Below are positions 1 to 64,000 of a DNA stretch of 64,000 nucleotides, piece after piece. Position numbers and translations under genes: made by a program. Location: assembly GCA_012932295.1 (NCBI GenBank), contig JAAONU010000018.1, positions 924,206-988,205 of the forward strand, given 5' to 3'. The stretch is from Cyclina sinensis. Its lineage: Eukaryota; Mollusca; Bivalvia; Venerida; Veneridae. Numbering within the stretch: position 1 is the first letter of the stretch; the number at the start of each line of letters is the position of its first letter. The notes below the pieces were generated by a model, which did no database searches, was not told where the DNA came from, and worked only from the letters and a program-made list of their open reading frames with translations.

Positions 1-545
1 CAGGTGGGCAATCCAGGGCCATCATGGCCCTTATGTTTATTGATTTAGCCCAAAGAGCATCGCTCTTTACTGTTTCAACTGACCTTTCATAGTCTTTGAA
101 AATACACCACAGTTAAGAGTTATTGGCCAGTACTTTTTGAATAGCATGTAACAAAAAAATAGATATTTTGTTGTAGAACTACCATCACAGTAACCAGACT
201 GCATGTCATTTGATTCTTCTCATTCACACCATTTATAAATGCAGTTTCTAAGTATCATTGAAAAGATTTAACCAAAAACATTGGCTTAAGTTATGCCTTG
301 GTAATTACATGGATTATTTCCATAATATATTCTTTAATAATAAAAGTTGTCTACATTTTGTTTTTACATTTTTGGGACTACACTTTCTGTAAACTTAACC
401 TCGGACAACTGTATAACAATATTGATTCCATGGCTCACTGGTCTAAAGCATTTGTTTTTTGATATGTTTAATCAGGTGAGGGTTGGATTCACATGGGTTC
501 CAGGATTTTGTACATCTTTGTATTGTTTGCAATTACTGTTTGCAG
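1..545. other. No gene seen; possible repeat end at the left edge
   Basis: I see no exon here on either strand. The first 35 bases contain a short hairpin (GGGCCATCATGGCCC) of the kind found at the ends of bivalve repeat elements. The rest is AT-rich with no coding bias. If CPSF1 continues to the left of the window, this is probably its intron. Confidence 0.4.
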
Positions 546-2330
546 TTATATAAGGACACACAATTTGGTAGTGAAGACTTTTGGTTTAAAATCATGAACT
601 GGTTTAGCTGCCAGTAGAAGATGATTATATGATTGCAGTAATGCTTTCAAAGGTAAACAACTAAAATAACTAACAAGAGCTAGATCTATTTATTATATTT
701 ATTCCAAAATTTGCAATTTCAAGACGGTAACAATTTAACAGCATATGTTCACAATAACAGCATATGTTCACAATAACAGCATATTTCACAACAAGAGCAC
801 ATTCACAACAAGAGCACATGTTAACAATAATACATTAAGAAAATGTCACTCATGTCTAGAAAGTTCACACACAATACTGGTCCACTCTCCAGCTGCTTTG
901 TCCATACTGGATCTTGCATTCAAGGGAGGTAATGCAGCAACCATTGAGAGCTCCTGGGCATCATTTACTTCTAGACTTGATTTTATTGACCTGGCTGTGT
1001 TCTGAACCTGAAATAGCAAATTTATGCACAATGAAATACTACCAATGGGATATTTCATATAAACATTTATGTGGAAATTGGTGCAGAAAATGAGGAAGTC
1101 AGCAGTAACTGTAGTTATTTAATAATTATATAAGGAATTGAAATTGTAGTAGTTTTGGTATTGCAAGGAGCTGTCTGAGGAAACTATACAACTGAAACTT
1201 ACGTTGGATCTGATAACTAAAGATAATGCTTTGGGCCAAGTGTTACTGACACCAGGATCAAGCAAAATTTAGAAATTTTTATGGAAAATCTCCTTTGCAA
1301 TAGAATTATATGGACCTTGCTAAAGGTTTGATAAAAAATAATATCAAAAATAGAATATAACAAATGATAGTTACCTGAGCCCATTTAGCTGTTGAATACT
1401 GTTGAAATGTCTCACGTACACCCTCAGTGACTGACACACGTAGCAACAGACGTAGGTGATGAGACTGGTTCTCTTCTATAGCTGACATCAAGGACTGCTG
1501 ACCCAGACTGTGTAACTGTTTGTCTGAAAAAAAGATAACTTCATTTTAATTTTGTGGCAAATGTATTTCAAGTAAGTTACTACAGAAAAAATGCATCTAT
1601 TTATATAAATCCTTTGTGTACATGAAAGTTGTATTTCTTCAGTGTATGGAATTTTACAAATCAGAAAGTGGTCATATGACTGCATTTGTACAAGTGTGTT
1701 CATTTAAATGACAGTTATGTAAGTTTAAGTACTGTTTCAAAAGGAACCTACCAAGTTGAGAAACAGTTGTATCACTGTTGTGTAGAGCCACTAATTGCTG
1801 GCATAAGGTTGAAGCTGCAGAGATAACATCCATGCTGAATTGTTATATTTTAAGTTAATGTGATAGCTTGGTTCACTGTATTAGTGCTTTGAAGTCACCA
1901 AGTGGTCTGGCTTGGGTCTTGAGTCATTTGCCCATTGTCTTAAAGTTTTCCTCAGTTTGTCTGTTAATTATCTAGTGAGTTTATTTTAATAATTTGAATA
2001 CAGCTTACATTACATTAACAGTGTTTTTTGATCTTATAAACATCAAACAACTTCAAAAGCAATTAATGAAGTAATTATAGGTCTAATTAATGTTTAGAAT
2101 AATTAACTAGATTAAGCCTAATAATTGATCAGTGGAATAATTAAATGAAAAAAAGATAAAGTTTCATTTCGATTTAAAAATAATAAATGCAGTTTAACAT
2201 TTTTTTTTTACCATAAATGTTGAAGTTTTGAAGTTAAAGATAAGGAAGTAGATGGTTTGAAGAGAATTTAAACAAAAGGAGATTATATAAAAATGAGTTT
2301 TTAACAGCATGTTTTTATTAGTTTTGTTTA
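546..2330 (-). repeat. Segmental duplication, copy 1
   Basis: This block of about 1.8 kb recurs in the same orientation at about 6236-8110. Exons, introns and the region upstream of the start codon are nearly identical, with scattered substitutions and small indels. One such indel is an insertion of about 60 bp in the intron between exons 1 and 2 of the second copy (near 7405-7465). Similarity fades near 2330 and 8110. Because introns are retained and flanking DNA is included, this is a DNA-level duplication and not a retrocopy. Confidence 0.85.
846..1833 (-). CDS. Small three-exon gene, copy 1, function not recognised
   Basis: Minus-strand exons at 1833-1752, 1523-1375 and 1007-846 join in phase with GT-AG introns to a complete 130-aa protein starting MDVISAAST and ending CELSRHE. 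I do not recognise the family. The composition looks helical and soluble, rich in Q, S, L and E, with no signal peptide, membrane segment or zinc motif; the region QLDKQLHSLGQQSL could form a coiled coil. It lacks repeat-derived sequence. Both copies keep the frame, all splice sites and the stop, with only four amino-acid differences (C/R, A/V, V/I, R/K), which argues that both are real and recently duplicated. The gene lies antisense and upstream of the visible CPSF1 exons, probably inside a CPSF1 intron. A small subunit of a coiled-coil complex is possible, but that is a guess. Confidence 0.75.
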
Positions 2331-2727
2331 AAGCACTTTTCATTAATCTTTGAGTTATATTCAGTTGATAGATTACAATTTAATAATCAGTTCAGTTCAA
2401 ATGGTTTATTGGCACATTAGCAAAAAATGCCTTTGGCTATTTACAATAATTCATGGCAAAGACAGCATACATATCAACACAGATGTAATTCTTATTTATA
2501 CCAGTTGGTAGATAATATTACATAAATGGAATAGTACATACATGTAAATATAAAGTAATTGAAATATAAAAAGGGACACTTCAGGGTAAAGATACATTTT
2601 AGACATTTTTTATTCATCTAAAGTTCTTCTGAACCACATCTTGTCAGTTATAAACTTGGTAATTTTGTAGTTCAAAGTCTAAATCTTGTAAAGTTTTTCT
2701 GAGGTTATAATTGATGATACTAGGTAG

Positions 2728-3600
2728 AGCGGGCATAAAGTATTTACCCTGTCCGCACGCGTGCGTGCATGTGTGTGGGCACATACAATAGATGTTCATG
2801 TCCGGCTCACAACTTTGTTGTGCATGGTTGGATTTCGGATTAATTTGGCATATTTAGTGATCATCATATGAAGTCGACATGTCACATGCAAGAAATATGT
2901 TGCTCGCTCAAAGGTCAAGGTCACAGTGGACACTTGAAGTTTTGGCTTGTTTCTTATAAGGATATATTGAAAAAGTTGCTCGTGTCTGGCTGATAACTTC
3001 CTCATGCCTGATGGGTTATAAGAAAAAAATGTGTTTATTATGTCTTCCTTCATCTGGGGCAGACATATTGTTTTTACCCTGTCCGTCTGTCACACTTCAT
3101 TTCTGGTCGATGACGAGACTAACTTTTCAACTAGAGTCTGCAAACTTCATGGGGTAATTGCCCACTGACTAAATATTCGAATTAGTTTTTTTCAAATTTG
3201 AATTTAATTTGAATTTAATTTGAGTTACAGAAGCCTATTGTTTTTGAGGTATGTAGTTCAAAGGTCAATTTCACAGTGACTTTTTATGTGAAAATGGTTT
3301 CTGCTCAATACTTAGATTTCTATTTGACCTAGTGTCTTCAAACTTCATAGGATGACTGTCCATATTGAGTTACAGAAGTCTATTGATTTTGGGGTCAGCC
3401 AGTCAAAGGTAAAGGTCACAGTGACCTTATTTGTAAAAATTGGTTTCCGCTCAATAATTTGAGTTCTATTTGACCCAGAGTCTTCAAATTTCATAGGATG
3501 ATTGTCCTTAATGAATAGAAGAAGCCTATTGATTATGGAGTCAGCCAGTCAAAGGTCAAGGTCAGAGTGATCTTTAACCTGAAAATGGTTTGCACTGAAT
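2728..3600. repeat. Tandem cassette repeat, unit about 142-145 bp
   Basis: About three to four degenerate units share the order 'GTTTCYGCTCAATA', 'TTTGACCYAG', 'CTTCAAACTTCATAGGATGA', 'CCTATTGATTTTGG' and 'GTCAAAGGTCAAGGTCA'. The left part is marked by CCTGTCCGCACGCGTGCGTG and CCTGTCCGTCTGTC. The same unit type, better preserved, forms the array at 31415-32310, so both belong to one repeat family. No protein is encoded. Confidence 0.75.
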
Positions 3601-3819
3601 AGGTTGCATGTATGTGTACTTTGATATAATTATTATATGGGTGCAACGGAAATAACAATAGATCGCTACGTAGGCTTTATCCCTTACCATTTTGTTGCCT
3701 TGATGCAATCTCTTAAAGGATATTAGAGAGACTGAAGATTTTATACTAGTAAGAGACTGCTGAACTTGTCTTTGAAAATCCACCACTTAGCTGATGATTT
3801 AGTTTGTGTCCAGTGTTAT

Positions 3820-4245
3820 TTAATCCTTTGGACACATTTCTAGTTCATACATGCCATACATAGTAAATCTTGTGTGCACAACTCCTCCTACACCCGTTGG
3901 TGGATTGAAACCAAACTCGCACACATAATAGACTACAATGCGTAGTTATGCAAGAAGAAATAATTTTTTTTCTTTATTCAGTTTTCACTGGATTATTGCC
4001 CTTTGTTGGTTTTTTCATACATGCCATATATGTAAATCTTGTGTGCACAACTTCTCCTACACACACTGGTGGATTGAAACCAAACTCACACACAAAATAG
4101 ATCCAGATATGTAGTTATGCAAGGATAAAGAAATTTTTTCCTCTGTTCAGTTTTTACTGGATTATTGCCCTTTGTTGTTTTTTTCATACATGCCATATAT
4201 AGTAAATCTTGTGTGCCCAACTCCTCCTACATCCATAATTAAATG
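3820..4245. repeat. Tandem repeat, unit about 165 bp, 2.5 copies
   Basis: The block 'CATACATGCCATA...GTAAATCTTGTGTGCACAACT...GGTGGATTGAAACCAAACTC...GTAGTTATGCAAG...CACTGGATTATTGCCCTTTG' occurs twice in full and a third time in part. The units differ by point changes and small indels. No coding potential is seen. The phrase 'ATTGCCCTTTG' also occurs in the next array, so the two may be parts of one composite element. Confidence 0.7.
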
Positions 4246-4689
4246 TTTGCATACATATTAGCTCCTTTTTTTAAAGAAAATAAGTTGAGCTATTGTCATG
4301 ACCCTCTTGTTGGTGTAGGCGTCAGCATCTGCATTGGTTTACCTTTTAGTTAAGGTCTTTTTCTCAGAAACTGTCGAAACTATTCACCTCAGATTAAGAA
4401 TACATGTTCACTATCAGTTTATTTACAAATTATAACTGGAATTAAACAAACTAATAATTATTTTATGTTTTCAATCAATAATTCATTTTGGCCATCTTTA
4501 AAAATGAGTGGATTGTTTTTTTGGGTTTTTTTTCCTGATTTCCATCAATTTTGGTTCAGGGAAAACTGATTTGGTCCAGTGATTCTTCCAAGATTACTGG
4601 ACCGAATGACCAGTAATGTCAAAACACTTTTCCAAATGTCTGATTGTGAAAGACTATAGAGTTTAGCTACAATTGACCCTAGAAGATTG

Positions 4690-5590
4690 CCAACCTGAAA
4701 CTTCATAGGTGAATGCATCTCATTGTGGGGAGGTGCAGTGCCCAACCATAACTCTCTGTCTCACAATTTTTGAGATATTGCCCTTTGTAATTTTTCATAC
4801 TTAATTCTTGTCCAGGGCATAACTTGAATGGTATTGAAAATATTAACCTGAAACTTCATAGGTGATTAGATCTTGGTATGGAGAGATGAATTGCCTAAGA
4901 ACCATAACTCTCTTTTGCATAAGTTTTGAGTTACTGCCCTTTGCATTTTTTCATTCTTAAGTCTGGTCCGGGGCATATCACAAAAGGTTTTGAAGTTGTC
5001 AACTTGAAACTTCATAAATGAATAGATCTCACTGTGGGGAGGTGCAGTGTCAAAGAACTGTAACTCTCTTTCACATAATTTTTTAGATATTGGTCTTTGT
5101 AATTTTTCATACTTAATTCTTGTCTGGGGCATAACTTGAAAGGTATTGAAGATATTAACTTGAAACTACATAGGTGAATAGATCTTACTGTAGAGAAGTG
5201 CAGTGCCCAGGAACCTTAACTTTCTTTCACATAAATTTTGACTTCTTGCCCTTTGTATTTTTCATATTCTTGTCCATGGCAGGTCTCAAAAGGTATTGAA
5301 AATATCAGCTTGAAACTTCATAGGTGACTAGATCTCATTGTGGAGAGGTGCAGTGCCTAAAACCATAACTCTTTTTTGCATAATTTTTGAGTTATCGCCC
5401 TTTGTAATTTTCATACTTAATTATTGTCTGGGGCATAACTTGAAAGGTATTGATGATATCAGCTTGAAACTTCATAGTCTCACTGTGGAGAGGTGCAGTG
5501 CCCAAGATCTGTAACTTTCTTTTGCATAATTTTTGAGTTATTGCCCTTTGTAATTTTTTCATACTTTATTATTCTTGTTCGGGGCCTATA
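4690..5590. repeat. Tandem cassette repeat, unit about 150-157 bp, about 6 copies
   Basis: Six imperfect units are marked by 'TGAAACTTCATAGGTGA' followed by 'GGAGAGGTGCAGTGCC', 'ATAACTCTCTTTTGCATAA', 'TTGCCCTTTGTAATTTTTCA' and 'GGGGCATAACTTGAAAGGTA'. Anchors fall near 4697, 4849, 5004, 5160, 5310 and 5464, giving a period close to 155 bp. Minus-strand open frames across it are products of the repeat and are not genes. Confidence 0.75.
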
Positions 5591-6235
5591 AATTCCCCAT
5601 TCCATAGAAAAAAAGTTAAATAACTGGTATGCTATTGTCAGGCGACACGTCAGACTCAGAGTTCTAGACTAAAAGTGGATTACTATGCTGATGCCACCAG
5701 AAGTGATAAACATATTTTTCTAACCATTGGATATCTTATATAAATCACAATTTTATCTTTTCAAGCATCTTAAATCTTTTTGTGCAGCTTTTAAGAGAAG
5801 TGCTCAAAGCCCTTAGTTGTCTCAAAATACATAAATTTATTCCTAGTTTTACACATGTAAAATCATCGAATATTCAGGTGAAGACCAAATTGTGTAAAAC
5901 AGAGACAAGGATCTATTAATACAATTTATGATTTGAAACAAATTTTCACTGTAAAATTGACAGTATGTTTTGCTGAGGCCTAGGCTTGACTTAATATAAC
6001 AACAAAGTAAAGACAATTAAAAATCTTCATAGAAACGACAAAAAGTCTTAATATTCAAATGTAGGTTGTACTGTTTTACTGTGCACAACTAAGGAATTGC
6101 TCCCACCTTTGGCAAGTACTGTATGGCCTCGATAGACTATGTAATGGCTATCATTTCTTGAATTGTCAATAGAGAGAATTAAATTGGCAAAGAGGAGTAG
6201 ATTTTTTGTTGTTGATGCTTGACTGACTTTGATCA
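5591..6235. other. No gene seen between repeat array and second duplicate
   Basis: AT-rich sequence without exon-like open frames on either strand. I looked here for missing CPSF1 exons, in particular the one preceding 8817, and saw none. Confidence 0.4.
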
Positions 6236-8110
6236 GTTATACAAGGACACATAATTTCCCAGAGAAAATTTTTGGATTTAAATCATGAACTGGTTTTAGC
6301 TGCCAGTAGGTGATGATATATTTAGATGAGATGATTATATGATTGCAGTAATGTACTCAAAGGTAAACAACTAAAATATAACAAGAGCAGATCTATATTT
6401 CATATTTATTCCAAACCTTATAACTTCAAGACAGTAACAATTTAACAGCATATGTTCACAATAATAGCATATGTTCACAACAACAACATATGTTCACAAC
6501 AAGAGCTCACATTTACAAAACATGTGTTAACAGTAGTAAAGTAAGGAAATGTCACTCATGTCTAGAAAGTTCACACACAATACTGGTCCACTCTCCAGCT
6601 GCTTTGTCCATACTGGATCTTGCATTCAAGGGAGGTAATGCAGCAACCATTGAGAGCTCCTGGGCATCATTTACTTCTAGACTTGATTTTATTGACTTGG
6701 CTGTGTTCTGAATCTGAAATAGCAAATTTATACACAATGAAATACTACCAATGGGATATTTCATATAAACATTTATGTGGAAATTGGTGCAGAAAATGAG
6801 GAAGTCATCAGTAACTGTAGTTATTTAATAATTATATAGGGAATTGAAATTGTAATAGTTTTGGTATTGCAAGGAGCTGTCTGAGGAAACTATATGACTG
6901 AAACTTACGTTGGATCTGATAACTAAAGATAATGCTTTGGGCCAAGTGTTACTGACACCAGGATCAAGCAAAAGTTAGAAATTTTTATGGAAAATCTCCT
7001 TTGCAATAGAATTATATGGACCTTGCCAAAGGTTTGATAAAAAATAATATCAAAAATAGAATATAACAAATGATAGTTACCTGAGCCCATTTAGCTGTTG
7101 AATACTGTTGAAATGTCTCACGTACACCCTCAGTGACTGACACACGTAGCAACAGACGTAGATGGTGAGACTGGTTCTCTTCTATCACTGACATCAAGGA
7201 CTGCTGACCAAGACTGTGTAACTGTTTGTCTGAAAAAAAAACTTCATTTTAATTTTGTGGGAAATATATTTCAAGTAAATTACTACAGAAATATGCATTT
7301 ATTTATATAAGTCCTTTGTGTACATGAAAGTTGTATTTCTTTAGTGTATGGAATTTTACAAATCAGAAAATGGTCATATGACTACATTTTTACAAATGTG
7401 TTCATTAAAATCAACAACTCAACTCATCTTTTATTGCAATAAATTATATTATTAAATTACAGTTATATAAGTTTAAGTACTGTTTCAAAAGGAACCTACC
7501 AAGTTGAGAAACAGTTGTATCACTGTTGTGTAGAGCCACTAATTGCTGGCGTAAGGTTGAAGCTGCAGAGATAACATCCATGCTGAATTGTTATATTTTA
7601 AGTTAATGTGATAGCTTGGTTCACTGTATTAGTGCTTTGAAGTCACCAAGTAGTCTGGCTTGGGTCTTGTGTCCTCACATATTTAAAGGAGTCATTTGCC
7701 CATTGTCTTAAAGTTTTCCCCAGTTTGTCTGTTAATTATCTAGTGAGTTTATTTTAATAATTTGAATACAGCTTACATTACATTAACAGTGTTTTTTGAT
7801 CTGATTAACATCAAACAACTTCAAAGGTAATTAATGTAGTAATTATAGGACTAATTATTGTTTAGACTAATTAACTAGATTAAGCCTAATAACTGATCAG
7901 TGGAATAATTAAATGAAAGAAAAAAAGTGATAAAACTTCATATTGGTTAAAATTCTAAAAATAATGCATTTTGCACTTTGTTTATAATTAGTTTTCAAGT
8001 TAATGATAAGGAAATAGATGGTTTGAAGAGAATTTAAAAAAAGGTAATTATGAAATAAGTAGTTTTTAACATCTTTTTTTTTTAATAAAATTTTTTTAAA
8101 GTTGTTTTTA
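6236..8110 (-). repeat. Segmental duplication, copy 2
   Basis: Second copy of the block at 546-2330, same orientation, offset about 5.7 kb. It contains the complete second copy of the small gene, plus several hundred bases of its upstream region. Confidence 0.85.
6552..7581 (-). CDS. Small three-exon gene, copy 2, function not recognised
   Basis: Minus-strand exons at 7581-7500, 7229-7081 and 6713-6552 have lengths identical to copy 1 (82, 149 and 162 nt). They encode a 130-aa protein differing from copy 1 at four residues (LRQQ for LCQQ, SVIEE for SAIEE, QIQN for QVQN, TAKS for TARS). All donor and acceptor dinucleotides are intact. The intervening introns differ mainly by small indels. The near-identity of exons and introns alike suggests a recent duplication or ongoing gene conversion. 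Which copy is ancestral cannot be told from the window. The family is not recognised. Confidence 0.75.
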
Positions 8111-8816
8111 TAATCAGTACGAACAACTTTTTCCTTATGTGGAAAAAAATTAATATTTCCCAAAATAGATTTATGTAAGACTATAGAACCAAGTAGGCTT
8201 AGATTTGGTAGTTTTTTAACTAATTATTGAGAAAAAAAACATATTAAATAATACAAATAGTAAATCATACATAACTATCCAGACAAAAGGTGGAATTTGC
8301 TACTTTTTAACTGTAATACACGAGCATTTATAAATTGGTTCAATGAAGAATTGTCAGAAAGTGCCATGCCAACAGAATTTGACCTTAACTATCTGCATTT
8401 TCCTGTAAAGAAGTTTTTTTTAAATCTTATTATGAATCCTGGCTCCTAAATGTAAATATTAAGACTTGTTTATTCATGCCAAGGTCATAACTTATATGCC
8501 ACTTTGAATTAAATTTAAATGCTTCAAGTTTTTCATCCAGAATTACCGGTATGTATTTGACTACAGTACTTGAGTAAAGTTAATCAATTTCATTGTAAGT
8601 AAGTAACATAAAGAAGTGTTAATATTATTGAACTGGAATCCGGACATTTGCCCCACAGAATATATATTGTACATGGAACATTAATGCTCTACAGGCAGTT
8701 TGCTCCACCACAACTGTTATAGCAAGAGCAAAAGTTTGAATAATTTATTTCAGAGTTGAAAAAAATATATTTATTTATGTATTTCTAAGTCATCATTTAT
8801 TTGTGTTTTTTAACAG
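8111..8816. other. Probable CPSF1 intron end, no gene seen
   Basis: AT-rich sequence ending in a good polypyrimidine tract and the acceptor TTTTTAACAG at 8816. It separates the upstream end of the duplicated small gene from the first visible CPSF1 exon. Confidence 0.4.
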
Positions 8817-11800
8817 AATAGAAATGGAGGAAATGGAACATGTAACAGCTCTGAAATATGTCTTACTGAAATCAGAGGAGACAGTGTCTGGGGTGAAGGG
8901 ATATGTTGCCATAGGAACCAACTACTGTCTTGGAGAGGATATATTAGCTAGAGGCAGGGTAAGGAAATAAGTCCCCATTTTGAAGATCTTATACTCTAGA
9001 AATTTGTTAAATTCTTCAGATATTATGTTTTTTCCTTCTCAATTTTAGCTCACCTGAGCATAAGCTCAAGGTGAGCTTTTATGACACTCATTGTCTGGTA
9101 TGTGGCATGCAGCATCCATTTCATCTTTAAATAACATCTCCTAAAACACCAGCTTTATGTTAGTCAAACTTGGCAGGGATGTTCCTTTGCATGAAGCTTT
9201 ACCAAAAGAATTGAATTCTGCCAAGAACTCTGGTTACTATGGCAAGAAAAGGAGACACTTTGAAAATCTTGTCATAAACCTCAATGAATATAGCTTGTAT
9301 AGTTTGCATACAGGTTGCCCTAGAAGTCCTCTACCAAGATTATATAAATTAAGCCCCTGGGTCATTAATGGCTCTGCTTCTGGGGTCACTAGGTTTTACA
9401 TATAGGGAAGACTTCAAAAATCTTGTTGTAAACCACAAAGGCTAGGGCTTACATATGGAACATCTTCTAGAGGTCCTCTTCCAAAATTGATCAATCATAT
9501 AGAAAGGTATATATCAAATCATAAATAAATGACCTACATCATACACTTAGTGAAGTATTTAGTTAATGTTTTTATACTCTGTAAAATATTTATTATTTGC
9601 TCCACTAAATATTCATGGAATCTGCTGCTGCAGGATTGATTAACTTCAATGATTTTTTTACATGTAACTGAATTGTCTTGACTAGATATCCATCTTATTA
9701 ATGGCAGTGGATATATATATATGTTATTTTATGCTATGTTATGTATAGGCTATGCCTGTTACTGATCACTTTGATCTTTTGTATAAAATATTGGAAACAT
9801 CTAGAATAAGTTCTGAAAACAGAGAGATAGTAATATAAACAGCAGCTGTAATATTGATGCAGCATAAGACCACAAAATTTCATAATATGTCAACTTAAAA
9901 ATGTCATCACATCCATTAATATAATATGGGATAGCTAAAACTCTTGTATGAAACACTGACACATTAGGTTTTACCCACAACTTACATACATGAAGCTGTT
10001 GTTAATTCTTTCTTTATATTTTTCATTTCAGATAATTATATTTGATGTGATAGAAGTTGTACCAGAACCTGGGCAGCCTCTAACTAAACATAAAATTAAG
10101 GTTTGTATTTAACACATACAAGTAGACCTACATGTTTCTGTACTAAAATTAAATGAAAAATCTTCTTAACATTGGCTTAAAAAATTCATAAGCCTTTTTC
10201 AGACTTGGGTTTTTGGCGTTGTTTGTTATGAAAACTAATATTCATCATCTAAAGTGCTTTTATCAATATTTGACCATTGTCATAGATCTTGTTACTTTAA
10301 TGAAGTTTTCATTTGAACTTTACCTGTCTGGTACTTGGTAATCAAAAGTCTCTTATTTCATGTACACCTTGAGTGCTGAAACGCCTGTCAGATTACTGGT
10401 TTGTATTCCACGTTGGGGTTAGGAATGTGCATTTTCACAAGATAGTTAAAACCCTAGAAAGACAATCTGTAACACTGCAAGTACAGTGCAGATCTGTAAC
10501 ACTGCAAGTACAGTGCAGATCTGTAACACTGCAAGTATAGTGCTGATCTGTAACAAGGCAAGTACACTGCTGATTTGTAACAAGGCAGGTACACTGCTGA
10601 TCTGTAACAAGGCAAGTACACTGCTGATCTGTAACCCTGCAAGTACAGTGCTGATCTGTAACACTGCAAGTACACTGCTGATCTGTAACAAGGCAAGTAC
10701 ACTGCTGATCTGTAACAAGGCAAGTACACTGCTGATCTGTAACAAGGCAAGTACAGTGCTGATCTGTAACAAGGCAAGTACAGTGCTGATCTGTAACCCT
10801 GCAAGTACACTGCTGATCTGTAACCCTGCAAGTACACTGCTGATCTGTAACAAGGCAAGTACACTGCTGATCTGTAAGAAGGCAAATACACTGCTGATCT
10901 GTAACAAGGCCAGTACAGTGCTGATCTGTAACCCTGCAAGTACAGTGCTGATCTGTTACACTGCAAGTACAGTGCAGATCTGTAACACTGCAAGTATAGT
11001 GCTGATCTGTAACAAGGCAAGTACACTGCTGATCTGTAACACTGCAAGTTTAGTGCTGATCTGTAACCCTGCAAGTACAATGCTGATCTGTAACAAGGCA
11101 AGTACACTGCTGATCTGTAACACTGCAAGTACACTGCTGATCTGTAACAAGGCAAGTACACTGCTTATCTGTAACACTGCAAGTACAGTGCAGATCTGTA
11201 ACACTGCAAGTACAGTGCAGATCTGTAACACTGCAAGTATAATGCTGATCTGTAACAATGCAAGTACACTGCTGATCTGTAACACTTCAAGTACAGTTCT
11301 GATATCTAACACTTCCAGTACAGTACTGATCTGTAACACTGCATGTACAGTACTGATATGTAACACTGCAAGTACAGTGCTGTTAACTTTGAAATAAAAG
11401 ATACATCGTTCTGGATCTGCACTATGAACAGTACAAAGGTGACATTTTAAAAATCATGTAGATTTGATGTCCAGCACCATGCCTTTTGGGAGTGTTATTT
11501 ATACTGCAATGAATAACAGTTAAGCGTTACTTCTGTTTCCAGGTAGTTTATGATAAGGAACAGAAAGGCCCAGTCACAGCGTTGTCTCATTGTAATGGCT
11601 TCTTGGTCTCAGCTGTAGGACAGAAGGTATGGAAATGTTGTTACATTCTTTGTTTGCTTTTTTACCTAAAAATGTGGGTCATTGCAGAACTGTTATTCAT
11701 TCTTATTTTGTATGTATTTACAATTGATGTGCATTGACACCTCTGTAACACTTATACAGTAAACAGATACCTGGTTTAAGATGTTATGTCTTGAAAAAGG

Positions 11801-14800
11801 CAACCAGTGTTGCTTCATCCATATACGTCATTTCAGAGTTGAGTAGGAAAACTTGAGTTTATTGATACACAGTGAGAACATTTATGCAAGTAGAATACTT
11901 CTTTTATAAATGCCTTCTATTTTGTGGTCTCTGTTCACATGTATATAGGTTTACTTTTATAAGCTAATTCTTCAGATTTATGTTACAGCATGAAAACATA
12001 AGAAAGCATGGGTATATGGTGTATTATTGTATGAGATATGACTTCAGAACTCTTTCGGTGATCAATATTGTTTACAGATATTCCTGTGGACATTGAAGGA
12101 CGATGACCTGATCGGTATAGCTTTCATTGACACACATATCTATATTCATTCACTCGTCACATTGAAGAACCTTATATTTGCTGCTGATATACAGAAGAGT
12201 GTCACATTGTACAGATATCAGGAACAAGAGAGGGTGCTGTCACAAGTCTGTAGGGTATGATGTCACTTTTCTCATACTGTAAAAATATATACACTGAACA
12301 CATGATGGATATTTAAGACAATCTGATACCAAAATGCTTAAAATAAGATTATTTATTTTAAAACCCTTTAACCAAGTTTGTGGAGCAACTTCCTACAAAT
12401 GACCCTCCTGAAATGATTTATTAACTTAAATGTACTTCTAGAGTTGTTTTATTAAAGTCTTACATAGATATATGCCTTTTACAAAGCCGAGGGTATTGAT
12501 TACCTTTTGTGATTTCTAGTTTTCTCAGAGGAGTAGTATTCTTGGTATAAGCAAAGAAACTTCTGCTGTACATTTGGTATCATTTACAAGTTGTAACTCC
12601 TGTTGGCCAGATAAAGTTGAGCAGCCTCCTAAAATTGAAGGTCCCTGCATTGTTTATGCATAATTTGTTTTTAAGTAGCAAGCAGCAGACCAGATAAAAT
12701 ATATTTAACACAGGCTTTAGTAACTAACATTGTATAGGGTTACAAAATTAGGGATTAATGTCCTAGTTTTTTGTACAAGCTCAGTTTAAAGTCTGATCCA
12801 GAAAACAATTAGTAGTATTACTGGATAAATAGATGATCAAATGTGTGACCCCTGGATTACGAGTCATGTGCATGACCACTGGACCACTGATCTGTCCCCT
12901 TGTCCTGTCACTATCTTTTTGGCCAAGTATCAGGTCAGATTCTTACCTGTCACACATTGTTCTCTGTAGGTTATCCAGTCATTAGTACTGAACAAACTTA
13001 TGACTACTAGTAGTGTTTACATGTATACATTGATTCACAACAGGATGTGAAACCATTGGAGGTGTATGGTTTAGATTACTTTGTGGATGGCTCACAGTTA
13101 TCATTTGTTGGTATGTAGCCATGTTTGTTTATTGTAAATTGTACTTACACCAAGTCTGCCATAAATCTTTAAATGGAAAATTTGTAAACAAGTTTTGAAA
13201 AGTTACAAAATTACTTGATTGAAGAAAAATTTCTGATTTATGTCAGTTTATGTATTAAACATGAAAATGTAAAAGTTGTGTTACAAAGACCATTTTCTGT
13301 ATGCCTTAAAAGGATTTACAGTTACTTGTGATAAAAAGTTTTTAATCAAGAAGAGGCCATTTAGAGTCAGCTAATAGTCATTCTGTAAGGGAATGCTAAT
13401 CTATGCATGTTTTTAAATCTGTTATTAGGTATTGTTAAATAGTAGAGTATTTAGAGTAACTTTTTTCTCAACAGTCACAGACAAGTTGAAGAACATACTA
13501 ATTTACCAGTACTTGCCAGAAAGTAAGTATAATTTCATCAGGGTTTACAAATAATGTTTTAAAATAGGAAATCTAATATGTTAGTAGTATATGGAAATAC
13601 AAGTATGAAACTGCTGTTAGAATTACAAGGATGTTCTCTGTTTTTGACTTTACTCAGTTCTATAAAATTTGTGTGGTTAAGTTTTCTTTCATGTTTTGTT
13701 CAACTGCTTAAAAATCAGAGATAATATGATTAGTTTTTAAAAATATCATACCCCGTAGGTAACATTTCATGTGTTATTTAAATACCTTAGTTTTAAACAA
13801 TGTGGTTTTGATGTGGTTAAGTAAAACTATGAATTTATTGTAAGCAACAGTAAACATTCATTTTAGGATATAAAGTTAATATTACTAAGTTCTTTTATGT
13901 TAAGCATGATGGGTGGTATGTTACCAAAAACCTGTGGTGCAAGTTACAATGGATGTATTACAGAGGTCATGAGGTATACATAAACAGGTTGATTTGAAAT
14001 GTCAAAATGCTGTGTTTCTTTGAACAAGCTGGATGTATTGATCACTGTAAGTGACAGTCACCTTCCAACTTAGTCATTAATCACTGAAAACAGAATCAAG
14101 TGTATTCATTTCTAACTGTCAGAAATATTGATAGCAGTTTAATATTATCTTTTCAGTAAGAGAAAGTCATGGCGGAACAAGATTGTTGAGAAGGGCTGAC
14201 TTTAATGCAGGATCTCACATCAGTACGATGTTTCGTGTACGATGTAAACTTTCTGATCCGTCCACAGAGAAGAAACTATCTGGTCCACTAGAGCGGAGAC
14301 ATGTCACTTACTTCGGTTAGTGTTAAAATCTGTAGTCCTTTACTCAGGTCACTTACTTCAGTGAGAACTTACATCTGTTATCCTTTATTTTGCAGCAAGT
14401 CAAAATAAATATAGAAGTTTTACCCTAATATTTTGCCAAGATATCAAGTTCCAGAAATAATGTTTCTGAAGTTAATTTAATGCAGCATGGGATACAAACC
14501 TTTTTTTTTTCTCGAACAGAGTCTGGTTTTAGTATTAAAGTTCTGCAGGTTTGTAAGTAAAGTAATATTATTCTGTTTACAGCATCTTTAGATGGAGGCA
14601 TGGGTTACCTGTTACCAATCTCTGAGAAGATATACAGAAGGTTACTTATGTTACAAAACGCTCTTAACATTCAGCTACCACACACAGCAGGACTGAACCC
14701 TAGAGCGTACAGGTAGATAAATTATCCAAACCCGGTAAAAGCATTGAAACAGTATTGTCAGAGGCCCAGAACTCTTGCTGGCCGGCTAATGATTTGATAT

Positions 14801-15862
14801 AAGCTTACAAAAACTTTTAAACTGTACTTTTATTAATCTCCCGAAAAGATTTTCATGAAGAAAAAATCAAGTAAATTAAGTTAATATTTAAGTTAACAAA
14901 AATGGAGTACAGTCTATGTTACATGATTGCAGTCAGTTTATTCATGTAAAAGTATCTTGTTACAGTCTATTATATTTTATTTCTGGTTGATAATAAAAGG
15001 GTGATTGCATCAGATGCATGAATGATGCAATGCTTTCTCATATGACAAACATGGTGTACACTGTGCTTCTTGCCTGTGTGTCAGCCACAAGTCACCTAGA
15101 CATTAAAAACTGATGGCAGTGGTAGAACTTTACCTTCACTTTTCTGTATAAACTTTACAAAGTGATTTACCCACTGTATGATTTCAGATCTGTTAAGAAT
15201 GCCTGCTTGGATCTCTCAAACTCACATAAAAACATACTGGATGGGGAACTTCTCTGGAAGTTTTTACATCTGAGTGTTCATGAGAAATCTGAGATGGCTA
15301 AAAGGATAGGAACAACTGTAGATTTGGTAAGGATGTTTTGTCGTAAATATACATCAATGGTTGAATGCAAAAAAGTTGTAAGTGTTAGAGAATAAAGAAG
15401 CAGATAGTAGTTTTTCACGTTCAACTCTCAACATGTACTTTTATACAATACCTGTAAACTGCACTCCTGGAATCTTTGCTAAATGACAGCCACATTAAAG
15501 TTGAAACAGCCAACTGCACCCACACTTAAAACAGTTTTAGAGGATACATGAACCATTTAGATGAAGACCAGATTTAAGCACTGTTTTGGAATGTGACTTA
15601 CACTTCTTCTTGAAAGCAGTAAGGCACGATGAATGTAGTTTATAGAATCTTGTTTTGATGTTTTTAGCAGGTGTGAAGGTCACATAGTGCTTTTAGACTT
15701 TCAAATTCTGATATAAGAAAAAACATTTGTACCTTATCATTGATACAAGGTCTCTCAGAAATATAGTGTGATATATCACACCAAGTTATTACACTCAGTT
15801 TTGCTCCCTTTCAGTTGGTGGAAGACTTAATGGAAGTGGACAGACTGACAGCTCACTTCTGA
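8817..15862 (+). CDS. CPSF1: Cleavage and polyadenylation specificity factor subunit 1, C-terminal part
   Basis: CPSF1 (CPSF160) is the scaffold of the nuclear complex that recognises AAUAAA and directs pre-mRNA cleavage and polyadenylation. Ten exons join in phase: 8817-8958, 10032-10100, 11543-11626, 12078-12254, 13044-13110, 13475-13522, 14157-14315, 14583-14712, 15188-15326 and 15815-15862 (TGA). They give about 354 residues matching roughly human residues 1090-1443, including [67 protein letters not shown] and the terminal DRLTAHF. This is the CPSF_A beta-propeller and helical C-terminal region. The first exon enters in phase 2 (AG|A codes Arg), so it needs an upstream exon. None is visible in the preceding 8.8 kb. 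Either the intron exceeds 8.8 kb or the locus is truncated. Confidence 0.95.
9045..9500 (+). repeat. Interspersed repeat starting with an AGCTCACCTGAGC hairpin
   Basis: The sequence AGCTCACCTGAGC is followed by a loop and the near-complement GCTCAAGGTGAGCT, then a degenerate non-coding body with two 'AAATCTTGT' and 'GTCCTCT' phrases. A related element lies in the opposite orientation at 22080-22275. It sits in CPSF1 intron 1 of the visible part. Its open frame at 9157-9405 is not a gene. Confidence 0.55.
10449..11390. repeat. 27-bp minisatellite, about 35 copies
   Basis: The unit is GTACACTGCTGATCTGTAAC plus AAGGCAA (27 bp). It tandemly fills an intron of CPSF1. Variants at the AAGG position (AAGG, ACTG or CCTG before CAAG) and at CTGCTG/GTGCTG/GTGCAG are interspersed. 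Because the unit is a multiple of three and lacks stops in several frames, long open frames run on both strands (for example STLLICNKA per unit). These are by-products and not proteins. The last copies near 11280-11390 are more diverged, as expected at an array edge. Confidence 0.9.
12846..12905 (-). repeat. tRNA-Thr-derived SINE fragment
   Basis: Read on the minus strand, the segment contains CAGTGGTCATGCACATGACT and then CGTAATCCAGGGGTCAC. This matches the 5' parts of the two longer copies at 41225 and 44863. It has no conserved flanks and is a short relic in a CPSF1 intron. Confidence 0.5.
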
Positions 15863-16450
15863 TGTCAACCAGTCTACTCAACATAAACATACGCTAAATA
15901 TACAAAATGAGAAGATCTATCCAGTATTCCATATTACAGAGGGACAGACTATGTTAAGTAGTACATTCAGTAAAGTACTGGTATACAGGATATAAATTGT
16001 GCATCAGCTCATAAGCAAACAAACTCTTGGGCTAGTATAATGCCCAAGTAGCTGTTCAAAAGTTGTAGTGTGATACAGGAATGAATCTATTTAACTGTAG
16101 ATGGTTTGACGACTACCCAGGACTTGCGTTATGCTAATACAAGTGACCTACAAGGTTTCGGGGATCTTCAAAAGAGTGGAATCACAGTTGGCAACCAAGA
16201 TCTTCTGTTACTAAGAAACACATACCTGCAACATTCTGTTGTCAAGGACTAAATTGTGCTTTCAAGAAAAGTGAAGAAGACCTTGACCTAATACAGTGCT
16301 GCTACAGAAATATTTGGCAACAACATTCAGTTAACAGTATTTTATTGCTTTATAAGTCAGAGACATAGTTTTTCATTCATTCAGTGTATATACATTGTGT
16401 ATGTATAGCATAGTGTCTTTGTTAAAGATATTGTCTGTATTTTTGTACAG

Positions 16451-16456
16451 AATAAA
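16451..16456 (+). promoter_or_regulatory. Probable CPSF1 polyadenylation signal
   Basis: An AATAAA hexamer lies about 590 nt after the CPSF1 stop codon and is the first clear one in the 3' flank. The region 15863-16450 holds no other gene and is read as the 3' UTR. Confidence 0.6.
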
Positions 16457-16608
16457 AATTTAAAACGAGTCTACATGTTTTCTCAGGTTGCTAATGGTAA
16501 GAGATGAGACAGTTAATGTTCAAGGAATGAGCGGACCTACCAGCCATTATATATGTAGGAATAGGTGTTCCCCATACCAAATCCCCGTACTTTGAATTGC
16601 AGTGTTCA

Positions 16609-16742
16609 TTACTGTTTCAAGTCATATACTTTAAAGAAACAATTCAAATATCACTGTTTCAACAGTCATATACTTTAAAGAAACAATTCAAATATCACTG
16701 TTTCAACAGTCGTATACTTTAAAGAAACAATTCAAATATCAC
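16609..16742. repeat. 44-bp tandem repeat, 3 copies
   Basis: Three nearly identical units contain ACTTTAAAGAAACAATTCAA followed by ATATCACTGTTTCAACAGTC. They lie just past the CPSF1 polyadenylation signal. No coding potential. Confidence 0.8.
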
Positions 16743-17403
16743 TATTGTACTCCAATCTTAAACTAGAAACAGCGTATTTCATTTCCTACTAACCATAATG
16801 GTAATTGCATGCAGCCGGGCATGGTAATAAAGATTGCTTCAGTTCTTCATGGTTTTTCTCGGGTAAAGCAACAAAGATAATGATACAAATGACTCATTAA
16901 AGAAACCTCACATTTATTAACACACAGAGTAACAGGAGCTATGTGTGAGATGATGGCCATCCCCCTGCAGAAAGGCTTTTCGTTTGAAAAGGAAATAGTG
17001 GCTGGCATGGACAATAGTTAAGAATTGTTAAATAGCTGTTGAAAAAATGATTTAAGTACACAAACAAAGTCCAAGTTAAAGAGAGCAGCAACTTTCCATA
17101 GAGCCAAGGTAGAATTATTGTACTTTTGCACTGCACTTCTAAATGCCATCAAAGTTTTATTTATACCTCAATGCAGTGAACATCTGTGCCAAGTAATTTT
17201 TAAATCTTGCCAGCCCAGGTAGTTAGAACCCAGAAAAGCAGATTTGTAGCCAGTTGACCTCTGTGTCCTTGACCTATAAACTACTGACCTGGTTCAGTTG
17301 TTCCACAAACCTCATTGCAGTGAAGATTTGTGCCAAGTAATTTTGAAATCCCTCCAATCAAGGCCAAGTGACAGCCTGGGCATGTAGCCTGGACAAGTAA
17401 AAG

Positions 17404-17850
17404 TGTGAAGGAATGACAAAGTGGCAACTATATGCTCACTGGAAATAGTGTGAAGGAATGACAAAGTGGCAACTATATGCTCACTGGAAATAGTGTGAAG
17501 GAATGACAAAGTGGCAACTATATGCTCACTGGAAATAGTGTGAAGGAATGACAAAGTGGCAACTATATGCTCACTGGAAATAGTGTGAAGGAATGACAAA
17601 GCGGCAACTATATGCTCACTGGAAATAGTGTGAAGGAATGACAAAGTGGCAACTATTTGCTCACTGGAAATAGTGTGAAGGAATGACAAAGCGGCAACTA
17701 TATGCTCACTGGAAATAGTGTGAAGGAATGACAAAGTGGCAACTATATGCTCACTGGAAATAGTGTGAAGGAATGACAAAGTGGCAACTATATGCTCACT
17801 GGAAATAGTGTGAAGGAATGACAAAGTGGCAACTATATGCTCACTGGAAA
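17404..17850. repeat. 45-bp minisatellite, about 10 highly uniform copies
   Basis: The unit begins GTGTGAAGGAATGACAAAGT and continues through GGCAACTATATGCTCACTGG. Ten copies differ only at a T/C position in 'AAAGYGGC' and one A/T change. The minus strand stays open for 170 codons because 45 is divisible by three (SFLHTISSEHIVAT per unit); I regard that as an artefact. The array lies between the convergent 3' ends of CPSF1 and ORC6. Its uniformity implies recent expansion or an assembly-sensitive copy number. Confidence 0.9.
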
Positions 17851-18096
17851 TTTTTGGGGAAGCATAAGAAAGACAAACCAGAATAAAGTATTTTTAATTT
17901 TGCTCTTTTTTTTGTTTTGCACTTTCAAAAAGTGTGCTGTAAGTTTTATTCACAACCTTTAAGTCTGGTCAAATATATATAAATTAACAGATTTCAGAAC
18001 ACAGTATATATAAATATCAGCACTGGTCCATAAGCCTTAGTTCTGAGTGACTAATACTATCATTAGAAGTACTAAGAATAAGCATCTTATAAGACT

Positions 18097-18102
18097 TTTA
18101 TT
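18097..18102 (-). promoter_or_regulatory. Candidate ORC6 polyadenylation signal
   Basis: AATAAA on the minus strand, about 280 nt downstream of the ORC6 stop codon. Others exist further downstream, so the choice is tentative. Confidence 0.4.
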
Positions 18103-18382
18103 CAATAATCTGAACGTATGTCTCCATGTTATATACAACGCACAATGAGCAAGTCTGTATGGGATGTGACTGACCAAGCACCAGAAATCTCCTCCCCACT
18201 TCCCAATTTTTCCGTATCTTGTATTTCCTGTCTTAATGTAAATAGTTCTAAAGAGTCTGATTTTCAAATCCTGAACAAGAGGTTGATATCAGTTAACATC
18301 CCGTCTGTTCTACAGAGTATTTACCTCCTCAGCACGTACATGTATATCACGAAAGTCAAATGAATGTAACAAGTCACAGGTG

Positions 18383-21300
18383 TCAGGAATTTGCCATAGC
18401 TCTGGCAGCATTTTCCAGGATTCTTTTCTTCCATTCCTCATAATCATCTTCATTATCATCACCTTCATCATCACTGGTGTTTCTTGGCTGTTTCGCTTGA
18501 ACTTCTGAAATGAAAGACCAATATATGTGGTCCATATAGCTTGAAACATTTATATAATATAAGTCTCTGCATCCTGCTCTGCACTTCCACTGACAAAGCA
18601 GGGAATTGTAGACTTGGGTGAAGTAAGAAGTGAGGACAAATGATACATCTGCTTTATATGAATGCTCTGAGATAAATATAAATAAAAATAAACACTTGGA
18701 GGGCATTATCACATTTCTCAAGAGTCTAATGGTAGCAAGGCTCAAGTAATGACTCTGGACTATAAGTCAGCGACCTGAAACACCCAACAATAGAGGCTGA
18801 TGCTTTGAGTAGGCAGGTACTTTTTTAAAGATCATTCCAATGCAGTATACTAAAGTTACTCAATCAAGAACACACGGTGTATCCTAGGGTAAGGGCGCAA
18901 GTCCTGAAGTTCCACAAGAATGACTCTGCCAAGACAGAAGCTCATACCAGTAATACCTGTGACTCCTCTCTAGTCACTGACTCGTGTCATCTGTGAAATC
19001 TTCACAGAGATGTAAGGTAGAAAAACATGTAAGCCAATTAGGCAAAACAGTGCTGATAGTCAGTAACCCCAAACATTTTAATTCAGACATGGTAATATAT
19101 CTAACTGTTCAAAGTTCTGTAGTATAATGTATGCATGTATCATTTTAAGACAAATATTAACTGATACAAATAGTAGTTACCTTGCATTTTCCTTTCCACA
19201 TCATCCATTAGTGTTGCTTTATGCTTACTTGGTGATACTTTTTTCTCTCCTGTAAATAAAACATTAAAAGGACTTTTAGATGAAGACATTCTTCGAGTTT
19301 TAACCTAATAACTGTAGTATAGTAACAGAGCTGTGACATTGCTATGTTACGTGTCTATGTATGAACAAAAAATGTATTATCAGTGATGACTGAAACAAAA
19401 CAAAAGACTGTATGTTTAAATAAATATGTGTAGGTTTCTAAGTAACTTAATACTGGGGTGGTTTTGGAAATTTTTTGAATGTACAATTTCCTAGTAACTC
19501 TGGATTAGTTAGCGGAGTATAAGCATGTACATGTATAAAGAGGAAGGCTTGCTATAAGAGACAGACCTTGTTTATGCTGTCTTAGGTATTACAGTGACAT
19601 ACATGTACTTCTACAAGCTTACAGATTTGACATTCATTTTCAACTGAGTGCCCATAGAAAATCATAATCAATGGAATTACATTTTCAAAACAGTGCAAAT
19701 AATGACTACCATTATACAACAAGAGTCTGTTTATGAATATATATGGTGGACTTACCGACTTATTATTTTAATAGGACTACTTCAAGGTAAGAATACTTTA
19801 CACTGATCATATTAAGTAATTTCTTAAATCACACTGTATGATCATACTGTACATATATTGTACATATACTCCTTATTCTTTGTTGTTAATGAATCTTACA
19901 ACTGTAAAGTCATTGTCAGAAACCCACATTCGATCCATTCCATTTAACTCTATTCATCGATCATGATACATTTGGTTGGTACAATTCCGTACTCATGAAA
20001 TTGAATAATTCATTACCTACTTTTATTGGTTTCTAAAAGATTTCCATTGTGCAGTCTCAGCCAATGAAATTACTCGCTACAATTTGCCTTTCGTCACTAT
20101 GCTTATCTGGGAAATACATCTATTTTAAGTAACATGTTGTTATGCCTAATCTCCACATTGAAGAGTATCTATTTGCAATGCAGAATCTCAATGGATGAAG
20201 AGTTACTTCCCTTTGCTAATCAATATTCATAAAAATGAATAATCTGCAGTCAATTGTCCCATGGTGCATAATGTAGTTGTGCTGAATACATGTATGTACA
20301 GGGTGTAACCAGAGACTACATAAAGGATCTAGGAGGTTGAGGAGTAATACAGGACAAGAAGAGAAGATTTAACAAAGAAAGATCTCGTAAGCTTAAGGGG
20401 CTGGACTTTACTTTAGTGGTGACACTACACAAACACTGTGATGACAGATGACATCATGAGTATAAGGCCACTGCTATAATCAAATACAGATACAGAGTTC
20501 TTTTTGTTACCTTCTATAGCCTCTGCAAGTTTGTCCATATCAGTGACCAGAGTGTCAAAACATGACCTCTTTACAGCACATAGTTCTTTCAACTTTCCTC
20601 TCTCTAACTTAATCTTTAATTTTCTGTAAAATTCAAGAAAAAACGTTGCTACAGAGGTTGTGAATTAATTATTATGTGTAAAAGTCATTATGATATACTG
20701 TACTTTTGAAAAGTATTGAAATTATCTGCACTGAATTCAATTTAAATTCCTTTTCACCATACAAAGCATGTATATGTCATTCACAACAGAACTGAGCCTG
20801 AAACGTCCATTGATAGGTCAGTTTTTAATTCAGTCAGCAGAACCCTTACTGCCACATTTTTCCTTTTGATGCAAGAACTAGACAGAACTCTGTTTAAAAT
20901 TGCACAATACTGTCTCTACAACTGTCGTAGAGCAAAAGAAAAAAAAGAAGTATGAAAGTGTCTATATATCTGCAACTACTTACTTGCATGCTGCACACAG
21001 AGCTGCTCCTTGAAAAAGACTTGTGTTGAAATCCATTTCCTCACCTCTAACCCCCTGAGATTCCTCATACCTGTAGTCATAAAATTTGACATCTTTTGTG
21101 TTTGCTCAGAGCTGTCACTGGAAACTGACATATGCCCCCGAAATATAGCTTTGAAATGAAACTGGTGTAAATATACAATGTATAATTAAATATGCCTGTG
21201 GAAAAGAGTTCAGACAAAAAATAGAGGATGAGCTGAAGGTAAATGGTAAAGTAATGTTTTTCTGCTTCAGATTCTTATATGAAGGTTGAAGACATTATTA

Positions 21301-24300
21301 ATTCAATGAAATAGAAAGCTGTGAGTTTGGCCTTGAATACGAACAATATTGTTTTATTCCCAAACCCTACTGATGTTTTATATATAATAAAATCCCCCAA
21401 GTGGTTTTGGAGATGTAGCTTGGACAAGATTTTAACATAGAAGTCATTGTAAAAAATGACCAAGGGCCCATAACTCTGCCAGAAATAATCCGACCAAAAA
21501 ATCCTGACGATATGCACAGCTAGATTTGGTGACAAACATTCCTGAGTAGTTTCAATGAAATCCTCCAGTGGTTTTGGAGATGAAGCGTGGACAAGATTTT
21601 AATATAGAAGTTAGAGTAAAAAAATGACTAAGTGCCCATAACTCTGTCAAAAATAATCCGAGCAGAAGAAACTCCAAAGATATGCATAACAGGCTTAATG
21701 ACAAACATTCCTGTGAAGTTTCAATGAAATCCTCCAAACGGTTTTGGAGATGAAGTGTGGAGAAGATTTTAATATAGAAGTTAGAGTAAAATATGATTAA
21801 GAACCCATAACTCTGCCAAAAATAATCCGAGCAGAAACTCCTGACGACAACTAGGCTTGGTGACAAACATTCCTGTGAAGTTTCAATGTAATCCTCCAAG
21901 TGGTTTTGGAGATGAAGCCAGGACGAGATTTTACCGGACAGAGGGATGGAATGACAGTGCGATTATTATATGCCTCCCTTCGGGGGGCATAGAAAAGAAA
22001 AGTAAACAAAATGCTGGAAAGTCTACTTAAGTTTATGTAAAACATCAAACCTTCCAACAAAAGGAAAAGTGCAGTAAAAGTGACCCCAAGGGCAAAGTTT
22101 TAATAATCTTGGTAGAGGTTTACTGCTTTATGCCAAATTTCCAAGCTCTTGGCCTTGTGGTTTCAAACGGCTTTAAATATTTTCTATGTAAAACTTGTGT
22201 CCCCTTGGAAGAGCCAAAACACTGGGTGATAACAAAAGCTCACATTCAGCATAACATGCTCAGGTGAACTAAAATTGCTCTTTTGTTTTTCAATACACAC
22301 ACATGTACACATGAAATGACAGTGGGCTACCTTTTCAGAACCTGTTGTGCCAGAGTTATTGCCCCTGTGCATCCAAACTGTACTGCAAGATCCCTGATTG
22401 AGTTGACCTGCTGAATATCAAGTATACTTTCTATTGTCTTCAGACACATTGTGTACAGCTTCTTCGTTGTCCCAGAGGTCTTCACTGCAGCAGCCTGATG
22501 GCAAAAATACATATCTATCCAAGGAGGAAGTTGTACAATATCTACATATCATAAACATGTGACAACTCACAGATGGTATGTAATGGTATATAGCAATTTT
22601 ATAGTTACATACTTCACAACTTCAGCTCTGTAGTTAACTACTGATCTGTTTTAAAATCGAAGTTAAAAAAGATCAAACAAAACTGGTCTCACCTTGTCCA
22701 CATGGGAGTTGCATGCCGATGCGGCTATTTCTAGACAAGCCACAGTTTTACATGATCCAGTCAGCTTCAAGGCTGCTAGGCTACCACTGCTGCTCCTAAT
22801 GTCCACTAACTGGCAATACTCTTTGGCCTTCCTTGAAATTATTTTTGAAAAAAAAATCAGTATAACTCAAAGCATTTTGTGACATAATGTTTTCTATCAA
22901 ACTTACAGAAATTAAATAATGTCTTTTTTTATATATAAAAAAATACACTAAAGTTTTATTTTTGACAACATACATGGTTACACACTTCATATCCACCATA
23001 TCAAATCTTACATGGGGTTTGTTGAAGCTTTCGAACTCTCCTTTGGTGACAAGATCAAACATTTATACATAATCTGTGAACCAATCTAACTAACAAGAAG
23101 TCTATCAGTCATTTAGATCTGCAACACCAGAAAATTAATTGATAATACAATCATTTTGTTCCATTCTCCACTGCAATTAAATCATTGGATTTTGGAGTGC
23201 TATGGTTTAAATAAGTTTGAAGTAAAAATGGTATATAGTACAGTGCGACTTCAGGACAAAATCAGATGTAACAGGTTATAAATAGTGGCTTGACCGGGAC
23301 TCGAACCCATGCCTATCGCTTACAGGGCGGACACTATACCAACTGAGGTACAAAGCCACAAGGTTCTGCCTTATCGATTTATCACCTATAAACCTGAACC
23401 CGGCTACATATACCCCCTCCAAATTTAGAATTCATCCCGAATTCTCAGTCACGGAGAATATTGTGAAACATTCTTGAGGTGCCGAAGCAGAAGCCATATT
23501 ATAATGTAGGTTATTTACGTTGGGCACCAAATGTAACATATCTCTTGTTTGATCAAACTTAGAATACTGCTGCACAGTTTGGAACCCCCATCACAAAAAC
23601 CTTGTATACCAAGTGGAAATAGTACAGCGAAGAGCAGCACGTTTCACCACAAACAGGTACCATAACACCAGCGGTGTCACAGATATGTTACATGATTTGA
23701 ATTGGGAAACTCTGGAAGTTCATCGTCAAAAGCTCCAAGTCAGCATGCTATACAAGATTGTCAACCACCTCGTAGAGATAGACTCTGGTCCTTACTTAAC
23801 ACCAACTAAAGCCAGACCAAGGTCGACACACAGTACCCATTTCCTGCCATATTCAACATCTACTGACATCATGAAGTTCAGCTTCTTTCCTCGATGTATC
23901 CCGCTATGGAAAACCTGCCAGCATCTGTTGCTGAGGCTCATTCTTTGGCATCCTTCAAGAATGAGCTGTCAAACCTGACCTTCTAATGGGGACTTTCATG
24001 CACAGTTACGAAGTACCGCCAACTGACAGGCTCGAGCTATGCCAGCAGGGTCTCCTACCCGGGCACCGCCACGGAAGCTGCTGGATTGGTCTTGCCTTGA
24101 TGGCCGAAAAGTAACTGTGCACAACTATCTACTGTTATTTCTTCCTTTTGTATCTTACTTGCATCACAGTCCGAGTCTTTCTTCTGACTATCCTATCTTT
24201 ATTTCTCTTTGTTTTTTTCTCTTGCGCACCGTTAAAGAAATGTCAAATTTGTGACAGTTTAACATACTGATGTAGATGTAGGGGAAAAATCGTGGCTTGA

Positions 24301-24622
24301 CCGAGACTCGAACCCAGGGCCTTCCGCTTAAAGGGCAGACACTCTACCAACTGAGCTACCAAGCTACACGGTTCTGCCTTGTCGATTTATCACGCTATAA
24401 ACCTGTACCCGGCTACACAGAAATAGAGAAAATGTCCGTGCTTTCTTTTTGTAAATGTAATCTCTTGAACTCACATGATTCTCATGTTGTTTCTATGTGA
24501 GTTTGTTATTTCAGAGGTGTGTATCTAAACTAAATGACCTCAGAAACAAGTAAATAATTGTACCTTAATACTCGAGGGGAAGTTACACCAATTTTCGCTC
24601 CTAACGTTGACAAATCTGACAT
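18383..24622 (-). CDS. ORC6: Origin recognition complex subunit 6
   Basis: ORC6 is the smallest subunit of the nuclear complex that marks replication origins and helps load MCM2-7. Seven minus-strand exons join in phase: 24622-24564, 22831-22693, 22494-22331, 21070-20984, 20623-20511, 19249-19181 and 18504-18383. The product is 250 aa (human 252). Residues 1-95 form the first cyclin-box-like (TFIIB-like) half. IRDLAVQFGC in the second half and CKKLKIKLERGKLKELC match the vertebrate protein. A flexible acidic stretch (SDDEGDDNEDD) precedes the ORC3-binding tail DYEEWKKRILENAA. Tyr232, whose human equivalent is mutated in Meier-Gorlin syndrome, is present. The start ATG follows a consensus E2F site. 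A large intron (22832-24563) carries a nested retroelement insertion. Confidence 0.95.
21390..21990. repeat. Tandem cassette repeat, unit about 162-170 bp, with hairpin end
   Basis: Four 'GGTTTTGGAGATG' anchors at 21403, 21570, 21740 and 21902 mark a period of 162-170 bp. Other shared blocks are CCCATAACTCTGCCA, AAAATAATCCGA and GACAAACATTCCTG. The right end carries GGACAGAGGGATGG and then a hairpin, TATGCCTCCCTTCGGGGGGC. It lies in ORC6 intron 3. Minus-strand open frames here are repeat-derived. Confidence 0.8.
22080..22275 (-). repeat. Interspersed repeat, AGTTCACCTGAGC type
   Basis: On the minus strand it begins AGTTCACCTGAGCATGTTAT and continues GCTGAATGTGAGCTTTTG. This is the same hairpin-initiated family as the element at 9045. 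It ends close to ORC6 exon 3. Confidence 0.5.
23263..24421 (-). mobile_element. Miniature LTR retrotransposon with tRNA-like LTRs, split by a LINE
   Basis: On the minus strand: target duplication TCTG (24418-24421), 5' LTR from 24417 (TGTAGCCGGGT...), interrupted by a LINE, LTR end ...TGTTACA at 23532, then PBS-like TTTGGTGCCCAACG, about 123 bp internal sequence without an ORF, purine tract GGAGGGGG, 3' LTR 23408-23267 (142 bp, TGTAGCC...TTACA), and TCTG again (23263-23266). Without the LINE the element is about 425 bp, the size of a TRIM element. Each LTR contains a tRNA-like module with box A (TRGCTCAGTTGGTAGAGTG type) and box B (GGGTTCGAGTC). No protein is encoded, so it must depend on helper enzymes. 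A tRNA SINE captured between other repeats is the main alternative. Confidence 0.65.
23541..24259 (+). mobile_element. 5'-truncated non-LTR retrotransposon, reverse transcriptase C-terminus
   Basis: Translation gives LEYCCTVWNPHHKNLVYQVE, then VQRRAARFTTNRYHN and FSFFPRC. These are hallmarks of the C-terminal end of Jockey/CR1/L2-type reverse transcriptases. The frame then breaks: after FFPRC (about 23900) the expected ending (LPASVAEAHSLASFKNELS) is found in another frame, and an in-frame stop lies near 23550. It is therefore a dead 3' fragment with about 280 bp of 3' UTR. The 7-mer TAACATA at 23534-23540 and 24260-24266 is a candidate target-site duplication, placing the insertion inside the 5' LTR of the miniature LTR element. 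Confidence 0.75.
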
Positions 24623-24638
24623 TTTATCGCACGTAGGA

Positions 24639-24650
24639 TTTCCCGCCAAA
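24639..24650 (-). promoter_or_regulatory. Consensus E2F site at the ORC6 start
   Basis: TTTGGCGGGAAA on the minus strand (TTTCCCGCCAAA on the plus) ends 16 nt before the ORC6 ATG. It contains the consensus TTTSSCGC. Human ORC and MCM genes are classical E2F targets induced at G1/S, so S-phase control of ORC6 is inferred. The site is in the core promoter or the 5' UTR. Confidence 0.65.
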
Positions 24651-25624
24651 TGTCTAAAATTTTAAGAAAGTGACTAAGGTAACGACGACTCATACACAAA
24701 AAAGACACGGGAAGAATTCGAAAATTTTACCACGGATGGATGGATGGTGAATGCAAGCAATTTGGACATTAAATATGTAAGTTTGAAGTTATGTATTTAA
24801 CACACTCTTTATTTTTCGTTGTTGGGCTATTCATTTTTGCTATAAAAGACCTAAAATTAGGTCTTTGTCGCTATGGAATCAGAAGTTATAGAATATACGT
24901 GAAGTCTTCGCTTTTTCTAGCATTGTACTAATCCTGGTTTCATTGAAATATGGAGTATGAATAAAAGTCTAATGAATGAACCAAAATAAACTTGAAACAG
25001 CCAGCTATTCAACCGTAAAAATTATTTCTTTTCACTTCTGTTCAAATAATATGAAACTTCTATATGCAACTGACTACTGTTGATTAAATTGTTGTACTAT
25101 CTGGGGGGTGCATGGGAGGTCCAAAAACTTAAATAATACAAAAAATACCGAAACGTGTTGCTCTGATCATTGTAAATTATTCTTCCTGTTATACGGATAA
25201 AATCTGTTTTAAGGATTTGAAATGTCTTACATTTAAACAAAGTCAAACGTGTCATTACCATTCTGGACTTCTTTATTAAAAAACCAAAACAACAAATATG
25301 TCCACAATATCTCAATGATCCTCAATGCAACAGATATATGTTAAGAAAAAAAACGAGCAGATTTAATAAAATCAGCTTCGTCAATTGCCAGAACTGCTTG
25401 ATTGTAAACGATTTCCACGTCATTCGTAACATGTAATCATTTGTTATCTTTCACTGCACTTTTATAAATAGAATGATATGTTCCATTTAACTGTTACACT
25501 TATTGAGTCATGAGTGCTTGTCGCATAACTGTATTGTTTAAATTATTGTTCATTTTATCATTTTTGGACAACGGCATTGAGCATATGATATTAAATGTGT
25601 TGACTATGTCTCTATATATGCTGA

Positions 25625-25800
25625 TGTTGTCATTGTTATTATCATAATAGTTATTATAATTATAATTATCATTATTAGTAGTAGTAGAAGTAATAGTAGT
25701 TGTAGTATAAGTAGTAGTTTTTGTTGTTGTGGTTGCTGTTGTAGTAATTTAATTGTAGTAAAAGATGGAGTAGTAGTAGTTGTTGCAGTAGTAGTATTTA

Positions 25801-25832
<32 letters not shown>

Positions 25833-25835
25833 TCT
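25625..25835. repeat. Trinucleotide microsatellite cluster (TAT/GTA/GTT)
   Basis: Interrupted runs of TTATTA, GTAGTA and GTTGTT end in a pure (TTA)n tract at about 25800-25831. The minus strand gives a low-complexity open frame that is not a gene. Confidence 0.85.
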
Positions 25836-26726
25836 CCTCTACTTTTGGACGGATTTCAGCCAAAATTCACAGAAGTTATAAGTGTGAAACCTTATTTATA
25901 GCTTCAACATTCAGGTTGCAGCCAAATTTCACAGAAGTTTTCAGTATATAGCCTAGTTTTGCAAATAATCAACATTTAGGATGGAGTCGCATGGTGGGAG
26001 AAAAATCTTGTGTCTGTTCTTTTAAAACAACCTTTACTTCTAACCGAAATTCTTCTCTTTAAAATATTATAATGAAATAGAAATAACGCTACTTTAAGCG
26101 CTGCTATCACAAACAAGGGCGTCTTTTGTTATTATTGTTTCTCAATCTAAATGTTACTACATTATGTGATTTAAGTATGTCAGCTATTGTTCTTTCTTAG
26201 TCAAGAGAAAGCAGCTGTATTATTTGATACGATGAGGTAGGGAAAGTAACTCTCTCCGTTGCATTTCTTAAAGAAGCAGTATTAAGGTCTCAGATAAAAT
26301 AATCATATAGAAAAAAGTATACGACTGTTATGAGATTCATTCTTTAGATAATACTGTTATGCTCTGTTTGAGCCGTGTTCATTAAGATATAAAAATATAT
26401 TTAGTTGTATTTTTTAAATATTATGAATTACGGTGTTTCTCAGACACACAGTAACAACAACAGTGATTATAATAAAAATAAATGTTAAATTATTGGTGTC
26501 ACATCAAAGGATAAAGAGAGGGGGGAGACAGAGAGACAGAGAGAGTTTGTATGGAGAGCGGGGCTATTTAGCCTAAACTTTATTAAATGTGCTGTAACAC
26601 CAATTAATCTCTTTATTAAAATTCAATAACTGTATAAAATTTACCAATACATAAGATTATCTTTCTTTTGTCGTGTTGTATTGCTCATTGCTCAGGGCCG
26701 GATCCAGAAATTTCTGAATTTCTGAC

Positions 26727-26751
26727 GGGGGGTGGGGGGTGGGCTTGGGGG
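26727..26751 (+). other. G-quadruplex-forming motif
   Basis: Four G runs (GGGGGG, GGGGGG, GGG, GGGGG) are separated by loops of 1-3 nt, fitting the canonical quadruplex pattern. It lies in the ORC6-VPS35 intergenic region, within a repeat-like G-rich segment. Confidence 0.6.
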
Positions 26752-27443
26752 AAGGTACGGAAGGGGTGACCCCCTTGCGGAGGGGTGGGGTTGGGGCGTC
26801 CTCAAAGAAAATTTTCTGAAAAGGTGGAGTAAATGGCTCATTTTGGTGCATTTTAGGCATAAAAATATGAAATTTATATGAGAATTTAAAAGAAAAATAC
26901 TGGTATTCTTTGAAATGTTCATCTAAAGCAAAAAAAAGAAATACAGTATGACAAGTTTTCACTTTTTATGCCGCTGAAGGGACGCATATAGTAATCGCAC
27001 TGTCTGTCTGTCCGGCCGGCCGACCGTCCGGCTGTCCATCCGTCCGACGCTTGAAAGCTATACATCATGATCGGTCTGGAGAACTTTCGGATAATCCGTG
27101 CCACCGAATATACGGTACATTGTATAATATACACAGTTATAAAGTTGCGAGCTCGTTATCAGTTGTTACGTAATATTGCATGACCGTTGCAAAATGAAAG
27201 GTTGATTGTGTTTCTGTTACGCGGTGAAAAGAGCTGAAAAATGTTTAAGAGTCTTTAAAAATGAGCCCTTTTATTTTTTTTTACAAACGGGCTAGCTGGG
27301 GAGGTGGGAGAGGGCTTGGGCCCCATAAGTCCCCCGGTAAATCCGTGCGTGTTACTGAAAACGACCCATATACACAGCTTTTCCCATATCCTTCGTGTTT
27401 GCTGCTATAATCGTACTTGTATTTTCCTTTGCCATTAATCGTA

Positions 27444-27453
27444 GTCACATGAC
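27444..27453 (+). promoter_or_regulatory. M-box / CLEAR-like palindrome at the VPS35 start
   Basis: GTCACATGAC (GTCATGTGAC on the other strand) is the M-box recognised by MiT/TFE factors such as MITF and TFEB. It ends 8 nt before the VPS35 ATG. TFEB-class factors control many lysosomal and endosomal genes, so the placement is plausible. Binding is inferred only. Confidence 0.45.
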
Positions 27454-27461
27454 CTGTCAAG

Positions 27462-39981
<12,520 letters not shown>

Positions 39982-40039
39982 AGCTTTCACTTTAATTTCT
40001 TAAGACTTTGTATATATAGAGAGAAATAGCCATTTTGTT

Positions 40040-40280
40040 CAGTTCAAATCAAGTATGGAAATTTGTGTTCTGACAAGTATAGTGTAAAAGAGGCATCAAA
40101 ATCCTGTGAACAACATTCATTTTGTTTTTTCAAGTATGGTGTACAAGTAGCATCAAAATCCTGTGAACCATTGTCAAGTATGGTGTACGAGAACCATCAG
40201 AATCCTGTGAACTACATTTTTTCTGTTTTTGTCAAGTATGGTGTACAAGTAGCATCAAAACTCAGTGTATCATTTTCATA
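40040..40280 (+). repeat. Degenerate tandem repeat in the VPS35 3' UTR
   Basis: The phrases CAAGTATGGTGTACAAGTAG and CATCAAAATCCTGTGAAC recur three to four times with variable spacing. The open frame over it is repeat-derived. The UTR continues beyond, with a candidate AATAAA at about 40415. Confidence 0.7.
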
Positions 40281-40693
40281 GTGATTAGTGGTACTTGTTG
40301 TGTGTAAAATTTGAGACGAGAGTATTAAGACGTTTGATCACTGTTTATAACAGTCTATCTTTATTTACAAGTGGATATCAATTAAATTCCGAGAAGTAGC
40401 AGTCTGTGCTTTAAAAATAAATCAGTGAAAGAGAGCAAGTAATAACATGTACATGTATCTTATATGTAATGGAATGTGACTGATTGTAGTTTGTATTATT
40501 GCATCATAATGCATTACTCGTCCTGTAATTTGTATTCTGAATGGTTTTATATTCATGCTGAACTGTTAACTTTACGGTACAAGCTTGAGTAATTATGTCT
40601 TCAAGAAGTGCTGTAAAAAGTTTCAAGTGTTATGATTATTATTTGAATGTAAAGTGTGCAATAATCTGTGGAAAGATGTAGTAAAATATATTA

Positions 40694-40841
40694 TAACATA
40701 GAGCTTTGCCATTCATTCTGTTGTTTCTTGTAACATAGAGCTTTGCCATTCATTCTGTTGTTTCTTGTAACATAGAGCTTTGCCATTCATTCTGTTGTTT
40801 CTTGTAACATAGAGCTTTGCCATTCATTCTGTTGTTTCTTG
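40694..40841 (+). repeat. 37-bp tandem repeat, exactly 4 copies
   Basis: Four identical units begin TAACATAGAGCTTTGCCATT and end TTGTTTCTTG, 148 bp in all. They lie downstream of VPS35, in the distal 3' UTR or just past it. Absence of divergence implies a very recent expansion. Confidence 0.9.
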
Positions 40842-41224
40842 TGTTGTTAAAGCTTGATCATTATAATACCAAGTATTTTATCTAGAATTTGAGTTCAAGT
40901 TACTGGTCTGTGGTTGTATAACTGGCCTACAAAGGTGCCAAGAAATGACTTTGTCTGAGAGATGAATCCAAAACAACTAATTTACTATTCACTCTCATAG
41001 GCACAAACAAAAGCTCTCTAATATATATTCATGTCACAGCAAATTGTGCTTTCTGTAGGCTCAGCTGTATCTTTAGTCATTCTGTTATATGCCTGAAACC
41101 ACTGGTATTTTTTTTATTTACACTCAGCCAAGTATACCAATAAGTTGAAACCTGTGATTTTTAATGAGTAATGACTGTCTGAAGGTGAACATACAAATAT
41201 CAGACTCTGTTGTCAGCCATCAAG

Positions 41225-41425
41225 TTCTTGTTAGAAGCGGATCAGTGGTAATGCTCAGGACTGGTAAACCAGGGGTCATGAGTTCAATTACCCACTCCTC
41301 CACCAACATCGCTAATTGTCTTTCGTATGAGACGTTAAATACACTTAGCATGGAAAAGAACAAGTGGTGTCTCTTGAATGGGATATTTTCTGTATCTTGC
41401 ATTGTTTTCCACAAACTAAAATAAC
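41225..41425 (+). mobile_element. tRNA-Thr-derived SINE
   Basis: The head CAGTGGTAATGCTCAGGACT and then GGTAAACCAGGGGTCATGAG resembles the D and anticodon/variable regions of tRNA-Thr(UGU). The tail contains GAGACGTTAAA, TTTTCTGTATCTTGCA and TAAAATAA. The copy at 44863 shares both head and tail, establishing it as an interspersed family. The overlapping open frames are not genes. Confidence 0.65.
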
Positions 41426-41429
41426 AGGG

Positions 41430-42400
41430 CAGCTAGGTGCTAATGATAAAAAAACTCATATAAATAGACAGAATCTTGAACTAAATAAAGAATTTCATAT
41501 TTGGCATTATCAATAACAATGGGTACAATGTACCTTTTGACCATGCAAGGTCATACATTATATGTACCATAAGGATCAGAGATTGACTGATCCCCGTTTC
41601 ATGACTGTGCTGTATCTCACGAAGAATTTTGAAATTACTTATTTTGTCAGAACTACTATGCATATGATAACTACAGGCAGAACATACATTGTGACCAGAG
41701 GAGTGCAGAAATGTTTGAAGATCATTTTTTTGCAACCCCATGCGGTCACACTGGGCATTTTCAGTTGGCACTATAGACAAGTCTATCAGGTTATATAGAC
41801 GAGAGAAAATGCGCGTAGTGCTGCATCTGGCCATTTTCAATTTCCAAACATCAAACAGTATGGAGCACAAGAAACGCACTGCTAATTTAAAGGGTGTTTC
41901 TTTACAGACCTACAAACACGTGGGCTGACGTACTGTTAGCTAGGTGTGATATACACAGATGGTTGGTGACTTATGTTGTATATTTGTTTTTGGCAGATTT
42001 TGTGATTTTTATACTGGCTGGATATACATTAGGAATTGAAAATGGTCAATTTATGGAGCAACTGAAATGGGATTTTCAGAGATTCAAACTGGTCCCAGAG
42101 ATTCTGAATCGGAAACACAGAAATTGTGACCTTGACCATAACTGTATGCTTTTGAAAACAGTGTGTGTGGACCCTTCTGCTGTTTCAGAATTATTTGAGC
42201 AACATGTACACCAATTCACAACATGGACACTTCAGGAAAAAAGTCAGACTAACAACAGAAATACAGTTTAATATCTTTATTTTTAACAGAATTCAAATAT
42301 AATTGACAACTGTAAGTTTATGATATTGCCATATTTAGACAGCTGGTTTTATGAAATGTTTTACTACAATCCTGAAAAAGAAAAGAAGTTTCCACCTCAT
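41430..42400. other. Open frames of unknown meaning, no gene supported
   Basis: A 125-codon plus-strand frame (41894-42271) and a 132-codon minus-strand frame (41879-41481) are open. Neither resembles a family I know, neither shows splice or start context that helps, and they border repeats. I treat them as chance or transposon remnants. Confidence 0.3.
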
Positions 42401-44077
42401 CAAAGATCTTCAGTATTTATAAGTCTCTTTTAATACAAACAAGCTTGTATATTTTCACATAGATTAAATTATGACTACACAGTTCCCTGGCAACAATGGT
42501 CACCTTCTAGGTTCCTGTATCTATGTACAGAAGTAGACACAGTATACTGGCATGGCCAAGCCTGTTTCTGTTCCTTACATAACAGAACTGACCATATCTG
42601 ACAGATGATTCTGTTAACACTATTCATTTTCTTGCTATTTCCATTCAGCTGTGACACATAGTAATGAAGTATTACTGACTTTATTTTCATGATTCAAGCA
42701 ATAATAAAACCATGAAGTAAAGTTCTACAACCTGTTCACTTTTAATATAATTCTGTTTTCTTCCCTCTAAAATAAATAAGTTCCTTATCATACAAAAAAA
42801 TCACAATTATATTATGAGCCATCCAAGTAAAATGTATATCACACACAAGCAGGGCTAAATAATTAAATTATACCCAGATGGTCTTTTCATATTGGGGGAC
42901 TTTTCCTGTCATGTCAACTTTAAAGGGGGTGGTCTAGTTTGAAAGTGGCTTCCTGGGGTAGGAACGTAAGTTTTACTAGAATGGCCCTAAGTGTAAACAT
43001 GACAAATGTTTATTTCATTCACTTGAACAATGGTATAATTGAATGGTAAATAACATTATTTGCCTTGTCAAGTATCCAAGGAAGATACAATACCAGTCAT
43101 TTAAATTCTAACCAAATAACTTGCAATTCTTTATGCCAGCAAGAATTTAATGAAATTTTCTTCCTCCAACAAGGGCAACAATTTTCAACAGCCAATTTGA
43201 ATTAACTACTACTCTGTCAACTAAAACCCAATATGCCAGGCAATTACAGCTATGGATGATGACAACAATATGGTCAATACAGCTGCCGTAGTCATTCTAA
43301 AAACAAGATGTAAAAATGATCTTTTACAAATGTAATACTTATCCACTGATTCATGAACTGACAAAATCAAGTGAGTATTATTCAATTAATATAATGTAAT
43401 GTACAGTAAATTCAGTCCCTATAATTATGGTTTTTTTTTCATGCTCAACTGTTAATCAGTATTAAATTGATAAACAAATAGCCAAAAGGGCTGTGATTAA
43501 TTCTGACAGTACTTCATGTCCAAATAAGTAAAAAAAAAAAACAAGCTTTACTGTCAAAATAAGTTGAAACAAATTTTAGCTTAAAAAAAGTTTTCTTTAT
43601 TATGAAATTTAAGTCAAAATAATTTCTGATAAAAATATGGAAAAAAACTATTCATTCTGAAGTATTTCTGAGACAAAAATAAGTCAGTAATTAAGTTCTG
43701 ATGTGTTCTTGACAAATATATGTTCTATATGTATGAACATTTTTTCTTCTTTACGCATTGGTGAACAAATGTTTCATTTTTAGGATATTTACAAGACCTG
43801 ACACATAAATGACCAGAAAACAGTTTTTTTTGGTTTTTTTTTGGATGAACACATTCTATGAACTCAATGTCCTAAACAAACAACATATTCATTATTCTGC
43901 ATGTAGTAAAGTTGATTTCTCTTACTAGAACACCCAAGGATGAAATCTTTTAACCGTTTTTTTTTAACCACAATGTACATAAATAAACTAGTATTATTTA
44001 CATATATACTATATGTACACACTCTTATCACATGCACCTTTGTTCAGGTTAACCATCAATGTACCACCATAAAGCTA
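42400..44077. other. Probable SYS1 3' UTR and flank, no other gene seen
   Basis: AT-rich sequence with long homopolymer runs. Minus-strand AATAAA hexamers occur near 43600 and 42700, so the SYS1 3' UTR could end at either. Confidence 0.4.
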
Positions 44078-47000
44078 TCATAAATCCACCCTTGGTCCCA
44101 TGCCTAAAGGAATGGCTTTTATTTCTGTCCTCATACATAAAAACTCTCCAAGCACTGTCATTAAAGTCACTCCAACTAAATTTAAAATCCACCATGAGAC
44201 TGTGTGGGGTATGTGTCCATTATAAATCCAACATATGATAAATTGAAGAAAATGACAAGTGACAGAAAAGTCTAAGCACTGCTTTGTTCTTCCAACAATA
44301 AACCAGAGTCCAAGAGCACTAAAACATAGAACAACAAACATACATGTATATCTGATTAGATCATATTGCATTTCCAAGGAAAGTCCCCATTTCGTGACAG
44401 AATTCTACCATTAGGCAACAGAAAATAAATAAAAATTCCAACATTAATTTATCTTGGCTCATCATCTTTTATGATTCAAGTTCGGATTCCCATCAAGCCA
44501 CTTTGAGTTTTAATATACACTGTACTTACTTTGATTATATAAAGAAATAGAAATGTGACAGACATCTATCTAGCATGATTAACATGTAAAATAATAGCTA
44601 AAAATGAAATAAGATACATACCTGGTTAAACAGTTTAATGCATAAGCTATAGTGTTTGCTTTCCCTGGTCCTTCTGTGAAAATCCCTTTGTCCTAAAAAG
44701 TAAATCATTGCATATAATAATAACTTCTGTTTTACCACGTAATACCTTGTCTGTAAAAGTGACCATTTCAAACTCTATATGTTATGTGTCAGTCACATTT
44801 GAACAGTATATATATATATATGTATAGATATATACATGTGTATGTCAGTTTGTAGTCAGCAAAGGCAGTTCAGTGGTAATGCACAGGACTTGTAATCCAG
44901 GGGTCACAAGTTCAGTCCCCACTTATTCTTCCACTGATACCACTAACTCTCTGTACAATGAGACATTACACCAAGGTCCCATGTATCACTACCACACACT
45001 GAACATATAAAGAACCAGGATTGTCTGTGAAATTGGATACTTTCCGTATCTTGCACTACCCCCTATAATCTAAAATAATTCAACACTTAAGGAGGCATTC
45101 GGCATACAATGTACATGTAGGCATCCAATACCAATGATTAACTAGAAATGGGTTTTTGATTGAACAAAAACATATGTCTCCCCCCAGCCAGTTGCTGCAG
45201 GCAGTACTGAGTCAGACGATTGTAAAATTTGACAATTAACCTCCAAGTGTGACCTTGACCTTGAGACACCACACCCGCAAAGTGGTTTCTGCATGTCGCC
45301 TTGATGAGGTGAACATCTGACCCAAGTTTCATAAAAATCCTTCAAGGGCTTTTGAAGATACAGAGTGGACAAGATTTTGTGGCAATTGACATTTAACCTC
45401 CAAGTGTGACCTTGACCTTGAGACACCACACCCGAAAAGTGGGTTCTGCACGTCGCCTTGATGAGGTGAACATCTGACCCAAGTTTCATAGAAATCCTTC
45501 AAGGGCTTTGGAAGATACAGAGCGGACACGATATTGTGGCATTTGACATTTAACCTCCAAGTGTGACCTTGACCTTGAGACACCACACCCACAAAGTGGG
45601 TTCTGCATGTCGCCTTGATGAGGTGAACATCTGACCCAAGTTTCATAAAAATCTTTCAAGGGCTTTGGAAGATACAGAGCGGACACGATTTTGTGACGGA
45701 CAGACGGACGGACAGACAACCAGGGGAAAAACAATATGTCTCCCCCATTTTTAGGGGGAGAAATAATAAACCCAACATGTGGAGGAGGAGCAGTGGTCAA
45801 TGGGTTAGAGAGCCAGACTCACGATACAGAGGTTGCTGGTTCGAATCTCACCAGAGGTGAGAGTCTACAGTGACCTTCCACATTCCTCACATTCGACGCA
45901 AGTACTGGTTTGAACCCAGGAAGCAGTCATCGACAGCAATTAATATTGTAACGGGGTGTATTTATCTACAGTGTAGTATGGTAGTGTTTTGTTAGTACGG
46001 TAGTGGATTTTGGTAGTATAAAAGAGTTAGCTCCCTGGTAGTTTTCCGGTAGTAGAGGTCATACATTAGGAAGGAAATGTTGTTGTAGAAAATCGGTTTG
46101 CATCGGGTTGGTGTTATGTGAAAAAGATGTAATTAAGGTAAGAAATGTTCAAGTAATGTCTCTTTTGGTTGTTGGACTAGTTATTTCGGATTGTCATCTT
46201 GTATTTTTTAGGATTTGTCTTGGATATTGTTTGTGACTGTCGGAAATTGAAAATACATGTACATCTTCATGAAACTAATCATTTGCACTGCATAATTCCT
46301 AACAGGTTCCTTCACATCCAGCACAAGAGTTGGGTAGCATGTGAGCAGGTGACTGTCCTGTGTCTGGGATACCTTATATCCCGTGAGTATAGAAACAAAA
46401 TGGAGAATAGAATGTAAAATGATTGTTGTTCCAAGATGTATTTCATCTTGTTTGTAATTGAGCATGTGTCATCCTTTTTTCCATTCAAATATTGATAGCT
46501 ATTTTTTACAGTAGAATAAGTATTTGTTGTACATTAAATCATAATTATATTTATAAATGTGTTGATGCAATTATGTGTCAAATAAGTAATTGAAATGTCG
46601 TACACTATAGGCTAGAATCCTTAGTATTATGAAGCCTTATTATTACAATGTTCTGTATGTTTTATGTAAAGACTGTTCTTTTCATATAATTCCAGGATGG
46701 GGATTGTAAGGGATTGTATGTGATTGTGTGGGACTATGCCTTAGACATTTCATGTAATGATGAAATAAAGTACTTGTGAACTGACCAAGCTTGAGATCCT
46801 TCTTTATCCTCGGTTTGGAGCTGATTAGAGAAAATCCCAGTTTGGTACATTGGAGCCCCCAGTGAAGATCGAACTCATGACCCCTGGTTTACATTTGGCG
46901 CCCAACGTAAATAACTCACGAGTTTAGATGTGATGGCACCCTTAGAAAGTCCCACAGACATTCAGTGCTCCAGGAATTCGAGGACGAATTCTAAGAAGGA

Positions 47001-47529
47001 GGGGGTGTATGTAGCAGAGGTATAATACGGCACTTCTACTCCCTTGCCTATCAGCTAGCTTTTATGGCGACGTGGTAGAGTGTCCGCTTAGTAATCGAAG
47101 GTACCCCGAGTTCAAACCCAGCTCGGGGAAGGTGGATTTTTCCGGGTTACAATATAAGTTGCAAGAACTTGCTTCCCAATTGATTTAAAATAAGTAAGTT
47201 TAAAATTTATAAAACTAAGCAGAAAGCAAAGAAGTACAAGTAACTTAGCTCCCTTTATTACTGCATGAAGTGTAATTCATAAAAAATATAATAACTAATC
47301 AGCCACTGTTTGACAATTATGAGATATCTGAATTATATCAATTAGAGTAGGTAGAACAGGTACTTACAGCCTGCTTGAAAAGCTGGTCTACAGTTGTGTC
47401 ATATCCACAGATAAAGTTGAGTATGTACACCCATATTCCAAGTGTGAAAATAAACTGACACTGTAAGCTGACAATCTGGCTGATAATGAGTACAGGATCC
47501 CAGACATTACTTCTAAATGTTCCCACCAT
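44078..47529 (-). CDS. SYS1: SYS1, Golgi-localized integral membrane protein
   Basis: SYS1 is a four-span membrane protein of the trans-Golgi that recruits the small GTPase ARFRP1 and so the ARL1/golgin pathway. Three minus-strand exons, 47529-47368, 44692-44622 and 44318-44078, join in phase to 157 aa (human 156). The N-terminus FRSNVWDPVLIISQIV matches human FRSYVWDPLLILSQIV. RTKQCLDFSVTCHF and EFLCMRTEIKAIPL match the conserved C-terminal half. Four hydrophobic segments are visible at about residues 12-42, 70-86, 93-110 and 114-134. I chose MVGTFRS as the start by family length. An in-frame ATG 12 codons upstream (47565) is possible. An acceptor-like site at about 47681 suggests a 5' UTR exon. 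Intron 1 hosts a cluster of mobile elements. Confidence 0.93.
44863..45085 (+). mobile_element. tRNA-Thr-derived SINE, second copy
   Basis: The head CAGTGGTAATGCACAGGACT followed by TGTAATCCAGGGGTCAC and the tail TTTCCGTATCTTGCACTACC match the element at 41225. It lies in SYS1 intron 1. Confidence 0.65.
45150..45765. repeat. Tandem cassette repeat, unit 157 bp, 3.5 copies
   Basis: GACCTTGACCTTGAGACACC occurs at 45251, 45408 and 45565, a period of exactly 157 bp. Other blocks are GATGAGGTGAACATCTGACC, CAAGTTTCATAAAAATCCTT and GAAGATACAGAGYGGACA. The array ends in GACGGACAGACGGACGGAC and a hairpin with CTCCCCCATTTTTAGGGGGAG. The left edge has TATGTCTCCCCCCAG. Overlapping minus-strand open frames (KLGSDVHLIKATC) are repeat products. 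It lies in SYS1 intron 1. Confidence 0.85.
45781..45946 (+). mobile_element. tRNA-like SINE
   Basis: AGCAGTGGTCAATGGGTTAG (box A-like) and GCTGGTTCGAATCTCACCAG (box B) are spaced as in a tRNA. They are followed by a tail without a gene. The acceptor stem does not close well, so a functional tRNA is unlikely. Confidence 0.5.
45947..46849 (+). mobile_element. Putative LTR of a retrotransposon
   Basis: The segment starts TGTAACGGGG and ends TTTGGTACA, the usual TG...CA termini. It contains a TATA box (TATAAAAG, 46017-46024) and AATAAA (46764-46769) followed by a GT-rich stretch, in the order expected for U3-R-U5. A primer-binding site begins one base after its end. No second copy of the LTR and no gag/pol is visible, so it is either a solo LTR with adjoining leader or a truncated element. 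Confidence 0.5.
46851..46893 (+). other. Extended primer-binding site complementary to tRNA-Thr(UGU)
   Basis: The reverse complement reads TGTAAACCAGGGGTCATGAG, then TTCGATC (T loop), and ends TGGGGGCTCCA. It includes the CCA tail, which is not encoded in animal tRNA genes. It corresponds to positions 76 down to about 34 of tRNA-Thr(UGU), about 43 nt, where ordinary binding sites use about 18. It directly follows the putative LTR and abuts the next element. Confidence 0.5.
46894..47151 (+). mobile_element. Miniature LTR element, internal region and 3' LTR
   Basis: It starts TTTGGCGCCCAACGTAAATA (binding-site-like) and has about 115 bp of non-coding interior with GAATTCGAGGACGAATTC. It then runs into the purine tract AAGAAGGAGGGGG and a 142-bp LTR (47010-47151) from TGTAGCAG to GGGTTACA. 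The LTR contains a tRNA-like module, GTGGTAGAGTGTCCGC and GAGTTCAAACCC, then GGATTTTTCC. The order and even the LTR length match the element at 23.3-24.4 kb. The 5' LTR is missing and replaced by the tRNA-Thr-like segment. Confidence 0.6.
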
Positions 47530-48503
47530 TCTTCCAAATCTTCCTCGAAACAAATTCTCTAACATACCACTTCAATAAATGGCTTCATTCAGAAAGGTGC
47601 CACAGCTTTATTATTCTGTCTGGACTGTTATTCACATTTCTTGAGCATGTAATCAGACAGCTGTAATAATAACTGAGTCAAACTGAAACAGAAAATAAAA
47701 TTGATGAATTCAGTACAATGTTTATAGAAGTACAATTTACTATCAAATTTGTTTTTGTTAAAAAGCATACAAAATGAAAAATGAGATAAAATTATTAGTT
47801 ATTTGAAAAATTGTAACTCTAAATCTCCAAAAATGTAGCAGAACACAGCTTCTAATATCAACAAGAAGTTTGGAGATTGACTAGTGCTTCATATCTACAT
47901 GTGCCTAGTAACCTTTGGAGTGATCCAACAGTTTACCTACCAATTCCTTTGCTGCAATTAGTGATCTTTAGTACATAAAACATATATACTTAATAGTTTG
48001 CTTACAGGTAATGTTTAAACTTAAGTTATTAAAAACAGTTTTAAACCATTTCTAAGCACTTGTTGCCTTTTACATTACCTATTATATTACCTATAATATG
48101 CTTATAAAATGACTGAATCATTCACATTATTTTTAAGTTACAAAATGACAACCTCTAGATTAATAAATCTCAAAAATGAATAAAATCTGTTATCTGCACA
48201 CTAACCAGTATAAGATTTCTTAAATTAGCTATGTAAAGATTGAAAAATAAATTAATATAAAATGCTCAAAGTCAAAGACTTAAAGAAATGCAAGTCTGTA
48301 TGTAAGAATCTTGATATACATAGGTTCCTCTTTAGCACTGTGATAGCTTAAATTCCAACAGATAAAGTAGCGATACACATTCTGGCAATATCAGTTGGCT
48401 CCAACTTGGGAATGTTTAAATTCCAGTTAGCCAATTTGTGGGTGACAACTTTATATTTTTGGCAGCATGAAATTCCCAAATACATCAAAAATATACCCAA
48501 ATA

Positions 48504-49116
48504 CTTCAACTTATTACTGCCAAAAGTCAGTACTGACTATACTAGACAGGGGCATGTCAGGAACATTAAAATTATAAAAGATATTAAATAACGAAGAAAA
48601 CAAGATTTTACTAAAGATCTTACTTAATCATTTATTTTGAATGTCCACTGATAAAAGCTGGCACAGATGGGGTAGCCTTAATCTCAGTCGGTAATTTGTT
48701 CCAGAGTCATATTGTCCTTGGGAAGAATTATAAGTCACTTCCAACAGCCTCGCTATTGGGTTAGCCCTTTAGCGACATGGTTGGAGTGTCTGGGAACGTT
48801 AGCAAATTAAGCAACATTATCTATGGATTGCACATGGATGTGTGTTGTTAATTGAGCTCAGAGGCTAGGTAACTACAATGGTAACAAGAAGCACAAACAG
48901 TTTCCTTTTCAGCAGGGAATATCCTTGGCTAGATAAATTAAAGATTAACATCATTTTAGTCTAATGATGGTTTAATCTAATTGATTTTTAGAAAAACATG
49001 ATGTCATTCAAGTCAACTGATTTATATAGTACAATTAACTTACCAAATTATTACTGCCAACAGTCAATACTGACTATACTAGGCGCCTGTTGACTTTTGG
49101 CAGTAATAAGTTGAAG
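48504..49116. repeat. Fold-back element with 26-bp perfect terminal inverted repeats
   Basis: The 26 bases at 48504-48529 (CTTCAACTTATTACTGCCAA...) recur exactly inverted at 49091-49116. The right end additionally carries a direct partial copy (ACTGCCAACAGTCAATACTG, 49048 on) beside the inverted one, giving a local hairpin. The interior is non-coding apart from a LINE relic. The structure fits a non-autonomous DNA transposon or fold-back element. Confidence 0.6.
48632..48740 (-). pseudogene. Reverse transcriptase C-terminal relic (non-LTR retrotransposon)
   Basis: Minus-strand translation gives FFPRTI, a stop, then LWNKLPTEIKATPSVPAFIS and a terminal stop at 48632. This FFPRT..LWN(K/S)LP pattern is the conserved end of Jockey/CR1/L2-type reverse transcriptases, as in the fragment at 23541. 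Only about 35 codons survive and one in-frame TGA interrupts them. Confidence 0.65.
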
Positions 49117-49304
49117 CTGAATTAATGTAGTACGAGACTCTTTGGGTACGAAAATACCAACAAAAAAAGTTTTACAACACAGCTAGATAAAAGACACATT
49201 GTAAGTTGATTACCATACACGAAAACTTACAACTTTGTTTAACTTATTCAAACAAAACTCTCTCTAACGAATCTGGAAATGCGTAAATTAATTTACACAT
49301 CAGT

Positions 49305-49360
49305 GTGTGATCTGCGTCGATAAGCGATTATGTAAATCTTTTTTAAGACGCAGATTACAC
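49305..49360. other. Hairpin, 14-bp arms
   Basis: GTGTGATCTGCGTC (49305-49318) and GACGCAGATTACAC (49347-49360) pair at 13 of 14 positions around a 28-nt loop. It lies about 1.8 kb upstream of SYS1. Function unknown. Confidence 0.5.
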
Positions 49361-51567
49361 CCGGCAAAGAACCTAAAGGAATTAAACACCAAAAGGAACT
49401 CCAGCTTTCTGCCATCGTTATAACATTAGCTTTTTTTCAGTTAGATTTAGTAACGAAATTTATTCTTTTTGAAATATAACTGTCTTAATTTATTGTTGTA
49501 CAGTCATTTGTTGGCTCTAAATGGAAACTTTGTTTAAAGCTTATTGTAATGTGCATACAAATGAGTCTCTATAAATTCAGTTAAATATCTTGGTGATTTA
49601 TTTGATAATGACCTGTCTCTGTTTCATCAGTTGTTAAACGCACTGTTAGAAAAGTCAGTACCAGATTGATTGATTTTGTACAGTGAAATTGACAGTTTAA
49701 AATAAGAACCCATGAGAATATTGTGCAAGTCTATTCATCCACAGTTGCTTATAACAGTTATGTTGGATAGCTGAATATAGACAGTAAGATAAAACAGATG
49801 AGTCTGATGCAAACTTAAAGATTTTTTCATAACAAATGTCCATCTTCTATGCATGATGATTTTAATTTGTCTTTAAGACTCATTCTTATAGTTGTAGGCA
49901 TAGCTTAGACAATGTTTATAGTTTTATTTCGATTACTTTTTTTATCAGGATAAGCGTAATTCGGAAAGCTGAGAACAAGATGATTTTTATTAAATATCCG
50001 GCTGTTATTTTTATCATGGCATTCATTTCTTATTAGGACCTCAATGGAAATAAGGCTTTGAAAATTATTTGGTTATTATGTGTTTTGAAATGCCCCTAAA
50101 TAATTATTTTTAGAATTTTAATGTTGTTAGTATGACAGACAGACAGATCGACAGACAGACAGACAGACATGACAGAACATGGGTGAAATACAAATAAGAA
50201 ATGTACATATAGAAACATAGGGACGGTAGACCGGTCATTGTGTAAAGTAAGAGTGGTAATATTAATATTTGTATAACAGATTAAATATTTGATGATAATA
50301 CACATTAATTAATGTTCGATGTTTGCAGTATATACAATATCTGAACTGTGATTTGTTTCTAGTTTCGATGACATATATAATAACAATGACGACGAAGAAG
50401 AAAACAACAACAACAAAATTTATATTGCATACAAGCATTACATTGCATTTAGCCACAGAATAAGAATGTATAGTGAAGAGGAAAAAAGAGAACGAAAGGT
50501 GCTTGATGAGATTCCTTTTAAGGCATACAAATATATATGAACAAATGGACTTCTTTTAAGCAGGTTTTACGACTGAATGTTCATATCTATCAAGTATATC
50601 TTTATTTATTTTACTATCTTGTAATATTTGCTGCAATTGTGATTCAATGGTTTATTTTGTATGTTAATACTGATTTTCTTTTTAAATGACTCAGAAGAAG
50701 ACATACATGAAAAACTAAATTCCTCATAAAAATGGGTCACCTTCTGCTTTTGATAAGATTTCTGATGGTATTTAGAAAAAAAACCTCTCCGATAGGGTCA
50801 TCATGATTGGACGGCTTACTTTCTTTACGTAACTTAGTTGGTTTCATACTTTTCTAAAAATATTGATTAAGGTGTGTTATAGTCCCTCTTAAAAGGTTTG
50901 CATAATGGTGTAATTGGCAATATTAACTTAAGTCTTCAAATTTTCTTTTCCTTTTCTTTTTGTAGATAGTTCTTAGCATTTTTAACTAACATATCTCACA
51001 AATATTCTAGAATTTTTTTTCGTAAGAAATGAGCAGCCATTCTACAACTGAGTATAAACCATTTATAAAGGGCAATTACCCACCAGAGTTGGTGGAACAC
51101 TTAAAACATAAATCTCATTGGGTTACTCCCCTTTAATAATACTTTTTCAGTTTGGGAGGCCGAACATTTGCTGATAACATTACAAACAAACCCTGAACGA
51201 GAAATGTATCGCGTGAGAAAAAAAACAACAACAACAAAAAAACTTTTTTTCTGTTTTTCACGAAGAGGACAACATTTTCTCAAATGACTAAAACCGAAAT
51301 TTAACGCATGTTATTTTTCTTCATAATGTTTACCAATCTTTTAATGCTTGAATAACTTATGTTTCTATGCATTTAGTTTATTCTACATTTCGTATTTCAC
51401 AAGTAAGGAGACAATCTAATAAAAATTGCACTAAACCGACAGAGGGAAAGTGAGTTTACTATTAGAGTTGATATTTTCTATGCACTACACCTCTGGTTTT
51501 AAGTTAATGTTTTTATGTTATTTATATTTGAGTTTTGGTTTGGAGAACAGGAAGATGCTCAAGAAAC

Positions 51568-51640
51568 TATAATAATAATAATAATAATAAAAATAACAAT
51601 AACAATAATAATAATAATAACAATAATGATAATAATACAA
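51568..51640. repeat. (AAT)n microsatellite
   Basis: Runs of AATAATAAT with AAC and GAT interruptions over about 70 bp. Confidence 0.9.
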
Positions 51641-52209
51641 ACACTGTTTAAAGGGTTTGTTATGAATGGAGTGGGACGCGGATATTTACTGTGAAGCACA
51701 GCAAAAATGCGTTAGAACTGCCTATACTATGCAACCACCAAATAAATTTCTTATATTATTACATTTCAAAAGGTTGCAAAAATTACACTGAAAAGGTTTC
51801 CTTCTATCATTCGTGTGTCATGACGTGTTCACAAGATGAGGAACTTCAGGACGCTGATTCATTTAGTAGAAATATTCTTGTGCATGTGATCTCGCTCCTT
51901 TTATTGTGCCAGAGTGCAGTTTGGTTTAGTGTTTTCAAACCGTAACACGTCACGTGCATGTGACATGACATCACACTTTAAGAAAACGCATTGTCTTTTT
52001 TATATATAGAACTCCAGCAATCAGACAGCAAGTTAAATCTTTGTAAATATATCAAGTTAGTTATTAACAGAATAACTATTATTTCACAAGATAATAAACT
52101 GAAAACGCATTCGTTAGAACTTCGTTCAGATACCATAATTTAGATGTGTTTTTTCAGATTAAAAAAGTCTTATAATCATAAATGCAATTTTGAAATTGTT
52201 CATTGTCCA

Positions 52210-52302
52210 CACAGGTACCAGACACAAAATCTTATTTTGACCTCTTCAGGCCATGTATGTAATATTAGAGGTCAAAATAGGATTTTGTATCTGGTACTTG
52301 TG
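52210..52302. other. Long near-perfect hairpin, 36-bp arms and 21-nt loop
   Basis: The left arm 52210-52245 (CACAGGTACCAGACACAAAA...) and right arm 52267-52302 pair at 33 of 36 positions. In a plus-strand transcript two of the three mismatches become G:U pairs, so the RNA stem is better than the antisense one. It could be a miRNA-like precursor, a tiny inverted-repeat transposon (MITE), or a palindromic duplication. Confidence 0.6.
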
Positions 52303-54650
52303 ATTTGCCATTATATATCATGTTATTTGATTTATAACACTGAATGTACTTTGTTCCATGTTTATTAGCGTGACTATGTTAATCACTTTGGATTGTATTT
52401 GTAACGAGATACATAGGTTACTGAAATAATCTATGTTCTGTTCTGTTCTGTTCTTGGCTTTCTCACATTATGCACATCTGACAGTGACTGAGAGAAGACA
52501 AAAATTTGGGTTTAGACAGATGCATGTGACGTAACAATAGAAAAAAATCTGCAACGGCAATTCTCATGCCAAAACCAGTACTTCTATCATAAAAAAACAA
52601 TAATAAAAGTAATTTTAAAGGATAAAAAAAACATACACACTTATACTCACAAAAAGAAAAGAAAACAAACCTGACAAGATCTTTTTTAGATTTTGTTAGC
52701 ATCGATTTTTGACATTTTATTTAAAAATTCCTTAATTTAATGTAACGTTATATTAGAATGTTTATATTTCTGTCTAAGAAAGTTGCCCCTTTTTATGGCA
52801 TAGTAATAATAACAACACCAAAAATAATGATGACGGTGTTAATGATGATAACATTAATGAAGGGTATCCTCAATTTAGTGAGAAAAAAACTGCGAACACT
52901 AGTGTAGGTATTTTAAAAGAAATTATTTATGTTTCAGAGTATTTCGACAAACACTGCCAGGCAGTCGGTGCTTGAAGAAAGATAGATTGATGGTGATCGC
53001 CTTTTTTATTCTATTATTGCAGAACCATTTTCAGAAAACTGCTGTCGTTTCTTTAGTAAAAATTCCGACAAAAATATTTTTGAAATGAAAATGTTGTCTA
53101 AAATATCATAGAAAGATTTATCTATTTACATAACACACAGCTGAATTTTAGTAATTCAAAGCCAAATCTAAAAATTACCAAGTTTCGTTGTATAAGTTAG
53201 TAATTGTAAAACTGTATACTCCTGAAATATTATACGTTTTTTTTTCTAGCGCTTTTATTAATTTATTTTTGATACAAGTAACGGGACCATTTCCAAGAAT
53301 GATGATTCCAAATTCTGACCAGTTTGGGATCCTATTCTCTTATATTTCTTCTACATCTGTTACTGAAAGTGAAACAATAGCTCGTCGATTTCTATAATTC
53401 CCTCAGAAGATTGATTTGAATAATTTTCATGTCCCGTTGGACCCCAAATTACGTCGAAAATATGCACGCGGAAGGCGATAGGCTCTGTGTAATTCCCTCA
53501 CTTGAAAATGGTTAAAACTACTCGGGTTGTTATCGAACTAGATCTGGCCCTTTGCCACTAAGATCGAACTCATCTCGCACGCTAAGTCCCTCTTACTCTC
53601 ACTGGCGCCATAAACGTTTAGTTAATTCCACGCGAGATACTGTAGTTTTGAATAATTTTGTGTTATACATATCTATTACCCAAAGAAAACTATAATGCGC
53701 TGTCCGGAATTCGTTATGGCGCTTATTTTCTTCAAATAAAGGTCTTAAGCAACTAAATTAGGAGGTTTATAAAGGTTTATAAAAGCTTGGTAAAGTTATC
53801 AAAATGTAGAAAAATAGCCAAAGCTGTTAGAATTATGGCCCGGAGCCTAAAATGATCTATGTTGTATGGAAATATAGCGTGAAGCTCTATGAATATTTAT
53901 AAGTCAGTGAGAAAATGGGGGTTTTTGGATAAAGTTTTATAGACTTAGTGGAGGCAACGGTGATTTTGGTACTTACTTTAGTTATAATTTGTCAATTTCT
54001 AGGACGTTTAATCCGAGACTTGATATATAGCACAATCGTTTTTGCAAATTTTGACGTTTCTGATGGATATAAAAGGCAAACATTTTGACTTCAGCAGTAA
54101 AGTTCACACGAAATGTATGAAATTTGTAAGAAGAATTTAGAAAATCTTAGATTAAACTCTATGTTTAAGTAGACGTTTTAGGACGCCCTTTGTCATTCAA
54201 AATTAGAGGGTTACAAACGCATTACACGAACCATTCTTTTTCGTCAATAAAATTGAATACTCTATATATTTCTTTTCTACTCTTAAATCCCAAAAAGTGC
54301 TACATCAAAAATTTAAATTTCGTTGGGTATGATACATGTATTAAGTTTCTTTTTTCCAAACCTGAAAAAAAATTGTGCGAAAAAAATCCATTGTGATGTC
54401 ATTTTTCTGTGCAAAAAGAATATCTATCTTGTGATGCAAACTGAAAATACAATGCATTAATCAAGTAGTCAGTAGATGTAAATACATTAAAATGCATTTT
54501 GATCCACTAAAATAATTTTTCTTTAAAAGAAGATAAATTTCTTCCTTCTGTTGATATTGTATGTGCCAAACTAGGCGGTGATATAGTTATATTTCAATAC
54601 CAGTGGATCCCCAGAGAGAGCGAGGCAATTATCGAGCTATCAGATTATAA

Positions 54651-54711
54651 CCAATCCAATGCGCTAGACCTCACAGTATCACGCGTTGCGGTTGGTTCGC
54701 CATCAACCAAT
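54651..54711 (+). promoter_or_regulatory. CCAAT-box cluster, candidate TBX20 promoter
   Basis: CCAAT occurs at 54651, 54656 and 54707, about 340-400 bp upstream of the TBX20 start. The patch is less AT-rich than its surroundings. NF-Y-type binding is inferred; no clear TATA box was assigned. Confidence 0.4.
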
Positions 54712-55046
54712 GGGAGGCTTTCACACAAAAAGGTGCGGAGTTAGAATGAAATTTGAGATGAATGTAAAAGATATACAACTTTACGTCAAGTGATTCTCCA
54801 ACATCTTACTAACAATCTGTCCCATGTTCTTGTCAAATTTTACAAACTTTTCTAAAATAGGATCTCAGGATATCTGCCTCTGCCATTTCTGTCGGATAGT
54901 GTACTGTTCTAATCCATGGAGAAACAAATTGATTGAAAAATTTTATTCGTAAAATATATACATGAAAATATTAATAAAACACTTTGCAAGTATTATGTGC
55001 TCTACTTAGAATATAACTGTGATATATTTAGATGAATATTTTAACA

Positions 55047-57497
55047 ATGGATCACACTTGTGAAGATTCTAATTCATCCACTGGGAGTTATCACGAGCGA
55101 AACAGTCCGCTGAACTTTTCAAAGTCACAATGTCAAATGTCGACAAAAGCTTCTGCTTTTTCCATAGATGCTTTAATTGGTAAAAGAACTCTTGAACAAA
55201 TGCAATCATGTGCTTTTCCGTCGGCAAGTAGTCCCGACGAAGAACCAGAAGACTGTGATTCGCCAAAGCAGGTGTGTTGTGACTCGCCGCCGGCAAAACG
55301 TGTTCGACATTCCGACGGGATTGCTTTAGCTCCATTAGGTCGGTATCTTACTTGATATGAAATTAGTGAAATTATAAATATCGAAGAATAATTATAATTA
55401 GAAACAATTCAATTATGTATATATACATACAGATATGTTTACTAACAATTTTATGTAACTATAAACGACTTTCTAAGAATATTGTATAAACCATTTATTT
55501 CCGTATTTAATATTACAGAAAATAATCCAGTAAACTATGCAAACAAAATATGCATGCATTGTAAAATTTATTAAAATAATATAAGTTCGTAATTTTTGAT
55601 ATCTTTTATTGATTGTGTAAATCATTTAATTTTGTGAAAACTATTCACCAATTTAAATATATAAATGAACACTTGTGTGTTATAACATTTGTATGGGAGA
55701 CGATCCTTTTATGAATAATGAAATTAAAAAGCTGGGGGTTTGAACTTTGATAAATGTATGAAAATAAATGCACTCAGAAAAAAAAGAAACAGAAGAAAAT
55801 ATCTGGGCTTACTTTATAAGTATTTTTATATCTAAATTTTCAAAAATGATTAGAAATCGTTCAACTGTTATACACGTAAAAATATTTTAAAAACGTATTC
55901 TTAATCTGATTAAACAATTTTGTTTAGGTCAGAGCAGAAAAAAATACTGGAGAAATCAGTACTTTACGCGTGACTATTTTTCTTTCTTTCTTTTTTTTCC
56001 CCCCAAAATACCGTATGTAAAATGATTTTTCTTATGTAAAAACAAAATATTGAGCAAGAATAGAACTCGGCATTTACTAAATAATACATATATAGTTAAC
56101 TCGTTAAATAAAAATAAAAAAGTATCCTAAACCCTAAAGGAACATAGAATATATAAAGCAAAGATGTTAGACTTTTAATATCAGTAAAGGTTGTCTTCGG
56201 ATATAAGTTTTCATAGTCATTAAAAAAACAAAAAAAGCTAAAAAGTCATCCGTCTTTGTGCCAGAAAAATAGTAGAAATATTTTTCGACACAAAATTACG
56301 GCACTTTTTTTAGTGAATAAGGGTGTGCTTTCTGTTTTTTTGTACACATGTAAAATATGCAAGCGATACCCCATGAAGCTTAAATTTCTATTAGCACAGT
56401 CGAACTTCTACCTTTTCCTACAAAAATTGTGAATAGATTTTACACAAATAATTGAATAACTTAAGATGAGTTTAATCAAACAGAGAAACAAAGTTGAATA
56501 AAATAATATCGATAATAGTAACAATATCGATAATAGTAACAATATCTATCTGATAGCTCGACAACAAATCTCCCGTGTAAACGGTCACCATTTACTATAA
56601 AATTATCACGAAGAAAATCTTCACAAACAATTACTTTATTTTGAAAATCGTCACATTTTGTGCGATACGCATCATTTGGTTGCTATGATATATTTTTGAT
56701 TATATCAAAAATGTTTTGAAAGAATCTAAGCATGCTAATGATATGGTAGATAGGAGATATTTGAATCATTGTCATATTTTTAGATGATTCACGGCCATTT
56801 TGTGTAACAAAATAACAATTAAACTGATAATTTGTAATGTAATTTGATTTTACACGATAAAAACATAAATGCCACTTTAGCTAAAGTCTTCCATGTAACA
56901 ATAAATTATTCTTTATCAAGTAAAACGTCCCACCTCGTACTAGCGTAGAAATTTGCATGATGTCCACTTTTGTCGTTAAATATTTTAGAATTCTAACCAA
57001 GACTGTGGAAAACTGTTCTATGGTTTTCATCTAAAGAATATCATAATTGTTTCAATTGATGGAACCAGTCCCAGTAAATGCAGCTGCAATTAAAAAACAT
57101 TGTCTTGCATTTTTACCTTCAGACACTTATGCTTTAGCTAGTATAAAATGTCGTATGCTAAAATATGTTGGTGAAGAAGACGACATGTTCCAATTAGTGA
57201 ACGACATTACTTTACCTCTGCAGAACGACTTGTCGAAACAGCGACATCACTGAGCTCCCAAAAAGCACCTAATTCGGAGGAACTTTCCAGCCCCAGAAAA
57301 GGGGACACGCCAACTCCAACCATCAGCATAAAGGAAGAGGAAGAGGTAGACCCTGAAGAAATTGACGTCGTTAGTCCAACAGCGTCACCGCCATGCTGCA
57401 AAGAATTAGCAGACGTAGAGTGTCGTCTGGAAACCAAAGATTTATGGGACAAATTTCACGAGCTCGGAACGGAGATGATTATAACGAAAACAGGCAG
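55047..57497 (+). CDS. TBX20: T-box transcription factor TBX20, first two coding exons
   Basis: TBX20 is a nuclear T-box transcription factor, best known in heart and motor-neuron development. Exon 1 (55047-55338) and exon 2 (57224-57497) join in phase 1. Exon 1 has the N-terminal motif AFSIDALIG, comparable to AFSIAALM of vertebrate TBX20 and to Groucho-binding eh1 motifs. A basic PPAKRVRH patch follows. Exon 2 carries an acidic stretch ([12 protein letters not shown]) and the start of the T-box, [20 protein letters not shown] then ITKTGR; human TBX20 has [18 protein letters not shown]. This form excludes TBX15/18/22 (LWKRFHEIGTEM). The ATG at 55047 has a good Kozak context (ACAATGG); 55032 is in frame but weaker. 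The next exon, expected to begin RMFPTIRV, was not found before 64000. Confidence 0.88.
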
Positions 57498-60400
57498 GTA
57501 GGTACAAAATGATAATGTTTTAACTACTACAAGATGTGCATAACGTATGATTAATCACCGTTTAATCAAGATGCACAGGTCTATGCACACAATTTGCCCT
57601 AGGTAACGCCTCATCCTTCACCGAAAAAGAAATGTCAAATTTTCTGATACTGTTTTTTTGATTTGGCAAACTTCGAAATTTTTCGAACCAATAAAACTTT
57701 TGAAATCTATAGATTTTTTCCTCGTTTAATCGTTCGTAACGTTTAAGGAAAATGATAAAAATAGAACAGATTCAGCAAATGCCACGTGGGAGTCACACCA
57801 TATCTTGTGTATTACAGATCACACAAAATAAGCCAGGCCCCGTGACAAAATTTCGACTTTTTTTTCAAAAACTTTCACCATATGGTGAAATCTTTGTATT
57901 TTTTAAAGAGCATGGTTGCTTCCTGTTTGAAGAGAACTGAAAAAATATCTGCTTGGAAATTCAATCATTATAATATAACAGATGCGTTAATTTCAATGGT
58001 AGATTATAATTTTCTGACATTTCGAATGCGATACTATGGGTTTTATTCAACTTCATCTGGTAGCTTTAAACAAATATTCTAGATATTTTTCTTGGTTGCT
58101 GATGAAATAAACACGAAAAATTGCCAAGGTATTACATACATGTAAGATAAAATTAGTAAAATAGGATGGTTACATTCAGTTACAATATTAGATTTCACAT
58201 ATTAATAGATACAATTCACTTTTTACTGTATGTAACAAACTTGAATTAAACAATATTGCTGTACGCATGCGTATTTCAGGCGAATTAACCGAACAATAAT
58301 TGTATTTTTTCTTTCTGAATACTTTTATTTGTTCTGTTGCTAAATGTTCAATTAAAAGGTTAATCTAAAATAGTAGCTAAACAGAGAAAAAATATCATTG
58401 TCTAAGTTATTTTCAACATACTTGAATTGTTGATGATATGCGCATGAATAAAGATATTAGGTGTTTCAATTACCAATATGGTCACTGCACCAATTAAGTT
58501 ATTTTCGAATCATTTGACTTTCAAACCTTAATAAACACCAAAATTTATGTCTGAGCTTCGCAGTATTGAATGTCAAAGTTTAGTTGTCCAGGTCAGAGAA
58601 AACAATATATTTTCCACGACCACAGACATCCATCAATGAAAGATTCTTAACGGCGTTTTCACCAAGAACCCAATATTTACTTAAAATCACCCCTCTATTT
58701 ATTCACCCGCACGATTATTGTTTGGACTTAAATGTCCGTAAAACTATAAAACTTGATACCTTTGATAGACCCCCTTTAAGTAGAAAATTTCCACCATTGA
58801 GCAATTTTGAGGGTCTTTTGTGGGTTGAAGAGCATTTGAGATGTTAATGCAAATATGCACAGTGTAATTTTGTTTAAATTAACTGAAAGTCAAGATGGCG
58901 GACAAGTGCGGAATGGGGCGCGCACATGTAATTACATTCAGTCATCCTCGGCATTGGTTTCAAGTGGAATATTCTCATTTTTTTATCGGGAAAAGCTGTT
59001 CATTATTGTGATGTTAGTGCAGTCGTGGTCAGACGTATAATGATATTAATTGACGGCACGTTCCCGTAAAGTGATCTCAATACTAGAACCGCTTTCGCCT
59101 CGTTGATTTTTCATTGGTATTCCGAATCAGTGTTCTACGCAACATCTTGGACTCGACTGAAGTATAATGATACTCGCTTAAAGTTTTTAATGTTACGCAT
59201 TGTTGTAGTTAAAGTTTTTTATCCCTCAAGATGTTACGCATTGCTGTAGTTGAAGTTTGCTAGTATTTTCCATTTTTGATGCAAAAGCCAAAAAAATGTT
59301 GTGACTGTTTTTAATAAATCACTAGAGGCATACCGAAGAAGGGGTTTCAGAGATGTTATTTATATCATGTATATATCTAAATATATCCTGAATGGTTTCT
59401 GACCTGACGTTATTACAACTAGCCAATTTGATACAGTACTATAATGTCAGAGGAGTCGCATTACTAATCTAGTTATCAGTACATCCAGTGTAATAATCAT
59501 TCTAGCTAATTTATGTCATCATTAAAACTTCAGCTATAATGGCATATATCAGGAACTCTAGATTAGATGTTCGAACACTTGTTGGATGCTCTGTTTAAGG
59601 AGATGTTTGATTTTGATCATCTTTAAAGTTCACTTCCAAATAGTTCAGCACATTTCAAGGTCACTTTGTCAGTGAGGTGTTTGACTGAAACAGTTGACCA
59701 TACGTTTATTTTGTCAGGCTTCTGGATCAAGGTGCATAAATCATCACCAAGGTTATACAAGAAAACACTAAGTCCACTTGCCGCCTGTAATTAACTGGTC
59801 ATCTCCAATATAAATTTAAACTGAGACTATAATTAACTTTGGGCCATTGGGCCCCGTCTGTCGGCGCGTTGCCGCCCCCAGGGGTGAGCCCTTTTTGCTT
59901 GTAATTTACTCCCAAGGGAATCCCTTTTCAACAATGAATTGGACAATGAAAACAAATACGGTTATAAATGGACGGTCCATCAGCACATTGATGACCGATG
60001 GTCACTCATTTAAAAGTAATTCAAGAATGATCTAACTGAGTAAATATAAATATTCTTAAACTTTATCTCGTTACTCAAAGTACATATATATAGAAATTAC
60101 GTTAAACGTTACAACATTTTTTTTGAATACAAAGCAATGATATTCACTTCGAATGTTTTTTGTAAAAAACAAAACAAAAAAACAAAAAAGACCCGCTTGA
60201 ACAATGGGGCAGTCACAAATAGGAACAATCTGACATTTATCATATCCGTTTTAGTATAAAATGTGTAAGAAAACAAATCCCTATTTTATTTTATTTTATT
60301 GAAAATTAAATTCAAATGATACAGACATCTCTTAAAATACTCAGTAATAAAGTACGAAATATTCTCACAGAGTACATCAACATAGCAAACTTCTTTCCGA

Positions 60401-60639
60401 GATGTTTTATTTTGTATTTTGGACACGATTATCTTTTTAGACGGTTAATCTATAAAAGTTATGTAAATAAGCTATTAAATGTTACCGTTTTTTTTATCAG
60501 CAGTTAAACAATTAGTATCTAAGAGTTTTTTGGTAAAGTTTGTTCCTGATTACATAATTTCATACCTTATCAATCGGCCATTTTATATAGATATTCATGG
60601 CATACATGTATAACAAAAAAGACGAAGGAAAGAACAAAT

Positions 60640-60735
60640 AAAATAATAAATAAATAATAATAAATAAATAAATAAATAAATAAATAAATGAATAAATAAA
60701 TAAATAAATAAATAAATAAATACATAAATAAGTAA
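60640..60735. repeat. (AAAT)n microsatellite
   Basis: Nearly pure TAAATAAATAAA run with few interruptions; a second tract lies at 62565-62603. Confidence 0.9.
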
Positions 60736-61100
60736 AAGTTTAAAAAGCAATGAATTAATGAATGAATAAATGAAATACGTTTTAAAGCTATGTCGATATT
60801 CTGGAATATTTCAATAATCTAATTTTAAATTCATTTGCACGTCACTGTAACTTAAGTGAAAACTCAGTATTTACAAATTCATTAAAAGCGGCCCAGAACT
60901 ATTTAGACGATATCTTATCGTAGATATTTTTTACTCGAGATTACCTCCTCTATTTTAAATTTACTTATTTATGGCAACAGTAGACACTTGTACCCTGTCC
61001 TTGACCCTCCAATACGCACTTCCAGCATTCTTAAACAAACTGTTAGCAGCGGTGATCTCCTTTTTTACACGGCTTTAGTAACAACAATATTTTTTTTGGT

Positions 61101-61131
61101 GGGGGAGGAGGTAAGGGGTGGGGGTGGGGGG
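61101..61131 (+). other. G-quadruplex-forming motif
   Basis: Runs GGGGG, GGGG, GGGGG and GGGGGG with loops of 1 to 8 nt, the longest containing two GG pairs. It is an isolated G-rich island in an AT-rich intron. Confidence 0.5.
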
Positions 61132-62567
61132 CATTACGTAATTTTGTGTTTAAAGCGGTAGGAACTATGTGAAATCTAGAATATTTCACTGTAAAATATC
61201 TTAAGTGAAAGACTGAAAATATATCAGCTTCATAGACGAAAAGGGTGAATCAAACTTGTAACCGAGTCATATGTGAGAGAAAATATACCGTGTGGCTGAC
61301 CATAGGTGAAGATACTATAGCGAAGCACGAGACAATATGGTTCAGTGTTGCACGGACACTTGGATCAACGGGGGTGCCCAGTGGTCAACACGGACAGCTA
61401 TCTGTCGTAACTGTTGGATGACCACTCAACTCTTTGTCCTGCCTTTCAAACCCAATTACAGACAATGAAATTCATAATTATCAACAACAATGGACAGTTT
61501 TATATGATACTACCAATGATGGTTTAGACAAATGTCCAACTGGTCATTTTCAAAATGAGCGGGTAACAATTTTAGAGGCAATTTAAAGGCGATAAATATT
61601 TCTGACAAAACTGGTTAGAGCTCGAAATTGGATATGTTTTTATCTAGTCCGTTTGAGATGAAGTGTGCATCGCTAGAGTTGTCTAGAAGCCCTCAGTCAG
61701 CTGACTTCCTCTTTATCCGTTCTCTATCTGTTTGTGATGGACAGTTTGGGGTGAAAATGTGTAATTTAGACAGTGGTCATTTTCTGATCAAACTGACCAA
61801 CATATCGAGACAATCTCGGACATTTCGACACGCTTATTGTTATGGTTACCGAATCTAATTTGGAAACCTTCCATTTTCACCTACACGTGGTTGTTATAGA
61901 AACACCTCAGGCAATGAACGCTGCTGATTTAGAACCTTATTTGGCTCTTCATCGACTAAAAAATAGTAAATTTTAGAGCCGAATGACAGGAGTTGATTGC
62001 ACAGTCAGCGACGTCCTGACGATACGGGATATTTTAACCAAAACAAGCAATTATTGAAAGTGCTATTATTAACAAGACGAGAGTAGATAAGGTCTTAAAC
62101 AAAAGTTGAAATTGAAGAAATCTAAGGCAAGAATGAAATGCTTAAATCACAAACAAAAAGTATGTTGTTCAATTGTAAACCAACCCTTGCAAGACAAAAC
62201 ACCCAGATCTGAGACAAGAATAAAATGCTTAGATCATAAACAAATGAAATTATTTATCATTGTGTATACACTGATATGTTTTGGCGATTTTTTAGACTTA
62301 TTTTCTGTTACTATTTATTATTCATGTCGTACGAAGAAGAGTATGATTTTTTTTCACTAAAACCAAAACAGTTATGACTAATACAAATCGACTGGTATGA
62401 TAAAGTGGAAATAAAATAAATGTATAAAATAATGATGTAAGCAAAGCTCATACTTGAGTATTCAGTAGAACAGTATCTTGTTAATAGTAAATATATTAAA
62501 AATCCTAAGCAACATAATTCGTTAACAATATTGCTAGTTAAGACAAATATTTATTTTCTGCACAAAA

Positions 62568-62602
<35 letters not shown>

Positions 62603-64000
62603 AAACTCGACTTCTCTTAAAATACTTTTAATTATTGCCATTTAACTTTTGACTAAATTTTGAAGTCCTTTTCGAAAAAAAGCTCTTTTCGAATAGTGCT
62701 GTAATAAAACGCGGCAAAAAAAATTTAAAGGTAAAATATTATTAAGAATATCATATTTATTTGTTAAAATATGATCCGTGATGAAAAGGTTTCTGAGAAA
62801 AACAGAATAAAGAGTATTTAAGTAATTTTGATAAAAAATCTACATATCTTGAATTAAAGTAGAAGTTCGAATTACGAATGAAATATGCAATACAAATACA
62901 AATATACAATACAAATACAAATTGTTTAACATTTGCTACTGAAACCAAAATATTCTATGATATTTAAATGGGCTTTTTTTCTATCTAATGAGTGAGGATG
63001 AAGAAATAAAAAGATATATATTTTTTTCGGCTACATTGTCTGAAGTATGTGAAATGTAGTCTGTATGTCAATTAAAATAAGAATTGAATTATAATTTAAT
63101 GGCAAGTTGAATGACAACTTCAACGGTTGAAGCTAGGACTCTTAATAAGAACAAAGTAAGGAATGAAAACAAAATGAATGGATGTATTGAAACATAAACA
63201 TTTGTTTATTCATTATAAATGTTGCAAATTTTATACTTTGATACATATATGTATTAGAATCTAGAATATTAGAGTCTTTATCATTCATATTAAGAAATTG
63301 ATGCAAATTAACAAGTTTCTCCTTAGAATTAAAAATGAATTTTGCAAGCTTTAAAATGTGCTAAAATTGTTTGGTTTTTATATTCATGCTGATGTTCAGT
63401 ATACCCACTAAGCTGTATGTGTCTTTCTCTCGGGCGGCAGAACTTTTAAGTACTCACATGATAGACGGCAGCCCACGGTTTTCTAGTTGGGAGGGAAATT
63501 TTCTCAAGTGTGAATACGAAACCGACAATTTGAACGACTCTCCATATAACAAAACACATTAACAATATTGTCTGTTTTCTATGATTAATGATAAGCGATT
63601 AGAGACAAGATCTTCAGCTTCTAGGACCCTTCTTGCCGATACAAATTGCCATCTTTTGTCTCATCCATAATAATACATCTTCCAAACCACACAAAACTTC
63701 GTAACATTTCTGACACAGGGGTTGGAATATGTTCAACGTGTTAGCATTTTACTTTATTCAGTTGTTAGTTTTGCCTAGATATTAGAAAAAAAAGAACTTG
63801 AAAGTCTTAACACAGTTTTTTTTATCTTAGACGAAACATTTATGCAAACCCATCCGAAATTGTGACTATATACTATATATTTTGTTTAACGCTGTGTATA
63901 CATGTATATAAAGTCAAACTGTAATTTTTCAATTGGGATGAGGGAGCAAAATTTTCCTGTATTTTTTCACAGCTAACTAATAAAGATACTGTTTTATTTT

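Follow-up and report, generated by a model that had tools for sequence, protein, structure and literature searches.

The DNA analysed here, referred to as the window, is a single stretch of 64,000 nucleotides, and exons of VPS35 span about 27.9–40 kb of it. The joined VPS35 sequence was compared by BLASTP, and Mactra antiquata (83%) is the closest named species among the matches listed (the best 120 of 3714). The same listed matches include Dreissena and Mya at 81%, Pinctada and Mytilus at 78%, Argopecten at 77% and a marine sequence at 88%. In a tree of 15 rows, the window VPS35 groups with Mactra, Dreissena and Mya with a support of 100/100. The matches and the tree therefore identify the host as an imparidentian heterodont.

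Between positions 23263 and 24421, the minus strand of the window holds a TRIM, with paired LTRs, a PBS and a purine tract, lacking a gene and interrupted by a LINE. The preliminary description of this DNA had proposed a TRIM-type layout with tRNA-like modules in both LTRs, and I found all of its structural items in place on the minus strand. The element is bounded by the target-site duplication CAGA (TCTG on the minus strand), and the copy on its 5′ side (24418–24421) equals that on its 3′ side (23263–23266), as had been proposed. The main part of the 5′ LTR (24281–24417, minus strand) opens with TGTAGCCGGG, and is 93.4% identical to positions 1–136 of the 146-bp LTR of a related locus elsewhere in the genome, L015. 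Its last seven bases, TGTTACA, identified from the sequence, lie on the far side of the LINE (23532–23538, minus strand), and most of the fetched copies of this family (hereafter family 1) have the same LTR end. The LINE fragment itself, a C-terminal part of pol (23545–24275, plus strand, with an ORF at 23613–23978), is inserted within the terminal bases of the 5′ LTR. The noncoding interior of 123 bp (23409–23531, minus strand) is 91.3% identical to that of L015. It includes the PBS TGGTGCCCAACGT, of tRNA-Lys type (23517–23529, minus strand; also given as TTTGGTGCCCAACGT), and its 3′ tail is GAATTC-G-GGATGAATTCT, with the purine tract GGAGGGGG next (23413–23420, minus strand), ahead of the 3′ LTR; GGAGGGGGTATA closes 28 of the 31 family-1 interiors. 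The PBS-like sequence and purine tract of the preliminary description are thus both located. The 3′ LTR is 142 bp long (23267–23408, minus strand). This length agrees with one of the two previously suggested; the other, about 160 bp, has to be corrected to about 142–146 bp, with the terminal seven bases beyond the LINE counted in. The suggested absence of an ORF holds, as the element possesses none of at least 110 amino acids besides that of the LINE fragment.

Each LTR also possesses the tRNA-like module, with A and B boxes, that had been anticipated. That of the 5′ LTR (24293–24365, minus strand; B box 24302–24314) matches Rfam RF00005 with 50.0 bits, and that of the 3′ LTR (23286–23357, minus strand; B box 23295–23307) with 29.3 bits, barely above the Rfam gathering score of 29 for tRNA. 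ARAGORN assigns the 5′ module to tRNA-Lys(ttt), in contrast to tRNA-Thr(tgt) in 53 of the 57 family-1 LTRs. A T5 run directly follows the tRNA-like part of the 5′ LTR (24285–24289, minus strand), and is a candidate Pol III terminator, with a matching T5 in 55 of 57 family-1 LTRs; in the 3′ LTR of the window copy, the T5 is lost.

The two LTRs of the window element are identical at 122 of 144 aligned columns (87.8% with gaps left out). Such a divergence, at 12% of sites, and the LINE inserted in the end of the 5′ LTR mark this copy as old. LINE copies elsewhere in the genome match positions 274–1019 of the query only, and TRIM copies match positions 1–276 and then directly 1019–1156; since these TRIM copies are without the LINE, it is a later insertion in the window element. 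The PBS motif TGGYGCCCAAYGT, with at most one mismatch, is found at three sites in the window; in 100 shuffles, the mean was 0.15 and the count never reached three. The three sites correspond to the three tRNA-bearing LTR elements found there. The other two belong to sister families. In family 2, the 5′ LTR is missing, and the interior (46894–47009, plus strand), with its PBS (46896–46908) and purine tract, is 99.1% identical to that of locus L063; it is followed by a 3′ LTR (47010–47151, plus strand) with a degenerate tRNA-like part and a T5 run, 99.3% identical to the LTR of L063. Family 3 is represented by an LTR (39509–39651, minus strand) whose tRNA-like sequence (39529–39601) scores 44.5 bits in Rfam; this copy is rearranged, and adjoins an inverted LTR remnant.

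The host genome searched comprises 902,855,857 bases (903 Mb) in 154 contigs. For family 1, 40 of 973 first-look candidates, a number that includes LINE matches, were scored and gave 73 matches, and the sample consists of all 30 TRIM loci assembled from these. The LINE-less copies that the preliminary description had proposed to look for are therefore present at 30 further loci, with 4-bp target-site duplications common among them and the LINE insertion in none of the 30. The window build is beyond chance, because the LINE-less unit recurs at these 30 other fetched loci. Two or three LTRs surround PBS- and purine tract-bearing interiors at 29 of the 30, and the remaining one, L038, consists of an interior and one LTR; the single tRNA-like units with a SINE tail envisaged beforehand as the contrary outcome are not what these loci contain. 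The family-1 LTRs are 146 bp long and the interiors mostly 125–126 bp, with 112–129 bp between two LTRs at 28 of 30 loci (the exceptions being L017, with 383 bp, and L038, with its one LTR). Most two-LTR loci total about 415–421 bp, below the TRIM limit of about 1000 bp. At four loci (L009, L012, L020 and L036), three family-1 LTRs are arranged head to tail. Among the 25 LTR pairs measured, six are identical over 146 bp, and family 1 has therefore been recently active.

Four-base target-site duplications are a feature of all three families. In family 1, the flanks are identical at all four positions in 19 of the 26 loci with both ends defined, and at three of four in 3 more; loci L024–L026 share flanks and represent one insertion, bringing the independent count to 17 of 24. 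The corresponding numbers are 16 of 19 loci in family 2 and 13 of 17 in family 3. Identical 4-bp flanks have a chance of 1 in 256, and no locus of families 1–3 has five identical flanking bases.

These copies bear directly on two other ways of explaining the locus. Two tRNA-derived SINEs, inserted by chance in the same orientation around unrelated sequence, would account for the tRNA-like head of both repeats, and a LINE does lie between them in the window copy. However, the repeats run from TG to CA and reach well past the tRNA part, a PBS and a purine tract are present, 4-bp duplications enclose the two repeats, and these recur together with their 112–129-bp interior as described above, so that the genome copies refute this explanation, to which practically no credence is left. 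The family-1 loci also rule out membership of a SINE family, with a single unit, a LINE-like or poly-A tail and no LTR pair. A retrozyme, or pseudo-LTR element with a hammerhead ribozyme in its repeats, would equally be small, repeat-bearing and gene-less, but at gathering scores Rfam identified tRNA only, in the window (3 matches) and in 17 loci of families 1 and 3 (34 matches), and no hammerhead, making this origin exceedingly improbable.

For family 2, 40 of 1695 candidates were scored, yielding 79 matches, and 20 loci were fetched; for family 3, 40 of 370 were scored and 20 loci fetched. The first 40 of the 79 family-2 matches are 97–99% identical over all or nearly all of the query, and the 18 LTR pairs measured agree at 138–142 of 141–142 positions. 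With a mean pairwise LTR identity of 0.981, this is the most uniform of the families. Its elements are 398–400 bp long, and most of those of family 3 are 396–397 bp. LTRs of different families are only about 57–63% identical to each other. Families 1 and 2 are also related in their interiors, past the PBS, and none of 1000 shuffles gave as good a match. The PBS TGGCGCCCAACG is found in 29/31, 15/19 and 15/20 interiors of families 1, 2 and 3 respectively, and the interior end GAATTCG(A)GGACGAATTCT plus purine tract in 29/31, 19/19 and 13/20.

The tRNA-like cassette is recognized by ARAGORN in family 3 as tRNA-Ala(tgc), in 37 of 38 LTRs, but in none of the 38 family-2 LTRs, and the family-2 LTR of the window gives no Rfam tRNA match at E up to 5. 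The best of the Rfam matches in families 1 and 3 reaches 65.8 bits, compared to 50.0 and 29.3 bits in the window copy, and the cassette is therefore better in young copies. Family-1 LTRs have the A box TRGCNNRRYNGG in 50 of 57 cases and the B box GGTTCGANNCC in 48 of 57. In families 1, 2 and 3, the A box lies at LTR position 59, 56 and 56, the B box at 103, 99 and 100, and the T5 at 128, 127 and 127, in LTRs of 146, 141–142 and 145 bp. A run of five or more T, past the tRNA-like part and before the PBS, is present in 55/57, 36/38 and 36/38 LTRs (127/133), located 14–19 nt from the LTR end, and the interiors are free of runs of four or more T in 30/31, 19/19 and 20/20 cases (69/70), the exception being the hybrid locus L017 described below. 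When LTR and interior were shuffled together, 96, 85 and 46 of 5000 shuffles for families 1–3 had a single such T5+ run at that place, figures that are not simply to be multiplied, as the families may be non-independent.

When family 2 is compared to family 1, 7 of 12 positions are conserved in the A box, 7 of 11 in the B box, and 31 of 47 in the remaining tRNA-like part. A Pol III promoter in family 2 would be weak, because the tRNA is unrecognizable and the boxes are no better kept than their surroundings. A T4 run also lies near the expected transcription start in this family. Within family 2, the A box, B box and T run are slightly less variable (0.0085, 0.0031 and 0.0063, against 0.0136, from few sites), but the comparison with family 1 does not support taking the boxes as evidence of selection.

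I interpret the window element as a Helenus-type TRIM (a candidate TRIMp3) of about 417 bp, with a tRNA-gene-like cassette in its LTRs, a reading to which I assign a probability of about 0.9, and propose the following mechanism of copying. Transcription by Pol III, passing over the T run of the 5′ LTR, is predicted from the sequence, and on balance it is the most likely mode of transcription. Directed by the A and B boxes, Pol III would initiate at LTR position about 45–52, close to the 5′ end of the tRNA-like part. Some transcripts would continue past the first T5 run, in the 5′ LTR, and terminate at the second, in the 3′ LTR, which would define an R of about 80 nt, a U5 of about 14–18 nt and a U3 of about 45–50 nt. 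A Ty3/Gypsy element would then package the RNA, which would be reverse transcribed from a tRNA-Lys primer, and the integrase of that same element would insert the cDNA. Counting against this mechanism are that the first T5 run would halt Pol III ahead of the PBS unless it is read through, that the 3′ LTR of the window copy has lost its T5, that the tail-pattern search described below yielded no helper, and that family 2, with the weakest predicted promoter, nonetheless has the most first-look candidates.

The last of these speaks for a rival reading, that of an ordinary TRIM with Pol II transcription whose tRNA-like part was captured as a passenger and plays no role in transcription: family 2 is the most uniform family and has the most candidates (1695, compared to 973 including LINE matches, and 370), though its tRNA-like part no longer scores. 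However, the cassette has kept the same position in three families despite their low LTR identity, and the T5 directly after the tRNA end resembles a tRNA gene terminator. I therefore regard a Pol II-transcribed TRIM as unlikely, if deserving of consideration.

Within the preferred Pol III reading, I also put forward, tentatively and with the odds somewhat against it, a more specific combination. The cassette would be a complete tRNA gene including the terminator. Like the poly(A) signal in retroviral R, the T5 would have to be passed over in the 5′ LTR and take effect in the 3′ LTR, and the R of about 80 nt would contain the entire promoter. The lineage, present in both Pteriomorphia and Heterodonta, would therefore predate their split or have crossed between them. 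If this is true, each element would give rise to two RNAs, one short and tRNA-like, the other a rare full-length template. As for the origin of the cassette, a SINE insertion, as proposed by Kojima 2024 (PMC10886601), may account for it; the terminator that directly follows the tRNA part would suit capture of a tRNA gene no less well. On inspection, the 3′ end of the tRNA-like part has no match to the PBS, ruling it out as the element's own primer.

The PBS of tRNA-lys1,2 is given as TGGCGCCCAACGTGGGGC in a passage of PMC8775094. The family PBSs agree with this tRNA-Lys PBS over 12 nt and diverge after. The exact tRNA-Lys 18-mer is found at 14 places in the genome, and its reversed control at none. 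Twelve of these places were fetched. A TRIM LTR precedes the 18-mer at nine of them, and L108 is a palindromic junction of family-2 LTRs. The remaining two, L105 and L114, are related to each other and represent a different LTR-like element, with no coding stretch longer than 57 amino acids within 1.5 kb downstream. In L103 (family 1) and L109 (family 3), PBS positions 13–18 (TAAATA and TGGTCT respectively) are replaced by the tRNA-Lys letters TGGGGC; the family sequence is back from position 19, and only positions 13–18 deviate from it. L110 and L113 are similar, with one extra A, and L009 has five of the six tRNA letters. Eighteen nucleotides is the distance at which reverse transcriptase is halted by the methylated A58 of its tRNA primer. 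Judged from the letters, this overwriting of exactly 18 nt is evidently a footprint of tRNA-Lys priming, which does not reveal the supplier of the enzyme. Of the proposed copying by a Ty3/Gypsy element, priming by tRNA-Lys is the nearly certain step.

A longer trace is seen in L104, where a stretch complementary to tRNA-Lys, from the CCA to about nucleotide 9 (Rfam 33.5 bits), comes after a family-2 LTR, with A58 read as G; for this reading, I used tRNA-Lys letters beyond the 18-mer that I assume to be correct. Recombination with a tRNA gene is an alternative for this locus. Birth of the LTR cassette by read-through on the primer tRNA was ruled out: it would give an antisense tRNA in the LTR, as in L104, and the actual cassettes are in sense.

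Further information on the machinery comes from L017, which has the structure LTR1-INT2-LTR2-INT1-LTR1, combining LTRs and interiors of families 1 and 2, and is flanked at either end by the duplication CATA. The two outer LTRs agree at 146/146 positions and have in common the rare ending TGTGACA. The simplest reading is that L017 represents one insertion of a cDNA copied from RNAs of both families, presumably in one particle. With this hybrid, families 1 and 2 therefore shared one machinery.

The interior end of these TRIMs resembles GAATTCGAGGACGAATTCT plus purine tract, and I take this tail to resemble the end of Ty3/Gypsy pol. Together, primer site and interior tail point to a likely, if putative, Ty3/Gypsy helper. 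A genome search with the tail pattern GAGGACGAATTCTTN{0,14}GGGGG gave 16 places, all of them (16/16) family-2 TRIMs, and no Gypsy partner was found among the 12 fetched 18-mer places. Viral contigs (three patterns) and prokaryote genome contigs (one pattern), where bivalve DNA is not expected, gave 0 matches each, and in the literature the tail motif was found only in primer lists of unrelated papers.

Several known TRIMs can be compared to these families, from their published descriptions. Cassandra of plants, as described in the text cited here, is likewise a TRIM with the promoter and terminator of a small-RNA gene in its LTRs, but this gene is 5S rRNA, not tRNA, and its terminal redundancy is 18 bp, compared to the R of about 80 nt predicted here. 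Ajax, of nemerteans, is described as a TRIM whose LTR carries a Pol III promoter, but differs by its 5S rRNA part, 5-bp duplications and tRNA-Leu primer. The biv-TRIM elements (Satovic 2019, PMC6934838) are bivalve TRIMs too, found in heterodonts and in tandem arrays, and their PPT, GGGGAGA, resembles the purine tract of family 3. However, their TDRs of 202–218 bp, for which I found no mention of a tRNA, enclose an interior of 77–80 bp with no clear PBS, and their conserved inner motif is absent from the interiors of families 1–3 (0/31, 0/19 and 0/20).

The closest system is Helenus. The interpretation in the preliminary description is partly supported, but it knew of no described bivalve family of this build, and this is superseded: according to its text, Kojima 2024 (PMC10886601) named and defined Helenus with the same build, in 51 families of pteriomorph bivalves, reported it from five orders of Pteriomorphia, and placed its origin in their ancestor. 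The kind of element is thus already known, and the window element is presumably a new member of it. Compared by description, not by consensus sequence, families 1 and 3 share with Helenus the tRNA-like sequence inside the LTRs, and all three families share the 4-bp target duplications that the text gives for animal members. Family 2 would be a putative member in this respect, with only A- and B-like boxes at the same positions and no tRNA score. I found no mention of the T5 run, the PBS overwriting or the inter-family hybrid in the text of that paper, whose main text uses the word "terminator" once, about Cassandra. The present host also differs, being a heterodont: the paper text names molluscan Helenus from Pteriomorphia only, and I found no report of Helenus from heterodonts in the open-access literature. 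The overwritten PBSs and the two-family hybrid provide genomic footprints where priming and a common machinery would otherwise be inferred, and the T run between promoter and PBS makes it testable how Pol III clears the 5′ LTR in all such elements. The host genome has three young sister families, and TRIMs with a predicted Pol III promoter are, among molluscs, not restricted to the subclass Pteriomorphia that Kojima 2024 names.

The third element of the window, its family-3 copy, is a head-to-head rearrangement (39463–39651) in which LTR3, the LTR of that family, lies against an inverted LTR remnant, the two being joined at GGCGCC, a palindromic part of the primer site. This rearranged element sits in an intron of VPS35. 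A similar junction, with the family-2 LTR (LTR2), was found at L108, one of the loci fetched from the host genome via the exact tRNA-Lys 18-mer.

Elsewhere in the window, exons resembling those of a T-box gene, presumably Tbx20-like, are present downstream of VPS35 (55032–57498), and the stretches 10446–11397 and 17312–17893 consist of long tandem repeats in which several reading frames are open.

In two other fetched loci, L105 and L114, a fourth LTR-like element lies near position 1500. It has a family-3-like LTR end (CTGCGACA) and the exact 18-nt tRNA-Lys primer site; coding parts were looked for in the 1.5 kb downstream, and none were found.

An unrelated repeat is located within 46401–46893, terminating at 46849, and is 91–97% identical to its other copies. 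The 43 bases directly beyond its end (46851–46893) resemble, in complement, the 3′ half of a tRNA, presumably tRNA-Thr, with its CCA. They are joined to the primer binding site of the family-2 TRIM, at the expected position of its 5′ LTR. At L104 (1355–1568), a family-2 LTR is fused to an almost full-length tRNA-Lys-CTT sequence in antisense orientation.
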